Assembly: GCA_019637335.1 (NCBI GenBank) | Contig: JAHBVV010000028.1 | Location: forward strand, 1-64,000 | Length of the DNA stretch: 64,000 bases | Direction: 5' to 3' | Origin: Candidatus Hydrogenedentota bacterium | Lineage (GTDB): Bacteria; Hydrogenedentota; Hydrogenedentia; Hydrogenedentales; JAEUWI01 | Part shown: piece after piece, positions 1 to 64,000 of the stretch | Position numbering within the stretch: position 1 is the first letter of the stretch | How the letters are laid out: each line of letters starts with the position of its first letter | Made by a program: the position numbers and the translations under genes | The notes under the pieces: model-generated | The model's input: only the letters and a program-made list of their open reading frames with translations | Database searches by the model: none | Told to the model about the DNA's origin: nothing

Positions 1-25
1 TGGGATGGGGCGTTGCAGTTTTTTC

Positions 26-222
26 GGGCTTTAGGCTTTAGGCTTTAGGCTGGAGGGTTCAGGGCACGGTCAAGCTACCGCGCGGCTGGGGCCGCGCCGC
101 TTGGCCGTGGCACACCTGGAGGGGGGCGGGGGTACAGTTGACAGTTGACAGTTGACAGTTGACAGTTGACAGCAGGGACGGCAGGGACGGCAGGGACGGC
201 AGGGACGGCAGGGACGGCAGGG
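26..222. repeat. Composite tandem-repeat region (AGGCTTT, TTGACAG and GCAGGGACGG units)
   Basis: About three copies of a 7-bp AGGCTTT unit (26-57) end in a GGCTGGAGGG box. After a spacer come five or so copies of TTGACAG (134-172) and then five copies of GCAGGGACGG (173-222). The same order, AGGCTTT units, the GGCTGGAGGG box and then GGGAC-type units, recurs at 48262-48402, so this is a dispersed composite element and not a one-off microsatellite. No gene is seen in bases 1-269. Confidence 0.85.
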
Positions 223-269
223 GCCGTGGCTTGAGGGGGCGGTGCTTTGCCGGGCTTCGGAGGCGCGGG

Positions 270-677
270 TCAGTTTTGCTTATTCAGCCACTGGACGTAC
301 TCGATGATGTTGCCGTCGGGGTCGCTGAAGTAGAGCCAGCGGACGGTGTCGGGGATGAGGAGGGGGCCGTCGATGAGGGGCACGTTGCTGGACGCCAGGT
401 CGGCGAGGGCGGTGTCGAGGTCGTCCACGCCGAGGGCCACGTGGGGGCAGTAGGGCTTTTCCACGGGGCGCGGCGTGTACGGGAGGGGCTGGCCGCTGGC
501 GTCGATGCGGGCGAGCAGTTCGAGGTTGCCGCCTTCGAGTTCGAGGTAGGCGAACACTTCGCCGTGATCGCGGTCCTCCTTCTTGAAGAGGAAGGGCAGA
601 TCGAGGACGTCGCGGTAAAATGCGATCGCGCGGTCGATATCGCTGACCTGGAGCGCGACATGGTCGAGGCGGGGCAT
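270..677 (-). CDS. VOC (glyoxalase/dioxygenase-fold) family protein
   Basis: A protein of 135 residues spanning one vicinal-oxygen-chelate module pair, the usual size of small glyoxalase I-like proteins. It opens with LDHVALQVSDIDRAIAFYRD, the typical first beta-alpha unit. A second unit begins at PHVALGVDDLDTAL, and the chain ends DPDGNIIEYVQW. The two DHV/PHV histidines and the glutamates in YLELEGG and NIIEY sit where VOC metal ligands lie. I start at the ATG at 677 because AAGGAG lies 6-8 bases upstream; a GTG at 698 would skip this site. The substrate is unknown (lactoylglutathione lyase, ring-cleaving dioxygenase or resistance-protein homologues all fit). It is the only gene before a 330-base gap and nothing indicates an operon. 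Confidence 0.85.
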   Translation of the reverse strand: MPRLDHVALQVSDIDRAIAFYRDVLDLPFLFKKEDRDHGEVFAYLELEGGNLELLARIDASGQPLPYTPRPVEKPYCPHVALGVDDLDTALADLASSNVPLIDGPLLIPDTVRWLYFSDPDGNIIEYVQWLNKQN

Positions 678-750
678 ATTTCTTCTCCTTGGCGACACCT
701 CAGGCGTCTGAGGTGCTCACCCTCGGTATTGGCTTTGGATCTTCGGACAC

Positions 751-836
751 CGTCATCCTCGCGAACGCGGGGATCCAGCGACGCGAACGCACAAACCTCC
801 GAACTCCACTGGATTCCCGCTTTCGCGGGAATGACG
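751..836. repeat. Palindromic REP/MITE-like element (GTCATTCCCGC type)
   Basis: Two imperfect inverted arms, 751-778 and 809-836, carry the widespread pattern CTGGATTCCCGC...GCGGGAATGAC, separated by about 30 bases. Each arm is itself a small hairpin (CCCGCTTTCGCGGG). A loose third fragment, TTCGCGGGAATGACG, lies at 902-916. This fits an immobile, dispersed palindromic repeat between the VOC gene and its upstream neighbour. The rest of 837-1035 shows no gene. Confidence 0.7.
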
Positions 837-1035
837 CTGTAGGGCGTTAGCACAAAATTGTAGGAAATGCGCTCACCTTTCACGTTAAACCGACAGCCCC
901 ATTCGCGGGAATGACGAATGCTCGCAGCGCATAAGGGTATCACGGCCCTACGAATGCATTGCGTCAAACGGCCGAAGTGTTCCTCTCCTTCTTGTTTCTC
1001 TGATCGCGAGGCGCCGCCTTACCTGGCGCGGCCCG

Positions 1036-3285
1036 CTAAACCCCGGGGAGCCACTCTTCGAGGAGATAGCGGCAGTTGATCACCTTCTCCACGAGATCGG
1101 CGGGGATGTAGAAGTAGTGGTTCGAGGCCTCGAAGCCGAGGCGGGAATCGATGGATTGAAGGGCGTGCATCTGTTCCGCGCTTTCGATTTCGGCGCGAAG
1201 CAGGCGCTCAAGCTCCTGTTTCAATGCGGCTTTCGCATCACCCTCGGCGGTTGACAGGGCGTCCCGCGCCACGATGAAGGCGGCCTGATCCGCCACGCTC
1301 TGGAAATGCAGGGCGCAGGCGCGGGTAATCCGGAGTTCCTGTTCGAGGTTCGCCCGCTGCGCCGGGTTCAGCGCGCCCGCGTTCTCGTCCGCCAGCGCAT
1401 CCGCGGCGGCGTTGAAGCCCGCGGCCATTTTGGCGAACTGCTGGATGAAAACCTCGCGCGGGAATTGCACGCGCCAGGTGTCGAGGGCGTCGTAGGGGAA
1501 GCAGACCATGGTGGAGCGGTAACCGGTGGGGTTGCCCCAGAGCAGGTTCGACGGGCCGACCTGCTGCGGTCCGTTGTACATCGTGCCAATGTGGTAGGGG
1601 AATTCGGAGTAGGCCAGGCTGACCTCGTTCCAGAAGCGCACGGCGGCTGGTGCGAAGTCCGCGCCGAAGCGATCCTCCGCCACCTCGCGCAGCGCCTCGT
1701 TCACCGTGATATTCGGATTCGAGCCGATCGCGGAGAAGACTTCCAGGTTCGGCGAGGGGTGCCCGCCGAGCGTCCAGCCGAGCATAATGCCTTCGACACC
1801 GGCCTCGCGCAGGCGCCGCGCATGCTCGGCGGCATTGGCGACCGCCGGGACATACGGCACGGCGGCGATTTCCCAGGTGATGTTCGCCTGCACCTTGGCG
1901 ACGGTTTTCATGCCGCGATCCCGGGCGACTTTCCAGTGCGCGGTGGCGCGCGGGCCGGGTCCGACGGCGGAGAGGGAGTATTCGCCGACGCTCGTCTCCA
2001 CGTCGCCGCGCACGACCGGGAGGTCCCACTCGCTGACGCTCATGAGCGCGACTTCCTTCGGGAGCCGCCCGATCAGCTCCGGGGCCCAGGCATTGTTCCA
2101 GCCCCAGTCCCACACGAGGAATTCCTTGCCGCCGCCGCCCTGCTCGATGCCTTCCCAGATCAGGGTGTTGACTTCGGCGATGACTTCCGGCGCGGTGCGG
2201 TCCTTACAACGCGGGCACTGCGGTCCGAGCCCGTGCGACCAGCAGCTGGTCAGGTTTTCGGAGGCGGAGATGGTGAAGAATCCGCCCAGATTCGGGACGG
2301 ATTGGCTCACGAGGGCCACGGAATCGCGCAGCCAGTTGCGCACTTCGGGCAGCGAGGTGCACATCGACGAAACTTCGCCATGCGAGACGCCCTTCAGATC
2401 CGGGTGATCCTCAAAGAAGACGTGGGGCAGGCTTCGCGGCTCGTTCAGGTAGAGGTAGATGTCCACGCCGGCCTCCTTCACCCGATTCACGAGATCGTTG
2501 AGGTAGGCGAGGCGATCTTCGTAGCCCTCGCTCTTCGATGCGTCCCAGGGGAAGGGGGCGAGCTGGTAGAGCAGGGCGGGGATCCAGATTCCGCTCACGC
2601 CGGAGGCCTTGACCCGCTCCAGGTAGGCCGGGGGGAAGGGGTCGATATCGCTGTGTTCCAGCGGATCGCCGTAGAGCCCGAAGTAGGGCGCGCAGAAGCG
2701 CGGGTTGAAGATCTGATCAGCGGGTTCGGCGGCGCCGCCTTCAAACGGCGCGCTGAGGTGATCCACGAAGGCGAAAAGCGGCTCCTTTGGCGCCACGCCG
2801 TTCGGGAAATGCTCCTTGACCCACGAAGCGATGCGTCCGGCGGCGGCCCGGGCCTCTTCGGAAGGCGGGGCATAGGCGATCGGCGTGGAATTCGGCTTCA
2901 GGCTGCCGAACTTGATGAAGAGGAAGTCGTCCTCGCGCAGGACGAAATCGAGCTTCTCCGCGTCCCAGTCAAGCAGCTGGAGAAGTTGCTCATAGGGGAG
3001 AAGATGCCAGTTTCGCCGGATTACCGTGATGTAGGAGCGGGCTTCCTGTTCCGTGCCGATGGCGGGCGGGCCCTCGAGGCCGAGGCTGTGGCCGATGGCC
3101 GCGATCTGCTCGGGGGTGGCCTGGACCGCCGACGCGAGGCGATCAGCGGGAACCAGCGACCAGTTGCGCCATACGTAGGCGTGGAGCGCATCCGGGAAGT
3201 GGGGGAGGGCCAGGGGCTCGGGGGCGGAGCCCACGGGCAGGTTTACGCCGAGCAGGGCGATAAAAGCAAAAAGCTGGACGGACAT
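1036..3285 (-). CDS. Secreted glycosidase-like protein of unknown family (TIM-barrel-like core)
   Basis: A 749-residue exported protein. The N-terminus MSVQLFAFIALLGVNLPVGS is a Sec signal peptide. The middle (about residues 200-560) alternates hydrophobic strands and helices and reads like a TIM barrel: GVSGIWIPALLY, VDIYLYLNEP, a cysteine cluster CPRCKD, FLVWDWGWNN, MKTVAKVQANITWE and VEGIMLGWTLGG. The aromatic, acidic strand ends (LNEP, WDWGW, WTLGG) resemble carbohydrate-active enzymes. No catalytic pair can be assigned and I do not recognise a named GH family. The helical C-terminal 200 residues may form a separate bundle. The start is the ATG at 3285, just after a TTG, with AAAGG 9 bases upstream. 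The partners are unknown; the neighbouring GH28-like gene and sulfatase on the same strand suggest polysaccharide breakdown. Confidence 0.7.
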   Translation of the reverse strand: MSVQLFAFIALLGVNLPVGSAPEPLALPHFPDALHAYVWRNWSLVPADRLASAVQATPEQIAAIGHSLGLEGPPAIGTEQEARSYITVIRRNWHLLPYEQLLQLLDWDAEKLDFVLREDDFLFIKFGSLKPNSTPIAYAPPSEEARAAAGRIASWVKEHFPNGVAPKEPLFAFVDHLSAPFEGGAAEPADQIFNPRFCAPYFGLYGDPLEHSDIDPFPPAYLERVKASGVSGIWIPALLYQLAPFPWDASKSEGYEDRLAYLNDLVNRVKEAGVDIYLYLNEPRSLPHVFFEDHPDLKGVSHGEVSSMCTSLPEVRNWLRDSVALVSQSVPNLGGFFTISASENLTSCWSHGLGPQCPRCKDRTAPEVIAEVNTLIWEGIEQGGGGKEFLVWDWGWNNAWAPELIGRLPKEVALMSVSEWDLPVVRGDVETSVGEYSLSAVGPGPRATAHWKVARDRGMKTVAKVQANITWEIAAVPYVPAVANAAEHARRLREAGVEGIMLGWTLGGHPSPNLEVFSAIGSNPNITVNEALREVAEDRFGADFAPAAVRFWNEVSLAYSEFPYHIGTMYNGPQQVGPSNLLWGNPTGYRSTMVCFPYDALDTWRVQFPREVFIQQFAKMAAGFNAAADALADENAGALNPAQRANLEQELRITRACALHFQSVADQAAFIVARDALSTAEGDAKAALKQELERLLRAEIESAEQMHALQSIDSRLGFEASNHYFYIPADLVEKVINCRYLLEEWLPGV

Positions 3286-3713
3286 CAACGGGACCTTTCG
3301 AGGAGGGTTGCCGACAATTGGTATTTGAGTAACAAATTAGCCGTCTGAAGTAGCGAGCATGTATAGTCCCAGGCACTCCGGCAATTTGAGAGGAAGCACA
3401 GTAAAAGGATCGCGGGCATTCCTGCCTGCGGCAACGCCCGCTTCGGCATTCGACGGGCATGGCTGGCCTGGAAAAGATTCCCCGCGTCCCCAAAACCGGA
3501 ATGCAATGGGGAGCGGGGCCATTTCACAAGCGCAATGATCACATGAGGTCTTGCGCTCCTCCTGCCGCGGACATGAATGTCCGCGATCCTTCGATTCACG
3601 CTCTCTTGACCGAGACATGCTTTCACACCGGACATACCTCATTCCGCTAAAGTGTTACGTATGGGATAGCGTAGCCGCCGGCGGGCGAAAGTTCAACCCG
3701 CCGGGCGCCCGGA
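3286..3713. other. Intergenic region with a short hairpin
   Basis: The 428 bases between two minus-strand genes show no convincing coding sequence; the short frames present lack an SD and a sensible composition. An inverted repeat GCGGACAT-GA-ATGTCCGC lies near 3575-3594, which could be an operator or a weak transcription end. The promoter of the glycosidase-like gene should lie in its left part. Confidence 0.5.
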
Positions 3714-5006
3714 TCAGCCCTCGCCGGCTGGCGTCGGCGCGTTCAGGGCTTGCACGTCCCGCAGGACGACATTGCGCACGTAGTCTTTCCCGGACTGGTA
3801 GGTGATCGGTTCCCCCTCGGCCTCGTACTTGACCACATTCGAGATGACGGACTCCGAGAGGGAGCCCCCGATCAGGATGGTGTGCTGCGCGCGGCTGATG
3901 ACGTTGTTGATCATGATCCGGTACGTGTCGCCCAGCGGCGTCACACCGCCCCAGACGGGGTTGGCGTCGCCGATCTTGATGCCGGCCTTCGCGGGTTGTC
4001 CGGTGGAGGTGTCGATCAGGCCGTCGATGAGGACGTCGTGGATCTTGAGGCCACCGGCGTTGAGCAGGCGGACGATGTGGTGGCCGCCCGAGGTATGCCC
4101 GCGCACGTTGCGGATGAATACGTTCCGGATGTCGTCGAGCCCGTCGCCCCGGTTTTTGGCGGCGGTGACCATCATGCTCTCCGTGCTCCCGGCCACGGGG
4201 TCCTTTCCGAGGATGTTCGTCAGCGCGATGAGGTCGTCCCCGCTGTGGCCGGTGATGTTTTCGATGGTGATGTCGTGGCAGCCCTGGCGCAGGTCGATGC
4301 CATCCTGATTCAGGATGGTCTTGCGCTCGCCATCGATCAGCTTGAATTCCGCCGCCGAAAAATCCAGATCGCGCAGTGAACCGTAGGCGCAACGCTCCAG
4401 CGAGATCGCCCAGCCATGCGGATCCTTCATGTGGAGGTTCTGGATGCTGAAGTTTTCCACGTGGGCGAGCAGGATGCCGATATTACGCCAGTCGCCGGTC
4501 GGGCTTTCGCCTGCTTTGCCGGCGTCCGTGCCGAAGGTGCGTTCGCCCAGGGTCTTCGCGCTGTCACCCGTTGCGCGGGGCCGGTCCGCGCCTTCCAGCA
4601 CGACGCGGCCGACACCCCGGATGTGGATGTTCTCCAGCGGCTTGATTTCCGTGATGCCGAGGCCGCAGTTCGCGCTGCGGATGAAGTTGTCGCGCGCCTG
4701 ATCCGACAGCTTCAGGTGGCAGTTTTCGAGATCGAGAATCGTGCCGCTTTGGACGAGGATGGCGGTGTCCAGCAGCCACACGTCCCGCGCGCCGTCCGCC
4801 GCCAGGTTCCGCCGCGGAACCACGACGCGCGCACCGGTCTGCGCCGCCACCGCAATGGCCTTGTTAATGCGCTCGCTGTCGGATCCGGTGAAGTCGTTTG
4901 GCGTGACAGGCGCCGCGCCCGCGAGGGGCGCGAGCAGGCAGAGCAATGCGGCGGCGGTTGAGATCAGGTTTCGTCGGATGGCCGGGCGAATGGACGGGAA
5001 GGTCAA
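3714..5006 (-). CDS. Exported GH28-like right-handed beta-helix protein (polygalacturonase/pectate-lyase superfamily)
   Basis: A protein of 430 residues with a signal peptide (ISTAAALLCLLAPLAGAAP). It then shows the pectate-lyase-fold layout: an early 'SERINKAIAVAAQTG' segment with the PRRNLA strand, followed by beta-helix rungs with repeated I/V-x-I/V-x-N. The motif NQDGIDLRQGCHDITIEN followed by GHSGDDLIAL parallels the NTDGID...GDDxIAI catalytic region of GH28 polygalacturonases, so the aspartates are in place. A later rung reads TSGGHHIVRLLN. The likely start is a TTG at 5006, placed 8 bases after AAAGGA; an upstream ATG at 5078 would add an unlikely leader. It probably hydrolyses uronic-acid or related polymers in the periplasm or outside the cell, but the exact substrate is unknown. 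It lies downstream of the sulfatase on the same strand. Confidence 0.75.
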   Translation of the reverse strand: MTFPSIRPAIRRNLISTAAALLCLLAPLAGAAPVTPNDFTGSDSERINKAIAVAAQTGARVVVPRRNLAADGARDVWLLDTAILVQSGTILDLENCHLKLSDQARDNFIRSANCGLGITEIKPLENIHIRGVGRVVLEGADRPRATGDSAKTLGERTFGTDAGKAGESPTGDWRNIGILLAHVENFSIQNLHMKDPHGWAISLERCAYGSLRDLDFSAAEFKLIDGERKTILNQDGIDLRQGCHDITIENITGHSGDDLIALTNILGKDPVAGSTESMMVTAAKNRGDGLDDIRNVFIRNVRGHTSGGHHIVRLLNAGGLKIHDVLIDGLIDTSTGQPAKAGIKIGDANPVWGGVTPLGDTYRIMINNVISRAQHTILIGGSLSESVISNVVKYEAEGEPITYQSGKDYVRNVVLRDVQALNAPTPAGEG

Positions 5007-5152
5007 GGTGACGTTCCTTTCTGTTGGGTTTGCGGAGTGGGGAGGCCGGTTCGCGGGAAAGCGACGCCAGCCATCCATGGTTTGGTCGAGTGAAATTCAG
5101 TCGTATCGTCTTCGAAAGAAGACGGGGTCACAACGGTAGCGCGGACCAATGG

Positions 5153-5190
5153 GAGCGCAGGCGGCCCGCCTGCATCGCGCCGGAGGTGCT
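5153..5190. repeat. Family A2 palindromic repeat
   Basis: GGGAGCGCAGGCGGCCCGCC followed by TGCATCGCGCC forms a hairpin (GCAGGCGG/CCGCCTGC). The same unit in opposite orientation, with one base changed in the loop, is at 13785-13830. It sits just downstream of the sulfatase stop codon. Confidence 0.75.
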
Positions 5191-5204
5191 TCTGATCGGG
5201 TTGG

Positions 5205-6629
5205 CTATTCCGCCGGGCCTGCTTTCACACGGGCGAGTTCCGCGCTTAACCGCGCAACGATGTCCGGGTGCTCCAGGTAGAGGTTCGTGGTCTCGGCGGG
5301 GTCGTTTGCCAGGTTGTAGAGCTGGCCGGTGGGGCCGCCGGGCACGGGGTCTTCCCTGCGCGGCTGGGAGAACCCGCCCGAGCCGAGCGCGTCGATCAGT
5401 TTCCAGTCGCCCGCGCGGTAGAGCATGGCGCCGCTGCCGGCCTGCATCGCCCACGCTTCGCGCACGGGCGTGTCCTCGGGCTGATCGCCCAGCAGGACGG
5501 GCAGGAAGTTGACGCTGTCGGAGGCCTCGCCCGCCGGGACTTTGGCGGCGGTGAGCGCGGCGAAGGTCGCGAGCAGGTCGGTGAATCCGATGAGCTGGCC
5601 ACTCGTGGTTCCGGGGGCGACCTTGCCGGGCCAGCGGACGATGAAGGGCACGCGGTGGCCGGCTTCCCAGGCGTCGCCTTTCATGCCGCGAAAACCGCCG
5701 GCGGAATCGTGGCCGAAGCGATCTACGTCCTCGTTGCGCCAGTAGGGGCCATTGTCCGAGGTGAAGATGAGCAGCGTGTCTTCCAGCAGTTCTCGCGATT
5801 CCAGCGCGGCGATTACCCGGCCCACCATGGCGTCGACCATCATCATGAAATCGCCGTACATGCCCGCGCCACTTTGGCCCTCGAAGGCTTTCGAGGGGAG
5901 CCAGGGCGTGTGGGGCGCGGGGTAGGCGAGGTAGAGGAAGAAGGGCTGATCCGTTTTCGCGCCGTGGATGACCTCGAAGGCCTCCTCCGTGAAGCGCGGG
6001 AGGACATCGGCGAGGTCGAGGTGGGGCGCGATGCCCCCGGCGCGCCAGAAGGCGCCCTGCACGGGGGCCCAGCCTTCGCTATGGTTTTCTTCGATGTGGT
6101 CCGTGGGCGGTTCCACGGCGCGATCGCCGTAGATGTAGAAATACGGTGAAATGTCCGTGGACGCGCGGATGCCGAAGAAGGTGTCGAAGCCACGATCCAC
6201 CGGGCCGCCCGGCAGCGGCTTGTCGTAGCCCTGCTCGTGGAAGCCGAGGTGCCACTTGCCGACCATGTGCGTGCGGTAGCCCTGTTCTCGCAGGATGGAG
6301 GCGATCGTCGTGCGCCCTTCGGCGATCAGGGCGCGCTCGCGCCAGTCATCCACCCGCACGCGAAACGGGTACTCGCCGGTCAAAAGCCCATAGCGCGACA
6401 TGTGGCACAGCGGTCCGGCGGCGTGGGCGTCGGTAAAGCGCATGCCCTCGGCGGCGAGCCGGTCGATATGGGGCGTCGGGATTTTCGCGTCCGGGTTGTA
6501 TGCGCCGGCATCGCCGTAGCCCATGTCGTCCACCATGATGAGGACGATATTCGGATGATCGGCGCGAACGTCGAACGCCGCGGCGGACAGGAGTAGCAGG
6601 CTGAGGGCGAAATGCGCGCGAATACCCAT
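5205..6629 (-). CDS. Exported sulfatase (alkaline phosphatase superfamily, type I) with a variant active-site motif
   Basis: A protein of 474 residues with a Sec signal (MGIRAHFALSLLLLSAAAF). Next comes the family's metal-binding opening PNIVLIMVDDMGYGD and then PTPHIDRLAAEGMRFTDAHA. The catalytic segment reads C75-H-M-S-R followed by YGLLTG, where known sulfatases have C/S-x-P/A-S-R; the proline or alanine needed by the formylglycine-generating enzymes is a methionine here. Downstream motifs are normal: MVGKWHLGF, PFFLYLAYPAPHTPW, TSDNGPYWRNE and VPFIVRWPGK. It should desulfate a carbohydrate or small sulfate ester in the periplasm if the cysteine is converted. The start is the ATG at 6629 with AAAGGAG 6 bases upstream. 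No maturation gene is in this window. A phosphonate hydrolase-like activity is an alternative. Confidence 0.9.
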   Translation of the reverse strand: MGIRAHFALSLLLLSAAAFDVRADHPNIVLIMVDDMGYGDAGAYNPDAKIPTPHIDRLAAEGMRFTDAHAAGPLCHMSRYGLLTGEYPFRVRVDDWRERALIAEGRTTIASILREQGYRTHMVGKWHLGFHEQGYDKPLPGGPVDRGFDTFFGIRASTDISPYFYIYGDRAVEPPTDHIEENHSEGWAPVQGAFWRAGGIAPHLDLADVLPRFTEEAFEVIHGAKTDQPFFLYLAYPAPHTPWLPSKAFEGQSGAGMYGDFMMMVDAMVGRVIAALESRELLEDTLLIFTSDNGPYWRNEDVDRFGHDSAGGFRGMKGDAWEAGHRVPFIVRWPGKVAPGTTSGQLIGFTDLLATFAALTAAKVPAGEASDSVNFLPVLLGDQPEDTPVREAWAMQAGSGAMLYRAGDWKLIDALGSGGFSQPRREDPVPGGPTGQLYNLANDPAETTNLYLEHPDIVARLSAELARVKAGPAE

Positions 6630-6703
6630 GGAGGCTCCTTTCAACGGGGTGGATTACGAGACTCCGGGACAGTATGGCACGATTCTTCGCGCGAGGCCAG
6701 TTC

Positions 6704-6945
6704 AGGCGGGGCAATCGCATTGGTAAAACTTCAGCGGTCTGACGTGCGGAACAGTTTGTGTTCTTGCTAATGGAGCCGGTTGGTATGGAGCGCCGGCGGC
6801 CCGCCGGCCTTGCACCGAAGGTGCAAGAACACGTTGCAGGAGTCCACCGACAACACGCGGCTTCTGATGCAACGGTAGCATTTCCAGAACGCTGTCTTGC
6901 GCCGGCGGCGCAATCTGCCGGCGGGCCGCCAGCGCTCCATAGTTG
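6704..6945. repeat. Family A repeat block with inverted family-D end
   Basis: The GGGGCAATCGCATT sequence at 6711-6724 is the inverted counterpart of the AATGCGATTGCCCC end at 7137-7150, so the two frame the repeat cluster like terminal inverted repeats. From about 6783 a family A palindrome (GGAGCGCCGGCGGCCCGCCG, then CTTGCACCGAAGGTGCAAG) runs into a roughly 110-base segment (6826-6945) that recurs in inverse orientation at 19915-20030. No gene is present. Confidence 0.8.
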
Positions 6946-7049
6946 AGTCTGCCGGCGGGCCGCCAGCGCTCCATAGTTGAGTCTGCCGGCGGGCCGCCAG
7001 CGCTCCATAGTTGAGTCTGCCGGCGGGCCGCCAGCGCTCCATAGTTGTA
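6914..7049. repeat. Four tandem 34-bp family A repeats
   Basis: Four near-perfect 34-bp units (starts at 6914, 6948, 6982 and 7016) each contain CTGCCGGCGGGCCGCCAGCG followed by CTCCATAGTTG. Each unit contains a GC-rich palindrome. The regular period without unique spacers excludes a CRISPR array. The block lies between the sulfatase start and the 3' end of the hydrolase-like gene. Confidence 0.9.
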
Positions 7050-7057
7050 TCTGCCGG

Positions 7058-7152
7058 CGCTCCAAAACGCTCACTTTCGTTGATTCAAGGTTTCGAATCG
7101 ACTCAAGTCTATGCCCATATACCGAGATCGAGTTTAAATGCGATTGCCCCGC
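7058..7152. repeat. Family D repeat, copy 1
   Basis: About 95 bases beginning CGCTCCAAAACGCTCACTTT and ending AATGCGATTGCCC. Copies at 36257-36350 (close) and 53090-53190 (more diverged) have the same layout and each follows a family A GCCGGCGCTCC box. The 53-kb copy is directly upstream of the RAYT gene. Copy 1 ends four bases before the stop codon of the next minus-strand gene. Confidence 0.85.
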
Positions 7153-7155
7153 CGC

Positions 7156-7701
7156 TCAGGCGAGCAGCGCGATGGCGGCGGCCAGGGCGCGCGGCGCGGC
7201 ATCCGGGGCGTCCTTTCCGGCATTCACAAAGATCGCCTGCCGCCAGGGGTGAGCGGGCGCGGGGGAAGGATCCCCGGCGAGGATGACGCGGGATGTGCGG
7301 AGGCCCGCCGGGACTTCACCGGAAACCGCCGCGCCGCCGCCGATGAGCACGAGGCTTTCGACGCGCCCGGGCCGGCGATTGGCCGCGCGCGCGAGCATAT
7401 CGATCGGAATACCAAGCCCGGCAAGCAGCACGGGGGAGCTCGGCAGGGCATCGATCGCCCGGACGATGGCTTCGGTCGAATCCGCGCCGGTCAGCGCCAG
7501 CGGCGTTGCGGCGTAGCCCCGGTTGGCGAGTTCGGCGATGACCGCCTCCCAGCGTGTTCCGCCCGAGGCGGCGTCGCTGATCAGGACAATGTGCGCGCGG
7601 GTCGTTCGGGTGCGCGCTGATTTGCTCGCCGAGGTGGTTGGCGATATCCGTGATCGGGCGGAACCCTCTTCCGGTTCCGCGAGGCGCTGCAGGTGTTCCA
7701 T
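7156..7701 (-). CDS. Alpha/beta-hydrolase-like protein with a probable double frameshift
   Basis: A 181-residue product. From AHIVLISDAASGGTRWEAVI onward it alternates strands and helices like an alpha/beta-hydrolase fold (VLLAGLGIPIDML at the nucleophile-elbow position, then ESLVLIGGGAA and TSRVILAGD). A GxSxG serine is missing, so catalysis is doubtful. The ATG at 7701 has a good AGGAG six bases upstream. Between about 7595 and 7657 the annotated frame gives SRISPTTSASKSART, which is poor, while the next frame gives a natural, GC3-rich stretch ITDIANHLGEQISAHPNDPR. This suggests two compensating indels or a sequence error. It follows the HEAT-protein gene on the same strand. Function unknown. 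Confidence 0.6.
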   Translation of the reverse strand: MEHLQRLAEPEEGSARSRISPTTSASKSARTRTTRAHIVLISDAASGGTRWEAVIAELANRGYAATPLALTGADSTEAIVRAIDALPSSPVLLAGLGIPIDMLARAANRRPGRVESLVLIGGGAAVSGEVPAGLRTSRVILAGDPSPAPAHPWRQAIFVNAGKDAPDAAPRALAAAIALLA

Positions 7702-7773
7702 GGGGTGCTCCTCCCGGGCCGTTTGCTGCGGGCGGCCCTATAAGGCAGGAGAAGCATGCACACCGATTCGCGG

Positions 7774-8619
7774 CTAGACTTGAACTTCCAGCATCGCCAT
7801 GACCGCGGCCTTCGCGTCGTCGGGCAGATCGCCATTATCAAGCGCCTTCCGCCATTTGCGGGCCGCGCGGGCGTCCATGAGCTCGGCGGCGTGAAGCAGC
7901 GCGGCCTTCCGTACGCGCGGGGCTTCGTGGCCCGCCGCATCGATGAGGTCGGGGTGTGCGCCCGCGCCCGCCACCGAAGCGAGCAGGGAAAGCAGGTGGA
8001 CCGTTTCGTTGGCGTCCGCACCCGCTTCCAATCGATTCCGGATGGCGCGTGCGGCGCGTCGGTGTTTGCCGTCGCCCGCGAGCGCGGCGATCACCCGCAG
8101 TTGCGTGTCGCCACTGGTCCGCGACAGCTGTGCGGCCAGCGCGCGCCGGGCTTTCGCGGTTCCGATGGCCTCCAGCGCGAGGATGGCGTCCGAGGCGAGT
8201 TGTTCGTGCGCGACGAAATCGCGCAGCGCGGAGACCGAGCGGTTCGTGCCGCACTGCTGCAGCTGGCGGATAAGGAACGACTGGATATCGGGATGCTTCG
8301 CGCGATCGAGGCCGTTGAGGAGCGCATCTTCCACGACGTCGCGGTCCCGGCCGGCGTCCGGGCGGCTGGCATAGCGGGCGAGCCCGGTGAGGGCGTATCG
8401 CGGCGCGTTGTCGTCGGTCGCGCCGAGGGGAACGAGCCGGTCGCACAGCGACGCGATGGTATCCTCGCCGGCGTCGATGAGGGCGTCGAAAAGTCCGTTG
8501 GCCTGGGCCGGGCCCGGTGCGGGAAACTGCGCCATGATGGCGTCCACATCCGCCGCGGGCGCGGCGGCGGCCAGGGGCAGCGCCAGCAGCCAGGGCAGGG
8601 TTTTCAGTGCAATAGACAT
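7774..8619 (-). CDS. Exported HEAT-repeat protein
   Basis: A 281-residue protein with a signal peptide (MSIALKTLPWLLALPLAAAAPA). The rest is alpha-helical with HEAT-like pairs of about 30-40 residues: DNAPRYALTGLARYAS, DIQSFLIRQLQQCG, SVSALRDFVAHEQLASDAIL, KARRALAAQL, DTQLRVIAALAGDGKHRRAA and APRVRKAALLHAAELMDARA. Such solenoids usually bind other proteins; no enzyme motif is visible. GAAGAGG precedes the ATG at 8619. It lies between a Tat-exported Gfo/Idh/MocA gene (63-base gap) and the hydrolase-like gene, all on the minus strand, probably as one transcript. HEAT proteins next to exported oxidoreductases are common in planctomycete-like genomes, but the role is unknown. Confidence 0.8.
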   Translation of the reverse strand: MSIALKTLPWLLALPLAAAAPAADVDAIMAQFPAPGPAQANGLFDALIDAGEDTIASLCDRLVPLGATDDNAPRYALTGLARYASRPDAGRDRDVVEDALLNGLDRAKHPDIQSFLIRQLQQCGTNRSVSALRDFVAHEQLASDAILALEAIGTAKARRALAAQLSRTSGDTQLRVIAALAGDGKHRRAARAIRNRLEAGADANETVHLLSLLASVAGAGAHPDLIDAAGHEAPRVRKAALLHAAELMDARAARKWRKALDNGDLPDDAKAAVMAMLEVQV

Positions 8620-8682
8620 GTCGTATATCCTCTTCCGCGTGGTGGCGACGTGCTTCGGGTGATTGGGGGCGATGCCGGGGCG

Positions 8683-9969
8683 TCAGACGCGCCAGGGGCC
8701 GCGCATGGGCGGGTTCAGCAGGCGGTTGGCGCCCTCGTCGTCGATGAAGCGAAGCGCGTCCGGGTCGAACTTGAGGTTTCGGCCGAGCCGGACCGCGATG
8801 ACGCCGAGGTTGACCAGCGTGCAGGAGCGGTGGCCGTTGGCCTCGTTCAGCGCGAACTTCTGGCGCGTGCGCACGGCTTCGGAGAAGTCGGTGATCTGCG
8901 GGGCGGGATCGGGCAGGCTGTCGACCTTCTCCTTCAGGCCCGTGATGTCGGATTCAAACTTCGGGAAGAGCTTTCCCTCCGGGCCCTCGATGTAGGCCGC
9001 GCCTTCGTCCTTGCCCTCGCCGTCCAGGATCACCTCGCAGCCGTCGGCGTAACGGTAGGTGATGCGGCGCCACGAGCCCACGGCGTCGTCGTGCTGCTGC
9101 GGGGCGTCCACCTCAATTTCGACGGGGCTGGTATCGTCCTTTTCGAGGAAGTACTGCACGGGATCGAGGTAGTGCTGGCCCATGTCGCCGAGGCCGCCGC
9201 CGTCGTAGTCCCAATAGCCGCGGAAGGTGCCATGGGTGCGGTGGGCGTTGTAGGGCTTCCACGGGGCGGGTCCGAGCCACATGTCGTAGTCGAGGACGTC
9301 CGGAATGGGCTCGGGTGTGAGGTCGGTGCGCCCGCTCCACTGGAACTTCCAGTTGAAGCCGGTGGTGGCGCCGACGGTGACCTTCAGGGGCCACCCGAAG
9401 AGCCGGTTTTCCACGGCCTTCTTGATCGGCTTCACCTCCGTGTCCATGCCGTAGAAGCCGCTCTGGAATCGGAACCAGGTGTTCAGCCGGAAGATGCGCT
9501 CGTGTTTCTGGACGGCCTCGACCACCTTCTGGCTCTCGTAGACCGTGCGCGCCATCGGCTTTTCGCACCAGATGTCCTTGCCCGCTTCCGCGGCGGCGAT
9601 GGAGATCAGGGCGTGCCAGTGCGGCGGCGTCGGGATGTGCACAATATCGATGTCGTCGCGGTCGAGCACGTCGCGGAAGTCGGCGTAGCCCTTGACCTCG
9701 TCGCCGGTGATGTCGCGGCCGATTTCCATGGCCTTTTCGAGCCGGGCGCGATCGACATCGCATACGGCGAGCAGCCGCGAACCGGGGTAGTTCAGGTGGC
9801 CGCGTCCCATGCCGCCCACGCCGAACACGGCCTTGGTGAATTCTTCGCTTGGGGCGACGTGGCCGGGGCCGCCGAGGGCCCTGCGGGGTACGATGGTGAA
9901 TAGCCCGGCCGCAGCGGCGGATCCGAGGAACTGGCGTCGGGTAAACGCAGGTTTAATGCTTTTTTTCAC
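8683..9969 (-). CDS. Tat-exported Gfo/Idh/MocA family oxidoreductase
   Basis: A 428-residue protein. The N-terminus has a twin-arginine signal (TRRQFLGSAAAAGLFTIVP). The Rossmann glycine motif reads VFGVGGMGRG, followed by LLAVCDVDRARLEKA, the strand IDIVHIPTPPHWH and the family lysine motif WCEKPMARTVYES. The C-terminal alpha/beta domain includes GGGLGDMGQHYLDPV, giving the histidine of the substrate site. Such proteins use NAD(P) to oxidise or rearrange sugars (inositol, glycosides of the GH109 type) and are often abundant in planctomycete-like bacteria. The start is a GTG at 9969 with GGAGAGG upstream. It is probably the first gene of a unit with the HEAT protein. The substrate cannot be told. 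Confidence 0.88.
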   Translation of the reverse strand: MKKSIKPAFTRRQFLGSAAAAGLFTIVPRRALGGPGHVAPSEEFTKAVFGVGGMGRGHLNYPGSRLLAVCDVDRARLEKAMEIGRDITGDEVKGYADFRDVLDRDDIDIVHIPTPPHWHALISIAAAEAGKDIWCEKPMARTVYESQKVVEAVQKHERIFRLNTWFRFQSGFYGMDTEVKPIKKAVENRLFGWPLKVTVGATTGFNWKFQWSGRTDLTPEPIPDVLDYDMWLGPAPWKPYNAHRTHGTFRGYWDYDGGGLGDMGQHYLDPVQYFLEKDDTSPVEIEVDAPQQHDDAVGSWRRITYRYADGCEVILDGEGKDEGAAYIEGPEGKLFPKFESDITGLKEKVDSLPDPAPQITDFSEAVRTRQKFALNEANGHRSCTLVNLGVIAVRLGRNLKFDPDALRFIDDEGANRLLNPPMRGPWRV

Positions 9970-10103
9970 GGGATTCCCTCTCCATTCCGGCCGCGCGCGT
10001 TGGGGCGCGGTGGTGGGTTATGGTAGTGGAGCGCGGCGGCGGAGGGCAAGTTGGGGTGGTCTGCGGTCCCCTGTCCTGCCAATGACTATGGTCGCTCAAC
10101 TGA

Positions 10104-10180
10104 AGTCCCGCACCCACAAGCCTTCGCGGCAGAGCCGCGGAGCTTGAGGGTGGCGCCCGTGGCTCATGTTGAAATTTCGG
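10104..10180. repeat. Family C palindromic repeat, copy 1
   Basis: The core CAAGCCTTCGCGG...CCGCGGAGCTTG makes a long hairpin and is followed by G(A)GGTGGCGCCCGTGGCTC and GAAATTTCGG. A close copy is at 22240-22315 and a fragment at 28599-28620. It lies in the 416-base gap between the oxidoreductase start and the NicO gene end, which otherwise holds only family B repeats. Confidence 0.8.
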
Positions 10181-10184
10181 TCTG

Positions 10185-10385
10185 CGGGTACAGCCACCGG
10201 CTGGTTTGGGGCCTTTGCTCCGGCTTTGGGCGGATTGGCCAGCCGGATGCAGGGCGCTGGTTTTTCTGCGGGTACAGCCACCGGCTGGTTTGGGGCCTTT
10301 GCTCCGGCTTTGGGCGGATTGGCCAGCCGGATGCAGTCCCCTGGTTGATTTGGGCGCGTGGGCCAGCCGGATGCAGTCCCCTGGT
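10185..10385. repeat. Family B repeats, two and a half copies
   Basis: Two tandem copies of about 80 bases start GCGGGTACAGCCACCGGCTG and end GGCCAGCCGGATGCAG; a third partial copy (10350-10385) keeps only the right part. CCGGCTGG and CCAGCCGG pair as a stem. The block abuts the stop codon of the transporter at 10386. A variant of the same family is at 16966-17162. Confidence 0.88.
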
Positions 10386-12056
10386 TCAGCTGAAGCGGAG
10401 GATGTCGAACTGGAGGAGGGTCCAGACCATGACCCAGCCGCCGAGGAGTGTAATGAGGGCGGCGGAACCGAGGGGTAGCAACTGGAAGAGGGGGTGGGCG
10501 GCGATCTGGCGTTGGCGCATGGATTGCGAGGCGCGGACGACGAGGAGTCCGATGATCACGAGGACGAGTGCGAGGCCGAGGCTGAAGGCGAGGATGAGCG
10601 CGAGGCCGTAGGCCAGGCGGCCCACCTTCAGGGCGAGGAGGAGGACGATCAGGGCGGCGGGGCAGGGGACCACGCCGCCGGAAACGCCGAGCCACACCAC
10701 GTTCCAGAAGGAGGGCGCGGCCGCCAGTTCCGGGCCGGGGGCGCCGGATTCCAGTGCGTGGTCATGGCCGTGGTCGAGGCGCCAGGCGGCCCCGGCGCCC
10801 TGCGCGCTGGCGAGGAACTGCTGGTAGCGGCGGCGGAACAGGACCAGGCCGATCGCCACGATGATGCCGCCGGAGATGATTCCGGTCCAGAAATTGACCT
10901 GATCCTCGCTGAGCCAGCCTTCGAAATAGAGCGTGACGAGCCCGAGCAGGATCACGCTCCAGGTGTGCGTCAGTGTCACCACGATTCCGAGCGCGATCGC
11001 GTGCCAGGCGGTGCCCCGCTCGCCGATGAGGTACGCCGCCATGACGGTCTTGCCGTGCCCGGGCGAGAGGGCGTGGCCCATGCCGAGCGCCGCCGCGATG
11101 AGGAGGCCGAGGGCGAAGAGCAGGGGCGGAAGATCCCGCGTTCGTACAATGGCCGACATCCGGTTCATAAGCCGGGCCGCGAGTGTGTCCGGCGCCTGGC
11201 GCGTTCCGGAGGCCACCGTATTGGCGTCCACGCCATCCGCGACCTGAAGCAGCGGCTTCGCGGCGCCGGGGTCCGCCTCGCGGAAGCCGGAATCGATCAG
11301 GGCGGCGGCGATTCCGGCGCCCATGCCAGGTTCGCCCATTTCGGCGGCCAGCCGGGCGGTGGAGGTCCAGGCGAATTCCAGGGCCTCTTCGGGCGTTGCG
11401 CCGGGCGCGCCCGCGCCCTGGGCGGGGCGAAGTTGCAGGGTGAATGCCGCGCCGCGATTTCCGTATACCGGCGCCGCGATGGCCTCCTGGGGCACGGGCG
11501 CCTGGTTGCCCAATTCGCTTGCGGGGAGATCCGCGGTGGCGTCCTGGTAATTCGGCCCGGCCAGCACGAGGCATTCCCGCGTGCCCTGTTCATCGGGATA
11601 GTTGCGTGACGCCAGGGAGAGCTTGATCGCCTCGCCGTCGGGCCATCCGGCTTCCGACTCCAGGGTCAGGAGGATATTGAACACCACCATCCCCGCGTTG
11701 CCCTCAAGGAGGATGAGCTTGTAGCGATCGGCGGCGAGGGGCGCGGGTTCGCCGTTGATTTGCAACTCGATTTGTCCCGCCAATTGTGGAATACGCTGCG
11801 CGAGGTAGGTATTCACCTCGTCCTGGCTCACTTCGCTGTCGAAATCCCGGTCGAGGAGGTCCAGCTCCGTGAAGGAGGGGATTTCGGCGACGTCCAGCAG
11901 GTAGTGCACAGCCGGGCGCGGCCCCGTGGCGTCGAGGATGAAATACTGGTTGATGGAAAAGTCGCCCAGCGGGTGCGCAAAGGCCGCGGGCGCCCCCAAC
12001 AGGCAGCACGCGGCGATCAGGGCGCCGGGGAAAAGGCGTTTTCGGATGGTTTTCAT
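10386..12056 (-). CDS. NicO/RcnA-type nickel/cobalt transporter with periplasmic N-domain
   Basis: A 556-residue membrane protein. After a signal peptide (RLFPGALIAACCLLGAPAAF) a periplasmic domain of about 280 residues begins HPLGDFSINQYFIL, as in the long nickel-transporter family. It includes an acidic helix-loop-helix stretch LLDRDFDSEVSQDEVNTYL resembling an EF-hand. The C-terminal half has the transport core: LGMGHALSPGHGKTVMAAYL, a histidine-rich loop DHGHDH, and SGGVVPCPAALIVLLLALK, with about six membrane helices. It probably exports or imports Ni2+ or Co2+, and the direction cannot be read from the sequence. The start is the ATG at 12056 in front of the signal; the SD is weak. It is a single gene flanked by repeats, with no riboswitch seen. 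Confidence 0.88.
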   Translation of the reverse strand: MKTIRKRLFPGALIAACCLLGAPAAFAHPLGDFSINQYFILDATGPRPAVHYLLDVAEIPSFTELDLLDRDFDSEVSQDEVNTYLAQRIPQLAGQIELQINGEPAPLAADRYKLILLEGNAGMVVFNILLTLESEAGWPDGEAIKLSLASRNYPDEQGTRECLVLAGPNYQDATADLPASELGNQAPVPQEAIAAPVYGNRGAAFTLQLRPAQGAGAPGATPEEALEFAWTSTARLAAEMGEPGMGAGIAAALIDSGFREADPGAAKPLLQVADGVDANTVASGTRQAPDTLAARLMNRMSAIVRTRDLPPLLFALGLLIAAALGMGHALSPGHGKTVMAAYLIGERGTAWHAIALGIVVTLTHTWSVILLGLVTLYFEGWLSEDQVNFWTGIISGGIIVAIGLVLFRRRYQQFLASAQGAGAAWRLDHGHDHALESGAPGPELAAAPSFWNVVWLGVSGGVVPCPAALIVLLLALKVGRLAYGLALILAFSLGLALVLVIIGLLVVRASQSMRQRQIAAHPLFQLLPLGSAALITLLGGWVMVWTLLQFDILRFS

Positions 12057-12105
12057 TAAACAGGCCACGCGGCGGGCTCCAGCTTCGGGTTGCAGGCCGC
12101 CCATG

Positions 12106-12133
12106 GTAGCGCGAAGGCGGCCCGCCGCGCTAC
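12106..12133. other. Strong hairpin at gene end
   Basis: GTAGCGC...GCGCTAC with inner GGCGG/CCGCC arms forms a near-complete 28-base stem that includes the stop codon of the gene ending at 12130. There is no T-tract, so it is either a repeat hairpin (family A-like core) or an mRNA 3' stabiliser and not a classical terminator. Confidence 0.5.
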
Positions 12134-13182
12134 TGCCGGTCGGCGGCGATGCGCACCTCGCCCACATACACACCCGCGCCGTGCCCCGCTTCCCTTTCGC
12201 CCGTCGCCACATCCACCTGTGAATACCAGCTGATGTAAAAGCGCGGCGCGTCCTCCTCCAGCGATTCCGGAATGGTCAACAGGCCCGGATAGCCGGTGTC
12301 GCCGCCACTGGGCAGGACGAGCAACTCGACGAGGTCGTTGTCGCGCAGTTCCCAGAGTTTCGTCACGCTTTTGCCGTCCCGCTGGCCGCGCCCGGCCACG
12401 AAGGCGCGGTCTTTCCAGAACGCCATGGCGGGCGAATGCACCATTTCGGAGAGTTCCGCGTCGTTCCAGGTGGCGTGCGCGGCGTCGCTGGTAAAAAGGC
12501 GCGCGGGGTTGCTGCCGCCAGTGCGCGATAGCATGGCGAGGGATCCGTCGGGACGCTTCCAGAAGTCGGCCTCGCCGCACATGTGGCTGCGGGTCACGGT
12601 GGAGACGAGCTCCCAGTTCAGGCCATCCTCCGAGCGCAGGAGCCGCGTCTCCCGGGCGTCCGGCACGGGGCGCAGCGCGGTGTAGGCGGCGGAGTAGAAG
12701 GCGTCGCCCAGGTGGCGGACGCGCCACAGCCACCAGCCCGGTTCATAGAGCCCGGCGACATCGGACCAGGTTTCGCCATCCTCGGTCCAGACCGCGTGGG
12801 ATCGGACCTTGTTGCGCTGCGGTGGTTTGGCGCCCTCGCCGTGGATGGTGTCCCAGACGCCGAAGTAGACGTAAAGGCGATCGCCCGCCAGCGCGAAATG
12901 CGGATCCCGGTCGTCGCCCAGGGTCTTGATCGTTTTCTGGTGGGCCCACGTGCGCATGTCCGGGCTGCGGAGGATGGTCACCGCGCCGTCCATGGAGTTG
13001 TGGCTTTGGCCGGTGCGGAAGCAGAGGTAGTAGTGGTCCCGATAGTGGACGAGATCCGTGAAGGCGTGGTGATCCGTTCCGGCGGTGACCTTGCTCCACC
13101 ACGCGAGCGTGGCGCTGGGGGATTGTGCGTGGAGCGGTTGCGCCAGGAGGGTCATGGCGAGGGTAAGCAGAACGGAGCGCAC
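12130..13182 (-). CDS. Secreted beta-propeller protein, sialidase/GH43-like
   Basis: A protein of 350 residues with signal MRSVLLTLAMTLLAQPLHAQ (GTG start at 13182 read as Met; AGAAGG 7-8 bases upstream). The mature part has repeated blade-like units: HYYLCFRTGQSHNSMDGAVT, ILRSPDMRTW, VWTEDGETWSDVAG, LLRSEDGLNWELVS and YISWYSQVD. The S-x-D-G-x-x-W pattern is the Asp-box of sialidase-type propellers, occurring at least three times. It may hydrolyse or only bind glycans. An N-terminal extension to an ATG at 13329 would run into the duplicated sequence and is unlikely. It stands alone downstream of the direct-repeat locus. Confidence 0.78.
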   Translation of the reverse strand: MRSVLLTLAMTLLAQPLHAQSPSATLAWWSKVTAGTDHHAFTDLVHYRDHYYLCFRTGQSHNSMDGAVTILRSPDMRTWAHQKTIKTLGDDRDPHFALAGDRLYVYFGVWDTIHGEGAKPPQRNKVRSHAVWTEDGETWSDVAGLYEPGWWLWRVRHLGDAFYSAAYTALRPVPDARETRLLRSEDGLNWELVSTVTRSHMCGEADFWKRPDGSLAMLSRTGGSNPARLFTSDAAHATWNDAELSEMVHSPAMAFWKDRAFVAGRGQRDGKSVTKLWELRDNDLVELLVLPSGGDTGYPGLLTIPESLEEDAPRFYISWYSQVDVATGEREAGHGAGVYVGEVRIAADRQ

Positions 13183-13245
13183 GTTGGAATTCCTTCTAAC
13201 GGGGATGGCGGCCGCAGCCCGACCGCGATTCAGGCTGGACAAAGG

Positions 13246-13315
13246 TACCCTATCGAATCCTTCCGAAGGGGTGCAAGAGCGCGCCGGGTCAGCCGGGGTT
13301 ACGCCGGTCGAGGAG
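13246..13315. repeat. 70-bp direct repeat, copy 1 (duplicate of methyltransferase 3' end)
   Basis: All 70 bases match 13875-13944 in the same orientation. In the second copy the sequence covers the last codons and stop of the homocysteine methyltransferase (LLDRRNPG-stop) plus 43 bases beyond. Here the same codons are an orphan fragment. The two copies flank a 559-base insert that carries a small gene. Confidence 0.95.
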
Positions 13316-13405
13316 ATTGCCATGAACATCGCGAACGTGGCTCTTGACTATCTTCAGCCCGAAAAGACGGTTTGCCAACTGACTGTCCAGCAACCATCTT
13401 GACTA

Positions 13406-13714
13406 CTATTGGCTGGAAGACTCCGCCGGATACTGCCAGGCAGACTCACGCTTGTAGTACCATGACTCTTCTTTGCCCGGAAGGCTCACGTATAGGCGGG
13501 AGCACTTCGGGCAGAGCAGAACAGAGCCTGTCAACCGTGCGGAATCCGCTATCAGCGCAAGTCGCGTCTCTCCATCGTCGTTGCAATTCACAACGCGCAT
13601 TTCTCTCCGGAGAAACTCTTGGTACTCAGGGTTAGCTACTACTAGGTAGGAATCATAGTTCGCTTCGAAGTTCGGTGGCTTGGATACAAACGAAAACCCG
13701 CAGGGACAGTACAT
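13406..13714 (-). CDS. Small zinc-ribbon-like protein of unknown function (accessory insert)
   Basis: A 102-residue soluble protein. Two cysteine pairs, CPCG at residues 3-6 and CPKC at 68-71, frame the middle like a zinc ribbon; an extra Cys is at 44. The centre is NYDSYLVVANPEYQEFLRRE, and the C-terminus is aromatic and charged. The gene is well supported by GGAGG seven bases before the ATG at 13714. Base composition is visibly more AT-rich than its neighbours, indicating a foreign origin. It lies, in the same direction as the methyltransferase, between two identical 70-bp repeats. The family is not recognised; an immunity or defence-related role can be imagined but nothing shows it. Confidence 0.72.
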   Translation of the reverse strand: MYCPCGFSFVSKPPNFEANYDSYLVVANPEYQEFLRREMRVVNCNDDGETRLALIADSARLTGSVLLCPKCSRLYVSLPGKEESWYYKRESAWQYPAESSSQ

Positions 13715-13784
13715 TTCTAAACCTCCAATTGGTTTGTTGTATCACCGTGGACGCTATTGCTCGGCGAACCCGTGGCAATCCAAT

Positions 13785-13830
13785 CCGCGCCTTCGGCGCG
13801 ATGCAGGCGAGCCGCCTGCGCTCCCAATGG
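13785..13830. repeat. Family A2 palindromic repeat, inverted copy
   Basis: CCGCGCCTTCGGCGCGATGC, then AGGCGAGCCGCCTGCGCTCC, is the reverse complement of the unit at 5153-5190 with a little more sequence. It lies inside the 559-base insert between the 70-bp repeats. Confidence 0.75.
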
Positions 13831-13874
13831 TCAACTCGCTTGTTGCCAAGGCCGCGCCTGGGGTCGGGAAGGGC

Positions 13875-13944
13875 TACCCTATCGAATCCTTCCGAAGGGG
13901 TGCAAGAGCGCGCCGGGTCAGCCGGGGTTACGCCGGTCGAGGAG
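13875..13944. repeat. 70-bp direct repeat, copy 2 (native methyltransferase 3' end)
   Basis: Identical to 13246-13315. It spans 27 bases of coding sequence and stop of the methyltransferase and 43 bases downstream. Within it, CCTTC-C-GAAGG is an imperfect palindrome. Confidence 0.95.
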
Positions 13945-14823
13945 GTCCCGGATCAGGGCGATGGCAGCGGGGCCTGTGCCGCAGCAGCCGCCGAAGACGC
14001 CGTGGCCGAGGGCGTCCAGGAGGGCCTCGATGTTCGCCGCTTCGAAGGGGTGGGGATAGCGGAGCGCGCCGTCGTGTTGTACGGGCTGCCCGGCGTTGGG
14101 CTTGAGCCAGATCGGGCCGGATCCGATGCATCCGCGCATGGTTTCGACCAGGTTCAGCAGCGACGGCGTTGCGGGCGCGCAATTGGCCCCCACCACGGCG
14201 GCGCCCGCGTTTATGGCCGCGCCCAGCGCGGTCTCCACGGAATCGCCGCACCAGGTTTCGTATGTGCGTCCGTCCACGGCGCGGAAGGCGAAAGAGCAGA
14301 CGATTTCTAGCTTGCAGGCGGCGCGCGCGGCTTCCAGGGCGATGGCGGCGTCCCGCGCGCTCGTCATGCTCTCGACGAGGATGAAATCCGCGCCGGCCTC
14401 CGCCAGGAGGGCCGCCTGCTCGCGGTACGAAGTAAACAGCGTTGCCTCGGTCACGGACGTATTTCGCGGGTCGCGGGCCGGCCCGATCGATCCGGCAATC
14501 AGCGGGGGCGGGCCGTCGGGATTGCCCAGCGCGGCGCCCTCGCGCGCCAGCGCCACACCCCGCATGTTGATTGACTCGCACAGCGTCTCGAGACCGGATG
14601 TCGCAAGGCGGGCCCGGCTGGCGCCGAAGGTGTTGGTGGTGAGGATGTCCGCCGAGCGCGCGTAGGCGGCGGCGAGTCGTGCGACTCGACCGGGGTGTTG
14701 TACGTTCCAGAGGTCCGCGCACTCGCGCGCGGTATCGAGGCCCTGCGCGATGAAGTTGCTTCCCCAGGCGCCGTCGGCCAGTACGATCCGGGCGCCGCGG
14801 AGCCGGTCGAGCAACGCGCTCAT
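13918..14823 (-). CDS. Homocysteine S-methyltransferase family protein
   Basis: A 301-residue TIM barrel of the BHMT/MetH-N family, which moves a methyl group from a donor such as S-methylmethionine, betaine or SAM to homocysteine to give methionine. Family signatures: LADGAWGSNF near the start, ADILTTNTFGASR, IAGSIGP, and the three zinc cysteines in GANCAP (about residue 218) and GGCCGTGP (about 280). The length is typical of the single-domain enzymes. The ATG at 14823 lies 34 bases behind the kdsB stop, so the two may be co-transcribed. The last codons form part of a 70-bp sequence duplicated 629 bases away; the copy here is intact. The methyl donor is not known. Confidence 0.9.
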   Translation of the reverse strand: MSALLDRLRGARIVLADGAWGSNFIAQGLDTARECADLWNVQHPGRVARLAAAYARSADILTTNTFGASRARLATSGLETLCESINMRGVALAREGAALGNPDGPPPLIAGSIGPARDPRNTSVTEATLFTSYREQAALLAEAGADFILVESMTSARDAAIALEAARAACKLEIVCSFAFRAVDGRTYETWCGDSVETALGAAINAGAAVVGANCAPATPSLLNLVETMRGCIGSGPIWLKPNAGQPVQHDGALRYPHPFEAANIEALLDALGHGVFGGCCGTGPAAIALIRDLLDRRNPG

Positions 14824-14857
14824 GGCCGCCGGGTATTCCGCGCGCTCGGGGGGCGCT

Positions 14858-15613
14858 TCAGCATGTGATGCCGCGCTTGTTGAGCATTTCTTCGAGGCGA
14901 TCCAGGTCGTCGGAGGTATCCACGCTGAAACCGCTGAGGAGGGAGTCCTTGCATTGCGTGAGCACGACGCGGATGCGGTAGCCGTGTTCGAGGACGCGGA
15001 GCTGCTCCAGTTTCTCGACCTGTTCGAGCGGCGTGGGGGGGAGCTGCGAGAAGAATTCGAGGAATTCGCGGCGGTAGAAGAACATGCCGATGTGTTCGTA
15101 GACGCTGTGGGCCTTGTAGCCGCGCGGGAAGGGGATGAGCGATCGCGAGAAGTACATGGCCTCGCTCTTGAGGTTGATGATGACCTTGACCACGTCGGGG
15201 TTGTGCAGGTCGGTGGGGCTGGAGACGGCCCGCATCATGGTGGCCATGGGCAGATCGGGATCGGCCAGCAACGGATCCACGCCTTCCTGGATCATGCACG
15301 GGTTCATGAACGGGTAATCGCCCTGGATATTGACCACGATGTCGGCATCGATGGATTTGATTGCCTCGGCGAGGCGATCCGTGCCGCTCACGTGGTACGG
15401 CGACGTCATGATGACGGATCCGCCGATCCGCTCGACCACCTCGGCGATGCGCTGGTCGTCGGTGGCGACGTAGAGCGCGTCGAGCACATCCGACTTCCGG
15501 CACGCCTCGTACACGCGCTGGACCATGGGCTTGCCCAGGATGTCTTCCAGCGCTTTTCCCGGCAGCCGCGTGGAGGCGTACCGGGATGGAATAATACCCA
15601 CAACTCGTGTCAT
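14858..15613 (-). CDS. kdsB: 3-deoxy-manno-octulosonate cytidylyltransferase
   Basis: A 251-residue cytosolic enzyme that activates Kdo as CMP-Kdo for lipid A-core synthesis. The N-terminus VVGIIPSRYASTRLPGKALE is the nucleotide-binding motif. YVATDDQRI, SGTDRLAEAI and NIQGDYPFMNP follow at the expected spacing (most homologues have QGDEP; Tyr replaces Glu here). VYEHIGMFFYRREFL and SGFSVDTSDDLDR are typical C-terminal blocks. The start is the ATG at 15613 with GAGG upstream; a longer frame to 15715 adds an implausible leader. It is followed by the methyltransferase. Its presence argues for an outer membrane with LPS. Confidence 0.92.
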   Translation of the reverse strand: MTRVVGIIPSRYASTRLPGKALEDILGKPMVQRVYEACRKSDVLDALYVATDDQRIAEVVERIGGSVIMTSPYHVSGTDRLAEAIKSIDADIVVNIQGDYPFMNPCMIQEGVDPLLADPDLPMATMMRAVSSPTDLHNPDVVKVIINLKSEAMYFSRSLIPFPRGYKAHSVYEHIGMFFYRREFLEFFSQLPPTPLEQVEKLEQLRVLEHGYRIRVVLTQCKDSLLSGFSVDTSDDLDRLEEMLNKRGITC

Positions 15614-15666
15614 ATCTTCGTCCTCGCCGCTTGCGCGGTTGCCGCGTTGTATTCCGGGGGATATCC

Positions 15667-16872
15667 CTACGAAGGGTTCTCCCGCTGCCACGAATCGGGA
15701 ATCGTCGCAACGCAAACGTTTTCGTCACCCAACAGGTGAGACGTGAATATGACCGACTTGCCCGCCCGATCAAACCCCACGTGGGGGTGGGTTCCCGTAC
15801 CGTAGGTGCGGTGGCCCAGGGTGAGCATTCTTGGACGCGTCGTTTTACCTTCAAAGAGTATAATATCACCATGCCAGTTGTCCGCAACAACCCAGCGACC
15901 ATCGTCGCTGCCGTCGGCATGCCACCAGTTGTAGCGGGAAAGCTCTTCGGGGGTCGCCCCGGCCCACCAGGCGCCCGCGCCGATAATGCGAACGACGCCG
16001 GTTCTGGTGTCGAAAAGCTTCACGTGGGAGTCTTCGGTGGGCGGCGGATTGGTCCCGCCGCAGAAAATGATCTGGTCCTCCACCCACCAGGACTCGTGGG
16101 TTACGAGTTCGTCCGCCCACTCCGGATACACGGCTTTCGGGTGGCCGATCCGCGTGTCGACGACCATCAGGCGCGGTTTCCGGCCGGCGTAACTCAGGAC
16201 GTGGGGGTCGGTGTGGCTCCACTGCACGTGCTGGACGACCGCGGGGGACTCGGGCGCGCGGCAGAGTTCCCGGACCGTCCCCGACGCGATGTCGATGGTG
16301 AGAATCGCGGGTACCGGCCCGACCTCGCCGTCCTGCACGCCCACGGCGAGCGTTGTGCCGGCGCAGTTCTCCCCCAGCGCGGTGAAGCGTTCGGCCTTCG
16401 GGAGGGCGGCGATGTGGCGCTCGCGGGCCCGCACGATTGACGGCGTCGCGGCGGGGTCCTCGGAGACCGTCACCTCGAAATCCAGCCGGATGATGGACGC
16501 GTCGCGCAGGGCGTAGAGGCCGTTTCCGGTCAGCGCGGCGGTGGCGCCGCCGAGACCCCCGACGGTGTCGCGGAAGGTGAAGAGTTCGCCCGTCGCGGTG
16601 AGGTAGCCCATGAGCCCGCCATTCTCGCGGCCGGAATAGAACAAGATTATCGAGCCATCCGCTGTCCACGCGTATTCGTGGAAGTACAGGTTGGTGTCGC
16701 TCCCGGGATCGGTGGTGAGGAAGGTCAGCGTCGCGCCGGTTTTGGGGTCTTCGATGACTTTGTGTTCGGCGGGGAACATCGTCAGCGTGTGTACGGGCGG
16801 ATCGGCGTTTGCGGTGAGGGTGAAGAGCGCGAGTAACACGAAATGCGGAAGGAGTTGAACTGCGGGTGGCAT
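15667..16872 (-). CDS. Exported beta-propeller, oligogalacturonate-lyase-like (PL22-like)
   Basis: A protein of 401 residues. The signal peptide is MPPAVQLLPHFVLLALFTLT. A seven-bladed propeller is suggested by repeated units: TNLYFHEYAWTADGSIILFY, FTALGENCAG, VVQHVQWSHTDPHVLSY, LVTHESWWVED, YNWWHADGSDDGRWVVADNW, and THPHVGFDRAGKSVIFTS. Histidines in the HVQW, HESWW and HPH positions resemble the metal- and substrate-binding ring of oligogalacturonate lyases. A beta-elimination activity on short uronides would fit the GH28-like gene at 3.7 kb; a TolB-like binding role is the alternative. The start is the ATG at 16872 with AAGGAAG 5 bases upstream. It ends 53 bases before kdsB on the same strand. 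Confidence 0.72.
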   Translation of the reverse strand: MPPAVQLLPHFVLLALFTLTANADPPVHTLTMFPAEHKVIEDPKTGATLTFLTTDPGSDTNLYFHEYAWTADGSIILFYSGRENGGLMGYLTATGELFTFRDTVGGLGGATAALTGNGLYALRDASIIRLDFEVTVSEDPAATPSIVRARERHIAALPKAERFTALGENCAGTTLAVGVQDGEVGPVPAILTIDIASGTVRELCRAPESPAVVQHVQWSHTDPHVLSYAGRKPRLMVVDTRIGHPKAVYPEWADELVTHESWWVEDQIIFCGGTNPPPTEDSHVKLFDTRTGVVRIIGAGAWWAGATPEELSRYNWWHADGSDDGRWVVADNWHGDIILFEGKTTRPRMLTLGHRTYGTGTHPHVGFDRAGKSVIFTSHLLGDENVCVATIPDSWQRENPS

Positions 16873-16965
16873 GGGTACTTCCTTTACGCCGCCGGAAAAA
16901 GGTCGGAGGGACACGCGTCAGTTTGCGCGGATGCGCGGCGTGATTGCAAGGCGGGGAGCGATTCT

Positions 16966-17162
16966 TGCGGGTACAGCCACCGGCTGGTTTGTGGCCTGGG
17001 TTCCAGTGTCGGGCACACTTGCCAGCCGGAAGCGGAGCGCTGGCGTTTTTTTGCGGGTACAGCCACCGGCTGGTTTGTGGCCTGGGTTCCAGTGTCGGGC
17101 ACACTTGCCAGCCGGATGCAGTCCCCTGGCGCACACTTGCCAGCCGGATGCAGTCCCCTGGC
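16966..17162. repeat. Family B repeats, two and a half copies (variant)
   Basis: Two copies start GCGGGTACAGCCACCGGCTG, continue TTTGTGGCCTGGGTTCCAG and close with TTGCCAGCCGGATGCAGTCC. A partial third right end repeats at 17132-17162. The family is the same as at 10185-10385 but the middle of the unit differs, so loop sequences are locus-specific while the CCGGCTGG/CCAGCCGG stem is conserved. It lies between divergent ends of two minus-strand genes. Confidence 0.88.
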
Positions 17163-17194
17163 GCGCTGGCCGGAGGCAGACCTTCGCGGTTGCG

Positions 17195-17560
17195 CTACGC
17201 TTCGGAGCGGGGGCGTTTGGCGGGCTTGTCGAGTTCGACGTGGGCGTGGAAGCGTTGGATGCCGCCGTCGGACGTGTGGCTCTCGCGCTGGTAGCGGTAG
17301 CCGGGGCCGTCGGGGTCGCACAGATCGCCGAGGGCCTCTCGCGGCAGGATGAGCATGATATAGCCCGGCTCGATCAGGCAGCCTTCCGCGCCGCCTTCGC
17401 CGTCCACCACGATGGCGTAGATGAACTCGCCCTCGATATGGCCTCCGTCGGGGCTGAAGAGTTGGGTGGCCGCCTCCACGCGGCCGCGGTCGCGAAGGCG
17501 GTCGAGTTCTTCGGGGGTAATGCGGAAGCGGATAGCGTTATTTTCGATGCGCAGCTTCAT
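17195..17560 (-). CDS. Small DUF7009-like protein coupled to molybdoenzyme
   Basis: A 121-residue soluble protein beginning MKLRIENNAIRFRITPEEL, a pattern I associate with DUF7009-type proteins found near molybdopterin oxidoreductases. It continues with strand-rich segments (IEGEFIYAIVVDGE, GYIMLILPREALGDLCD) and a His-rich end. No enzyme motif is visible. Its ATG overlaps the stop codon of the upstream molybdoenzyme (ATGA), so translation is coupled and joint work is likely, perhaps in cofactor insertion or as a subunit. The function is unknown and the family name comes from memory of the sequence pattern. Confidence 0.75.
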   Translation of the reverse strand: MKLRIENNAIRFRITPEELDRLRDRGRVEAATQLFSPDGGHIEGEFIYAIVVDGEGGAEGCLIEPGYIMLILPREALGDLCDPDGPGYRYQRESHTSDGGIQRFHAHVELDKPAKRPRSEA

Positions 17561-19809
17561 TCGCGCGGGGCCTCTTCGGCGAGCGGGATAACGCGCACGC
17601 GGGCGTTGTAATCGGGGACGCCGGCTTCCCGCGCGGTGCGTGTGCGGTCGAGGAGCGTGTTTCCTTCGGGCCAGTGGACTTGCAGGTTGCGCGGTTGCAC
17701 GGGGGCCGGGAACACGCGCCCCTCGAACGCGCCGAAGGCGTTCTCCAGGCGGACCCGATCGCCCCGGGCCAGGCCGAGCGCCGCCGCGTCGCGCGGATTC
17801 ATCAGCACGGCCTCTCGTTCGGCGCCCGTGATGTAGTCCCTGTTCGCGTGGAGCATGCTGTTGAACTGCTTGCCGCGGCGGGTGGTCAGGGCGAACTCGC
17901 CTTCGGGGATTGCGGTCTCCTCCGGCGCGATCGCGAAGAAATGCGCTTTCCCGTCCGGCGTGTCGAACTTCCAGTCCGCGCACAGGTGGGGCCCGCCGTA
18001 CTGGAACTGGTCCCCCTTCTTCCTGAGGTGCTGGATCCCGCCGTAAAACGGGACGATTTGCGCGATTTCGGCGCGCACCGACGCGGTATCGGGGAAAGAG
18101 AGGGCCGCGCCGTGCTCGGGGCGTACGCGCCGCGCCAGATCGGGGAAGACCTCCCATTCCGGGCGCGCCTCGCCGATACGCCGCCCGGGGATCTCCGGGC
18201 TGAAGATAATGCGCCGCTCGGTGCTGGTCTCCGTGACGCCGCCGGGTGTCTCGTAACGCGTGGCGGCGGGGAGGAGAATGGTTTCCTCGGCGGCGTCGAG
18301 CAGCATCTGCGGCGAGAGGACGATATCCATGTGCACGCGCATGGGGATCTTCTGTAGCGCCTGTTCCACGAAGGGCGGGTCCGGGAGCACTTCGAGGAAG
18401 TTCCCGCCCGCCGAAAACAGGACATCGAGATCGCCGCGATCGGCCGCCTCGATCATCTGCACGGCGCTGAGGCCGGGGGCGCCGGGGACCGGAAAGCCCC
18501 ACTGCGCGGCCAGGGCGGCGGCGTTTTCCGCGTTGACAGGGAGCCCGCCGGGCAGGGCGGTGGCGTACGCGCCCATTTCGGCGCCGCCCTGCACGCCGGA
18601 ATGGCCGCGAATCGGCATGAGTCCGCAGCCTTCGCGCCCGACGAAGCCCTTTGTCAGGGCCAGGTTGACGATGGCGCGCACGTTGTCGACGCCCTGCACG
18701 TGTTGCGTGATGCCCATGCTCCAGACGAAGACCGCGCGTTTCGCCTCGTTTATCATGATGGCGAAGGCCAGCATTTCTTCGCGGGTTGTGCCGCTGAGGG
18801 CTTCGAGGTCGTCCCAGGATTGGGCTTCGAGCCCGGTCCGCAGATCCGCGACGCCGTCGGTGTGGGAGGCGATGAACTCCAGGTCCACCCATTCGTTCTG
18901 GAACAGATGTTTCAGCACGCCGTTGATAAACGCCACATCCGAGCCGGCATTGACCAGGAAGAATCGGTCGGCGATCCGGGTGCCGAAGAGCGCGCTTTCG
19001 GGTACGGAGGGTATCCAGTAGCGCGCCATGCCCGGTTCTTCGTAGTTGTTCACGACGGCCACTTTGGCGCCGTTTTTCTTGGCGTAATGGATGTATTTCG
19101 TGGCCACGGGCTGGTTGTTGGCCATGTTCGACCCGAAGAACACGATCAGGTCGCTTTTCATCCAGTCCGCGTAGGAGCACGTCGTGGCGCCCGCGCCGAT
19201 GGTCGACTTGAGGGCCGCCGTGCTCGGGCTGTGGCAGATGCGCGCGGCGTTGTCGATATTCGCCGAGCCCATCGCCCGCACGGATTTCTGGGCGGTGTAG
19301 TAGGTTTCATTGGGGATGCCGCGGCTGGTCAGGTAGGCGCCGAAGCGGTCCGGACTGGACTGGCGGATGCGCGCCGCGACGCGATCGAGGGCCTCGTCCC
19401 AGGTGATGCGGCGGAAGCCTGCTTCGCCCCGCGCGCGAATCATGGGGTAGGGGAGGCGCCCCAGGTCGCGGAGATCGGCGCTCTTCATGCCCTGTAGCGA
19501 CGTGATATCCGCGAGGCGGCCCGTGTCCAGCGCGGGCATGGTGTTCAGGCGGAGGAGGCGCAGCCGGATATTGCAGAGATGCACGCCGTCCAGGGTCCAG
19601 TCGTGCAGCCCGCTCGTGCCGAGGGCGCACCCGTCGCACACGCCATCCCGCAGGATGCGCCAGGCGTAGGCGGCCTCGTCCTTGTTTTCCCAGGCGGCGC
19701 GGAAGACCTCGTGGAAGTTGTTCGGCCCCTGCTGGCCGAGGCCAAAGGGGACCAGGCTCGCCCAGTTTGCGGGCGTCCAGCGCTTGTTCTGGCGGAATGG
19801 ATTCGACAT
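17557..19809 (-). CDS. FdhF/YdeP-like molybdopterin oxidoreductase
   Basis: A 750-residue cytoplasmic enzyme without signal peptide. Residues 50-90 hold the family segment DGVCDGCALGTSGLHDWTLD followed by HLCNIRLRLLRLNTM, as in E. coli YdeP-like proteins. Then come the molybdopterin-binding blocks ITWDEALDRVAARI, DLIVFFGSNMANNQP, VFVWSMGITQHVQGVDN, a glycine-rich GLMPIRGHSGVQGGAEMG, and a C-terminal MopB-CT domain (TRRGKQFNSMLHANRDYITG, VLMNPRDAAALGLARGDRVR). The N-terminal cysteines are few, so a classical 4Fe-4S motif is doubtful. It may be a formate dehydrogenase-like or acid-stress oxidoreductase; the substrate is not known. The ATG at 19809 has no SD, and a TACACT box sits 7 bases upstream, suggesting leaderless mRNA. 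Confidence 0.88.
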   Translation of the reverse strand: MSNPFRQNKRWTPANWASLVPFGLGQQGPNNFHEVFRAAWENKDEAAYAWRILRDGVCDGCALGTSGLHDWTLDGVHLCNIRLRLLRLNTMPALDTGRLADITSLQGMKSADLRDLGRLPYPMIRARGEAGFRRITWDEALDRVAARIRQSSPDRFGAYLTSRGIPNETYYTAQKSVRAMGSANIDNAARICHSPSTAALKSTIGAGATTCSYADWMKSDLIVFFGSNMANNQPVATKYIHYAKKNGAKVAVVNNYEEPGMARYWIPSVPESALFGTRIADRFFLVNAGSDVAFINGVLKHLFQNEWVDLEFIASHTDGVADLRTGLEAQSWDDLEALSGTTREEMLAFAIMINEAKRAVFVWSMGITQHVQGVDNVRAIVNLALTKGFVGREGCGLMPIRGHSGVQGGAEMGAYATALPGGLPVNAENAAALAAQWGFPVPGAPGLSAVQMIEAADRGDLDVLFSAGGNFLEVLPDPPFVEQALQKIPMRVHMDIVLSPQMLLDAAEETILLPAATRYETPGGVTETSTERRIIFSPEIPGRRIGEARPEWEVFPDLARRVRPEHGAALSFPDTASVRAEIAQIVPFYGGIQHLRKKGDQFQYGGPHLCADWKFDTPDGKAHFFAIAPEETAIPEGEFALTTRRGKQFNSMLHANRDYITGAEREAVLMNPRDAAALGLARGDRVRLENAFGAFEGRVFPAPVQPRNLQVHWPEGNTLLDRTRTAREAGVPDYNARVRVIPLAEEAPRE

Positions 19810-19816
19810 GGGAAAG

Positions 19817-19822
19817 AGTGTA
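19817..19822 (-). promoter_or_regulatory. Putative -10 box for the YdeP-like gene (leaderless)
   Basis: On the minus strand GCTACACT precedes the ATG at 19809 by seven bases, with no purine-rich SD between. A start of transcription about 7 bases past TACACT would fall at or next to the ATG. No convincing -35 box is seen. Confidence 0.4.
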
Positions 19823-19914
19823 GCACAGTGTTCGGGCTGTGGCGCACGGCCGGAATTTAGCCGAGCGAAGTACAGTGCCCAAACCAGAGCGACTTGCTGA
19901 ATATAGGCTACGTG

Positions 19915-20236
19915 CAACTATGGAGCGCCGGCGGCCCGCCGGCAGATTGCGCCGCCGGCGCAAGAGAGCGTTCTGGAAATGCTGCCGTTGCAGTAGTAGT
20001 CGCGTGTCTCGGGGGGACTTCGGCAACGTGTTCTTGCACCTTCGGCGCCATGCCGGCGAGCCGCCGGCGCTCCATACATTGTTCTTGCACCTTCGGCGCC
20101 ATGCCGGCGGGCCGCCGGCGCTCCATACATTAGTCTTGCACCTTCGGCGCCATGCCGGCGAGCCGCCGGCGCTCCATACATTAGTCTTGCACCTTCGGCG
20201 CCATGCCGGCGAGCCGCGGGCGCTCCATATATAAGT
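19915..20236. repeat. Family A block: inverted 110-base segment plus four tandem ~52-bp units
   Basis: Bases 19915-20030 are the inverse of 6826-6945. From 20032 four units of about 52 bases follow, each TTGCACCTTCGGCGCCATGC, CGGCGAGCCGCCGGCGCTCC, ATACATT; the last is decayed. All hold two hairpins (TGCACCTTCGGCGCCA and GCCGGCGRGCCGCCGGC). No spacers of unique sequence occur. It separates the divergent YdeP-like gene and the lipoprotein gene's terminator. Confidence 0.9.
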
Positions 20237-20376
20237 CGATTACCTGGGCCGTTGGTCCTGGCTGTTATGGGGTGCGCCTTTCGGCGCGTTGGACAGCCGG
20301 GACGGCTATCCTACATTGACCGCGGATAGGCCAAAGGTTCTTTGTGGTGGAAATCTCTGCGCCCCTGTGGGCACCC

Positions 20377-20418
20377 TAAAAGAAGCGCCCCGGGCGCCGT
20401 GTGTGGCGTCCGGGGCGC
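20377..20418 (-). terminator. Rho-independent terminator of the lipoprotein gene
   Basis: On the minus strand GCGCCCCGGACGCC, a six-base loop, then GGCGCCCGGGGCGC form a 14-bp stem followed by TTCTTTTA. It lies 19 bases after the stop codon of the gene ending at 20437. Confidence 0.85.
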
Positions 20419-20436
20419 GCAGGCGTGGTGTTTTGC

Positions 20437-21036
20437 TTACTGGAAGTTCAACTGGGTGTAAACCAGGACGTGCGCAATGACGGTGAAGCGGGTGTCCTCG
20501 GTCGGGGCGGCGTCGCTGGCCAGGCGCAGCGTGGGCACGCCGCATTCGTCCTGGTTGAGGTCGTTGAGCAGGTCGAGGGGCGTTTCCGCGACGAGCTCGA
20601 AGCCTTCACCGAGGCCGTTGGCGTCCGAGACGGCGCCCAGGTCGATCGGATCGCTGCTCGGTCCGATGACGGTCAAGTCGGCGGCGGCCATGGTGTAGGC
20701 GCTGAAATCGCCTTCGGTGGCGATGAACTCCAGCGATTCGAGTTCGACCGAAGGGATGTCCACCAGCGCGGCGATATCGGCACCGCCGAAGGTGGTAAGC
20801 AGTTCATCGAGGCGCTCCTCGCTGAAGAGGTCGCAGAACAGTGTGAGCGCGACATCGACATTGCCGCCGTCCTGCTCCGCGGCAATGATCTCGGCGTCGG
20901 TCACGATGGTGATGGCCACGGGAATGGGGGGCAGCGCCAGTCCGGTGCATCCGGAGAGTCCGGAGAAGCAAAGGGCGGCGAGTCCCAGGCTAAGGCCCAG
21001 TGCGCGCGCGGCGCGCGGAATTGCGGAATACGGCAT
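20437..21036 (-). CDS. Lipoprotein of unknown function
   Basis: A 199-residue protein with a lipoprotein signal; the lipobox LSGC places the acylated Cys at about residue 30 (GLAALCFSGLSGCTG). The mature part is acidic and strand-rich, with repeated short phrases (VDIPSVELESLEFIATEGD, LTVIGPSSDPIDLG) and two cysteines (FCDLF, DECGV) that may pair. No domain is recognised. It has AAGGAA eight bases before the ATG and its own terminator 19 bases after the stop, so it is a single-gene unit. It most likely sits in the outer membrane facing the periplasm. Confidence 0.78.
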   Translation of the reverse strand: MPYSAIPRAARALGLSLGLAALCFSGLSGCTGLALPPIPVAITIVTDAEIIAAEQDGGNVDVALTLFCDLFSEERLDELLTTFGGADIAALVDIPSVELESLEFIATEGDFSAYTMAAADLTVIGPSSDPIDLGAVSDANGLGEGFELVAETPLDLLNDLNQDECGVPTLRLASDAAPTEDTRFTVIAHVLVYTQLNFQ

Positions 21037-21125
21037 GAGATTGGGTTCCTTGGGGTTGTTGATGGCTGGCCACAGTTACCCTACTGTACCCGAGAATTCG
21101 GCCCGCATTACAGATCGGAATCGGC

Positions 21126-22157
21126 TCAACCCGCCTTGAAGGTTGACAGCACCTTCCACATGGTCTTATCCCAGCGGAAGCGGGCCGCGATCTGCTGCCC
21201 GGTGTGGATGCGTTTGTTTCGGGCGTGCCCGCCCTCGGCCAGGATGCGCTTCATGGATTGGAAATAGGCGTCGAGGCTTTCGCCGTTGAAGTAGATCGGC
21301 GCGTCGCCGGCGTTTTCCATGACGCCGCGCGAACCCGCCGCCAGGACGGGCGCGCCCGCCGCGAGCCCTTCGAGCACGCGCAGGCCGCTGCCGTCGTCCG
21401 GGCCGGCGTAGAGTACGAAGTCGGCTTCCCGGTAGAGGCCGCCGAGGTGGTTGTCCGGGCATTGTTCGATGCGGACGACGCGCGGTCCCCACTGCGCGGG
21501 TTCCTCGGGCAGGGCGGGGCCGACCACCACGTGCGTCTGGGGGAATTCCTTGATGCGGGCGTCGAGCGCGGCGCGGATCTTATCGAGGAGCGGCGCGGTG
21601 AGGGGATCGTAGAGGAAGACGATATAGGGCTTTTCCACAAACGGGGTCGCGGGTTCGGACAGGGCGGTGGAGACGCCCGGCGTGGCCACGACAATCTTTT
21701 CCATGGAGGCCTCGAAGACCTCCAGGCATCGCCGCCGCACGTGTTCGGACGGCGCGATGATGTGGCGGGCCTGGGCGCAGGCCTTCTTGATGGTCTTGAT
21801 GCCCGGCGCGGCGGGATTCCGGTCCCAGGGGAATAGATCGAGCGCGAGGAGCACCTGCGGGACGGCCTGGCCGGTGTAGGGGGTCTGGATCGCGGAAAGC
21901 AGGAGGTCGATCTTGTGTTCGGCGATCGCCGCGTCGAGGTTTGCGCCGCCGCGCCGCCAGAGGCCGCCGGGTTTGCATTCGAGCGGGATGGCGGGGAGCT
22001 CGGGGAGCCCGGGGGCGCGCCCTTCTTCGTGGAGGCACGAGAACTGGATCGCTTGCTTTTCCTTGCGGATGCACGCGAGCACCCGCGCCAGGTACCGATG
22101 GGCGTGGTGCGGGAAGGGGTGCGGGTCAAGCGGGAGCGTGTTTATTCCAATGTGCAT
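21126..22157 (-). CDS. Glycosyltransferase, GT4-like (GT-B fold)
   Basis: A 343-residue cytosolic protein resembling GT4 enzymes that move a sugar from a nucleotide donor. It opens MHIGINTLPLDP, has the inter-domain stretch HIIAPSEHVRRRCLEVF followed by KIVVATPGVS, and the donor-binding part reads YREADFVLYAGPDDGSGLRVLEGLAAGAPVLAA with the usual E-x7-E-like spacing (the first Glu of the pair is replaced: GPDDGSGLRVLE). A MxxAGDAPIYFN end domain follows. The SD is weak before the ATG at 22157. It stands alone, so the target (LPS, exopolysaccharide or glycolipid) is unknown. KdsB elsewhere makes an LPS link possible. Confidence 0.8.
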   Translation of the reverse strand: MHIGINTLPLDPHPFPHHAHRYLARVLACIRKEKQAIQFSCLHEEGRAPGLPELPAIPLECKPGGLWRRGGANLDAAIAEHKIDLLLSAIQTPYTGQAVPQVLLALDLFPWDRNPAAPGIKTIKKACAQARHIIAPSEHVRRRCLEVFEASMEKIVVATPGVSTALSEPATPFVEKPYIVFLYDPLTAPLLDKIRAALDARIKEFPQTHVVVGPALPEEPAQWGPRVVRIEQCPDNHLGGLYREADFVLYAGPDDGSGLRVLEGLAAGAPVLAAGSRGVMENAGDAPIYFNGESLDAYFQSMKRILAEGGHARNKRIHTGQQIAARFRWDKTMWKVLSTFKAG

Positions 22158-22239
22158 AATCGGGGGTACAGCCGTTCATGACGCGTAGCGTCACCCGTTA
22201 AGGATGAAATACTGCTCCTGACTGTTGGCGATCTTCTGG

Positions 22240-22315
22240 AGTCTCGCACGCTCAAGCCTTCGCGGCGGAGCCGCGGAGCTTGAACGTGGCACCCATGGCT
22301 CCCTTTGAAATATCG
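22240..22315. repeat. Family C palindromic repeat, copy 2
   Basis: CTCAAGCCTTCGCGGCGGAG, CCGCGGAGCTTGAACGTGGC and ACCCATGGCTC match copy 1 (10104-10180) with few changes; the arms CAAGC(C)TTCGCGG and CCGCGGAGCTTG pair. It lies in the 438-base gap between the glycosyltransferase and cysD, which otherwise holds GGTATACTACAC at 22381 (possible -10) and no gene. Confidence 0.8.
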
Positions 22316-22595
22316 GAGCAGGTACTCCAGGGGCCGCCGGGCGGCGCGGAAGACGCCCTGCCGGCGGGCGCCACGCGCGGTATACTACACCATCCCGCGC
22401 GCGAATTCACTGTAAGGCGCGGGTGGTTCTGGAACCGCCCGGGGGCCGCATGGTAAGATGGGGGGCCAAGTGGGCCGGGCCGCTCCCGTCGCGGCCCTCG
22501 CGCGCATCCCGGTACGTCACCCCGATCCCCACCGTGTGCGGGGTGTGCCGGTGGCGCGCGCCGGCCCGCCAATCGCCCCGAGGAATGGATTGTCC

Positions 22596-23477
22596 ATGAA
22601 CCAGCTCGACCAGCTTGAATCCAAGAGCGTTCACATTTTGCGCGAGGCCTACCGCGAGTTCAAGAGCCTGTGCATGCTGTGGTCCATCGGCAAGGACAGC
22701 ACGGTTATGCTCTGGCTTGCGCGTAAGGCCTTTTTCGGTCACTGCCCGCTGCCCCTGGTGCACATTGACACCTCCTATAAGATCCCCGAGATGATCGCGT
22801 ACCGCGACCGGCTTGCGCTGGAGTGGAATCTGAACATGATCGTGGGGCAGAACAAGGAGGCCCTCGCGGCGGGAATGACCTTTCCCGAGGGCAAGATCAC
22901 CCGCCTGGAATGCTGCAAGGCCCTCAAGAGCGAGGCGCTCAAGCACACGCTTTCGGGCGACTGGCCCCGGATGCGCCTGAACCACAGTACGGGCCAGTAC
23001 GAGGTGGACACGAACACGGAGCCCTTCACCGGGGTGATCGTGGGCGTGCGATCCGACGAGGAGGGGAGCCGTTCGAAGGAGCGCTATTTCTCCCCGCGCG
23101 ATCGCCAGAACGACTGGGACGTGGACGACCAGCCGCCCGAACTCTGGAACCAGTACAAGACGGACTTTGCCCCGGGCACGCACGTGCGTATTCACCCGCT
23201 GCTCGACTGGACCGAACTGAACCTCTGGGAGTACATCGAGCGGGAGAAGATCCCGGTGGTGGATCTGTACTTTGACCGGGGCGAGGGCACCCGCTACCGC
23301 TCCCTGGGCTGCGGGCCGTGCACCGCGTGCGTCCAGTCGACGGCGAGGAACGTGCCGGAAGTGGTCGAGGAGATCCGTAGCGGCAAGTTTGCGAATATCG
23401 CGGAGCGATCCGGCCGCGCGCAGGACAAGGATGACGGCGGCGGTCTGGAAACGCTGCGCCGTGAAGGCTATATGTAG
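22596..23477 (+). CDS. cysD: Sulfate adenylyltransferase subunit 2
   Basis: A 293-residue cytosolic PP-loop ATP pyrophosphatase. With CysN it makes adenosine 5'-phosphosulfate from ATP and sulfate. The PP-loop appears as [17 protein letters not shown] (about residues 30-46). Other family blocks are [49 protein letters not shown] and the C-terminal [11 protein letters not shown]. The length is normal. The start is the ATG at 22596 with GAGGAA upstream; a longer frame from 22458 is unlikely. cysN follows 107 bases later. In a genome with sulfatases this could feed assimilation or sulfation of glycans. Confidence 0.95.
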
Positions 23478-23584
23478 GCCGCCCGCGGCCTGGCCGCGTG
23501 GCATGGCGGCAGAAGTTTCCATCATCGAAGCCCGAAGGAGTGGCGCAGAACTCCCGCGATATCACCAGCGGTACAGGTAGACGG

Positions 23585-25393
23585 ATGAGCACGATTACGA
23601 AGGTCGAAAAAGAGCACATGGACGTGGTGATCGTGGGCCATGTGGACCACGGCAAGAGCACGGTGATCGGCCGGCTGATGGCCGACACGGGATCCCTGCC
23701 CGAGGGCAAGCTGGAGCAGGTCAAGGCCATGTGCGCGCGCAACGCGCGCCCCTTTGAATACGCCTTCCTGCTCGACGCGCTGAAGAACGAGCAGGCCCAG
23801 GGCATTACGATCGACACCGCGCGGTGCTTCTTCAAGACCGCCAGGCGCCACTACATCATCAATGACGCGCCCGGTCACATCGAGTTCCTGAAGAACATGG
23901 TGACGGGGGCCGCGCGCGCCGAGGCCGCGCTGCTGGTCATCGACGCCCACGAAGGGGTCCAGGAAAACAGCAAGCGCCACGGTTACATGGTTTCGATGCT
24001 GGGCCTCAAGCAACTCGCCGTGCTGGTGAACAAGATGGACCTGGTGGACTACAGCGAGGCGCGCTTTGAGTCCATCAAGGCCGAATACCTCGCCTTCCTG
24101 GAGCAGCTCGGCGTGCATCCGGCGGCCTTTATTCCGGTCAGCGCGCGCGAGGGCGTCAATATCGCCGCCAGCTCGGAAAAAGAGATGCCGTGGTACGACG
24201 GGAAGACCGTCCTGGAGCAGGTGGACGCGTTCAATAAGATCCGGGGCGACGAAACCCGGCCCTTCCGGATGCCCGTGCAGGACATTTACAAGTTCACCGC
24301 CGCCGGGGATGATCGCAGGATCGTGGCGGGCACGGTGCTCACCGGGATAGTCCGCGCGGGGGACCCGGTCCGCTTTCTGCCCTCGGGCAAGGAGTCGACG
24401 GTGAAGACGGTCGAAGCCTTCAACGCGACCGAACGCACGGAGGCCGTTGCGGGCTATGCGACGGGACTGACCCTCACGACGCAGATCTACATCAAGCCCG
24501 GCGAGCTCATGGTGCGGGCCGACGAGCCACAGCCGCGGGTCAGCCGGCGCTTTCGCGTCAACATGTTCTGGATGGGCCGCCCGCCCATGGTGAAGGGCAA
24601 GCCTTACAAGCTCAAGGTGGGATCCGCCGCGGTTTCGGCCGAACTCGCCGAGATAATCCAGGTGCTGGACGCCTCGGAGCTGACTTCGGTCCAGAACAAG
24701 CAACAGGTCGAGCGCCACGATGTCGCCGAGTGCATTCTGGAAACGGTGCGCCCGATTGCCTTCGACTTGCGCAACGAGATCGAGGCGACGGGCCGCGTGG
24801 TGATCGTGGACGATTTCGAGATCGCGGGGGCCGGGGTGATTCTGGAGGCGCTTGACGAGTCGGGATCCGTTATGGCGGAGCACATCCGCGCCCGCGAATT
24901 CTCCTGGGAACGCGGGCCCGTCACACAGGAGGAGCGGTCCGCCCGGTTTCACAATGTGGGCAAGCTGATCATCCTGCACGGCGTCTACGGGTGCGGCAAG
25001 CGCCGCGTGGCGAAGCAACTCGAGCGGCGCCTCTTTGACCGCGGCCACAAGACGTACTATTTCGGTATATCCAACTACTTCGAGGAACTCGACCACGACG
25101 TGCGCACGCGCGATCGGGGCCGCGAGGAGCACCTTGAGCGCCTGGGCGATCTTGCGCGCGTGATCACCGACGAAGGCACGCTGCTTATCACCACCGTGAC
25201 GGACGCCGACGACTACGATCTTGAACGGCTCAAGCTGATGACTTCGCCCAACGAGATCTTTGTCGTCAACCTGGGCGAAAACCCCTTCGACAACTACCCG
25301 ATCGACGTCGCGTTGCCCTACCGGCCGGATATGGACGAGGCGCTGGACACTATCATCGGGAAGCTGCGGGACAACGGCGTCCTGCACAAGTAG
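23585..25393 (+). CDS. cysN: CysN GTPase fused to a degenerate APS-kinase-like domain
   Basis: A 602-residue protein. Residues 1-430 form an EF-Tu-like GTPase: [17 protein letters not shown] (G1), [18 protein letters not shown] (G3), [11 protein letters not shown] (G4), then two beta-barrel domains. This energises CysD. The remaining 165 residues match the position of CysC in CysNC fusions, but the Walker A reads [16 protein letters not shown] (about 466-480), with Arg-Arg in place of Ser/Thr. The usual GDN-x-R substrate motif is also replaced ([18 protein letters not shown]). PAPS formation by this domain is therefore doubtful, unless another protein does it. The start is the ATG at 23585, with a weak SD. 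It is in operon with cysD. Confidence 0.92.
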
Positions 25394-25579
25394 GCGGCGC
25401 GCGGGGCTGGCGGGGCGCCGGCTCGTTTGGCGATTGGATGCGGGCCAGCTTTACGGCGCCGGGGGGTTCGGGCGCGGCCCTTTCTTGGTGTACACTGTGG
25501 GGTGGGGACCACGGGTTCCATCAGGCCGCGCGTCCCGTTTCGCCTTCGAACGCCGTATCGCCGGGAAGGAGTCCGCACC

Positions 25580-26902
25580 ATGCGTCGCCGCCAATTCCTC
25601 TCCACATGCCTGGGCGCCAGTCTGACCTCGGCCTTCTCCATCAACGCCGCGGGGGCCAACGAGCGCGTCGTCGCCGCGGTCATGGGCATCCGCGACCGGG
25701 GGATGGACCTGGCGCTCGAAATTGCGGTCCGCCCGGACGCGGAAGTGCGGTATCTCATCGATCCCGACACGCGCCTCTTTGAGAAACGCGCCGATGCCAT
25801 TGAAAAGCGGAGCGGGGTGCGCCCGCGCTGCATCACCGATTTCCGTCAGGCGCTGGACGACCCGGAAGTGGACGCGCTGGTCATCGCCACGCCGGATCAC
25901 TGGCACGCCCTGGCCACGATCCTGGCGTGCCAGGCGGGCAAGGACGTTTATGTCGAGAAGCCCACCTCCCACAGCATCTGGGAAAGCCGCAAGATGGTGG
26001 AGGCGGCTCGGAAGTATGGCCGGATGGTCCAGGTAGGGCTACAGAACCGCAGCGCGGAGTATTGCGAAATCGCGCGGGAGCGCTTGCAGTCGGCGGACTT
26101 CGGGGATATACACTTTGTGCGCATCGTCAATTCCAAGCTCCGCGAAACCATTGGCCGCAAGCCCGATGGGACCGCCCCTGACGGCGTGGATTATGATTTG
26201 TGGCTGGGCCCAACGCCGGCGCGCGCGTTCAACGAGAACCACTTCCACTACAACTGGCACTGGTTCTGGAGGTACTCCGGCGGGGACGTCATCAACGATG
26301 GCGTTCACCAGATGGACCTTGCGCGCTGGCTGACGGGGCAGACGTTGCCGAAGGCGGTTACCTCCGCCGGGGCGCGGCACGTCTTCGACGATGATCGGGA
26401 GACGCCGGACACGCAGACCATCACCTGGGAGTTCGAGGGGATGCTGATGACCCTGGAGCAGACTCTCTGGACGCCGTATATGAAGAAGCACGCGTTCGAA
26501 CTGCGCGAGAAAGACGACCTGCCCAACTGGCCCTTCGCGGGGACGCGGATCGAGATCTACGGCACGCGCCAGTTCATGTTTTTCGGGCGCATGGGCGGCG
26601 GATTCCAACTATTCGACGGCGATGGCAACACGGTGGCGATCCAGCCGGGCCGGTTTGCGCCCGCGAACACGAAACACGTGGCCAACTTCATCGACAGTAT
26701 CCGATCACGCGCGATTCCGAATGGCGACATCGAAGCGGGGCACTATTCCACGCTGCTCGGCCACTATGGCAACATCGCGTTCCGCACGGGACGCCGGTTA
26801 CACATCGATCCCGCCACCGAAGGGTTTATCGACGATCCGGACGCCAATTCGTACGTGCGGCGCACATACCGGGAACCGTGGGTTATCCCCGAGGTGGTTT
26901 AA
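25580..26902 (+). CDS. Tat-exported Gfo/Idh/MocA family oxidoreductase
   Basis: A 440-residue protein with an RRRQFLSTCLGASL Tat-type start. The Rossmann motif is altered: VVAAVMGIRDRGMDLALE, where G-x-G-x-x-G would be expected, but the rest is regular: VRYLIDPDTRLFEKRADAIE, VDALVIATPDHWHALATILA, DVYVEKPTSHSIWESRKM, and the catalytic-domain run YSGGDVINDGVHQMDLARWL. The closing residues are SYVRRTYREPWV. It acts outside the cytoplasm and probably oxidises or dehydrates a sugar or cyclitol with bound NAD(P). The start is the ATG at 25580 after AAGGAG (8 bases). It sits downstream of cysNC by 186 bases, in the same direction, but is probably a separate unit. Confidence 0.88.
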   Translation: MRRRQFLSTCLGASLTSAFSINAAGANERVVAAVMGIRDRGMDLALEIAVRPDAEVRYLIDPDTRLFEKRADAIEKRSGVRPRCITDFRQALDDPEVDALVIATPDHWHALATILACQAGKDVYVEKPTSHSIWESRKMVEAARKYGRMVQVGLQNRSAEYCEIARERLQSADFGDIHFVRIVNSKLRETIGRKPDGTAPDGVDYDLWLGPTPARAFNENHFHYNWHWFWRYSGGDVINDGVHQMDLARWLTGQTLPKAVTSAGARHVFDDDRETPDTQTITWEFEGMLMTLEQTLWTPYMKKHAFELREKDDLPNWPFAGTRIEIYGTRQFMFFGRMGGGFQLFDGDGNTVAIQPGRFAPANTKHVANFIDSIRSRAIPNGDIEAGHYSTLLGHYGNIAFRTGRRLHIDPATEGFIDDPDANSYVRRTYREPWVIPEVV

Positions 26903-26924
26903 TCCGAATCAGGCGACCGCGCGT

Positions 26925-27518
26925 TCAGTGGGCGTATTTGAGAAGGGCGAAGCCGCCGATGAGCAGCACGGTAAACGCGACCACGAGCAGGTTGAACCAG
27001 CGGTCAATGAAGCCGCGAATCGGCTCGCCAAAGAAGTACAGCAACCCGGCGACGAGATAGAAGCGGGCGGCGCGCCCCACGAGTGACGCAATCATGAACA
27101 TGGGGAAGTTGATCAGGAAGACGCCGGCGGCAATCGTAATAACCTTGTAGGGGATCGGCGTGAAGGCGGCGACGAATACGACCCAGAAGTTGTACTGGTC
27201 GTAGAGCGCGCCCACCTGGTTGAATTTGATTTCCGTGAAGCCGGGGACGTAGTTGTAGAAGAGCTGGTCGACGGCCGCCCAGGCGCCCCACCCGATGGAG
27301 TAGCCGATGGCTCCGCCAATTACGGAGCCGGCGGTGCAGATCGCGGCGAAGCGCAGCGCTCGCTCGCGCTTGCCGACGCAGAGCGGGAGCAGGAGCACAT
27401 CCGGGGGAATGGGGAAGAAGCTGGCTTCCGCGACGGCCAATAGGAAAAGCGCGGGCGCGCCATAAGGCGTGTTGGCCCAGCTCAAGACCCAGTCATACAG
27501 ATTTCGGACCCATTTCAT
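26925..27518 (-). CDS. DedA/VTT-domain (YqaA-like) membrane protein
   Basis: A 197-residue inner-membrane protein. The SNARE-assoc/VTT core shows: ALFLLAVAEASFFPIPPDVL with the conserved F-x-P-P/D end of helix 1, GSVIGGAIGYSIGWGAW, then FVAAFTPIPYKVITIAAGVF with the family's F-x-P-x-P-Y-K-V-x-T-I, and LVGRAARFYLVAGLLYFFGE with the R-x-x-R-F motif. These match YqaA-like members of the DedA superfamily, whose better-known members flip polyprenyl phosphates or lipids. AAGGAAA precedes the ATG. It follows surE by 35 bases, which points to one transcript. Confidence 0.9.
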   Translation of the reverse strand: MKWVRNLYDWVLSWANTPYGAPALFLLAVAEASFFPIPPDVLLLPLCVGKRERALRFAAICTAGSVIGGAIGYSIGWGAWAAVDQLFYNYVPGFTEIKFNQVGALYDQYNFWVVFVAAFTPIPYKVITIAAGVFLINFPMFMIASLVGRAARFYLVAGLLYFFGEPIRGFIDRWFNLLVVAFTVLLIGGFALLKYAH

Positions 27519-27553
27519 CGGCGTTTCCTTGTTCCCCGAGGGCGTCCCCGACG

Positions 27554-28309
27554 CTACAGCGCTATCGGCGGTTCGTAAAAGTGGTGAAGCACCGCGTGGT
27601 GCGTGATGTCGCGCTGCAACGGCGTAATGCTGACCTTGCCCTGCTCGATGGCCTCGAAGTCGGTGCCCGACTCGCGGACATGCGAGGGCTCGTCGCCCCC
27701 GATCCAGTAGTAGACGCCTCCGCGCGGATCGTGGCGCTCCACGATCTCGTCGTGGTAGTCCCGGCGGCCCATTCGCGTGATGGCGACCCCCTTCAATTCG
27801 TCGTAGGGCGTATCCGGCACGTTGACGCTCAGCGCGGTGTCCGCCGGGAGGCCGTGCGCCAGGACATAACGGGCAACCAGGGCGCCCACCCGCGCGGCGG
27901 TGGCCATATGGGCGGGGCGATAGCTCACATCGGAGACCGCGATGGCGGGGATGCCCAGCAGCATGCCCTCAAAGGCGCCGGCAACGGTTCCAGAATAGGT
28001 CACATCGTCGCCCAGGTTGGCGCCCGGGTTCACCCCGGAGACCACCAGGTCGGGACGGCGTCCCAGGAGGTGGCGCACGGCAAGCATGACGCAGTCGGTC
28101 GGGGTGCCGTCGACCATATGCCATCCTGGCTCCAAGGCCGTGACGCGCAGGGGTTTATGGAGGGAGACGCTGTGGCCCACGGCGCTCTGCTGGCTCTCGG
28201 GCGCATACACGGCGACGGTTCCGAGTGGGGCGAGGGCCTCGGCCAACAGGCGAAGCCCCGGCGCGCGAACGCCGTCATCATTGGTTACGAGGATTAGGGG
28301 AGGGTTCAT
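27554..28309 (-). CDS. surE: 5'/3'-nucleotidase
   Basis: A 251-residue SurE-family enzyme that dephosphorylates nucleoside monophosphates and needs a divalent metal. The metal-binding acidic start ILVTNDDGVRAPGL, the SQQSAVGHSVSL loop and VVSGVNPGANLGDDVTYSGT with the conserved Asn and SGTVAGA are all present. AFEGMLLGIPAIAVS and a dimerisation C-terminus follow. ATG at 28309, with AGGAT 5 bases upstream. It heads an apparent two-gene operon with the DedA-like gene. Confidence 0.94.
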   Translation of the reverse strand: MNPPLILVTNDDGVRAPGLRLLAEALAPLGTVAVYAPESQQSAVGHSVSLHKPLRVTALEPGWHMVDGTPTDCVMLAVRHLLGRRPDLVVSGVNPGANLGDDVTYSGTVAGAFEGMLLGIPAIAVSDVSYRPAHMATAARVGALVARYVLAHGLPADTALSVNVPDTPYDELKGVAITRMGRRDYHDEIVERHDPRGGVYYWIGGDEPSHVRESGTDFEAIEQGKVSITPLQRDITHHAVLHHFYEPPIAL

Positions 28310-28660
28310 GGAGATCCTGCGTCGTGGGGATTGGCCGCCGCCAGGCGCTGCAATGCGGGCACGTTATAGCACAGCCCGACCGCGCCAGCCAAGCTGCCCG
28401 AGGGGCGGTGAACTGGACAAAATGCAAAAGCGATAAAATCTGTGTGCGGCGGGCGGGAATTTCGGGTACAATAGGGCAACGGGTTAGCTATGTACCTGCT
28501 TGGGATGGGGCGTCTCGGGTCTAGTGATCGGATTCCGGGACTTCTTCGATTGGTATGAACCGGGTCCTGCGCTCGGGGGCCACCGGGACAGGCTACGCAA
28601 GAGGTTGCGGAGCTTGAACCGGGGCCGCCGCGCCGTTGCCCGATGTGCGAGGATCGCCCA
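28310..28660. other. Intergenic region between divergent surE and receiver-domain genes
   Basis: Two divergent promoters should lie here. On the plus strand GGGTACAAT (28463-28470) is a plausible -10. At 28599-28620 AAGAGGTTGCGGAGCTTGAA is a fragment of family C. No coding sequence is convincing. Confidence 0.4.
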
Positions 28661-29032
28661 ATGGGAAAAGCGTCCATTCTCGTTGTGGATGACGAAGCTG
28701 GAATCCGCAGCGCGCTGGTGCAGTGGTTTGCGCTGCTCGGCTATGAGGTCGAGTCCGCGGCCGATGGCGTGGAGGCGGTGGAATTGTGTGGGGTCCGCCG
28801 TTTTGATGTAATCACGATGGATCTCGAAATGCCGCGTATGGGGGGGATCGAAGCGATTCGCGCGATCCGCGCCCACCACGGCGCCACGCCCATCCTCGTG
28901 GTGACCGGCATGCCGCGCCGGATACACGAGGCGCTGGCCGCCGGCGCGACCAAGATCCTCATGAAGCCGTTGCACCTCAGGGAGTTGGAGAACGAGGTGC
29001 GTCTGGCGCTGGCGGGCGGCGAGACCGCGTAG
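28661..29032 (+). CDS. Stand-alone response-regulator receiver domain (CheY-like)
   Basis: A 123-residue protein that is one complete receiver domain with no output domain. ILVVDDEAGIRSAL carries the acidic pair, MDLEMPRMGGIEAI the phospho-accepting Asp (about residue 53), ILVVTGMPRRIHEAL the conserved Thr, and ILMKPLHLRELENEV the Lys-Pro. It should relay phosphate by protein contact and not as a transcription factor. The ATG at 28661 follows GAGGAT by 7 bases; the ATG at 28643 would put this SD inside the gene. No histidine kinase is in the window, so it is an orphan regulator. Confidence 0.92.
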   Translation: MGKASILVVDDEAGIRSALVQWFALLGYEVESAADGVEAVELCGVRRFDVITMDLEMPRMGGIEAIRAIRAHHGATPILVVTGMPRRIHEALAAGATKILMKPLHLRELENEVRLALAGGETA

Positions 29033-29418
29033 CCGCATCAGAAGTCCGAGCGCCAGGAAATGGTGGGGCGAGGGGGGCCTTCGTAGAATGCTCTGGACAA
29101 ATGGGGGTGTAACTGCTAAAATCGGACATAATACAGGAGCGGCGTAAGGATTTATCACTTTTCCCGGGCCGCGTGTGCGTCGTGGCGACGGCCAGGAAGC
29201 CTTGGACACCGCATGTCGGAACGTCCGGTTGTGCTGGTCGCAGCCATGGTACGGGAAAGTGCGCCAGACAGGAACATCGTGCGTTCCGTCCGCGCCGAAG
29301 TCGCCCCTGGCTGGGTCCCGGCGCCTCCGGGCTCGGCGCGATGGAAGGAGAGCCGCCGCCCGCATCCCGCTGGCGCGGCTCATGCAGGAGAAAGGCCTAC
29401 AACGTATGGGGTGCGGCG
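29033..29418. other. Intergenic region upstream of the IMPase gene
   Basis: 386 bases on the plus strand. ACATAATACAGG near 29126 is a possible -10. Coding on either strand is not convincing. A frame that would extend the next gene to 29173 lacks a good SD and reads as noncoding. Confidence 0.35.
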
Positions 29419-30639
29419 ATGGCACAAACTAAGACGACCTCCCGGAAAAAGGCCCCGGCGAAGCCCAAGGCCGCGACAGCAAAGCGTCCGCCCGCCGCCA
29501 AGTCGGCGTCAGAACGGCCCAAACCCAAACCCAAACCAAAGGCCAAGCCCGCGCCGGCGAAGCCGGCCACGCCCGCGGCGCCGAAGCCTGCGGCCTCGAA
29601 GCCCACAGCGTCCAAGCCCGCAGCCTCGAAGCCCGCGCCGGCCAAGCCGGGCGCGGCCAGTCCACAGGGCGTCAAGGTCCTTCCCAAGGCGTTTCTTCTG
29701 GGGCTGTGCGAGGCCATCCGGACGGTGGTGGCTCCGATGGTCCACCAGGTGAAGGGGCGGGAGGTGGTGGATCAGGCCACGAGCGGGGACGCGACGTTCG
29801 AGATTGACAAGGTGGCCGAGCGCGCGCTGCTGGCGTATCTCAAGGCCGAGCGCGCGCCCGTGGCGTATTATTCCGAGGATTCGGGGTATTCCACGTTTAC
29901 CAACGATACGCCGCAGCACCTGCTGATCGTGGATCCGATCGACGGCACGCGGGCGGCCAAGAATGGGTTTGAGGGGTGCGTGGTGGCGGTGGCGAGCACG
30001 CGGGTTATAGAGCGCCCGACGATGGCGAATGTGGACACCGCGTGTGTGATGGAGATTGTGGGCGATCGCACGTTTTACGCGGAGCGCGGCAAGGGCGCGC
30101 GGATTTACGCCGACGGCAAGCTGAAAAAGATAAGGCTGTCCGAGAATGTCGATCTGGAGACGGTTTCGTGGTCGATGACGGTGCCGGCGCGCCCGGCGGG
30201 CCTGATCTTTACGGCGGCGGCGCCCCTGATCGATCTGACGAGTCTAAAGGGAGGCTTTTTTGCATGCAACAGCACGTCGTTCAGCCTGACGCGCCTGCTT
30301 ACCAACCAGCTTGACGCGTGCGCGGACTTTGCGGGGCGGTATCTGCGCGAGATACCGGACCTGGTGAAGGATCAGTTCATCAACGCGGGCCGGGGCAACG
30401 TGCTGGGCATAGCGCCGTACGACATGGCGGCGTCCCTGCTCATCGCGAAGGAAGCGGGTTGCATCGTGACGGACGCCTACGGCGAGTCCTTTGACGACGT
30501 GCTCTTGCTCGACAGCTCCGAACATAATCACCAGTCGCTTATCGCGGCCGCCAACCCGACGCTGCACGAGAAGCTCATGATTTTTTTCGACACGCGGATC
30601 AAGCAGCACGTGGCGGCGATGCAGCGCGCCCGGGGCTGA
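29419..30639 (+). CDS. Inositol monophosphatase-family phosphatase with a Lys/Ala/Pro-rich N-terminal tail
   Basis: A 406-residue protein. Residues 1-83 are low-complexity and strongly basic, with repeated KPAAS, PKPKPK and AKP blocks, like histone H1-type tails. The remainder is a Mg2+-dependent phosphatase domain: GDATFEIDKVAERALLAYL, then EDSGYSTF where the usual EE is changed, LIVDPIDGTRAAKNGFEGCV (the D-P-I-D-G-T metal site) and the C-terminal APYDMAASLLIAKEAGCIVTD. FBPase/IMPase substrates such as inositol phosphate or PAP are possible. The tail may bind nucleic acid or polyanions. The start is the ATG at 29419; the SD is poor (GGGGTG). It stands before the ABC operon with a 91-base gap. 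Confidence 0.85.
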   Translation: MAQTKTTSRKKAPAKPKAATAKRPPAAKSASERPKPKPKPKAKPAPAKPATPAAPKPAASKPTASKPAASKPAPAKPGAASPQGVKVLPKAFLLGLCEAIRTVVAPMVHQVKGREVVDQATSGDATFEIDKVAERALLAYLKAERAPVAYYSEDSGYSTFTNDTPQHLLIVDPIDGTRAAKNGFEGCVVAVASTRVIERPTMANVDTACVMEIVGDRTFYAERGKGARIYADGKLKKIRLSENVDLETVSWSMTVPARPAGLIFTAAAPLIDLTSLKGGFFACNSTSFSLTRLLTNQLDACADFAGRYLREIPDLVKDQFINAGRGNVLGIAPYDMAASLLIAKEAGCIVTDAYGESFDDVLLLDSSEHNHQSLIAAANPTLHEKLMIFFDTRIKQHVAAMQRARG

Positions 30640-30730
30640 TCGCGCGAATAACCCGGCCTCGCGGGGGTATACTCCTGGAAACGCGCCCTTACGCCGAAGC
30701 GGCCCGCGCGCACACGGAGTCCCCAGCACG

Positions 30731-31462
30731 ATGAGCGAAACCGCAACCGCGAGCCCCGCCGCCGGCCTTTTTTCCCTGCGCGACGTGCGCAAGGAATATC
30801 ACATGGGCGAGGTGGTGGTGCAGGCCTTGCGCGGCGCGACACTGGACATCGCCCAGGGGGAATTCCTGGTAATCCTCGGGCCGAGCGGATCCGGCAAGAG
30901 CACCCTGTTGAACATCATCGGCGGGCTTGACGCGCCCACCTCGGGGGCTGTGTTGTTTCGCGGGGCGGATCTGGCCCGCTACAACGAATCCCAGCGCACG
31001 CAGTACCGCCGCCGCCACATTGGGTTCGTGTTCCAGTTCTACAACCTCATGCCCAACCTGACCGCGGAAGAGAATGTGGAGCTGGCGACGGAAATCTCGG
31101 CCGATCCGATGCCCGCTGCCGAGGCGCTGGACCTGGTCCGGCTCGGCGATCGGCGCACCCATTTCCCCTCGCAGCTCTCCGGCGGCGAGCAGCAGCGCGT
31201 GGCGATCGCGCGTGCGGTGGCGAAGCGCCCGGAGATCCTGCTGTGCGACGAGCCGACTGGCGCGCTCGATATCGCCACGGGCCAGGTGGTGCTGAACGCG
31301 CTGAACGAGATCAACCGCCGCATCGGGACGACGCTTATCGTTATCACGCACAACGCGGCGATCGCGGGACTTTCCGACCGCGTGATCCAGATGCGGGACG
31401 GGCACGTGCACAGCATCGAGGTCAACCCGCGCCGGATGGGCGTCGAGGAGCTCGCGTGGTAA
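30731..31462 (+). CDS. ABC transporter ATP-binding protein (LolD/MacB type)
   Basis: A 243-residue nucleotide-binding subunit. Walker A is GPSGSGKSTLL (about residues 47-57), the Q-loop VFQFYNLMPNLT, the signature LSGGEQQRVAIARAV, Walker B ILLCDEPTGALD, and the switch histidine in IVITHNAAIAG. The family handles lipoproteins or macrolides or drives outward export with FtsX-like permeases. GTATACT at 30667-30673 is a possible -10. It overlaps the next gene by seven bases. Together with the permease and fusion protein it forms a tripartite system; an outer-membrane channel is not encoded here. Confidence 0.93.
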   Translation: MSETATASPAAGLFSLRDVRKEYHMGEVVVQALRGATLDIAQGEFLVILGPSGSGKSTLLNIIGGLDAPTSGAVLFRGADLARYNESQRTQYRRRHIGFVFQFYNLMPNLTAEENVELATEISADPMPAAEALDLVRLGDRRTHFPSQLSGGEQQRVAIARAVAKRPEILLCDEPTGALDIATGQVVLNALNEINRRIGTTLIVITHNAAIAGLSDRVIQMRDGHVHSIEVNPRRMGVEELAW

Positions 31463-33834
31463 TAGGGGCCTTCCACAAGAAGCTGCTCCGCACGATGGTG
31501 CAGCAATGGGCGCAATCGCTCGGCGTGATCATGGTGGTCCTGTGCGGGATCGCGGCGTACATCTGCGTGTACTCGGCGTACCTGAATCTCAGCCTGACGC
31601 GGGACACGTACTACGCGCAGAACCGCTTCGCCGATTTCGAGATTCTCGTTGACCGCGCCCCCGAAACCGCCGTGTTCAAGGTGGCGTCGATCCCCGGCGT
31701 GCGCCAGGCGCGCAAGCGCATTGTGAAAGAGGTGAACGTGGATGTGGCGGGGGTGGATGAGCCCCGCATCGGGCGGCTGATCTCCATGCCGGATCGCGAA
31801 GGGCCGGTGATCAACGATGTCGTCGTGCTTGCGGGCCGCTACTTTTCGCCCGGCGCGCAGACCGAGACTATTTTGAGCCAGGATTTCGCCGACGCCAACG
31901 GACTGGAGATTGGCGACCGCGTGGCTATATCCGTGGAGAACAAGCGCTATTCGCTTCGCATCATCGGTATTGGCGCCTCCCCGGAATACGTCTATATGAT
32001 CCGCAATGTGCAGGCGCTGGTGCCGAGTCCCGAGCGTTTCGGCGTGCTCTGGGTGCCGGAGGATTTCGCGGAGACCGCGCTCGACCTGAAGTCCGCGTGC
32101 AACAACATCGTCGGGCTCGTGGACGATCCGGAGCAGCTCGACGCCATTCTGGACGAGGCGGAGAAGATCCTGGATCCGTACGGGGTATTCGCGAAGGTGA
32201 AGCGGGAGGACCAGCTTTCGAACCGTTTCATTTCCGACGAGATCAAGGGGCTCTCCGTTTCGGCGAAGATCATCCCCACGCTGTTTCTGGGCATCGCCGC
32301 GCTGATCCTGCTTATCCTGCTCAACCGCATGGTCCGCACGGAGCGCACGCAGATCGGCCTTATGAAGGCGTTTGGCTATTCCGACTGGGCCGTTGGCTTC
32401 CACTATATCGAGTACGGGATCATTCTCGCGGTTATCGGCTGTATTGGCGGATTCGCGCTCGGCCAGTGGATGGCCGGGGGCATGATTGCGCTCTATGTCC
32501 AGTTCTACCAGTTCCCGATACTGGAATCGCGCGTCTACCTGGATGTGCTGGCGTGGTCCATGGGGATTACAATCTTCTTCGCGACGCTTGGGGCGCTCGC
32601 GGCGGCGGTTCAGGCGGCGCGCATTCACCCGGCGGAGTCCATGCGCGCCGAAGCGCCCCGCGCGGTGAACCAGGTCTGGCTGGAGTATTTTCCGTTTCTC
32701 TGGCGGCGGATCTCGTTCACCTGGAAGATGATCCTCCGCAACATTTCTCGCAACCGTTTTCGTTCCGGCGTGAACCTCTTCGGAACCGCCATTTCGCTGA
32801 GCCTGCTGCTCATGGGGTTCTTCATGATCGACGCGGTGGAATTCGGGATGGACTTCCAGTTCCTCGACGCGCAGCGCGAGGACGTGAAGATCAGCTTCCA
32901 GCGCGAGCAGGGCAAGGACGTCTTCTACGAGGTGAGCCGCTTCCCCCATGTCCGGCGCGCGGAGCCGCTGCTGGAGTACCCGTTTGAAATGCGTTCGGCC
33001 TGGCGCAAGAAGGACGCGGTCATCACCGGAATTCCGCGGGGCGCGGAGATGCAGAAGGTCATGAATTTCGAGCGGCGGGAGTACGACCTGGGCGATAGCG
33101 GGGTGGTGCTGGCGGAAAACCTGGCGGAGCAGCTCGGCGTCCAGCGCGGGGACACGCTGGAGATCGAGCCGCTGCTCGGGCGCATCGACCGCACCTACAC
33201 CGTGACGGTGCGGGATATCGCCCAGCAGTTCCTGGGCACGGCGGCCTACATGGAGCACGGCGCGCTCAGCCGGATGCTCGACGAACCCTTCGCCATCAAC
33301 AGCGCGCTGCTGCGGATCGAGGAGGGCAGCCGCGACAGCTTGAACCGGGCGCTCAAGGAGATCGGCGGTATCGGCGCCGTCACCTTCAACCAGGACGCCT
33401 ACGACGCGATCAAGAACACCATCGGGCAGAGCATGTACATCACCAACACGATCCTGCTCAGCTTTGCCGGCGTGATCGCCTTTTCGATCATCTACAACAT
33501 CACCGCCGTTTCGCTTTCCGAGCGCCAGCGCGAACTGGCCTCCCTGCGCGTGCTCGGCTTTACGGTGGCGGATGTCGGCCGTATCATGTATTTCGAGAAC
33601 ATCGTGCTGGGCCTTATCGGCATCGTGGCGGGCATTCCCCTGGGCATGGGTATCTGCGCGCTGCTGGTCACGGCCTACAGCAACGACATGTTTCACCTGC
33701 CTTTTCATATTGACCGGAGCACCTATGTGACCTCGGTCCTGCTGACCTTTGCCTTCGTGCTGCTGGCGAATCTCGCCGCGCGGCGGAAGATTGGGCGGCT
33801 GGACCTGGTGGAAGTGCTCAAGGAGCGGGAGTAG
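31456..33834 (+). CDS. FtsX-like ABC permease, two-unit (fused)
   Basis: A 792-residue inner-membrane protein with two FtsX/MacB-core halves. The first helix follows FHKKLLRTMVQQWAQSLGVI. A large periplasmic domain (about 40-290) precedes helices around ILLNRMVRTERTQIGLMKAFGY, and a second half starts at FTWKMILRNISRNRFRSGVN, with its own periplasmic domain and final helices (SFAGVIAFSIIYNITAVSL, SERQRELASLRVLGFT). Ten-helix permeases of this kind, as in LolCE fusions or the YtrF/PhnE-like group, move lipids, proteins or drugs. The GTG at 31456 has GAGGAG 6 bases upstream and lies inside the ATPase gene end, so translation is coupled. Confidence 0.88.
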   Translation: MVIGAFHKKLLRTMVQQWAQSLGVIMVVLCGIAAYICVYSAYLNLSLTRDTYYAQNRFADFEILVDRAPETAVFKVASIPGVRQARKRIVKEVNVDVAGVDEPRIGRLISMPDREGPVINDVVVLAGRYFSPGAQTETILSQDFADANGLEIGDRVAISVENKRYSLRIIGIGASPEYVYMIRNVQALVPSPERFGVLWVPEDFAETALDLKSACNNIVGLVDDPEQLDAILDEAEKILDPYGVFAKVKREDQLSNRFISDEIKGLSVSAKIIPTLFLGIAALILLILLNRMVRTERTQIGLMKAFGYSDWAVGFHYIEYGIILAVIGCIGGFALGQWMAGGMIALYVQFYQFPILESRVYLDVLAWSMGITIFFATLGALAAAVQAARIHPAESMRAEAPRAVNQVWLEYFPFLWRRISFTWKMILRNISRNRFRSGVNLFGTAISLSLLLMGFFMIDAVEFGMDFQFLDAQREDVKISFQREQGKDVFYEVSRFPHVRRAEPLLEYPFEMRSAWRKKDAVITGIPRGAEMQKVMNFERREYDLGDSGVVLAENLAEQLGVQRGDTLEIEPLLGRIDRTYTVTVRDIAQQFLGTAAYMEHGALSRMLDEPFAINSALLRIEEGSRDSLNRALKEIGGIGAVTFNQDAYDAIKNTIGQSMYITNTILLSFAGVIAFSIIYNITAVSLSERQRELASLRVLGFTVADVGRIMYFENIVLGLIGIVAGIPLGMGICALLVTAYSNDMFHLPFHIDRSTYVTSVLLTFAFVLLANLAARRKIGRLDLVEVLKERE

Positions 33835-33837
33835 TTC

Positions 33838-35154
33838 ATGAAACGCATCGCCTGGATCGCCGCCGCCGCCGCCGTGCTGCTGCTGATCGTCCTCTCCATG
33901 CGGCCGCAGCCGGTTCCCGCCGACATCGGTACGCCCGAAACGCGGACTGTGCGGGAGTTCATCGCCGAGGAGGCCAAGACCCGGCTGCGCGACGAGTACC
34001 TGATCGACATGCCGGTCACCGGGACGCTCAAGCGCATCGCGCTGGAGGTGGGCGACGTCGTCGAGGCCGGGGCCGCCATCGCGGAGATGGACGCGTTCGA
34101 CCTGGAGCAGCGCGTTCGCGGCCTGGAGTACCTGATCCGCCAGGCGGAGGCGCAGATCGCGGGGGTGGACAGCGGCAAGCCCAAGAGCGAGGACATTGAC
34201 ACCGCCGCGATGCGCGCGCAGGAGATGCGGGACGCGCTTCGGATAGCGGAGAAGGAACGCGAGATCGCCGGTATTAACTTCGAGGAGGCCGAGCGGGATT
34301 TCAACCGCATCCAGCGGCTCCACGCCCAGGGGGTGGCCAGCCAGAGCATGCTCGATGACGCCGATCGCGCATTCAAAGCGGCCCGCGAACAGCGCGAGGC
34401 GGCGCGGCTCGCCGTCGCGTCGGCGCGGAAGAACGTGGAGATTTCCGACCTCGCCTCCAGCCGGGTCACGGCCTCCATCGACGACAACGAATACCTCCGC
34501 GAGGTGTACCGCGCCGAAATCAAGCGCCTCGAAGCCGATCTCGCCATCGCGCGGAGCGACCTCGAAAAAGCCGTCATCCGCGCGCCCGTCACCGGCCCGG
34601 TCCTCGAAAAGTTCATCGAGAACACGCGGTTTCTCGCCGCCGGCACGCCGATCATGACCATCGGCGACCTGTCCACCATGGAGATCGAGAGCGACGTCCT
34701 CTCCGAGGAGGTGGTCGCCGTTGAACCGGGGGACAGCGTCGAGATTGTCGGGAAAGCGCTCGGCGACGCGACCATCACCGGCAAGGTCGATCGCATCTAT
34801 CCGTCCGCCTTCCAGAAGATCTCGTCGCTCGGCATCGAGCAGCAGCGCGTCAAAACGATCATCGCGTTCGACAACAGCGAACTGAACCTCCGTGCGGGCA
34901 CCCGCCTCGATGTCCGAATCATTATCGATCAGGCCGAAAACACGCTTGCCGTGCCCGAGCGCGCCCTCTTCCGCCGCGACGGCGTCTGGCACGTCTTCGC
35001 CGTCGAAGGCGGCAGGGCCCAGCTTCGCACGGTGTCCGTCGGGCTGAAAAACGACACCTGGGCGCAGATCACGGGCGGGCTCGCGGCGGATGAGGAGATC
35101 GTGCTGGAGCCGAGAAACGACCTGGAGCCCGGGAGCCGGGTGGTGGCGCGGTGA
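33838..35154 (+). CDS. Membrane-fusion protein (HlyD/MacA type)
   Basis: A 438-residue periplasmic adaptor with one N-terminal membrane helix (IAWIAAAAAVLLLIVLSM). The hybrid pattern is lipoyl half (PVTGTLKRIALEVGDVVEAG), a long coiled coil of about 150 residues (RVRGLEYLIRQAEAQIAGV to EISDLASSRV), the second lipoyl half (KAVIRAPVTGPVLEKFI) and beta-barrel domains (IVGKALGDATITGKV; AGTRLDVRIIIDQAEN). It links the permease to an outer-membrane channel. It starts three bases after the permease stop, so the three genes are one operon. The C-terminal end is followed by an AT-rich inserted region. Confidence 0.93.
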   Translation: MKRIAWIAAAAAVLLLIVLSMRPQPVPADIGTPETRTVREFIAEEAKTRLRDEYLIDMPVTGTLKRIALEVGDVVEAGAAIAEMDAFDLEQRVRGLEYLIRQAEAQIAGVDSGKPKSEDIDTAAMRAQEMRDALRIAEKEREIAGINFEEAERDFNRIQRLHAQGVASQSMLDDADRAFKAAREQREAARLAVASARKNVEISDLASSRVTASIDDNEYLREVYRAEIKRLEADLAIARSDLEKAVIRAPVTGPVLEKFIENTRFLAAGTPIMTIGDLSTMEIESDVLSEEVVAVEPGDSVEIVGKALGDATITGKVDRIYPSAFQKISSLGIEQQRVKTIIAFDNSELNLRAGTRLDVRIIIDQAENTLAVPERALFRRDGVWHVFAVEGGRAQLRTVSVGLKNDTWAQITGGLAADEEIVLEPRNDLEPGSRVVAR

Positions 35155-35239
35155 GGGGAGCGGGGACTCCGATTGGTGACCTGAACTGCAATTGATCGGC
35201 CAGGATGTTGGTAAATTTGAGTATTCGAGGGCTGAAGGT

Positions 35240-35734
35240 ATGACAGGATTATTGATGACGATAGTTGTCGGTGCTGTTGGGGTTGTAGTCGCTTGGCTTC
35301 TCAATAAGTTCTTGAGCCAATTGTGGGCTGCGAGAGAACGCAGTTCGGCCGTGCTCTTGAGACCATATATCTCGGCTGACGAGGCACAGTTGAGATCAGG
35401 AAAATTCGATATTGTAGATGGAGTGGTGAAGTCGGACCCAGTATTGACCGTTACCGCATCTATCGTCCAGGGAGATAAGAAGGTGACGATCGGATACGGC
35501 TATGCAGAGCTCCCAAACAAGCAGCAAATGGGTCTCGCAATTTGTCGAGGCACGGTTAAGACTATGGAGCCAGGTGGGCCGAAGAGTGTTTGGCAGGCTC
35601 ATATGTCCTATGCGGAGATCTCGCAAATCGAACAGATAGTCTTTGTCGCAGATGGAAACCCGGAAGAAAAATGGAGCGTATCCGAAAAGGACATTGAGTC
35701 GGTAAGAAAACAGGCACGCAGTCAGTTGAGATAG
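35240..35734 (+). CDS. Membrane-anchored small protein of unknown function
   Basis: A 164-residue protein (counting from the ATG at 35240, with GAGGG 8 bases upstream; a TTG at 35192 is the alternative). Residues 1-24 are a single membrane helix, MTGLLMTIVVGAVGVVVAWL. The rest is a soluble, beta-rich domain (AVLLRPYISADEAQLRS, VLTVTASIVQGDKKVTIGYG, MSYAEISQIEQIVFVA). No known domain is recognised. Codon use and base composition are clearly more AT-rich than the genes on both sides, which suggests recent acquisition. It is not translationally linked to the MFP gene upstream (85-base gap). Confidence 0.65.
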   Translation: MTGLLMTIVVGAVGVVVAWLLNKFLSQLWAARERSSAVLLRPYISADEAQLRSGKFDIVDGVVKSDPVLTVTASIVQGDKKVTIGYGYAELPNKQQMGLAICRGTVKTMEPGGPKSVWQAHMSYAEISQIEQIVFVADGNPEEKWSVSEKDIESVRKQARSQLR

Positions 35735-35812
35735 GGAGTTGACGAATAAACCTGAGATGCCGGGGATGCATAGTCTTGCGATTCGGAAGCAGCCAGGAGA
35801 CTACTCCACCGG

Positions 35813-36256
35813 AGCGCCAAACTATGGAGCGCCGGCGGCCCGCCGGCCAGACCCAGCCACAAGACCCCGCCCCCGAACAACAGCCTTGAAAGCGAAATAC
35901 CACCCCAATGGAGCGCCGACATCCCTGCTGGCTCCGGCGACCACGTCGCCGAACCCGCCACTTACTGGCGGCATCCCAAAGCTCATCGCTGCACAGCACC
36001 AACAAAAAGAATTAAACCACGAATGAACACCAATAGGCACGAATAAGACCAGCACCCGAAAACGGGCTCGCGCGCATGAGCCACGTAGTGGCGGCATACC
36101 GCGGCCCAGGCGTGAGTGGAGCGAACCCAGCGTCAGCCACTTCCAACTCGGGGCGAGCGCCACATGAACCACCATCAATGTAAAAAAAAGGCGCGTGTTG
36201 GAACGTTGGCATTTCGCCTGCGGCGAATCCCTGACCTTGCCGGCACAGATGCCGGC
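35813..36256. repeat. Family A fragments and repeat-rich spacer
   Basis: CTATGGAGCGCCGGCGGCCC at 35823-35842 and a second box, CCGGCACAGATGCCGGCGCT, at 36240-36259 are family A palindromes. Between them lies a 400-base stretch without a credible gene. The region 35735-36419 holds only these and family D copy 2. Confidence 0.6.
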
Positions 36257-36350
36257 GCTCCAAAACGCTCACTATCGTTGATTCAAGGTTCCAAATCGAC
36301 TCAAGTTTACGCCCATATACCGAGATCGAGTTTAAATGCGATTGCCCTGT
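36257..36350. repeat. Family D repeat, copy 2
   Basis: CGCTCCAAAACGCTCACTAT through AATGCGATTGCCC is nearly identical to 7058-7150, with about half a dozen changes. It ends 70 bases before the DUF433 gene and again follows a GCCGGCGCTCC box. Confidence 0.88.
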
Positions 36351-36419
36351 TCCAGCGACGTTTGATCCGCCGCTCGCGTTGAAGTAGTCTGTAGGCGCAC
36401 GTATCGCGCCGGAGCAATC

Positions 36420-36650
36420 ATGATGGATAGAATAGAAATATCCCCGCTGGTCTGCCACGGGAAGCCCGTCATCAAAGGAACCCGTGTGTTGGTCAGCACG
36501 GTGCTAAGCGCGCTTGCCGCTGGAGACACCGTGGGGACGATACTTGAAGATTATCCGAATTTGACCCCGGACGACATCCAGGCGGCCTTGGCGTTCGGCT
36601 CCGATCTTTCCCGTTTCGAAGAGCATCCCTACGATGTCGCGGCGTCGTGA
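36420..36650 (+). CDS. DUF433-family antitoxin-like protein
   Basis: A 76-residue protein with the DUF433 pattern: RIEISPLVCHGKPVIKGTRV, LVSTVLSALAAGDTVGTILE, and DYPNLTPDDIQAALAF, a winged-helix-like fold. Such genes usually precede a DUF5615 PIN-like gene, and the pair acts as a toxin-antitoxin module. The ATG at 36420 (or 36423) follows GGAG by 5 (8) bases. Its stop overlaps the GTG of the next reading frame (GTGA). The partner is broken here, so this antitoxin may be free. Confidence 0.85.
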   Translation: MMDRIEISPLVCHGKPVIKGTRVLVSTVLSALAAGDTVGTILEDYPNLTPDDIQAALAFGSDLSRFEEHPYDVAAS

Positions 36651-36770
36651 AATTCCTGCTTGACGAGAACTTCCCGCGCGCGGCGATTGATTTGTTGAAT
36701 CGTCCTGGTCACGTTGCGCTGGATATCCTCGGCTTGATTCGGGTGATTAAGGTGGGCAGCGGCATAAACC
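36647..36770 (+). pseudogene. Truncated DUF5615 PIN-like toxin
   Basis: Starts GTG in the DUF433 stop codon and reads MKFLLDENFPRAAIDLLNRP, GHVALDILG, the exact opening of DUF5615 proteins (the D-E-N acidic site at residues 6-8). After about residue 29 similarity ends and the frame continues into unrelated sequence, so the usual second half with the other acidic residues is lost. The remainder of the toxin is not found downstream. Confidence 0.75.
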
Positions 36771-36884
36771 ATGGGAGGAGACCTCGTGAGGGCCTTGGGT
36801 GGAGCAATCACCATCAGCGCTCAATTCCCGAACCATGCGCCCGTGACGCTATCGGGCCTCGGACAGGAGACATCAGATGCGTAG
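36771..36884 (+). pseudogene. C-terminal remnant of an XRE-family antitoxin (HigA-like)
   Basis: A 37-residue frame starting at an ATG reads GGDLVRALGGAITISAQFP, N-H-A-P-V-T-L-S-G, which resembles the C-terminal beta-hairpin tail of helix-turn-helix antitoxins (pattern YVxALGGxLxLxAxFPDG). The helix-turn-helix itself is absent; an in-frame stop lies one codon before the ATG. It abuts the truncated toxin and overlaps the next gene's first codons. Identification rests on pattern memory only. Confidence 0.5.
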
Positions 36885-37539
36885 AGTTTTTTTCACCGTT
36901 GGCATGTTATTCGCCATTTCGTTTGCCGCCCACGCCGAAGACGCCCCCAGCCGTTGGGAGCCCGCCATAGCGGCGTTTGAGGCGGAGGACCGGGCCCAGC
37001 CGCCCGCGCCCGGCGGCGTCCTGTTTCTCGGCAGCTCCAGTATCCGCATGTGGGATCTGGAGAAGTGGTTTCCCGATCAGCATGTGCTGAACCGGGGCTT
37101 TGGCGGGTCGGAGATTTCGGATTCGATTCACTTTTTCGACCGCGCTGTGTTGCCTTACAAGCCTTCGGCGATTGTATTCTACGCGGGCGACAATGACATC
37201 GCGCGGGGGAAGGACGCGGGTCAGGTCGCCGCGGATTTTAAGGCCTTTGCGGAGAAGGTCTGGGCGGCCTTTCCGGAGGCGCGGATCCTGTTCATCGGTA
37301 TCAAGCCGAGCACCGCGCGTTGGGCGCTGTACCCGGAGATGAAGAAGGCGAACGAGGCCATCCGGGCCTTTGCCGGGGAGGAGCCGCGGTTGACCTTTGT
37401 GGATATCGAGGGCGCGATGCTGGACGAGGACGGTGCGCCGCTGGAGTCGCTGTTGAAGGACGACGGGTTGCACATGACGGAGGCGGGGTATCGGATTTGG
37501 ACGGATTTGGTGAAGGCGGGGCTGGAGGGTGAAGGGTGA
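36877..37539 (+). CDS. Exported SGNH/GDSL hydrolase
   Basis: A 220-residue protein with a signal peptide (MRRVFFTVGMLFAISFAAHA). SGNH blocks: LFLGSSSIRMWD (nucleophile Ser), NRGFGGSEISDS (Gly), IVFYAGDNDIARGK (Asn) and LKDDGLHMTEAGYRIW (Asp-x-x-His). It should cleave an acyl or acetyl ester from a glycan or lipid in the periplasm. CAGGAG lies seven bases before the ATG at 36877. The stop codon falls within the first units of a 7-bp tandem array. The terminal block LLKDDGLHM...GYRIW recurs, diverged, at 38188-38280. Confidence 0.9.
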   Translation: MRRVFFTVGMLFAISFAAHAEDAPSRWEPAIAAFEAEDRAQPPAPGGVLFLGSSSIRMWDLEKWFPDQHVLNRGFGGSEISDSIHFFDRAVLPYKPSAIVFYAGDNDIARGKDAGQVAADFKAFAEKVWAAFPEARILFIGIKPSTARWALYPEMKKANEAIRAFAGEEPRLTFVDIEGAMLDEDGAPLESLLKDDGLHMTEAGYRIWTDLVKAGLEGEG

Positions 37540-37640
37540 AGGGTGAAGGGTGAAGGGTGAAGGGTGAAGGGTGAAGGGTGAAGAGTGAAGGGTGAAGAGT
37601 GAAGGGTGAAGAGTGAAGAGTGAAGAGTGAAGAGTGAAGG
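37526..37640. repeat. 7-bp GGTGAAG tandem array (about 16 units)
   Basis: Sixteen or so units of GGTGAAG or AGTGAAG run without interruption from the last codons of the SGNH gene. The stop TGA lies in the second unit. The mixed G/A first position shows two unit types in blocks. Confidence 0.95.
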
Positions 37641-37783
37641 GGTCGTGTGGGCGTTGTTCCGCTGAGTGGAACGGAATGCATTCCCACGGAGGAGCGTGGG
37701 AACGAGTTCCAAAGCGAGCAAGGCTGGGAGCACGGCCACCCTCCCGTGCTCTCCGGGGCCTGTCATTTTTACGCGAACGCGGG

Positions 37784-37789
37784 TATAAT
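37784..37789 (+). promoter_or_regulatory. -10 box TATAAT for hicBA (short or no leader)
   Basis: A perfect TATAAT preceded by CGGG lies 9 bases before the hicB ATG at 37799. No SD intervenes, so the message probably starts within a few bases of the ATG. The -35 position (TGTCAT, 17-base spacer) fits poorly. Confidence 0.5.
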
Positions 37790-37798
37790 GGCGTTACT

Positions 37799-37990
37799 AT
37801 GGATAACCTGAGATTCATATATTGGGAAGACGAAGGGATGCTCATCGGGTATTTGGAAGAGTATCCCGACTACATGACCCAGGGCGTTTCGCTCGACGAG
37901 CTTAAAGATAATCTGCGGGATATCTTCGGCGAATTGACCGGTGGACACATTCCGTCGGTTAGACGGGCGGCCGTACTCGAGGTTTCGTGA
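37799..37990 (+). CDS. hicB: HicB-family antitoxin
   Basis: A 63-residue RNase H-like partial fold: LRFIYWEDEGMLIGYLEEYP, DYMTQGVSLDELKDNLRDIF, a typical short HicB without a DNA-binding tail. It neutralises HicA by binding. The stop codon overlaps the GTG of hicA. The order antitoxin then toxin is the reverse of the classical E. coli hicAB but is common. With the toxin truncated it may serve no purpose here. Confidence 0.85.
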   Translation: MDNLRFIYWEDEGMLIGYLEEYPDYMTQGVSLDELKDNLRDIFGELTGGHIPSVRRAAVLEVS

Positions 37991-38160
37991 AACGCCACGA
38001 ACTCATCAAGCAGCTCGAGCTTTCCGGCTGCGTCTTGCTTCGCCATGGGGGCAAACATGACTGGTATCACAACCCCGTTACCCGAGTCTCCCAGCCAATT
38101 CCACGCCATCGTTAAATCAACGAGAGTCTCGCCAAGAGCATAATTAAGAAGCTATCTTGA
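37987..38160 (+). pseudogene. hicA: hicA toxin with premature stop
   Basis: Reads MKRHELIKQLELSGCVLLRH, GGKHDWYHNPVTRVSQPIPRHR, then TAA at 38113-38115, then INESLAKSIIKKLS and TGA at 38158. Family members continue PRH-x-E-I-N-x-x-LA-x-x-I, so a single codon (probably GAA or AAA) became TAA. The catalytic His in GGKHDW is kept, but the last helix is lost. It is either inactive or relies on read-through. HicA would normally cleave mRNA. Confidence 0.8.
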
Positions 38161-38187
38161 TGATTGGTAACCGCTCCACTTTCGGGG

Positions 38188-38280
38188 ATGGAACTATTGA
38201 AGAAAGATGGCCTCCACATGGTTGACGAGGGCTACCGAATCTGGACCGTACTGGTAAAACCCGCGCTCAAAAAAGAGTGG
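38188..38280 (+). pseudogene. C-terminal remnant of a second SGNH hydrolase
   Basis: The frame MELLKKDGLHMVDEGYRIWT, VLVKPALKKEW mirrors the end of the intact SGNH protein (LLKDDGLHMTEAGYRIWTDLVKAGLEG) at about 65-70 percent identity. The DxxH block is kept but everything before it is absent. It lies on the far side of hicBA, so the toxin pair interrupts two SGNH ends. Confidence 0.7.
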
Positions 38281-38545
38281 GCCACCGGGCGTGCCGGCAT
38301 TGAGCCTTCGAGCCGCTGCTTCAGGCGATCGGCGTGTGTGGCGCCAAATCAGCATGGTGGAGTGCGCGTGAATCGATCAGGCGACGCCGTTGTCGTGGCG
38401 TTGGCGGTCTGGAGTACGGGCACACGAACAGGCGTAGCCTGATCGCGTGGCACGTTCTCGGGGGGCGCACGCAGGCTTGCGCATCGCGATTGCGTGGCGC
38501 GGCCCCACTGCTGGCTCTTGTTCGCACTTTTCGGCTGTAATTGGC

Positions 38546-38551
38546 TACAAT
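38546..38551 (+). promoter_or_regulatory. Putative -10 box TACAAT for xseA
   Basis: GGCTACAAT lies eight bases before the xseA ATG at 38560 and no SD is visible, again consistent with a leaderless or near-leaderless mRNA. The preceding 280 bases (38281-38545) show no convincing gene. Confidence 0.4.
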
Positions 38552-38559
38552 GCCGCCCC

Positions 38560-39924
38560 ATGACGAACGGTAGCGACCAGATCCTTTCCATCAGCCAGTT
38601 GACACGGCGCATCAAGTCCCTGCTGGAAGGTGAGTTGGGGGCGGTGTGGATTTCGGGAGAGATTTCGAACTGGAAGCTGGCGGCGTCGGGGCACGCGTAC
38701 TTCACGCTGAAGGATGAAAACAGCCAGATCGACGCGGTGATGTTCAAGGGGAAGCTCTCGCGGCTGCGTTTTGATCCGGAGAATGGGCTGGAGGTCCTGG
38801 CGCACGGGCAGATCTCGGTGTACGAGCGCCGGGGCAATTACCAGATTATCCTGAGCGACATGCAGCCGAAGGGCGTGGGCGCGCTCCAACTGGCCTTTGA
38901 GAAGCTCAAGAAGAAACTGGCGGCGGAGGGCCTCTTCGATGACCTGCACAAGCAGCCCCTGCCCATGCTCCCGCGCCGCATCGGCATCGTCACCTCGCCG
39001 ACGGGCGCGGCTATCCGCGATATTCTGAATGTGCTCAACCGCCGTTTCGGCAGTGTCCATGTGATTCTCTACCCCGCGCGCGTGCAGGGTCCGGAGGCGG
39101 CCCCCGAGATTGTCGCGGGCATCCGCGCGCTGGATGCGTGGGGCGTCGACGTGATGATCGTCGGGCGCGGCGGCGGCTCGCTTGAGGATCTGTGGCCGTT
39201 TAACGAGGAAATTGTGGTGCGCGCGGTCTACGAGGCGCGCACGCCGATTATTTCCGCCGTGGGCCACGAGATCGACGTCGCGCTGACCGATTTCGCGGCG
39301 GATCTGCGCGCGCCCACGCCCTCGGCGGCGGCGGAGCTCGTGGTGAAGGAGCAGGCGGCCCTGGGCGACCAGGTGTTGCGGCTGAAAAAGCGGCTTGGCC
39401 AGGGCCTGGAACGCCAGCTTGCGGACGCGCGGCACCGCCTGGCGCTCGCGCGGAACAGCTACGCCCTCCAGCGCCCCGAAGAGATCATCCGGCAGCGGCG
39501 CCAGGAGACCGATGAACTGCGCATGCGCCTGGACGAGGCCCTGCGGCGGCAGATCCGCGATCAGCGGGTCCGCGCGGAACGTGCGGCGCGGGCGCTGGCC
39601 CTGCTTTCCCCGCGGAACCAGCTCGATCGCGCGGGCGAGCGCCTGAAACAGCTCCGGCGCCGCCTCCACGCGGCCGGCCGGGCCATTCCCGACGCCGGGC
39701 GTCACCGGCTGCGCCCGCTCCTCGCGCAGCTCGACGCCCTGAGCCCGCTGGCTATCCTGTCGCGCGGCTATGCGCTCGGGTGGAAGCTCCCGGAAAAGGA
39801 ACTGATTCGCGATGCGGATACATTGAAGGAAAAGGACGAGATCTACGTCCGTTTTGGCCGCGGGGCGGTCACGGCGGCGGTAACCCATATTGAGGAACCG
39901 GTACATGGCCAAGGCCAGGGATGA
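38560..39924 (+). CDS. xseA: Exodeoxyribonuclease VII large subunit
   Basis: A 454-residue cytosolic DNA-repair nuclease subunit. An OB-fold starts the chain ([58 protein letters not shown]). The catalytic domain includes [39 protein letters not shown] and [20 protein letters not shown] (the conserved Gly/Asp residues). A long coiled-coil region follows, ending [10 protein letters not shown]. The ATG at 38560 was chosen because a frame extension to 38494 has no SD. It overlaps xseB by 20 bases. Confidence 0.95.
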
Positions 39925-40300
39925 AGCCACGTTTGAGAAGGATCTGGAAGCGCTGGAAGGCATTGTCGCCGCGCTGGAGGAGGGGGGGCTGTCGCTCGAC
40001 GACGCCCTGAAGCAGTTTGAGAGCGGCATCACGCTTGCGCGCCGCTGCGAGAAGGCCCTGAGCAACGCGGAAAAGAAGATCGAAGTGCTCCTGAAGAACG
40101 CGGAGGGCGAACTGGAAGCGCAGCCCTTCGACGAGAGCGATCCGCCGGAGCCGCCCCGCGCGGCGCCCGAGAAGTCCGCCGCAAAAACCGCCCCCGCCAA
40201 GGCGTCCCCCGCGCCAGCCCGTGCCAGCGCGCCGGAGCCCGCGTATCACGACGAGCCGGAGCCCGAGCCCGAACCCGACGACGAGGATCTTCTTTTTTGA
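39905..40300 (+). CDS. xseB: Exodeoxyribonuclease VII small subunit with acidic tail
   Basis: A 131-residue protein. Residues 3-70 are the conserved XseB helical hairpin ([58 protein letters not shown]). The usual length is about 80; here a low-complexity end of some 60 residues is added, rich in Pro, Ala and Lys, then in Glu/Asp ([10 protein letters not shown]). XseA/XseB stoichiometry gives a holoenzyme that shortens single-stranded DNA. Overlap with xseA (20 bases) and with ispA (TTGA) indicates coupled translation. Confidence 0.92.
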
Positions 40301-41163
40301 TCGATGTCGCCGCCTACCTGAAGACCCGGGCCCAGCGCACCGAAACGGCCCTGGCGTCGTATGTCGCCGCGTGGGATGGCGCTCCCGCGACCCTGCTGGA
40401 GGCGGTGCGCTACAGCCTTTTCGCCGGGGGCAAGCGGCTGCGCCCCGCGCTCGCCCTGGGCGCGGCGGAGATTGTGTCCGGCGAGGATACGCCCGCGCTC
40501 CCGGTGGCCTGCGCGCTGGAAATGATCCATACCTACTCGCTGATTCACGACGATCTGCCGGCGATGGACAACGACGACCTGCGCCGCGGCCGCCCGACCT
40601 GCCACAAGGCCTTTGGCGAGGCGGCGGCGATCCTGGCGGGCGACGCGCTGCTGACCATGGCCTTCGATGCCCTGGCGGACACGGGTTCCGCCGCGATCGT
40701 GCGCGAAGTGGCCCGGGCGGCCGGCGCGGGCGGCATGGTGGGCGGACAGCAGGCGGATCTGGAGGGGGAGGGGAAGGCGCTGGGACTTGAAGCCCTCCAG
40801 CAGATTCACCGCGCGAAGACCGGCGCGCTGATCCGCGTATCCGCGCGGGCGGGGGCGATGGCGGCGGGCGCGGGCGAGGCGGCCATTGCGGCGCTGACGG
40901 CCTATGGAGAGAACCTGGGGCTGGCCTTCCAGATTACCGACGATATCCTGGACGTCACCGGCATTGAGGCCGATCTTGGCAAGCCCGTGGGTAGCGACGC
41001 TTCGCGGGAGAAATCGACCTACCCGGCGCTGCTCGGGCTCGACGAATCGCGCCGGCTCGCGGAAGTGGCCGTGAACGCCGCGATCGGGGCGCTACATCCC
41101 TTTGGCGCGGAGGCGGATGGATTTCGGGCGATCGCGCGGCATATCTTGAATCGCACAACCTGA
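40297..41163 (+). CDS. ispA: Farnesyl/geranyl diphosphate synthase
   Basis: A 288-residue prenyltransferase that condenses IPP with DMAPP and then GPP. The first Asp-rich motif is [20 protein letters not shown] (DDLPAMD, two residues between, the bacterial FPP/GGPP type), the second [26 protein letters not shown] and [11 protein letters not shown] are also present. Chain-length control (HTY before the motif) suggests C15 or C20 and cannot be set by reading. The start is a TTG at 40297 overlapping the xseB stop, with GAGGAT eight bases upstream. The order xseA-xseB-ispA is conserved in many bacteria. Confidence 0.93.
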
Positions 41164-41215
41164 AGCGCCCGGCAGGTCTCTCCCCGGGCGCGGGGCAACG
41201 ACGGAGGAACCGGAT

Positions 41216-44116
41216 ATGTGGGCTTGGACTTCGGCGGTCGCCATGGCGGCCCTTTCGCTGGCGGCGGGCCCGCGCGAGATGCGCGAGCTGGAGAAGGGCA
41301 GCTTCTTTCTGCGCGCGGACACGCCAGTCATTCTGGCCGACGAACTGTACCCGGAGCGGGCGAGGCTGCTTGCGCCGCTGTCCCGCGCGGCCGGCGGGGA
41401 ACTCCAGGTTATGCGCGCCTCCGAGGTGAGCCGTACGCCCGACGGGATATACATCGGCACGGCGGCGCATCCGGGGGGGCTCGACAAGCGGCGCCTGCGC
41501 AAACACCTGTACGGCGTGGCGGAGCTCGGGGAGGAGGGGTACCGCCTGGAGGTGGTGAAAAACGGCGTGATGCTGGCGGGCGGCGGGGAGCGCGGCGTGT
41601 GGCACGGCCTGCACACGCTCGCGGAGCTTCTCGCAACGCGCGGGGCCGACCTGCCCTACCTGATCATTCGCGACTGGCCGGTCCAGGGCGTGCGCGGGGT
41701 TTACCTTAGCGCGATGCCCGCCGAGGCGCACCTCCGGGACTATGCCGCGCTCCGGTGCACGCACCTTTTCTTCGATAGCCCCGACTTCCACGACCTGACC
41801 GGCGTGCGGGCGGAGGCCTGGCGCCGGGTGTTCGAGGCGGCGCGCGAAAACTACCTCGAACCCGTGCCGGTTTTCTCGACCCTCCACGGGATGGAGGCCT
41901 TTCTCCGGGCAAATCCCCGTTTGATCGAGGGGCGGGGCGTCGAGGAGGCGATCACGCTTCGCGGGGTGGAGTGGGCGGCGCTGCGTTACCCCAATATCAT
42001 TGCCGAATCGCCCGAGGAGCTTGATGTATCGATCAGCGGCGTGCCGTGCGTTTACGGCAAGGACTACTGGATCGAGGCGCAGCCTATCGTCGCGCCGTTC
42101 CTTTCGAGCCGTCCGGCCTGGCGAATTCGCCGCGAGCTGGAAGGGGCCATTCCGAGCGGGGCCGAGGTTACCGTACGCTACAGCTTCGCCACCGAGGACT
42201 CCGGCACGCTGTGTTTCGCGGCCCCGGAGGCCCGGGAATGGCTTGCGGTCGCGCTGGAAAGGGTCGTCACCGTGTTGCGCCCGCGCGCCATCCACCTGGA
42301 CCACGGCCGGATTGGCCGCCTCAACGCCGATCCGCGGTCGCGGGCGCTGGGTCTGGAGGACGCCGCGTATTTCGCGTGGACCCTCGAAGAGATCGAAAAG
42401 GCGGCCCGCGCGGCGGACCCGGACATCGCGCTGATGATGTGGAGCGATTTGCTGACGCCGCATCAGGGCGCGGGCCAGTACGGTTTCGAGGGGCTTGCGG
42501 AGCGGATTCCCGCTTCCATCGCCCGCCTGGGCCGCGCGCGCGCGGCGACGCCCGGCGAAGCCGTTGATCGGTTCGAGCAATTACAGCCCGTGGCGACATC
42601 GCCCGCGATAACGCTTTTTGACGGGCCCGCCGCGTCCGCCGGGGCGTTCCAGCAAGCGCTTGTGGAAGCGGAGGCGGCCGCGGGGGGCGGATTCATCGCG
42701 CCCGCGCACGATCCGGAAGCGGCGGCGCCCCTGCTCGATATGGCTTGGGGCGGGCTGGGCAACGCCTCGATCTGGACGCGGCGCCTGAACCGCTATTTCG
42801 ACGCCTCGCTGGCCGAACCCGACTTCGCGGCGATACGGGGCGTGCTGACGCGCTATCTGAACCGCGCCACCCTGCGCGGGGACGACCCCCGGGCGTTGAA
42901 CCGGCAATTTGAAGATTACTGCGGCAGGCACCTCGACGTGCTCTATACCGATGAGGCGGGCTATCGGCGGGTGCGATCCATGTTCGCCCTGATGACCGAG
43001 TATCTTGCGCTGGAGGACCGCTTCACCGCCTCCGGCGAGGAGGGCCACTTGCGCCGGCTCCGGGGCATTGTTACTGGCTGGCAGGCGCTCGACCCGGACG
43101 CCGCCGGCGAGCGCTACACGCGGATCCTCGAAACCATGGACGCGCAGCAGCTGTTTGTGCCCGCGACAATCCTGTTTCAGGAAGACCTGTATTACTACCG
43201 CGAGGATCGCCCGCCCTACCCGCAGTTTGAGATTCCCGTGCGTCCCGAGTTTCGGGATGCGCAATCCGAGGCCGAGGCCACGATCCGCCTGTTGCCCGGT
43301 CAGGCGGCGGTGCGGCGGATTGGTTTTGAAAGCGTCCGCGTCGACGCGATGGCGCTGGAGGCGCGGCGGGCCGGGGGCGGTTTTGATGCGATGCAGACCT
43401 GGGCGGGTGTTGGCATCGCCGGCGTGCGCGCGCCGCTGATTGTCGCCGGGGGCGCGGGCGCCCCCGAATTGCGCCTGACGGCGCGGAGCGAGGGCCCGCC
43501 CGCCGTGCTGCGGGGGCTGCGCTTTCTTGGCGTGAAGGAGCCCGCCGTGCTGGAGGGCCGCTTCGCCGTACAGCCGCCCCCGATGCGCGCAGAGTTCACG
43601 GCGTCGGCCTGGGCGCCGGTCCCGGTGGCGGGGGGCTTCCTCCGGCGCGACGCCGAGGGCTTCGCGGCCGCGCCCACGCGCATCCGGGCGCTGATCGATC
43701 GGAGCGGGCTCTACATTGGCATCGAGGCGAGCGATCCGCGGCCGGATGCCATCGTGGCGGACTTCACGCAGCGCGACGCGCCGCTGTGGGAGCAGGAGAG
43801 CGTCGAGGTGTGGCTGCACCCCGAAGGCCGCCGCCCGATCCGGCTGGCCGTCAGCCCGCAGGGCGTGCAGTTCGATAGCGAGGCGGACGACGCCGGGTGG
43901 GATGGCGCGTGGGACGCGGTGACCCAGCGCACGGAGACGGGGTGGAATGCGCTCGTGCGCGTGCCGGCGGCGTGGCTGGGGCGGGTGTCGCGCGGGAGCC
44001 GGATCCCGTTTAATGTGGTGCGGAACCGGTATGGCGTGGAGCGGGAGGAAAGCGCCTGGGCGCATGCGTATGGCGCGGCGCCGGATGTGCAGTGGGGGGA
44101 GCTGCGGTTTCCGTAG
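41216..44116 (+). CDS. Large exported GH20-like glycosidase with CBM9-like C-terminus
   Basis: A 966-residue secreted protein with a short signal (MWAWTSAVAMAALSLAAGP). Residues 20-130 resemble the GH20b/alpha-glucuronidase N-domain (EEGYRLEVVKNGVMLAGGGE, RGVWHGLHTLAELLATRG). A barrel follows (VRGVYLSAMP, THLFFDSPDFHD, LRPRAIHLDHGRIGRLN, ALMMWSDLLTPHQGAG). The last 150 residues look like a CBM9-type carbohydrate-binding domain (LWEQESVEVWLHPEGRRPIR, TGWNALVRVPAAWLG). GGAGGAA precedes the ATG. The D-E pair of true hexosaminidases is not clear, so activity is inferred. Its last 69 coding bases recur at 45278-45346. Confidence 0.78.
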   Translation: MWAWTSAVAMAALSLAAGPREMRELEKGSFFLRADTPVILADELYPERARLLAPLSRAAGGELQVMRASEVSRTPDGIYIGTAAHPGGLDKRRLRKHLYGVAELGEEGYRLEVVKNGVMLAGGGERGVWHGLHTLAELLATRGADLPYLIIRDWPVQGVRGVYLSAMPAEAHLRDYAALRCTHLFFDSPDFHDLTGVRAEAWRRVFEAARENYLEPVPVFSTLHGMEAFLRANPRLIEGRGVEEAITLRGVEWAALRYPNIIAESPEELDVSISGVPCVYGKDYWIEAQPIVAPFLSSRPAWRIRRELEGAIPSGAEVTVRYSFATEDSGTLCFAAPEAREWLAVALERVVTVLRPRAIHLDHGRIGRLNADPRSRALGLEDAAYFAWTLEEIEKAARAADPDIALMMWSDLLTPHQGAGQYGFEGLAERIPASIARLGRARAATPGEAVDRFEQLQPVATSPAITLFDGPAASAGAFQQALVEAEAAAGGGFIAPAHDPEAAAPLLDMAWGGLGNASIWTRRLNRYFDASLAEPDFAAIRGVLTRYLNRATLRGDDPRALNRQFEDYCGRHLDVLYTDEAGYRRVRSMFALMTEYLALEDRFTASGEEGHLRRLRGIVTGWQALDPDAAGERYTRILETMDAQQLFVPATILFQEDLYYYREDRPPYPQFEIPVRPEFRDAQSEAEATIRLLPGQAAVRRIGFESVRVDAMALEARRAGGGFDAMQTWAGVGIAGVRAPLIVAGGAGAPELRLTARSEGPPAVLRGLRFLGVKEPAVLEGRFAVQPPPMRAEFTASAWAPVPVAGGFLRRDAEGFAAAPTRIRALIDRSGLYIGIEASDPRPDAIVADFTQRDAPLWEQESVEVWLHPEGRRPIRLAVSPQGVQFDSEADDAGWDGAWDAVTQRTETGWNALVRVPAAWLGRVSRGSRIPFNVVRNRYGVEREESAWAHAYGAAPDVQWGELRFP
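44047..44116. repeat. 3'-end duplication, native copy (GH20-like gene)
   Basis: The last 23 codons and stop of the glycosidase. The copy at 45277-45346 differs at four bases: three synonymous (GAT/GAC, GAG/GAA, CCG/CCA) and one Gln-to-Pro. Both end in TAG followed by five Gs. Confidence 0.95.
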
Positions 44117-44119
44117 GGG

Positions 44120-44366
44120 GTGGACAGAGTGGACAGAGTGGACAGAGTGGACAGAGTGGACAGAGTGGACAGAGTGGACCCGCCTTCGGCGGGCAGGCCC
44201 GTGGACGGAGTGGACGGAGTGGACAGAGTGGACAGAGTGGACAGAGTGGACGGAGTGGACGGAGTGGACGGAGTGGACGGAGTGGACAGAGTGGACAGAG
44301 TGGACGGAGTGGACGGGGTGGACGGGGTGGACCCGCCTTCGGCGGGCAGGCCCGTGGACGGGGTGG
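44120..44366. repeat. 9-bp GGACAGAGT tandem array with two embedded hairpins
   Basis: About twenty-three 9-bp units (GGACAGAGT, GGACGGAGT and GGACGGGGT) follow the stop codon. Two 28-base inserts, CCCGCCTTCGGCGGGCAGGC, then CCGTGGAC, interrupt at 44178 and 44331. Frames through the array stay open on both strands because 9 is divisible by 3. Bases 44367-44461 show no gene. Confidence 0.95.
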
Positions 44367-44461
44367 ATTCGCCGCGGCAAATGGACGGCGTGGGGCTGTC
44401 TACCGCGCGCGCATTGGCGCGGGGCGCTGGTACCCATTCCCGGGTTTGACCGCGCCGTGGA

Positions 44462-45049
44462 CTACGGTCCGCCCTGGGCTCGCCTGCGTTCCGTGCGCAC
44501 GCGGTACATCCGCTCGGTGATGCCGCCTTCATTCTCGAAGGCTCTGGCCTGGGAAGCCAGCTGTCGGTCCAGCAAGCTACAGGCGACGTTAATCAGCACA
44601 AGCGCGGCGTTGGCCGCAATCTCAGGATAGTTGGATCCACTGGTTTCGCGATCATGTGTTTCGCGCACCCACGCGGCGACATCGTCCGCGCTTGAGCAGC
44701 GACACGCCACGAGCGCCGCCCTGCGCGGATCGGCGTTCTCCCATCGCGCCAACTTTCGGTGACGGAGGAAATCCTCATAATCCTTGCGGAGTTCTTCCAG
44801 GCTCGCCCGAGCGATTCCAGTGAGCTTCATCTCGATTTTCCGGGAGGTCGCGGAGGCCTGGCTGCCTTCGACGATATTCTGGACCCCGCTTCGCGCCGCC
44901 TGGACCATCTGGTCGTGGGTGCGGCTGCGAATCGCGATATAGCGATCGCAGAATCGTACGGTTACGTCGTAGACGAGCCTGGAGATCTGGTACGTCTTGA
45001 GCCGTTTGTATCCACCGTGTTTTGGGAGGATGGATTCCGCATCGGGCAT
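44462..45049 (-). CDS. Four-helix-bundle (S23/IVP-like) protein
   Basis: A 195-residue helical protein. GGYKRLKTYQISRLVYDVTV, RFCDRYIAIRSRTHDQMVQA, ARSGVQNIVEGSQASATSRK and TGIARASLEELRKDYEDFLR match the four-helix-bundle suffix proteins whose relatives occur in intervening sequences of 23S rRNA. Function unknown. A strong AAGGAGG precedes the ATG at 45049. Its own promoter with a palindrome is intact (45074-45122). It lies between two 9-bp arrays and two copies of the neighbouring gene's 3' end, so it looks inserted, as an accessory cassette. Confidence 0.85.
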   Translation of the reverse strand: MPDAESILPKHGGYKRLKTYQISRLVYDVTVRFCDRYIAIRSRTHDQMVQAARSGVQNIVEGSQASATSRKIEMKLTGIARASLEELRKDYEDFLRHRKLARWENADPRRAALVACRCSSADDVAAWVRETHDRETSGSNYPEIAANAALVLINVACSLLDRQLASQARAFENEGGITERMYRVRTERRRAQGGP

Positions 45050-45073
45050 GTCGCGCCTCCTTTTGGTGATTGA

Positions 45074-45122
45074 GGTATGCTGAATTTAGTTTCAGTATAC
45101 CAGCAAGGTCGGATGGAGGCAA
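45074..45122 (-). promoter_or_regulatory. Promoter with overlapping operator palindrome for the four-helix-bundle gene
   Basis: On the minus strand -35 TTGCCT (45117-45122), a 17-base spacer and -10 TATACT (45094-45099). GGTATGCTGAA (45074-45084) and TTCAGTATACC (45091-45101) form an 11-bp inverted repeat (10 of 11 match) that covers the -10 box. A protein binding there would block transcription; autorepression by the gene product is one option. Confidence 0.65.
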
Positions 45123-45131
45123 GGTTTTTTT

Positions 45132-45276
45132 TGGACGGAGTGGACAGAGTGGACAGAGTGGACAGAGTGGACAGAGTGGACAGAGTGGACAGAGTGGACG
45201 GAGTGGACAGAGTGGACGGGGTGGACGGGGTGGACGGGGTGGACGGGGTGGACGGGGTGGACGGGGTGGACGGGGT
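45132..45276. repeat. 9-bp GGACAGAGT tandem array, second block
   Basis: About sixteen units, with GGACGGAGT/GGACAGAGT at the left and GGACGGGGT at the right, ending directly in the duplicated 3' end at 45277. The array-to-gene junction keeps the reading frame open. Confidence 0.95.
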
Positions 45277-45346
45277 GGAAAGCGCCTGGGCGCATGCGTA
45301 TGGCGCGGCGCCGGACGTGCCGTGGGGGGAACTGCGGTTTCCATAG
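45277..45346. repeat. 3'-end duplication, orphan copy (GH20-like gene)
   Basis: An orphan copy of the last 23 codons and TAG of the glycosidase, 65 of 69 bases identical from GAA to TAG. It is followed by a GC hairpin (45350-45374) that would have been the original gene's end. The rest of the gene is not adjacent. Confidence 0.93.
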
Positions 45347-45349
45347 GGG

Positions 45350-45374
45350 GGTGGGGCGCGTGTGGCGCCCCACC
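45350..45374. terminator. GC-rich hairpin between convergent ends
   Basis: GGTGGGGCGC, loop GTGTG, GCGCCCCACC form a perfect 10-bp stem. It lies after the duplicated TAG and before the ceramidase-like stop on the other strand, so it could end transcription both ways; no T-tract is present. Confidence 0.55.
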
Positions 45375-45385
45375 CAGGCCCGAAT

Positions 45386-46804
45386 CTACTGCTTCAGCTC
45401 CGCGAGGAGCTCCAGCACGGTCTGCTGGATGACGTTGGCGGCTTTTACTTCCAGGCGGCTCGATTTGGCGCGCCAGGTTTCGTAACCGCCGAGGGCGTGC
45501 TGGGCTTCGGTGGGCAGGTAGCCGTTGTAGCCGTTCGCCAGCTCGATCGTGAAGCTCTTGCCAAAGGGGGTTTGCTCCTTGATCGCCAGCCCGATCTCCA
45601 CGAACACCTCACAGGGGATTGCCGCGATGCCGAGATCGCCGATCTGGAGCGCCTGGAGGATGAGGTCGTCCGTGTCGGGGTAGTTCGCCAGGTCGATGGT
45701 GCAATTCGCGTAGATTTCGCGCAGGCCCCGGAGTTCGCGGCCTTCCGCCGCCGCGAGCAGCGCTTTTGCTTCCTCGACTTCCGCGCCGGTCGGCTTGCGG
45801 ATGCCGATGGTGACTTCGCGCTGGACAGCCGCGAGCGGGACCCAGTCCTGAAACGCGATTTCGCCGTACTGGCGGTAGACTTCCGCCGCGACCTTGTTCC
45901 CGACATACTCCATCTGCTCGCCCGGGCCCTTGCTGTCCGCGGGCTTGGTGAAGTCGATGTTATTGATATCGCCGCTCGTGCCATTCGACATGATGCCCAC
46001 GAACTCCGACAGGGCGCCGCCGGCTTTCAGCAGGTCGTGGATGCGGTTCGCGAAGACCGCGAAATAATCCGCCGAGACGCCGGGGACGCCGCCGACATAG
46101 TGCAGCGAGTAGTTGGCGAGCAGCGCGAGCGGGCGGCCCTCCAGCGTTTCCACGGCCAGGATGGCGACTTCCGGATCGATCGGGCCGGCCGGTTTGATCA
46201 GGTCCTCGCTGGCGCGCGACGGGTTCATCTTTACTTTATCGCTGGTGTTGCCGAAGGGGTTTTCCGGCATGGCGCCCTCCTTCAGGTGCCAGCGGCGATT
46301 GAACACCTCGTCCGGCACGGAGCCCGAGCCCCAGCCAATGCGGGCGGGAACGCGATTCTGCCACGCGCGGGTAATCCCGTCCGCGATGCGCTTCGTCACG
46401 AGGTCCGTGTAAGCCGGATCGGCATCGGACTGGAAGATGTGGGCGCAGGTGCCGGCGCTGTGCGTGTGCGTCGCGGCGACGAGCATGTGCTCCACCGGGA
46501 TCTGCGTAGCCGCGGATGCGCGCTCCTTCGCCGCGTCGACATAGGGGCGCTCGATCATGCAGACGTCCACCAGCGCGATGGCGAGCAGGTTCTCGCCGTC
46601 GTCCAGCACGAGCGAGCGCACGTAGGTCTCGTCGTGGACGCTCGCCGCCAGGCGATCGGCCATGCCGCCGGCGAGCGACGTGCCGTACCAGGGCGTAATG
46701 TCCGCCAGGGACGCGCCCGCCTTGAAGACGCGCGCCTCCTCCTGCGCGAACGCCGCGCCCGCCATTCCGAGGGAGAGGCCCAGGGCAATCAGTATTCGTT
46801 TCAT
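45386..46804 (-). CDS. Neutral/alkaline ceramidase-like protein 1 (exported)
   Basis: A 472-residue protein with a signal (MKRILIALGLSLGMAGAAFA). The N-domain of the neutral ceramidase family is seen in ADITPWYGTSLAGGM, LLAIALVDVCMIERP and MLVAATHTHSAGTCA, where the HTH pair contributes zinc ligands; NYSLHYVGGVPGVSADY and IMSNGTSGDINN follow. Proteins of this kind in planctomycete-like bacteria are abundant and their true substrates (amides or esters of lipids, or sugars) are unproven. It starts three bases after the related upstream gene, on the same strand; the pair is an operon. Confidence 0.85.
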   Translation of the reverse strand: MKRILIALGLSLGMAGAAFAQEEARVFKAGASLADITPWYGTSLAGGMADRLAASVHDETYVRSLVLDDGENLLAIALVDVCMIERPYVDAAKERASAATQIPVEHMLVAATHTHSAGTCAHIFQSDADPAYTDLVTKRIADGITRAWQNRVPARIGWGSGSVPDEVFNRRWHLKEGAMPENPFGNTSDKVKMNPSRASEDLIKPAGPIDPEVAILAVETLEGRPLALLANYSLHYVGGVPGVSADYFAVFANRIHDLLKAGGALSEFVGIMSNGTSGDINNIDFTKPADSKGPGEQMEYVGNKVAAEVYRQYGEIAFQDWVPLAAVQREVTIGIRKPTGAEVEEAKALLAAAEGRELRGLREIYANCTIDLANYPDTDDLILQALQIGDLGIAAIPCEVFVEIGLAIKEQTPFGKSFTIELANGYNGYLPTEAQHALGGYETWRAKSSRLEVKAANVIQQTVLELLAELKQ

Positions 46805-46807
46805 CGA

Positions 46808-48163
46808 TTATTCCGCCTTTGCCAGTTCGTGGATGGTGTTCATGATGTCGTCTTCGATTTCCGGCGCCCAGGGTCCGTGCACGGCGTAGTAGAGCATGGC
46901 GCCCTCGCCCTCGTAGCCGCCCTCGCGCAGCACGCGGAGCGACGGGATGTAGGCCGGGCAGTCGTTGGTGTAGGCCATGACGAACTGCTTCTCGCGCGGG
47001 TAGTGGTGCTTGATGAGCAGGCTGTAGTCCACGGTCACCTCGCCACTCAGCGCGGTGAGCTGCACGGCGTCGCCAAACTGCCAGAGCTGAATGGCGTACG
47101 GCAGCGACTCCGGGAGCTTGCCCTCTTCCCGATAGATCTGTTTGAGCTTGTGCGCGCGCCGCACGACATAGACATTATCGCTTTCGAGCTGCTTGTCGAT
47201 TTCCGCTTCCGGCGGCGCTTCGGTCAGCTTGAGGGGGATAACCTTGTACCGCGTCCGGAGCGGGCCGGTGACGGGCGTCATCGCGCCGTTCACAACGGTG
47301 GCGACGGCATTGCCCAGTTCCGCGCCGTATTGCTCGCACAATTCAAGCGTACGGCGCGGGATGGGGTTCTGGTCTCCGCCGCAACCCGCCGCGAAGAGGG
47401 CCGTTGCGCCCGGGAAGGCTTTTTCAATGTGGATTTGCGCGAAGCCCGCGTAGTCCCCGTTGAATTCCTGAACGCTCAGGGTCGTGTTGTGGCAGGCGTA
47501 GCCGAACAGGATCCCGCGAATGGCGCCGTCCGCGCCGCGCGCCACGAGCACCGGCACATCGTGGTCGACCGGGCCGATGGGATTCAGGTCGTTGGTGACG
47601 CCGCCGATCGTGTACTTCCGGCGGTTCTTCGCGAACCCGGCCTCGCCCACGCCCCACGAAAGCGAACCGGGCGCGAGATCCTTAAGGGATGCGTCGATCA
47701 CCTGGTAGAGCAGGTCGCTCAGGTGCTCGGTATACGCGATGGCGCGCTCCTGCTCCTCGCCTTGGAGGCCGTAGGTGACGTGGAGGCCGTTGTTCCGCAC
47801 GACCGGGCCGCAGTGCGTGTGGGACGCGTTGTAGAGCAGGTTGCCGCGCGGGATGCCGTGCGCCTCCTCAATTCGCTTTGAGACGGCGTCCGTGATGTCG
47901 AGGGAGAACCCGATGATATCCGCCGTGACGATGACGGCGCGGTTTCCCGCCTCATCCTCCACCGCCAGCGCCTTCGCCCACAGATCATGGAGCTTTCCCG
48001 TTCCGGGCTCCGTCCGCGCGGCGTAGCCCGCCATCCATACCGGGCTCTCCGGTGTAATAACCACCCGTCCAATACCAATTTTCATGGCGTGTGCCGTTCC
48101 CCAGGGCGCCAGCAGCGCGCCCGCCAGTGCAATCAGGGCGAGGCCCCCGATTCGTCGATTCAC
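46808..48163 (-). CDS. Neutral/alkaline ceramidase-like protein 2 (exported)
   Basis: A 451-residue protein. GTG start at 48163 with GGAGGAA six bases upstream, giving MNRRIGGLALIALAGALLAP as signal. KIGIGRVVITPESPVWMAGY, VIVTADIIGFSLDIT, NLLYNASHTHCGPVV, GYACHNTTLSVQEFNGDYAG and ALFAAGCGGDQNP are the family's zinc and catalytic regions (HTH and, in VGEA, others). The C-terminus ends ELAKAE and is linked to the next gene by a 3-base gap. The two are diverged paralogues. An amidase acting on ceramide-like or other amides is inferred only. Confidence 0.87.
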   Translation of the reverse strand: MNRRIGGLALIALAGALLAPWGTAHAMKIGIGRVVITPESPVWMAGYAARTEPGTGKLHDLWAKALAVEDEAGNRAVIVTADIIGFSLDITDAVSKRIEEAHGIPRGNLLYNASHTHCGPVVRNNGLHVTYGLQGEEQERAIAYTEHLSDLLYQVIDASLKDLAPGSLSWGVGEAGFAKNRRKYTIGGVTNDLNPIGPVDHDVPVLVARGADGAIRGILFGYACHNTTLSVQEFNGDYAGFAQIHIEKAFPGATALFAAGCGGDQNPIPRRTLELCEQYGAELGNAVATVVNGAMTPVTGPLRTRYKVIPLKLTEAPPEAEIDKQLESDNVYVVRRAHKLKQIYREEGKLPESLPYAIQLWQFGDAVQLTALSGEVTVDYSLLIKHHYPREKQFVMAYTNDCPAYIPSLRVLREGGYEGEGAMLYYAVHGPWAPEIEDDIMNTIHELAKAE

Positions 48164-48261
48164 GTACGATTCCTCCGTGGTTCGAGGCGGAACGCGCGGC
48201 GCGCGCCCGGTCCTCGGTAAACAAACCATGATGGTACAACAAGCGGCTTGGAAAGTCACCT

Positions 48262-48402
48262 TGGAGGCTTTAGGCTTTAGACTGGAGGCTTTAGGCTGGA
48301 GGGGATCAGGGACAACAGGGACAACAGGGACGGCAGGGACGGCAGGGACAACAGGGACGGCAGGGACGGCAGGGACGGCGGGGACGGCGGGGACGGCGGG
48401 GT
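48262..48402. repeat. Composite tandem-repeat region, second locus
   Basis: GGAGGCTTTAGGCTTTAGAC, GGAGGCTTTAGGCTGGAGGG and then about ten 9-10-bp GGGACAACA/GGGACGGCA units. The first block and its GGCTGGAGGG end agree with 26-57; the second block with 173-222. It occupies the 349-base gap before the fatty-acid hydroxylase-like gene. Its -10 candidate GCTACAAT lies at 48438-48445. Confidence 0.9.
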
Positions 48403-48512
48403 GGGTGCGTCTGTTGGGGGATACGGGGGCGCGCGGTGCTACAATGGGCGTACGTTTGCCTTTTGTCAGACAGAATGTCTGAGCCCCTGTGTTTTTTCGG
48501 AAGGAATGGCGC

Positions 48513-49364
48513 ATGTCGTGGGAAGTTCTGGTGCGTGCGGGCAGTTTTGCGGGGCTTTTGCTCCTGTTTGCCGCCTGGGAATGGATTACGCCGCGCCGCG
48601 GCCGGACGGCGCGCCGCGCGGTTCGCTGGGCGAGCAATCTCGGACTCATCGCCCTCGGCAGCATCGCGGTTCCGCTCGCCCTACCCGTAGCGAGCATGGC
48701 GATGGCCTACCTCGCGGCCGAGCGGGGGTGGGGGCTGTTCAACAATATCGGCTGGCCCTACGCAATCGCCTTCATTGCCAGCGTGCTTATCCTCGATTTC
48801 CTGATCTACCTCCAGCATGTGATGTTTCACGCGGTGCCTATCCTGTGGCGGCTTCACCGGGTCCACCACAGCGACGTCGACCTCGACGCCACCTCCGGCG
48901 TGCGCTTCCACGTCATCGAGATTCTACTTTCCATGGTGATCAAGCTTGCCGCCATCGTCACGCTCGGCCCGCCAGTGCTTGCGGTGCTCGCCTTTGAGGT
49001 TATTCTCAACGGAACCGCGCTCTTTAACCACGCCAACATCCGGCTTCCCGAACGTGTTGACGCCGTGCTTCGGTGGTTCATCGTTACGCCCGACATGCAC
49101 AGGGTGCATCATTCCATCATTCGCGAAGAGACCGACAGCAACTACGGCTTCAACCTCTCCATTTGGGACCGGATCTGCGGCACCTACCGCGCGCAGCCGG
49201 TAAAGGGCCACGAAGGCATGACCATCGGCATCAACGCCTTTCGCGACGAGCGGGACCAGCGGCTGGACCGCCTCCTACTTCAGCCCTTTCGTTATGCGCC
49301 GTCTCAACCGCACACGGGCCTCCCGAAAGACCCGGCGCCAGATCGGTCGGACAGACTGGACTGA
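48513..49364 (+). CDS. Fatty acid hydroxylase/sterol desaturase family protein
   Basis: A 283-residue membrane protein with about four hydrophobic helices (FAGLLLLFAAWEW, GSIAVPLALPVASM, AIAFIASVLILDFLIY, LAAIVTLGPPVLAVLA). Three or four His clusters of the non-heme di-iron superfamily: LQHVMFHAV, LHRVHHSDVD, LFNHANIRLP and MHRVHHSIIREETDSNYGFN. The catalyst would hydroxylate or desaturate a lipid or hopanoid-like substrate using O2. The ATG at 48513 has GGAAGGA seven bases upstream. Its exact substrate is unknown. No partner genes adjoin. Confidence 0.88.
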   Translation: MSWEVLVRAGSFAGLLLLFAAWEWITPRRGRTARRAVRWASNLGLIALGSIAVPLALPVASMAMAYLAAERGWGLFNNIGWPYAIAFIASVLILDFLIYLQHVMFHAVPILWRLHRVHHSDVDLDATSGVRFHVIEILLSMVIKLAAIVTLGPPVLAVLAFEVILNGTALFNHANIRLPERVDAVLRWFIVTPDMHRVHHSIIREETDSNYGFNLSIWDRICGTYRAQPVKGHEGMTIGINAFRDERDQRLDRLLLQPFRYAPSQPHTGLPKDPAPDRSDRLD

Positions 49365-49529
49365 TCAATGCGACGTTTTCGGCGCGGCCTTGACTGCACT
49401 GTCGCAATCTGCTTAAATCAAAGAATTCATGATTGCCTGGATGTTCTTGGGCAATGCGGAGCGCGGGATTCTTGGGCTGCCGGCCCGCCTCGGTTTATAC
49501 ACGCTGTACCAGCCCAGGGAGAGCGCCCT

Positions 49530-51974
49530 ATGTGGCCCCGTTGTATCCTGTCTGTAATCATCACCCTGGCGGCGGCCACCGCGCCCGCGTTGGATCTGAC
49601 GGGGGCCACGATCGTCCCCTCGTCGCCGGATGGCGTCATTATGAAGGCGGCGGTCATGCTGCAGGAGGAGCTGGCGGAGCGTAGCGGCGTGACCCTCGCG
49701 ATTGCGGAATCCGCACCGGCAACGGGTCCGGTTATTCACCTGGGCACGGTGGAGTCCGTCGCCGGCGTGAAGGTACCGGAGGCGGCCGAGGCGTACGGCA
49801 TCGCCGTATCGGGCAATACGGTCAAGCTGGTGGGCCGCGACGAACGGGGGGCGCTGTTTGCCGCCGGGCGGCTGATCCGTCTCGCGGACTACGCCCCCGG
49901 CGCGCTGTCGGTCGTTCTGAGGAGGCCGATCGCCACGGCGCCGGATGTCGCGGTTCGGGCGCACCAGATGGGCTATCGCAACACGGCCAATACCTACGAC
50001 GCGTGGACGGTGGAGATGTACGAGCAGTACATCCGCGACCTGATCATGTTCGGTTGCAACGGCATCGAGCTCATAACCACGCTCGATCCCGAAGCGAAGG
50101 ACGGCGAAGTGATGGCGGAGCCGATGCGTTCGATGAACGTCAAGCTTTCCGCGCTGTTTGCCTCCTACGGCATCGACGTCTGGCTCTGGTCGCCCGTGAT
50201 GGCGGATCCGGACGAGGACGTGACCACGCCGGAGGGCATGAAGATTGCCCTCGATAAGCGCCGCGAATTTCTCCAGGCCTATCCGGCCATCGACCACATT
50301 TTCGTGCCGGGCGGCGACGACGGCAGCACGCCGGCGGAGTACCTGATGCCGTTCCTGGAAGGTCTGGCGCCGATACTGGAGGAGACGCATCCCGGCGCGA
50401 AGATCTGGGTGTCCAACCAGACCTTCACCCTGGAGGAAAACGACTACTTCTTCAATTACCTGGCGACGGAGAATCCGGAACACCTGGCGGGGCTGGTGTA
50501 CGGGCCGTGGGTGAAGATGGGCTGGGAAGAAATGCGCGAGCGCACGCCGGCGCGCTTTCCCATCCGCCGTTACCCGGACATCAACCATACGGTGCGCTGC
50601 CAGTATCCAATCCCGGATTGGGACCCCATTTTCGCGCACACGCTCGGCCGCGAGCCGATGATGCCCATGCCCGACATGCAGCGGCACATCTACCTGCGCT
50701 ACCTGGACGTCAGCGATGGGTTCGGCACGTACTCCGACGGCATCCACGATGACCTGAATAAACACGTGTGGAATGTGCTGGGCTGGGATCCGAAGGCCGA
50801 TATGGACGCCGCGCTGGAGGAATACGGCAAGGTGTGGTTTGGCCCGGCGCTCGCGCGAGACGTGGCAAAGGGGCTCCGCATGCTTGAGGCGAACTGGAAG
50901 GGCCGCGTTCTGGAGAACAAGGGCATTCCGAAGACGCTCGCGCACTGGGAGGACATTGCGAAGCGCGTTCCGGATTTCGATACGAACTGGCGCGCGCAGA
51001 TGTACCTGTTCCGCGCGCGTTTTGACGCGAACGTACAGGCCGAGGCGCGTGCGCAGCAGGGCTACGAGGAGCAGGCCTACGCGGCCCTGAAGAAGGCCAA
51101 ACGCATTGGCGCGCCGGCGGCCATCGAGGAGGCCCGCCGGGCCCTGGCGCAGGCGGACACCCCGGCGAATCCCGAATTGCGCAGAAGCATTGAAGACCTG
51201 GGGCCGGTGCTTCTCAGGAGCATCGGATACCAGCTGAGCGTGGAGCCGCCGTATCTGGCGCGCAATTCCGAGCGCGGGGCGCTGCTGGACTGGCTCGATC
51301 AGCCCGTGAACGAGCGTCCCTGGCTGGAACAGCGCTTCCAGGCGATTCTCACCCTGGACGGCGAAGCCGATCGCCTGGCGCGGCTGGACGAGATCATCCA
51401 CTGGGAGGATCCGGGTCCCGGCGGTTTCTACGACAACCTGGGCGCGCTGGGCGAATACAAGCATGTGGTCTACCAGCGCACGTGGGAAGAGGATCCCTCC
51501 GGGAACCACACCGCGCGCGTGGCGTTCCCCAAGTACCAGGCCGACCAGAAGACCATCCGCGAATCCGGCAGCCAGGCGGAAGCGGAGAACATGGTCTTCA
51601 AGGAGGAAGTTGCGCGGCTTGACGGCGCCTTCCAGGGGCGGCAGGAATTGCGCACGTCGTGGCAGAGCCAGATCACGACGCTCTACGGCACGCCGCTGAA
51701 GATGCGCTACGAAGGGCTTGATCGCAATGCCCAGTACCGCCTCAAAGTCACCTACGCCGGGCGTTTCCGCCCGTCCATGACGCTGACGCTCAACGATGAA
51801 TTCGGCATCCACGGCCCCGTGCCGCAGCCGGATCCCATCTGGCCGGTCAGCTACTATCTGCCCCGGGCCGCGACCAAGTCCGGGACCCTGGACGTGGAAT
51901 GGAACCTGGTGGACGGCCGCGGCTGCATCGTCGCGGAGGTGTGGCTCATTAAGGTGAGCGACGGGGAATCATAG
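49530..51974 (+). CDS. Exported GH-like protein (alpha-glucuronidase/GH20-type N-domain)
   Basis: An 814-residue secreted protein. Signal MWPRCILSVIITLAAATAPA; an N-domain similar to GH67/GH20b (AAVMLQEELAERSGVTLAIA, YGIAVSGNTVKLVGRDERGA, LFAAGRLIRLADY). The barrel begins VRAHQMGYRNTANTYDAWTV, then IRDLIMFGCNGIELITT, IDVWLWSPVMADPDED and HIFVPGGDDGSTPAEYLMPF with possible acidic catalysts (GGDDG; ENDYF). A helix-rich segment and a C-terminal beta-sandwich complete it. It resembles hyaluronidase/O-GlcNAcase-like and DUF4838-like proteins, but no assignment is safe. GGGAGAG precedes the ATG at 49530. It may share substrates with the 41.2-kb glycosidase. Confidence 0.75.
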   Translation: MWPRCILSVIITLAAATAPALDLTGATIVPSSPDGVIMKAAVMLQEELAERSGVTLAIAESAPATGPVIHLGTVESVAGVKVPEAAEAYGIAVSGNTVKLVGRDERGALFAAGRLIRLADYAPGALSVVLRRPIATAPDVAVRAHQMGYRNTANTYDAWTVEMYEQYIRDLIMFGCNGIELITTLDPEAKDGEVMAEPMRSMNVKLSALFASYGIDVWLWSPVMADPDEDVTTPEGMKIALDKRREFLQAYPAIDHIFVPGGDDGSTPAEYLMPFLEGLAPILEETHPGAKIWVSNQTFTLEENDYFFNYLATENPEHLAGLVYGPWVKMGWEEMRERTPARFPIRRYPDINHTVRCQYPIPDWDPIFAHTLGREPMMPMPDMQRHIYLRYLDVSDGFGTYSDGIHDDLNKHVWNVLGWDPKADMDAALEEYGKVWFGPALARDVAKGLRMLEANWKGRVLENKGIPKTLAHWEDIAKRVPDFDTNWRAQMYLFRARFDANVQAEARAQQGYEEQAYAALKKAKRIGAPAAIEEARRALAQADTPANPELRRSIEDLGPVLLRSIGYQLSVEPPYLARNSERGALLDWLDQPVNERPWLEQRFQAILTLDGEADRLARLDEIIHWEDPGPGGFYDNLGALGEYKHVVYQRTWEEDPSGNHTARVAFPKYQADQKTIRESGSQAEAENMVFKEEVARLDGAFQGRQELRTSWQSQITTLYGTPLKMRYEGLDRNAQYRLKVTYAGRFRPSMTLTLNDEFGIHGPVPQPDPIWPVSYYLPRAATKSGTLDVEWNLVDGRGCIVAEVWLIKVSDGES

Positions 51975-52213
51975 GGCCCGAGAGACTCGGGTCGCATTGG
52001 GATGCGGCGGCGCTGGAAACCCCGGCGTCGCCGCAGTTTGTTTTGGGTGGGGGGCGCATGCTGTGGCGCGTTGGCGGTCCCGCCCTTCTCGACGGCATTG
52101 CTCGGCGGGACGATCACGCGAGCCTAACGCGCCGGCCCTTTCAGCCACCGTGCGGCGCACAGACTAACCACATCCATCGCGGTGTGCGTTTCTTATTCTT
52201 TTCGGCGGGGGGG

Positions 52214-52576
52214 CTACGTCGTGGAGGGCGGATCCAGGGCAGAGGCCAACAAGCGGTGCAAGTTACTTCGCACGGCTGCGGTGTCCTCCGGAGCGAGCGC
52301 GCCCAGGACGCCGAGGACGAGGCGGTGGTCCAGGGTAAACAGTTTGAAGCGAACAACGGAAGGCGCGGGCAGCCCCGCCGATTTCAGATCTGTAATCGCG
52401 CAATCCAGCGGCCAGGGCGCGTGACTTTGAGATGTAATCATCGCCATGACCGCGTGTCCGATGGGCGCATTGAATTCGATATCATCGGACAGAATCAAGG
52501 CGGGTCGGCGCATGCTGGACGCCCGATCCGTAAAGGGAAAGGGTACGCGGACAATCTGGAAGGGCTCAAAGCTCAC
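52214..52576 (-). CDS. MazF/PemK-like toxin
   Basis: A 120-residue protein of the PemK/MazF fold. The GTG at 52576 gives MSFEPFQIVRVPFPFTDRAS, the standard opening, then RRPALILSD, IGHAVMAMITSQSHAPWPLD and SVVRFKLFTLDHRLV. These beta-barrel proteins cleave RNA at specific sites. Its first codons overlap the antitoxin end by 11 bases. A longer frame to an ATG at 52597 is possible but lacks an SD. Length and fold match the family. Confidence 0.85.
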   Translation of the reverse strand: MSFEPFQIVRVPFPFTDRASSMRRPALILSDDIEFNAPIGHAVMAMITSQSHAPWPLDCAITDLKSAGLPAPSVVRFKLFTLDHRLVLGVLGALAPEDTAAVRSNLHRLLASALDPPSTT

Positions 52577-52796
52577 GGTAGGCCAGCTCGTCTTCATCGG
52601 AAGCCCATTCATTCAGGGTGTCCGAAAGGGCGCGCAGGTAATAATCGTCGGCGGGGAGAATACGGCGAACCTCGGCACGGCCGTCGCCAGTGATTTCCCA
52701 CTCAAGAAGATCGCCTGGTTGAACCGCAAGAGCCGTGCGGATTTCCAGGGGAATCGCCGTTTCACCCTTTGCGGAGATTCTGCCGATACAGCTCAT
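52566..52796 (-). CDS. AbrB/SpoVT-type antitoxin
   Basis: A 76-residue swapped-hairpin DNA-binding protein: SCIGRISAKGETAIPLEIRT, ALAVQPGDLLEWEITGDGRA, with an acidic C-terminal tail (WASDEDELAYREL) that would block the toxin. The ATG at 52796 has GAGGGA upstream; an ATG 15 bases earlier is close to the same site. The first gene of the toxin-antitoxin operon, probably autoregulated by AbrB binding. TTGCGA and TACAGT about 50-75 bases upstream could be its promoter. The region 51975-52213 behind the toxin shows no gene. Confidence 0.85.
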   Translation of the reverse strand: MSCIGRISAKGETAIPLEIRTALAVQPGDLLEWEITGDGRAEVRRILPADDYYLRALSDTLNEWASDEDELAYREL

Positions 52797-53032
52797 CACA
52801 ACGTCCCTCATGCCCTTCGACGCGGGTTGTGGCTTTTCCCTACTGTACGGTATGCAAGAAGAATTTCGCAAGCGCAGTATCCGAGAATTCATAACGATCT
52901 TTAACGATTCGGGTCCTGGCGCCATCGGTGTGCGCCATGGGCGATTGTCCGTAAGCGAGAAGAATGTCCTGCGGAACGAGTAACCCCAATCACCCCAATC
53001 CCCAACAACACACAAAATAATCTAAACCACCC

Positions 53033-53190
53033 CGATGGAGCGCCGGCATTCCGCCTCCGGCGGATCGCCGTCCCTGCAGGCAGAGATGCCGGCGCTCCAG
53101 CACACTCACTATCCTTGAACCAAGGGTCCAAACCGACCCACGTCTACACCCCATTGCCGTGATCGGGTTTCAATGCGATTGCCCTGTGCC
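53033..53190. repeat. Family A unit plus family D copy 3, upstream of RAYT
   Basis: GATGGAGCGCCGGCATTCCG, CCTCCGGCGGATCGC and GATGCCGGCGCTCCA (53033-53100) are a family A pair; CGCTCCAGCACACTCACTAT to AATGCGATTGCCC (53091-53190) is a diverged family D. The next gene, a RAYT transposase, starts 72 bases on. This joins both families to the transposase. Confidence 0.82.
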
Positions 53191-53262
53191 GGGATTCCGC
53201 TCAAGAAGCGAATTGCCCTATACTGGTTACAACGAGATCGAGAGGACAAAAAGGGGCACAAC

Positions 53263-53841
53263 ATGGACGACGGCTGGTATTCCCGGGGCTATCTCCCGCA
53301 TTTCGATGATCCGGAGCGTATCCAGTTCATCACCTTTCGGCTGCACGACTCCATGCCGCGCGAGGTGCTCGAACTTTATCGAGCGCAGTTGGAACAGGGG
53401 CTCATCACCGAGCAACAGCGGCTCAAGAAGATGGAGGACTACCTCGACAAGGGCTACGGCGCGTGTTGGTTGAAACAGCCGCGTATCGGCCGGCTGGTTG
53501 AGAATGCGCTGTTGCATGGAGACGGCGATCGCTACCTTCTCATCAGTTGGTGCGTCATGCCCAACCACGTCCACGCACTTATCGAGCCATTGGATGGGCG
53601 AAAGCTACGGGGCATTCTGCACACCTGGAAGTCGTACACCGCGCAGATAGCGAATTCGTGGCTGGGGCGCAAGGGCGCGTTCTGGCAGCGCGAATTTCGT
53701 GATCGCTATATTCGGAACTTCAAGCACTTTGAAGGGGTCAAGGCGTATATCGAGCAGAACCCGGTGGACGCGGGGCTGGTTGAACAGGCCATCGATTGGC
53801 CTTTCAGTAGTGCGCGATTGCGGGAGGGGCGGGAGGATTGA
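53263..53841 (+). CDS. REP-associated tyrosine transposase (RAYT, IS200/Y1 type)
   Basis: A 192-residue protein. The Y1-transposase core reads LISWCVMPNHVHALIEP (the HVH metal site), followed by LRGILHTWKSYTAQIANSWL, whose Tyr is the probable nucleophile, and FWQREFRDRYIRNFKHFEGV plus YIEQNPVDAGL, typical of RAYTs. RAYTs cut and move single-stranded REP hairpins and are usually single-copy. It is flanked on the left by family A/D and on the right by a large array of family A hairpins, which is where its substrates would be. The ATG at 53263 has AAGGGG six bases upstream. It is apparently intact. Confidence 0.92.
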   Translation: MDDGWYSRGYLPHFDDPERIQFITFRLHDSMPREVLELYRAQLEQGLITEQQRLKKMEDYLDKGYGACWLKQPRIGRLVENALLHGDGDRYLLISWCVMPNHVHALIEPLDGRKLRGILHTWKSYTAQIANSWLGRKGAFWQREFRDRYIRNFKHFEGVKAYIEQNPVDAGLVEQAIDWPFSSARLREGRED

Positions 53842-53849
53842 TGGCGGCG

Positions 53850-54715
53850 TTGGCCGGCGGGGTCGGCGGGGTCGGCGGTCCGCCGGGGTCGGGACGCCAG
53901 CGCTCCATCGGGGTGGTTTTCCGTTCTGGACGGTGTTGTTCGGGGGTGCGCTCCCTTGGGTTGGTTGGCCGGCGGGGTCGGCGATCCGCCGGAGGCGGGA
54001 CGCCAGCGCTCCATCGGGGTGGTTCTCCGTTCTTGACGGTGTTGTTCGGGGGTGCGCTCCCTTGGGTTGGATGGCCGGCGGGGACGCCAGCGCTCCATCG
54101 GGGTGGTTTTCCGTTCTTGACGGTGTTGTTCGGGGGTGCGCTCCCTTGGGTTGGTTGGCCGGCGGGGCCGCCAGCGCTCCGCCGGAGGCGGAATGCCAGC
54201 GCTCCATCGGGGGTGGTTTTCCGTTCTTGACGGTGTTGTTCGGGGGTGCGCTCCCTTGGGTTGGTTGGCCGGCGGGGTCGGCGATCCGCCGGAGGCGGGA
54301 CGCCAGCGCTCCATCGGGGTGGTTTATTCCTTCTCGACGGTGTTGTTCGGGGGTGCGCTCCCTTGGGTTGGATGGCCGGCGGGGTCGGCGATCCGCCGGA
54401 GGCGGGACGCCAGCGCTCCATCGGGGTGGTTTTCCGTTCTGGACGGTGTTGTTCGGGGGTGCGCTCCCTTGGGTCGGTTGGCCGGCGGGTACGCCAGCGC
54501 TCCATCGGGGTGGTTTTCCGTTCTCGACGGTGTTGTTCGGGGGTGCGCTCCCTTGGTTTGTTCGGCCGGCAGGGTCGGCGATCCGCCGGAGGCGGGACGC
54601 CAGCGCTCCATCGGGGTGGTTTTCCGTTCTGGACGGTGTTGTTCGGGGGTGCGCTCCCTTGGGTTGGTTGGCCGGCGGGGACGCCAGCGCTCCATCGGGG
54701 TGGTTTTCGTTGCGT
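53850..54715. repeat. RAYT-adjacent array of eight family A-type units
   Basis: Eight copies of GTTGTTCGGGGGTGCGCTCC alternate with CCAGCGCTCCATCGGGGTGG. Unit lengths are either about 81-83 or 107-110 bases, the long form having an added GTCGGCGATCCGCCGGAGGC. Reading frames of up to 350 codons cross it on both strands but are artefacts of the repeat. It starts directly after the RAYT stop. Confidence 0.93.
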
Positions 54716-54766
54716 TTCGCGCTTGTTCGGATTCGCTGTGTAATCCGCAATGTCTGAGAAAAGAAT

Positions 54767-54799
54767 CAGGGCAGCCTCCCTGCCCGGGAGGCTGCCCTG
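54767..54799 (-). terminator. Rho-independent terminator of the MFS gene
   Basis: On the minus strand CAGGGCAGCCTCC and GGAGGCTGCCCTG pair around a CGGGCAG loop and are followed by ATTCTTTTCTC. It lies 35 bases beyond the stop codon at 54834. Confidence 0.85.
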
Positions 54800-54833
54800 C
54801 GTGTAGTCCTTACGATTCGCTCGGCTCCGACGG

Positions 54834-56126
54834 TCAGTCGGTCGGGCCCGGTACGGGTTCGACGATTTCTTCGGCCTCGACGGCCTTGCCGTTCCCCGGG
54901 TCCTTGAACAGCAGGGCGAATCCGATGACGATAACCAGCGCCATGACCGCGGGCATAAGCCAGATTTTCTCCCAGTTGTATACCGCCACCTCGACCACCG
55001 CGCCGTCCACGGTCTCCTCGACCATCTCGGTCAGCCCGCCCACCCATCGGCCGGCGATCTCGTTGCCGATGACCATGCCGACGCCGTAGGTGATGAGGGC
55101 GATGAAGCCCTGCGCGTTGGAACGCATGGCCACGGGGGCCTCCCGGTCCACGTAAAGTTGGCCCGTGACGAAGAAGAAGTCGTAGCAGATGCCGTGCAGC
55201 AGGATGCCGCCGTAGAACATGAAGACCAGGTTGTCGTTGTTGCCGTAGGCAAAGAGGAAATAGCGGACGACCCACGCGAGCATGCCGAAAAGCAACATCT
55301 TCTTGACGCCGAGCCGCGCGAAGAAGAAGGGCATGACCACCATGAAGGCCGCCTCGGAAATCTGGCCGAAGGTCATCTTCATTGCGACGCCGGTCATACC
55401 GCTGTCGTTCAAGAAAAGGTTGGCGAACGTGTAGTAAAAGGCCAAGGGCACGCAGATGAGAAGCGAACTGACGGCGAATATGGCGAAGGACCGGTCCTTC
55501 ATCAGGGTAAGCGCGTCCAGCCCCAGCAGGTCCACAATGGTCGCCTTCTGGCCCTTGCCCTTCGGGGGCGTGTCGGGCAGCATGAAGGAGTAGATGCCCA
55601 TCAGGAGGGACGCGACCGCCGCCATCTTAAAGGGCGTCGTCGTGGCTTCGATATTTTCGAAACCCAGCCATCCGAGCACCGTTATCGTGAACCCCGCGAT
55701 GATCCAGCCCGCCGTGCCGAAAACCCGTATCCAGGGAAATTCCGTGTCGGGGTTTTCCATCTGGTTGAAGGAGATAGAGTTTACCAGGGCCAGCGTGGGC
55801 ATGTAGCACATGGCGTAGGCCAGCACGACGAAGAAGAACATGCCTGGCGTGGTAATTGTGGTGGCCCAGAACATGAGCCCCGCGCCGAGAAGGTGGAGGA
55901 TGCCCATTACCTTCTGCGCGGAAAAGAATCGATCCGCGACCATGCCCACAAAAAGGGGCGAAAGGATGGCCGCGTAGCCCGTGGTGCTGTACGCCCGTCC
56001 GATATCGGCCCCCGCAAAGCCCAGCCCCGCGCCCAGGTAGTTGCCCATGGTCACGAACCAGGCCCCCCATACAAAAAACTGCACAAACATCATTACCGAT
56101 AGCTGGACGCGGATGGTCATATTCAT
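54834..56126 (-). CDS. MFS transporter, NupG-like nucleoside/sugar symporter family
   Basis: A 430-residue inner-membrane protein with twelve hydrophobic segments. MTIRVQLSVMMFVQFFVWGA, WFVTMGNYLG and the first-loop GYAAILSPLFVGMVADRFFS are like the Nuc_H_symport family (NupG, XapB). ALVNSISFNQMENPDTEFPW, IRVFGTAGWIIAGF and EAAFMVVMPFFFARLGVKKM also match. It should import a nucleoside or similar solute with protons; the usual specificity residues cannot be judged. The ATG at 56126 has AAGGAA eight bases upstream; a strong terminator follows. A single-gene unit. Confidence 0.9.
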   Translation of the reverse strand: MNMTIRVQLSVMMFVQFFVWGAWFVTMGNYLGAGLGFAGADIGRAYSTTGYAAILSPLFVGMVADRFFSAQKVMGILHLLGAGLMFWATTITTPGMFFFVVLAYAMCYMPTLALVNSISFNQMENPDTEFPWIRVFGTAGWIIAGFTITVLGWLGFENIEATTTPFKMAAVASLLMGIYSFMLPDTPPKGKGQKATIVDLLGLDALTLMKDRSFAIFAVSSLLICVPLAFYYTFANLFLNDSGMTGVAMKMTFGQISEAAFMVVMPFFFARLGVKKMLLFGMLAWVVRYFLFAYGNNDNLVFMFYGGILLHGICYDFFFVTGQLYVDREAPVAMRSNAQGFIALITYGVGMVIGNEIAGRWVGGLTEMVEETVDGAVVEVAVYNWEKIWLMPAVMALVIVIGFALLFKDPGNGKAVEAEEIVEPVPGPTD

Positions 56127-56559
56127 TGGTGGGGTTCCTTCTTCCGGGCAGCGGCGAGGCTGCGGTATCTGGGTCGGGCCGACGTGGCGTGTGTGCGGTC
56201 CGGTCCGGCCGAGGAGATAGCTAATCCGAAGCCCCCCGCCGGCACATCCCGATGGCCCGGCACACACCACGCATTGCGTAGGCTAAGCCTAAGGAATCGC
56301 CGGAGCGGGTGTCAACCCGGTGGACTGAATCCAATAGCGCGTTGATGCGAAGTGTTCCGACTTGGAGCTCAGCGCCGCAACCGCCCGAACACATGAATTG
56401 TTAGAATCCTTGACTTGGATAGCCGGAAGTCCGATCCAATTCGAGAAAAACCCGGTATGTCGAGCCCCGGCGCGTCATTTTCATGCGTTGAGTGAATACC
56501 CGCACGGCGGGCGCGTCCATTAGGATAGAGTTTAGGACTGCGGTGAAAGGACCCGAACC
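56127..56559. other. Divergent intergenic region with a small palindrome
   Basis: The 433 bases between the divergent MFS and FecR-like genes hold TAGGCT-A-AGCCTA (56279-56291), a perfect 6-bp inverted repeat that could bind a regulator. No gene is convincing; the frames here end quickly or lack an SD. Confidence 0.4.
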
Positions 56560-59226
56560 ATGAACACGACGAGCAGAATACACCAGACCGTGATGGCCTT
56601 TGTTTTGGCGACGCTGCTCCCGCTGGGCGCTGGCGCGGAAGCGATTCTGCATGGCCGCGTGAGTTTTGACGCGGGCGGCACGCTGGTCAAGGGCGCGGAA
56701 GAGAGCGACTGGACGAGCGCGAGCGTGAACACGCTGATCCTTCCGAAGGATACCCTTTGGGCCGATCAGGGCGGCACGGCGGAGATCGAGTTTTCCGGCG
56801 GGACGTTCCTGCGGCTTGCGGATGGCAGCAAGGCGGAGGTTGTATCGCTGCCGCCCAGCGGCGTGATCCGCGGGTGGGTGGGGTCGTTCTACGTCCACCG
56901 CCTGAAGCGCAGCCAGGGCGAGTTTGTCTTTGAGACGCCCGCGGCGAGCATCCAGGTGGAGAAGGATTCGATGGTCCGCATCGATATTCTGGGCGAAGGT
57001 ATGACGACGGTATCGACGCGGTGGGGCCAGGCGACGATTCGCACGGACGCGGGCGGGGCGGTGCAGGCGTACCAGGGCAAGCGCGTCTATGTGGAGGCGG
57101 GGCTCCTGCCTTCCGAGCCGGTTCCTTTTGATCGTTCCGCGGAGGACGCATTTGATCGCTGGAACCGCGAGCGGACGGAGTATCTCGTGGAAGGCCCGGA
57201 ACAGACCAGGCCGGTGGAAGTTACCCCGACCACGCTGGGTGTCCGCGATCTTGATCGCTACGGCGAGTGGGTGTACATCGACAACCGCCCGTTCTGGCGC
57301 CCGACGGTCATCGTGGACTACACGCCCTACCGTTACGGCTATTGGAATCACGTCGGCCGCATCGGAAACGTCTGGGTAGGCAGCTATCCCTTCAGCTACG
57401 TGACGTCGCACTACGGCTACTGGGACTATGTCCCGCGCTACGGCTGGGTGTGGAGCTATGATCGCGTGTGGAGCCCGGCGTGGGCGGCGACGGTGCGCTA
57501 TGGCGACTATTTCGTCTGGGCGCCGGTTAACCGCTACTACCGGCCCGTGTACCCGACGACGTCGGCCTACTTCACGATCGGCGGCGTATCCTTCGGTTAC
57601 TTCGGGACCTCCTGCGTCCGGGTGAGCGAGGTCTACCTCGGCCCGAGCTACGTGCACTTCGCCAGCTACGATCCGTTCCGGCGCTACTACAGCAGCGGGA
57701 ACGTGACGGTTAACATCTGGAATATCAACTATGGCAGCCGCCGCCCCCACGTGCGCGTGCCCTACAACAACTCGGTGACCACCGTGCGCGACTACACGCC
57801 GCGGCGTAGCATCCGCGGCGCGGGCACGCTCTACGCGTCCGGCACGACGGCTTCGCAGCGCGTCCAGCGCCTGGAATCCGAAGTTGGCCGCGGCTCCTTC
57901 ACGCGCACTGCGCGTACGGGCGGCCAGAACGCCCGCACCGATATCGCGCGCATCGACGCCGGAAGCCGCACGCGCAATGTGCGGCTGACGCAGGAAGCGC
58001 CCGATTACACGCGCGCCAGCCGGAGCAATCCGGTGACGGCCGGGACGAGCCGCGTTCGCGCCACGTCCGATGAGGCGGTGGCGGCCCGCGATCGCCAGGG
58101 CGGCACGCGCAGTGGCGCGCCGGTCACGCGCGCGGCGGACACGATCCGCGGCGCCGGCGGCGACAACACGACAGATGGGCGCACCTCGGTGCGCGGCGCG
58201 ACGCCGACCGAGCGCACGCGCGGCGATGCGACTTCCGCTTCCCGGACCGGCGCCACCCGGCGCACGGACATCGACCCGGGCTTTGATGACAACCCGCTGC
58301 GCGGCCAGTCCCGCCCGGTAGCGCGCACGCGGACGGCGGTTCCCACCGAGGATTCCGCAGGGACCGCCACGCGCAGCGCGGAGACCGCCCGCACGCGGAC
58401 GCCTGGCCGAACGGATTCGGCTCCCACGGCGACGCGGAGCGCGGCGCCTTCGACGCGCACGGAAGCGCCCCGGGTGAACGTGGCGCCGGATCGGGTAGCG
58501 CCTTCCGCGGGCCGAACGGCGGTCCCGGAGGCTTCGGCCCCGAGCCGCAGCGCGCGCCCGACGGTGACGGAGCGCCCGTCGTCCAGCACAGCGCGTACGG
58601 CAGTCCCGGAGGCTTCGGCCCCGAGCCGCAGCGCGCGCCCGACGGTGACGGAGCGCCCGTCGACCACAGCGCGTACGGCTGCCCCGGAGGCTTCGGCCCC
58701 GAGCCGCAGCGCGCGCCCGACGGTGACGGAGCGCCCGCCAACCGCCACCCGCACGGCTCCGTCCAGCCAGGCTCCCACAACGGGCCTGCGGGCTCCGGAA
58801 CCCTCGCGCGGACAGACGCTCCACTCCGGCCCGCTTACGCGCAGCCGCAGCGGCGAGGTATCACAGCCTCGGATCATTGAGCGCAGCGCGCCGCCGACTT
58901 CCAGGAGCTATACGGCGCCGAGCCAGAACTCGGACAGCAGCCGGAGCTACACGGCGCCGAGCCAGAACTCGAACAGCGGTCGGAGCTATACGGCGCCGAG
59001 CCGGAGCTCGGACAGCGGCCGGAGCTACACGGCGCCGAGCCGGAGCTCGGACAGCGGCCGGAGCTACACGGCGCCGAGCCAGAACTCGAACAGCAGCCGG
59101 AGCTACACGGCTCCCAGCCGCGGATCATCCAGCAGCAGCGGGGCCTCCATTTCGCGCCCCTCCAGCAGCCGCAGCGACGCGGGCGGCCGGTCCATAAGTT
59201 CCGGCCGCACGGCGGGTGGACGTTAG
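56560..59226 (+). CDS. Secreted FecR-domain / DUF6600-type protein with repeat-rich C-terminus
   Basis: An 888-residue exported protein. The signal peptide (RIHQTVMAFVLATLLPLGAG) is followed by a FecR-like domain (about 60-190: AEIEFSGGTFLRLADGSKAE, GEFVFETPAASIQVEKDSMV, TTVSTRWGQATIRTDAGG). Residues 220-420 are very aromatic (YGEWVYIDNRPFWRP, HYGYWDYVPRYGWVWSYDRV) as in DUF6600 proteins. The last 400 residues are Arg/Thr/Ser/Ala-rich and unstructured, with three 22-27-residue repeats (VPEASAPSRSARPTVTERP) and six 13-residue SYTAPSxxSDSGR repeats. GAAAGGA precedes the ATG. It probably acts at the cell surface, perhaps sensing or structuring envelope. The lipoprotein gene follows by 61 bases. 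Confidence 0.85.
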   Translation: MNTTSRIHQTVMAFVLATLLPLGAGAEAILHGRVSFDAGGTLVKGAEESDWTSASVNTLILPKDTLWADQGGTAEIEFSGGTFLRLADGSKAEVVSLPPSGVIRGWVGSFYVHRLKRSQGEFVFETPAASIQVEKDSMVRIDILGEGMTTVSTRWGQATIRTDAGGAVQAYQGKRVYVEAGLLPSEPVPFDRSAEDAFDRWNRERTEYLVEGPEQTRPVEVTPTTLGVRDLDRYGEWVYIDNRPFWRPTVIVDYTPYRYGYWNHVGRIGNVWVGSYPFSYVTSHYGYWDYVPRYGWVWSYDRVWSPAWAATVRYGDYFVWAPVNRYYRPVYPTTSAYFTIGGVSFGYFGTSCVRVSEVYLGPSYVHFASYDPFRRYYSSGNVTVNIWNINYGSRRPHVRVPYNNSVTTVRDYTPRRSIRGAGTLYASGTTASQRVQRLESEVGRGSFTRTARTGGQNARTDIARIDAGSRTRNVRLTQEAPDYTRASRSNPVTAGTSRVRATSDEAVAARDRQGGTRSGAPVTRAADTIRGAGGDNTTDGRTSVRGATPTERTRGDATSASRTGATRRTDIDPGFDDNPLRGQSRPVARTRTAVPTEDSAGTATRSAETARTRTPGRTDSAPTATRSAAPSTRTEAPRVNVAPDRVAPSAGRTAVPEASAPSRSARPTVTERPSSSTARTAVPEASAPSRSARPTVTERPSTTARTAAPEASAPSRSARPTVTERPPTATRTAPSSQAPTTGLRAPEPSRGQTLHSGPLTRSRSGEVSQPRIIERSAPPTSRSYTAPSQNSDSSRSYTAPSQNSNSGRSYTAPSRSSDSGRSYTAPSRSSDSGRSYTAPSQNSNSSRSYTAPSRGSSSSSGASISRPSSSRSDAGGRSISSGRTAGGR

Positions 59227-59287
59227 GGCCTGGATGCCCAGAAGATTCGAACGGATTCGGATAGAACCCCCGAAAGGAGTTAAGGTC

Positions 59288-60214
59288 ATGAGCAGCAAGA
59301 CGACCATTAAACGCGCCGGATACCTCGCGGCCACGGGCCTTCTCCCCGCCCTCCTCCTGGCGGGCTGCCCCGCGGGCGGCGGGCCAATAATCGACGACCC
59401 CAAGCTGGAGTATAACGCGGGATTCGTTGTGGGCTTCGCCGAGGACGGCGAGTACTGGCAGGGCTTCGACGACAGTTACGATACGCGGGACGGCGGTGAA
59501 ATCTACTACACCGGCGACTTGATCCCGCAGCTGGACGAAGTCACCTTTGAGGCCGGGTACTACGACGGCGTGTGGTACGCCTATAACGACGGCTACTTTG
59601 TGGCCTATGACTACGCCTTCACCATCGGCTTCAGCGAGGGCTACGACGTCGCGTTCGGGCCCAATTGGAGGGCATTTCTCCTGGCGGACGCGCACGTTGA
59701 GTGGCTTGACGGCGGCTTCAGCGACGGCTACAACGACGGCTTCTCCGAGGGCCGTATTCTCGGCGCCAGCGACTGGCTGGACGGCCTGCCCTTCGACTGG
59801 CTCGACGCCCTGCTCTGGTACCAGGGGACGGATGAGTTCGGCAACCTGAACGACATCTATTTCGAAGATCTGGACCTCGGCACCGGTGTCTACGGGCCCG
59901 TGTACCTCTACGAATACGGTACGAACCCCTTCGACCTGATCAAGGGCCTGAAGACGGCCCGCCAGGCGCGTCCGGGCCGTACGGACCTGCCCGCGATCCG
60001 CGCGAAAGCCGGCGCCAAGCAGGAGGGCGGCCTGCCCGAATTGAGCTACCGCCCGCTGACGCAGGACGTCCAGAGCAACCTCAAAGTCCGCCCGGACATC
60101 TCGCCGCGCAGCGACAAGGCGCTAACGCTGGAGTCGTCCTGGCTCGATCGCGTGAACGCCTACAACGCGGCCTATGCCAAGAAATCGTATCGTGAGCGGA
60201 CGCCCGTGAAGTAA
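59288..60214 (+). CDS. Lipoprotein with Gly-Tyr/Phe repeats
   Basis: A 308-residue lipoprotein (lipobox LLAGC at about residues 23-27 in LLPALLLAGCPAGG). The mature N-terminal 160 residues carry many G-[YF]-x2-3-G-[YF] turns: EAGYYDGVWYAYNDGYFVAY, GFSEGYDVAFG, DGGFSDGYNDGFSEGRILGA. The rest is low in motifs and basic at the C-terminus. Function unknown; the short aromatic-Gly periodicity suggests a rod or beta-sheet. AAAGGAG lies eight bases before the ATG. It lies 61 bases after the FecR/DUF6600 gene and has its own terminator. Confidence 0.8.
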   Translation: MSSKTTIKRAGYLAATGLLPALLLAGCPAGGGPIIDDPKLEYNAGFVVGFAEDGEYWQGFDDSYDTRDGGEIYYTGDLIPQLDEVTFEAGYYDGVWYAYNDGYFVAYDYAFTIGFSEGYDVAFGPNWRAFLLADAHVEWLDGGFSDGYNDGFSEGRILGASDWLDGLPFDWLDALLWYQGTDEFGNLNDIYFEDLDLGTGVYGPVYLYEYGTNPFDLIKGLKTARQARPGRTDLPAIRAKAGAKQEGGLPELSYRPLTQDVQSNLKVRPDISPRSDKALTLESSWLDRVNAYNAAYAKKSYRERTPVK

Positions 60215-60251
60215 TCAAGCTTCCTTCCCGTGCCCTGCACGGAATCCGCTG

Positions 60252-60287
60252 AGCCCCGCGGCAACCCACATTGCCGCGGGGCTTTTT
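60252..60287 (+). terminator. Rho-independent terminator after the Gly-Tyr lipoprotein
   Basis: AGCCCCGCGGCAA, CCCACA loop, TTGCCGCGGGGCT, then TTTTT. A 13-bp perfect stem with T-run, 38 bases beyond the stop codon. Confidence 0.95.
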
Positions 60288-60373
60288 CGTCGCGTAGAAT
60301 GGCGATGAAGCGCGGCGCGGCCTCATTCAGGCGGGTTATAACGCCGCGAAGCCCCGGAGATCCCCATCAGTCC

Positions 60374-60952
60374 ATGGTCAAGACCGCATCCACCATGCTG
60401 CCGCTCGGCACGAAGGCCCCCGAGTTCACCCTGCCCGACGCCACCGGCCGCGTCATGCACTCTTCCGATTTCAACGAGGAGCGCGGGCTTCTCGTGATGT
60501 TCATTTGCAATCACTGCCCCTACGTGAAGCTGCTGCGCGGGGCGATCGCCGAATTGGGCCGGGAATACCAGCAGAAATGCGTCAGCGTGGTGGCGATTAT
60601 GCCCAACGACGCCGAAAACTACCCCGATGATCGCCCGGAGAAGATGGTCGACGAGATCATGGCGTGGGGCTACACGTTTCCCTACCTCTACGACGAGACG
60701 CAGGCTGTCGCCCAGGCCTACCGCGCGGCCTGCACGCCCGATTTCTTTCTCTTCGACGCGGACCGGCGGCTTTACTACCGCGGCCAGTTCGACGACGCCC
60801 GCCCGGGGAATGGTGTTGAAGTGACGGGCCGGGACCTGCGCCATGCCCTGGAGCGGCTGCTCGCGGGCGAGCCCGCGCCGGAGGACCAGAAGCCCAGCCT
60901 CGGCTGCAACATCAAGTGGAAGCCCGGAAACGCGCCGGATTACTTCGGGTAG
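60374..60952 (+). CDS. Thioredoxin-family redoxin (AhpC/TSA-like)
   Basis: A 192-residue cytosolic thioredoxin-fold protein. APEFTLPDATGRVMHSSDFN starts the AhpC-TSA-like fold; LLVMFICNHCPYVKLL holds the C-x-x-C pair (CNHC). VVAIMPNDAENYPDDRPEKM, TFPYLYDETQAVAQAYRAAC, TPDFFLFDADRRLYYRGQFD and SLGCNIKWKPGN are constant blocks of this uncharacterised family. It may reduce disulfides or peroxides. The start is the ATG at 60374; no good SD is seen (GGAGAT, 12 bases away). Its end lies 17 bases before the convergent PQQ-like gene. Confidence 0.9.
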   Translation: MVKTASTMLPLGTKAPEFTLPDATGRVMHSSDFNEERGLLVMFICNHCPYVKLLRGAIAELGREYQQKCVSVVAIMPNDAENYPDDRPEKMVDEIMAWGYTFPYLYDETQAVAQAYRAACTPDFFLFDADRRLYYRGQFDDARPGNGVEVTGRDLRHALERLLAGEPAPEDQKPSLGCNIKWKPGNAPDYFG

Positions 60953-60969
60953 TTGGCCGTCATGCGCGC

Positions 60970-62289
60970 TTACTCCGCCGGCTTGCGAATGGCGAAGAGT
61001 GTGTTGCCGGTGCGGGCGAGGAAGGTGCGATTGACGGCCGCCGCCGCGTATACCGTCACCTTCGGCGTGTAATCGGGCGAGCGGGGGTCCTCCTCGGCCG
61101 GTTCGGCGTTGGCCCCGTCGCCCTCGGGGGCGGGCCAGAGCCGGTTGCGGGCGAGCACCTCGAAGGCGTCTCCCGCGGCGATCACCGTCACGTCGCCATA
61201 CTTTCCGAACAGGTAGATGCGGTCGCCCGCCGCGATGGGGGTCGCCCAGCAGGGGTGCGCGCGCTCCGTATAATGCACCGCGCCGGTCTCCAGATCGCGG
61301 CACTGCACGTCGCCCCGCGCCGTCACGAAATAAACATTGCCCTGATGGATCAGCGGGCTGGCGTAGTCCGCCTGCGCCCCGTCGCCCTCCCATACAATTT
61401 CAATCGGCGCGCCGGGCGCTTCCGGCAGGCGCACCGCGCAGTTGGAGCGCTCGGGCGTCCGTTCGGCTTGCGACGGGCGGCGGCTGTTCGCGCCGACCAC
61501 CACCATCTCGCCCGAAACGGCGGGGGAGGGGATGGAAATGCCCGACAGGGCGTCCAGCGTCTGGATCAGCGCGCCGCTTTGCGCGTCGTACTGCGACAGG
61601 GACGTGTCGCTGCTGATCAGGATGGTCTCGCGCCCGCCCATTTCCGCGACAACCGGGCTGGTCCACGCGGTGCTCCCATTCCGCGCGGCCTGCCAGCGCT
61701 CGGCGCCGTCCGCCTTGTCGAACGCGATGAGCAAGGAGGGGGCCGCCTGCTCGATAAGCACATACACGGCGTCGGCCGTGTGCGCCAGCGAACTGCCCAG
61801 ACCGTGGCGCATGTGCGTGACGCCATAGTCCGCGACGAGGTTGCGGCGCCACAGGATCTCGCCCGTGTGGGACAGCGCAATCAGGTCGCCCGACTCGAAG
61901 AAGGCATACACGCCGCGCGCGTCCACCACTGGTGAGGGCGCGCCCTTGCTCACGGCGTTCGACATCTCGATACGCTGGGCGGCGTCGAATGTCTGCTGCC
62001 AGACGGCTTCACCGGTTGCGAGGTTGAACGCCGTAATGATGCAGGTTTCCTTCTCGGCGCCCTCCACGGAGGTGACGAACGCGCGATCGTTCCAGATTAC
62101 GGGCGAGGACTGCCCGTAGCCCCGGATGGCGGCCGTCCAGGCGATGTTTTCCTCGGGCGACCAGTGCAGCGGCAGGTCCCGCGCCGGGGTGTGGCTCGCG
62201 CCGTCCCCGCGAAAGGCGGGCCAGGTGTCTTCCGTGCCGGGCAGCAGCGCGGCGAGCACACAAGAAACGGCAATAAGGGAGGCGTTCAT
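60970..62289 (-). CDS. Exported PQQ-like beta-propeller protein
   Basis: A 439-residue protein with a signal (MNASLIAVSCVLAALLPGTE). Repeated propeller blades: TAFNLATGEAVWQQTF, IALSHTGEILWRRNLVADYG, IAFDKADGAERWQAARNG, QYDAQSGALIQTLDAL, QCRDLETGAVHYTER; the AxxxxTGxxxW pattern is that of PQQ-binding/WD-like quinoprotein repeats. Without the catalytic Asp/Asn set it is probably a binding or BamB-like protein, not a dehydrogenase. The ATG at 62289 has AGAAGGAT eight bases upstream. It faces the redoxin gene tail-to-tail. Confidence 0.85.
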   Translation of the reverse strand: MNASLIAVSCVLAALLPGTEDTWPAFRGDGASHTPARDLPLHWSPEENIAWTAAIRGYGQSSPVIWNDRAFVTSVEGAEKETCIITAFNLATGEAVWQQTFDAAQRIEMSNAVSKGAPSPVVDARGVYAFFESGDLIALSHTGEILWRRNLVADYGVTHMRHGLGSSLAHTADAVYVLIEQAAPSLLIAFDKADGAERWQAARNGSTAWTSPVVAEMGGRETILISSDTSLSQYDAQSGALIQTLDALSGISIPSPAVSGEMVVVGANSRRPSQAERTPERSNCAVRLPEAPGAPIEIVWEGDGAQADYASPLIHQGNVYFVTARGDVQCRDLETGAVHYTERAHPCWATPIAAGDRIYLFGKYGDVTVIAAGDAFEVLARNRLWPAPEGDGANAEPAEEDPRSPDYTPKVTVYAAAAVNRTFLARTGNTLFAIRKPAE

Positions 62290-63080
62290 GCGGTGGGCAT
62301 CCTTCTGGTTGTACGGGTACGGTGAAAGCGCATTGGGGAGCCGGTCGTTCTTCGATTGGGCGGTGTTTAGCATATAGGTCTTAATGTTTATTATACTGAG
62401 CGAATGGGAGGTATGCAAATTGGCGCCCGACCGCCCGAGTGGCGCAAAGGGGGTTGGGGCATCTTGCCCAACCTCCTTTGGCGCTGCTCGATTGGGGTGG
62501 TGTTGGCGGGGGACGGTTGGTGGCGCTCCGGGCACACGAAGGCGCTGGGGCGCCATCGCGTGGCACGTGTCGGGATTGCGCCTTTTTTTGGGCCAATGTC
62601 GCGTGTGCGGTGGCGTAGGGCTTCTGTTGGGTCAGGCAAGATGCCCAATCCGCCTGCGGCGGACTTTCAGCCAACGCCGGCTTCCGCTGCTTTACTGGGG
62701 TGGTCCAGGTTTCGCTGGCGGGAATGCCCAAATCTGGTTTGGGCCGCTCGATTGGGGTGGTGTTGGCGGGGGACGGTTGGTGGTGCTCCGGGCACACGAA
62801 GGCGCCGGGGCGCCATCGCGTGGCACGTGTCGGGATTGCGCCTTTTTTTCGGCCAATGTCGCGGGTGCGGTGGCGTAGGGCATCTGCTGTGTCGGGCAAG
62901 ATGCCCAACCTCCTTCGGGTGCGCCATGCTTCGGAGGGCAGGCGAATGTTCCAGTCCCCGCGCCAGGCGATCCTCCCAGGCGCGGTTCAGGTGATCCACC
63001 CCCTCCCCGTGGCGTAGACTGGCGCCGGAGGGGGCTTGTGCCGCCGCGGCCGCGCCGCGGGCGAGAAAGGGGAACATGCC
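62290..63080. other. Repeat-rich intergenic region
   Basis: 791 bases without a gene I trust. A ~175-base segment (62483-62658) starting GCTCGATTGGGGTGGTGTTG is repeated at 62745-62918, about 92 percent by eye, including a T-run (GCGCCTTTTTTT) and GGCACGTGTCGGGA. Right end units carry GGCAAGATGCCCAA, an imperfect inverted repeat. ORFs through it are repeat artefacts. The promoter of the next gene should lie near its right end. Confidence 0.7.
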
Positions 63081-64000
63081 ATGCTACACCCACGCCGCCA
63101 CTCCCAGAACAGGCGCCAATTCCTCAAGACCACCGCCGGCGCCGCCACCGCGGGTCTGATTTCCGCCGGCACCCGAGCCGAAACCGGAAACGAGCCCCTG
63201 CGCCTGGGCATCATCGGGTGCGGCCAGCGGGGCGTCTGGCTCGGCCACCTCTTCCAGGAGCACACTGCCACCCGGGTCGTCGCCCTCGCGGACTACTTCC
63301 AGGACCGGCTCGACGAGGGCGCGGAGCGTCTCGAAGTCCCGGCGGACCAGTGTTTCCATGGCCTGGAGGGGTATAGAAAACTGCTTGATTGCGAACTGGA
63401 CGCCGCCGCCATCATCAGCCCCCCGTGTTTTCATCCGGAGCAGACGGTGGCCGCGCTGGAGGCCGGCAAGCATGTCTACCTCGCCAAGCCCATCGCCGCC
63501 GACGTGGCCGGGTGCCGCGACATCGCGCGTGCGGCGGCGGCGGTGAAGGGGAAGCTGAGCATCCTCGTCGATTTTCAGACCCGCAACAATCCGTCCTACC
63601 GGCAGGCCGCGGCCCACGTGCGGGATGGCGCCATCGGCGTCCCCGTCTGCGGCCAGGCCTACTACCACACCAGCCGCCTGAACCCCAAAGGCGCGCCGGA
63701 GGGCGCTGCCGGACGCCTGCGTAACTGGGTCTTCGACAAAGCGCTTTCCGGCGACATCATTGTCGAACAGAACATCCACGTCATTGACGTCGCCAACTGG
63801 ATGATGGGCGCCCGCCCCGTGGCGGCCACCGGCGCCGGGGGACGGCGCGTGCGCACGGATATCGGCGATTGCTGGGACCATTTCATCGTCACGTACCGCT
63901 ACCCCGACGGTGGCTTGATCGATTTCAGCTCCAGCCAGTTCGCGACCGGTTACAACGACCTCTGCACCCGCATCTACGGCAGCGAGGGCACGCTCGACAC
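63081..64000 (+). CDS. Tat-exported Gfo/Idh/MocA oxidoreductase (cut by window end)
   Basis: An open reading frame runs from the ATG at 63081 past the window end, giving at least 306 residues. Twin-arginine signal SQNRRQFLKTTAGAATAG, then LRLGIIGCGQRGVWLGHLF (Rossmann glycines), RVVALADYFQDRLDEGAERL, AAAIISPPCFHPEQTVAALE, AGKHVYLAKPIAADVAGCRD with lysine 135 or so in the family AKP motif, then FQTRNNPSYRQAAAHVRDG and SGDIIVEQNIHVIDVANWMM. AAAGGGG lies 9 bases before the ATG. This is the third Gfo/Idh/MocA gene in the window, exported like the others. Substrate unknown; the C-terminus lies outside. Confidence 0.88.
   Translation, partial: MLHPRRHSQNRRQFLKTTAGAATAGLISAGTRAETGNEPLRLGIIGCGQRGVWLGHLFQEHTATRVVALADYFQDRLDEGAERLEVPADQCFHGLEGYRKLLDCELDAAAIISPPCFHPEQTVAALEAGKHVYLAKPIAADVAGCRDIARAAAAVKGKLSILVDFQTRNNPSYRQAAAHVRDGAIGVPVCGQAYYHTSRLNPKGAPEGAAGRLRNWVFDKALSGDIIVEQNIHVIDVANWMMGARPVAATGAGGRRVRTDIGDCWDHFIVTYRYPDGGLIDFSSSQFATGYNDLCTRIYGSEGTLD

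Follow-up and report, generated by a model that had tools for sequence, protein, structure and literature searches.

The locus between a homocysteine S-methyltransferase gene and a propeller-like gene is best read as a recent insertion of 559 bp of foreign DNA, accompanied by duplication of a 70-bp stretch of the target, an event of the class known as "insertion with long target duplication", and we place the probability of this reading at roughly 0.6. In the window (the whole stretch of 64,000 nucleotides analysed) the target repeat is present in two copies, the edges of the insert are sharp, its GC content differs from that of the surroundings, the gene it carries is patchily distributed, and the same geometry recurs elsewhere in the genome. 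These observations support the proposal of the initial annotation that the locus holds a target duplication far longer than those made by known transposons; its second suggestion, a tandem duplication that served to accept DNA, would look the same as an insertion in these data.

The duplicated gene end

The two copies stand in direct orientation and agree at 70 of 70 positions, as first reported for this locus, and because the bases immediately outside them do not match (G against C on the left, A against G on the right) the repeat unit measures exactly 70 bp (Table 1). The orphan copy still translates as LLDRRNPG followed by a stop, in keeping with the earlier description of an intact gene end on one side of the insert and an orphan beyond it. 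Judged from the sequence, chance cannot account for an exact 70-bp repeat 629 bp apart. The initial annotation had named the presence of the 70 bp at many unrelated loci as an outcome that would speak against an insertion, and a genome-wide search (7,157,908 bases in 55 contigs) returned these two copies only, so that a dispersed repeat is rejected. No RNA structure is indicated within the 70 bp (z = 0.69), and a promoter scan gave no sigma-70-like site, for which reason no duplication of a promoter is claimed. With copies that are 100% identical, the event is probably recent: the locus would be the youngest bracket of the set described below, or else its copies have been homogenised.

Table 1. 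Features of the insertion locus and bracketed inserts found in the same genome. Positions are those of the window unless prefixed; percentages for brackets give the identity between the two copies.
Feature	Position	Strand	Description
70-bp repeat, gene copy	13875..13944	-	Last 8 codons of the methyltransferase gene, stop codon and 43 bp downstream
70-bp repeat, orphan copy	13246..13315	-	On the far side of the insert, upstream of the propeller gene
Insert	13316..13874	.	559 bp; GC 0.55 against 0.65 for the window
Dispersed hairpin repeat	13778..13832 (about)	.	Inside the insert; more than 40 further matches in the genome
Homocysteine S-methyltransferase gene	13918..14823	-	PF02574, E 3.6e-46; target gene, still intact
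BNR/propeller-like gene	12130..13184	-	Downstream of the orphan copy; shares 60% identity with the G003 orthologue
Captured gene	13406..13714	-	102 aa; cysteines C3/C5 and C68/C71 (CPKC); own Shine-Dalgarno sequence
Bracket	C3:299502-299614 / 301620-301732		113 bp, 93.8%; AAA ATPase and DUF4276
Bracket	C6:156889-156960 / 158243-158315		73 columns, 91.8%; TacA antitoxin and GNAT toxin
Bracket	C1:849094-849183 / 851037-851126		90 bp, 96.7%; AbiEii and AbiEi-like partner, 5'-end type
Bracket	C1:807088-807172 / 808002-808086		85 bp, 78%; ParE and ParD
Bracket	C3:143587 / 146520		About 110 bp, 73-76%; RloB and AAA
Bracket	C8:90588-90688 / 94131-94231		101 bp, 94%; histidine kinase (named from sequence)
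Bracket	C8:177007-177259 / 179539-179791		253 bp, 95%
Bracket	C3:154555-154689 / 158029-158163		135 bp, 97%
Bracket	44036-44120 / 45266-45350		85 bp, 91.8%; overlooked in the initial annotation

The insert and its captured gene

Apart from a dispersed repeat, the sequence of the insert is unique in the genome. Its 559 bp hold a single ORF for 102 aa and neither an integrase or transposase gene nor a recombinase remnant, and no terminal inverted repeats were found at its ends; the absence of such repeats and a duplication of 70 bp rather than of a short, fixed length set the locus apart from DDE transposons and insertion sequences. The dispersed hairpin repeat, which the initial annotation had already noticed within the insert, occupies about 55 of the 559 bp and is probably incidental. 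It invites comparison with REP elements and the REP-associated transposases (Y1_Tnp), for which the genome yields 12 matches, but it forms a small part of the insert and is missing from most of the bracketed inserts, so that a role for it as the cause of the bracketing is unsupported; the Y1_Tnp family is not known to make target duplications. Several of the 12 Y1_Tnp matches lie next to repeat arrays, and the match at 53536-53760 of the window adjoins a dense array at 53890-54700.

The captured gene begins with ATG behind a GGAGG motif, and its ORF has a GC content of 0.53. It was initially annotated as an AT-rich, zinc-ribbon-like gene with a good Shine-Dalgarno sequence; composition and ribosome-binding site agree with this, while the zinc-ribbon label comes down to conserved cysteines in a protein that has no match above cut-off among the Pfam, NCBIfam, PADLOC or PHROG families. 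A single-sequence structure prediction was uninformative (mean pLDDT 43). A profile of the gene finds members in 13 of 68 genomes of the phylum, the source genome included, all 68 belonging to one order. The relatives share 26-44% identity, C68 and C71 are invariant throughout the family, and C3 and C5 are present in most members.

In the 12 other genomes these relatives occupy unrelated sites, many of them with a GC content below that of their surroundings, and as far as sequence comparison indicates the captured gene behaves as a small mobile gene. One relative (G033, L025:1150-3234) sits between gatC and gatA, a few bases from each; another, in G001 (L027:1501-2572), overlaps a subsequent gene for 266 aa without a family match, with which it possibly forms a two-gene module; and a third, in G047, lies near a probable REP-associated transposase gene recognised by eye. 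At the gene's other 13 matches no bracketing repeat exceeds 14 bp. Bracketing is therefore rejected as a trait of the small gene itself and belongs to the insertion event.

Gene calls came from a simple codon-bias caller. The propeller gene starts near 13184, with GTG after AGAAGG, and not at the mechanical ORF start 13329, from which the frame crosses the orphan copy.

The site in congeners

In three congeners (G001, G002 and G003) the methyltransferase orthologues adjoin the same cytidylyltransferase gene, and no small gene of this family is found near the methyltransferase in any of them. The direct junction of methyltransferase and propeller genes that the initial annotation expected in relatives was not found in these three, whose neighbourhoods differ and none of which is a close strain (even the nearest methyltransferase orthologue shares just about 52% protein identity). 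G001 has the methyltransferase followed by a small gene and NicO, and in G003 a gap of 3.3 kb on one contig, occupied by other genes including a histidine kinase, separates the methyltransferase from the propeller gene. This gap allows for more than one set of ancestral neighbours and counts against the insertion reading.

Other bracketed inserts in the genome

Local repeats were sought in stretches that total 2.70 Mb, or 38% of the genome. The scan returned 290 direct pairs, a count in which a single locus may appear more than once, against one inverted pair under identical settings (a 22-base seed and a uniqueness filter). Many of the direct pairs sit in intergenic repeat arrays, and a subset brackets complete genes by copying the end of a neighbour. 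The initial annotation had suggested a search for small genes flanked by a copied neighbouring 3' end, and about a dozen complete inserts bracketed by copies of a neighbouring gene end, 45-253 bp long and 73-97% identical, were found in the 2.70 Mb. Insert genes assigned to TacA, GNAT, AbiEii, ParE/ParD, DUF4276/AAA and RloB/AAA passed the Pfam cut-offs. The bracket at C8:90588 should be viewed with the caution that its host gene, at C8:89229, is a member of a large family, which could confuse this case. Several further pairs of direct repeats turned out to be tandem paralogues or parts of repeat arrays and were discounted.

Five orphans (C3:299502, C3:154555, C8:90588, C8:177007 and window 45266) retain the C-terminus and stop of the neighbouring gene at 91.8-97% identity, and in these five cases, as at the methyltransferase, the orphan stop falls at the neighbour's own stop or within a codon of it. 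The orphan of the TacAT bracket (C6:156894) keeps only a shorter internal segment of the tail; the genes flanking this insert are neighbours in G003, about 0.7 kb apart, which is consistent with an insertion in the lineage of the source genome. In the second bracket of the window the 3' end of the gene at 41216-44116 is copied past an insert of 1.15 kb, which carries a gene for 195 aa (44462-45049, minus strand) with a sub-threshold match to 23S_rRNA_IVP. This insert has arrays of the nine-base unit GTGGACRGA at both of its inner edges.

A systematic scan for gene tails copied within 4 kb found them downstream of 8 of 1391 genes and upstream of none of the 1391. On the side facing the insert, the copied segment ends at most 8 bp from the stop codon in six of the ten clear cases, and 43 bases past it at the methyltransferase.

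Two related arrangements were seen beside these. At leuD, in a case free of any captured gene, 81 bp of the 5' end are copied ahead of the intact gene with 88 bp of filler that holds a dispersed palindrome (CATTCCCGCGAAAGCGGGAATCC); the start of leuD is present three times (G000 C3:260468-260519, 260863-260943 and 261032-261112), and two broken gene starts remain. The pair at G000 C2:33846-34422 / 35312-35888 was left uncounted, since it resembles a tandem pair of paralogues that have an end in common: the two genes are adjacent and divergent, with near-identical 3' ends of 577 bp that would reflect either gene conversion or tail duplication.

Composition and cargo of the inserts

The GC content of the insert is below that of the flanks in 13 of 14 bracketed inserts. 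Most of the bracketed toxin-antitoxin cases came from the very scan that found the brackets. An unbiased set of 13 toxin loci, drawn up from family searches, contains 3 that are bracketed, compared with 23 of 803 similarly sized genes (Fisher p = 0.007). None of eight PIN-domain loci is bracketed, and some bracketed inserts carry non-defence genes. An enrichment of addiction modules among the bracketed inserts is thus suggestive, not firm.

Alternative explanations

Homology-assisted uptake would also yield a copy of the tail on each side of new DNA. Here an incoming fragment or circle that shares the tail would recombine with it, by a Campbell-type event or by homology-facilitated illegitimate recombination, and so double it; the length of the copies would vary with the shared homology, and the finding of tail copies downstream of genes only fits such a route. 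We nevertheless regard it as unlikely, since the donor would need a 100% identical tail already fused to the foreign gene, and no such relative was found.

Tyrosine-recombinase islands classically target the 3' ends of genes and carry a copy of the end that keeps the gene intact. The geometry seen here, with an intact target gene and an orphan end on the far side, is the same, and the 70-bp copies could be attL and attR of an integrative element that has been reduced to one cargo gene. This reading is rather improbable, however, for an insert of merely 559 bp that holds neither a recombinase nor a remnant of one, and the 70-bp sequence occurs at no further locus; the other brackets, moreover, involve unrelated targets with repeats of differing length and sequence and hold toxin-antitoxin or defence genes, free of recombinases among the genes examined. 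The target sequence differs from locus to locus.

The position of six of these edges near stop codons raises the further idea of an active, tail-anchored gene capture, in which DNA would be joined near the stop codon and the tail copied to the far side, leaving both neighbours functional. We consider this doubtful to much the same degree as an att origin; if it were true, the edges near stop codons would be explained by a dedicated enzyme or by breaks that transcription causes at the ends of genes.

The tail could also have been doubled on its own, in tandem or by template switching, with a separate insertion between the copies before or after; the genome does hold numerous local direct duplications 30-200 bp long, some with filler and others without, and many of these lie in arrays. 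Such a combination is decidedly unlikely: about ten loci would each need two events in one place, and the copy invariably lies beyond the insert. An assembly artefact is barely conceivable, even in a genome of 55 contigs: 70 bp is shorter than a sequencing read, the contig spans 97 kb, and the copies at the other brackets have diverged (73-97%), which is not the product of an assembler.

A possible mechanism

For an insertion with long target duplication we suggest that the chromosome would be nicked once on each strand, the nicks lying about 70 bp from each other, or would present an end with a long overhang; that both overhangs would be filled in; and that a linear fragment would be joined between the filled ends without a dedicated recombinase. 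Ku has no match in the genome, which is 96% complete, so that classical non-homologous end joining is unlikely, Ku-dependent joining is unsupported, and the joining would be Ku-independent. Plant patch-mediated repair of double-strand breaks likewise leaves filler of variable length between copies of the target, but relies on eukaryotic end-joining enzymes.

Because the copied stretch spans the gene end and part of the intergenic DNA, the methyltransferase retains its end and the gene downstream its upstream region, so that the insertion is harmless, which explains the survival of such inserts. Recombination between the copies could delete the insert exactly, so its persistence implies youth or selection. 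Such easy and exact loss would favour recent events as well as addictive or defence cargo, which is common among the other bracketed inserts.

Relation to known insertions and implications

The class was described by Nobusato, Uchiyama, Ohashi and Kobayashi (2000, Gene 259:99-108), as cited in PMC1643837 and PMC3874152. As these two articles relate it, selfish restriction-modification genes of Helicobacter pylori were found, by comparison of two strains, to be flanked by long target duplications of ~100 bp and variable length, and the passages concerned name no enzyme for the process. On that account the likeness lies in a transposase-free insert between long direct repeats copied from the target, and in the variable length of these repeats, here 45 to 253 bp among the bracketed inserts. 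The differences from the Helicobacter pylori cases, as described there, are that our cargo is a small unassigned gene, with toxin-antitoxin, AbiE, RloB-type and other genes at the remaining loci; that the observations come from one genome of a poorly sampled phylum and not from a pair of strains; and that the tail copies often end at most 8 bp from a stop codon.

The pattern is therefore already known, and by the features examined the locus is best assigned to that class. Any novelty may lie in how many such scars a single genome holds and in cargo other than restriction-modification genes. The movement of small selfish genes, toxin-antitoxin and restriction units among them, in the absence of a transposase has long been a puzzle. 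This genome seems to hold many scars of differing age (73-100% identity), and it thereby offers a place to measure the choice of target, the length of the duplication and the nature of the cargo, as well as a starting point for testing break-and-fill.

Follow-up and report, generated by a model that had tools for sequence, protein, structure and literature searches.

The locus around position 53263 of the window (the whole 64,000-nt stretch of DNA that was analysed, which belongs to contig C28 of a 7.16-Mb genome in 55 contigs) is probably the REPtron of a RAYT variant with a GGAN tag, and the REPs of this variant appear also to have been captured and amplified by miniature transposons (MITEs) of the IS4-like and IS66 types. 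The gene at 53263–53841 on the plus strand (192 aa with the ATG at 53263 as start; the open reading frame could also begin at 53173) is, by its sequence, a real Y1/HUH REP-associated transposase (RAYT, TnpA-REP). The earlier note's claim of an intact Y1 transposase held up: the HUH motif is present as HVH at residues 102–104, Tyr162 lies in YIEQNP, 58 residues past the second histidine, and the Y1_Tnp domain (PF01797) was found over the Pfam cut-off (8.2e-7). The family profile of this RAYT matched the structure of E. coli TnpA-REP (4er8, E 8.6e-13), while the NCBIfam model REP_Tyr_transpos gave 76.6 bits, just below its curated cut-off of 80, which is an annotation threshold and no biological definition of a RAYT. 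The residues Y162-IEQ-N166-P167, of which Y162, N166 and P167 are invariant among nine homologues, form the Y-x3-NP motif that defines class 2 TnpA-Y1, class 3 being defined by Y-x4-Q (PMC6006769). A class 3 TnpA with a CnGA foot, prompted by the CCGA that precedes one type of REP here (F2, below), was rejected because the protein carries Y-x3-NP and CCGA is not conserved among the repeat families or the homologues. The genome contains 12 Y1_Tnp genes; identity to the RAYT of the window is 56% for the paralogue at C2:256077 and 59% for that at C2:259235. The gene is flanked by REPs in inverted orientation, which are also dispersed across the genome. Upstream of it, at 52214–53015, are two overlapping minus-strand open-reading frames (132 and 149 aa) that resemble a toxin-antitoxin pair by size and arrangement only.

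Published REPs carry the tag GT[AG]G, or CnGA in class 3, and two REP super-families, GTAG and CGTC, have been described (PMC2817692, PMC3686654, PMC3733652, PMC6006769). The canonical arrangement, a 5′ GT[AG]G lying 0–2 nt from the foot of the palindrome, is not the rule here, where GGANC occupies the foot instead. Perfect hairpins (stem of at least 7 bp, loop of 3–5 nt) were listed, with no tag assumed, around 80 RAYT homologues from public genomes of many phyla. Hairpin density was 10.2/kb within 350 bp of these genes and 1.4/kb at 1–2.5 kb, a seven-fold enrichment near the gene, and the 5-mer immediately 5′ of the stem was GGAGC 101 times (40 loci), GGACC 27 times and GGAAC 26 times. GTAG-type tags were rare in this listing, and about 1% of GT[AG]G sites near RAYT genes were followed by a hairpin, compared to 0.3–0.6% far from them, a background level for this tag. 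When GGAGCGC near RAYTs was taken irrespective of structure, 77% of the sites had all seven of seven pairs, against 12% when the 3′ arms were shuffled between sites, and five of the seven stem pairs varied. The stem was exactly 7 bp in 110 of 115 cases, with up to 12 bp allowed and 22 different stems represented, and the loops of the clade's REPs were 3–4 nt. GGAG was the commonest tag and GGAC, GGAA, GGTA and GGGG were less frequent, each followed by C. The RAYT of the window falls in a group of 89 rows with an SH-aLRT of 89 at its base, in a quick tree many of whose inner branches are weak, and the tags detected within this group were GGAN-C or a close variant; at two neighbouring RAYTs (L050 and L052), GTAGC takes the position of GGAGC. 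Detected tags came from about eleven phyla, by labels taken from record titles, some of them doubtful. At the level of sequence, this RAYT clade, patchily distributed across those phyla, thus has its own REP design of a GGAN-C tag and a GC-rich 7-bp stem. The hairpins flanking the RAYT share a foot tag, and the design is common to its homologues. The earlier note had made a shared terminal tetranucleotide at the hairpin foot the test of its proposal; there is one, but it is GGAG and not GTAG.

The fourth base of the tag varies together with one residue of the protein. Among 168 alignment columns, position 142 had the strongest association with the tag (GGAG, GGAC or GGAA; z 9.9), followed by position 144 (z 6.9). 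The counterpart of position 142 in E. coli is Q95, which lies in the stretch WQ....(E/D)(H/R)..R, for which contact with GTAG has been reported (PMC6006769, PMC8266576). His142 goes with GGAC, Met, Ala or Ile with GGAA, and mostly Gln or Phe with GGAG; the pairing of His and GGAC occurs in genes of the Reyranella type and, besides these, in Thiosymbion and in a Chloroflexi record (the unrelated loci L135 and L150). A second set of 28 previously unused paralogues from 40 genomes confirmed the association in part. Where a tag could be detected, His rows had GGAC in five of five cases, and in all four rows with Ala, Met or Ser the fourth base was A. Gln rows had GGAG and GGGG, and also GGAA three times, GGGC once and, at one locus, a mixture of GGAC and GGAG. 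The code is therefore partial. The rows depend on one another, and the association is not fully independent of phylogeny, with only two or three well-supported independent contrasts, and the signal at residue 142 was lost in a thinned, near-independent set of 15 rows, a set without power.

Within the genome, TGGAGCGCYGGC occurred 342 times compared to 8 for the reversed control, and the full hairpin pattern 445 times compared to 0. GGAGC, then GCN and the stem, is common to all of the repeat families in question, and five families were told apart by their 5′ flanks in the 1.25 Mb examined: GCGTKTT in F1 (the earlier family D), CACCCCGAT in F2 (the type of the array in the window), AAGGCTG in F3, ACSAATG in F4 and CAACTAT in F5 (the earlier family A). 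Families A and D had been reported at three further places of the window, and they are present there, near 6.8–7.1, 19.9–20.2 and 35.8–36.3 kb. The stretch 6787–7151 contains an F5 REP, four tandem 34-bp F5 REP units and the left end of an F1 element, whose terminal inverted repeat (TIR) is at 7151; an F5 REP with four tandem 51-bp F5 REP units lies at 19922–20226; an F5 REP followed by an F2-type REP (CACCCCAAT joined to GGAGCGC) lies on the plus strand at 35826–35965; and an F1 MITE, the first 210 nt of which match the consensus at 96%, lies on the minus strand at 36139–36349. F5-type REPs flank the paralogous RAYT at C2:256077–256637 and not that of the window, and by this adjacency family A belongs with the paralogue. 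Two further observations concern F2 and F3. A second F2 cluster (G000 C2:196613–198642, L113) contains six perfect GGAGC REPs, arranged as direct repeats and with a different spacer, and none of the genome's 12 RAYT-type Y1_Tnp genes adjoins it. A single-REP element, F3a, reads AAAGGCTG then GGAGC...CAGGCGGCGAAGCCGCCG over about 130 bp, with conserved arms and no recognised TIR; copies lie on G000 C1 at 33310, 149392, 219868, 239889, 430507, 494319 and elsewhere, one of them with a possible 9-bp flanking repeat.

Immediately upstream of the RAYT gene, where the earlier note had placed a family A pair and a family D unit, the sequence is instead a single inverted REP pair. On the minus strand, 53036–53099 joins an F1-type REP to an F2-type end and has a 14-bp terminal palindrome (minus strand folding at −29.5 kcal/mol, z −5.0), and the left half of an F1 element (53076–53186, minus strand; 84% identity to the F1 consensus over 110 nt) ends in the TIR CAGGGCAATCGCATT at 53186, which is unpaired. 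The F2 end of the pair is of the same type as the REPs of the array beyond the gene. This tandem array (53866–54706, minus strand) carries nine F2 REPs of the form GGAG-C-GCTGGCG-loop-CGCCGGC, starting at 53906 to 54693. The two length classes reported earlier stand, with the count of eight units corrected to nine REP starts and eight periods: from the distal end 84, 106, 84, 107, 107, 109, 84 and 106 bp, or three of 84 bp and five of 106–109 bp. The complete periods are 92–100% identical, and the classes differ by a 22–25-bp insert in the hairpin loop of the longer units; the short units form the 7-bp hairpin at an unexceptional folding energy (z about −1). There is a fair case, from these repeats, that the array grew by tandem duplication of whole 84- and 106-bp units including the spacer, and to that extent the array can be taken as a record of repeat growth, as had been suggested. 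Units of these sizes are better accounted for by unequal recombination or slippage than by RAYT insertion. Elsewhere in the window, tandem REP arrays are built from the 34-bp and 51-bp units given above. Just beyond the array, at 54767–54799, a perfect inverted repeat (14 bp, loop of 5 nt) is the likely terminator of a convergent transporter-like gene.

Many of the dispersed REP pairs are the interiors of MITEs. F1 copies, of which there are at least 39 in this genome at 91–99% identity, end sharply at CAGGGCAATCGCATTTAAAC inverted repeats of about 20 bp and are mostly 228 bp long (or 206); near-identical copies end at these TIRs and not at the REPs, and no full-length match was found in three congeners. 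The copies are bordered by 10-bp target-site duplications (75% identity compared to 32% in the shuffled control, 19 elements), and at other lengths the identity stays close to background. The ends of F3/F4 and F5 elements read GTAAYACTTTAGCSG, and F5 elements that are complete carry 8-bp duplications next to ends of the IS66 type. Across 24 GTAA-type TIR pairs, these elements among them, the 8-bp duplications had 71% identity compared to 30% in the control, with a peak at this single length, and an IS66 transposase sits between the same TIRs as those of the F3/F4 and F5 elements, which by their GTAA-type TIRs and 8-bp duplications are IS66-type MITEs. Several of the 24 pairs enclose no GGAGC REP, so IS66-type ends do not need one. 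The only DDE_Tnp_1 gene found to be bounded by F1-type TIRs is a degenerate relic (C28:81109–83174) 28 kb from the RAYT: the search for an autonomous F1 partner found nothing through the ISAs1-associated domain PF13808 and, through PF01609, only a relic with the right ends. Two nested cases, L119 3030–3572 (C3:53030–53572) and L123 17327–17869 (C4:127327–127869), have an IS66-type F3/F4 element inside an F1 element, with the target duplication of the outer element retained. In the 1.6 Mb sampled for the placement of hairpins, 56 of 125 perfect GGAGC hairpins lay between two TIRs, 24 near one and 45 beside no recognised TIR, compared to 1.1% of random positions between two TIRs and 4.4% near at least one. 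Capture by MITEs thus does not explain all of the hairpins, and a large share of them has probably spread by hitchhiking inside DDE MITEs, not through the RAYT of the window.

Fixed-length target-site duplications are a signature of DDE transposases, and HUH/Y1 transposases are not known to make any. The duplications and TIRs of F1 and F5 therefore disfavour the RAYT of the window as the source of families A and D, the role that the earlier note had assigned to it. It is unlikely that this enzyme itself spread them genome-wide by single-strand transposition, even though an F1-type half element stands directly upstream of its gene, every family has the GGAGC hairpin with its 7-bp stem and the genome holds three RAYT paralogues of the clade, since the F3/F4 elements share the fixed duplications, F5-type REPs adjoin a different RAYT and F1 copies stop at their TIRs. 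The converse proposal, that GGAGC hairpins are ordinary MITE features (terminators or structural cores) that lie near RAYTs by chance and are no RAYT substrates, is the least probable reading considered. It accords with the many hairpins inside MITEs in this genome, but the tag and the 7-bp geometry are enriched beside RAYTs of about eleven phyla, REPs occur bare in a genome of the same order, and the tag covaries with the residue aligned to E. coli Q95.

A third reading, improbable but slightly less so than either of these, places the true guide in the CTGG that precedes GAGC: GTGG-like and four nt from the stem, it would make these canonical GTRG-type REPs. The upstream consensus has C-T-G at −8 to −6, and pseudomonad REPs, which read GTGGGAGC... 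(PMC3686654), look similar. That CTG is conserved at only about 55–66%, however, and the enrichment at the foot concerns GGAGC; in L050 and L052, GTAGC keeps the GGAGC register at one nt from the stem, and the Q95-aligned residue tracks the base at position −2. The evidence favours a RAYT variant with a GGAN tag whose REPs were also taken up by MITEs.

In G047, a genome of the same order, REPs are bare, with (C)ACTG ahead of GGAGC and the stem, single or as REPINs and with no conserved arms. We infer from this that bare REPs may have come first and that, in the present genome, MITEs took up REP pairs; the opposite direction, with MITE-borne hairpins first, is possible. GGAGC hairpins number 41, 48, 127 and 23 in four relatives with a RAYT of the clade (G001, G002, G047 and G053), and 98, 84 and 14 in fragmented MAGs where a full clade RAYT was not detected (G048, G052 and G007). 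There are few in G016, G044 and G046, probably because the stems beside their RAYTs differ from the searched pattern. On the earlier note's other test, equal repeat frequency in relatives lacking a RAYT, these counts point both ways: hairpins tend to accompany a RAYT of the clade, and yet G048 and G052 have many. One 3-Mb genome (G093, that of L189) has 21 RAYT-profile matches, an unusually high number.

A mechanism that fits these features would have the RAYT bind the REP hairpin on one strand and read the tag through its stretch W141-x142...D147-R148..R151, with residue 142 helping to read the fourth base: His would read C, mostly Gln or Phe would read G, and Met, Ala, Ile or Ser, sometimes Gln, would read A. 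Single-stranded REP DNA is cleaved and rejoined in vitro by E. coli TnpA-REP, and the RAYT described here may act in the same way. The array beside the gene would have been enlarged by duplicating REP-plus-spacer units in tandem, and inverted REP pairs would have become the interiors of DDE MITEs, IS4-like with 10-bp duplications in F1 and with IS66-type ends and 8-bp duplications in F3/F4 and F5. A broader scenario, which we put forward tentatively, is that one clade shifted its tag from GTAG to GGAG and on to GGAC, GGAA, GGTA and GGGG, that the Q95-aligned residue largely sets the fourth base, and that REP pairs were captured repeatedly by DDE MITEs in Hydrogenedentota. If so, the clade would hold a natural guide-specificity code, and REPs would be able to spread without RAYT activity. 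Tag reading, choice of the cleavage site and REP dispersal have been studied mostly in gammaproteobacterial GTAG systems, and a widespread clade in which the tag has changed and a residue covaries with it offers a natural mutant series for tag recognition. REP pairs embedded in MITEs mean that REP copy number need not mirror RAYT activity, a caution for studies that take REP counts as a proxy for it. In the open-access main texts searched, neither a RAYT clade with GGAN tags nor REP pairs forming the core of DDE MITEs was found described, and both are provisionally regarded as new.

The locus resembles the RAYT REPtrons of TnpA-Y1 class 2 (groups 2/2.2 and 3/2.5; Nunvar 2010, Quentin 2018, Corneloup 2021) in its HUH and Y-x3-NP motifs, the W...D(R)..R guide-contact region, the inverted REPs flanking the gene and the REPIN-like pairs, and its short perfect palindromes are like the REPs of group 3 RAYTs. 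It differs from class 2 in having a GGAN-C tag where theirs is GT[AG]G, a fixed 7-bp stem, a [TG]CC-type loop, a variable residue 142 where theirs is a well-conserved Gln, and a conserved N-terminal W[YH]SRGYLPH motif in the clade. As in REPINs (Bertels and Rainey 2011), two inverted REPs form a dispersed unit, bare in G047, whereas many of the pairs here sit inside DDE MITEs that are flanked by target-site duplications. TIRtrons or TIRYTs (Di Nocera 2013) likewise have a RAYT-like gene within inverted repeats that are also dispersed, but those are long TIRs unrelated to REPs, unlike the short tagged hairpin with covarying stems described here. The MITEs themselves resemble those of the IS66 family, with GTAA ends, duplications of 8 bp and TIRs that also enclose an IS66 transposase, and IS4-like (DDE_Tnp_1) MITEs, with CAGGGCAATCGCATT ends and 10-bp duplications around a DDE_Tnp_1 relic; what sets them apart from both is an interior consisting of a GGAGC REP pair of the kind seen beside RAYTs.
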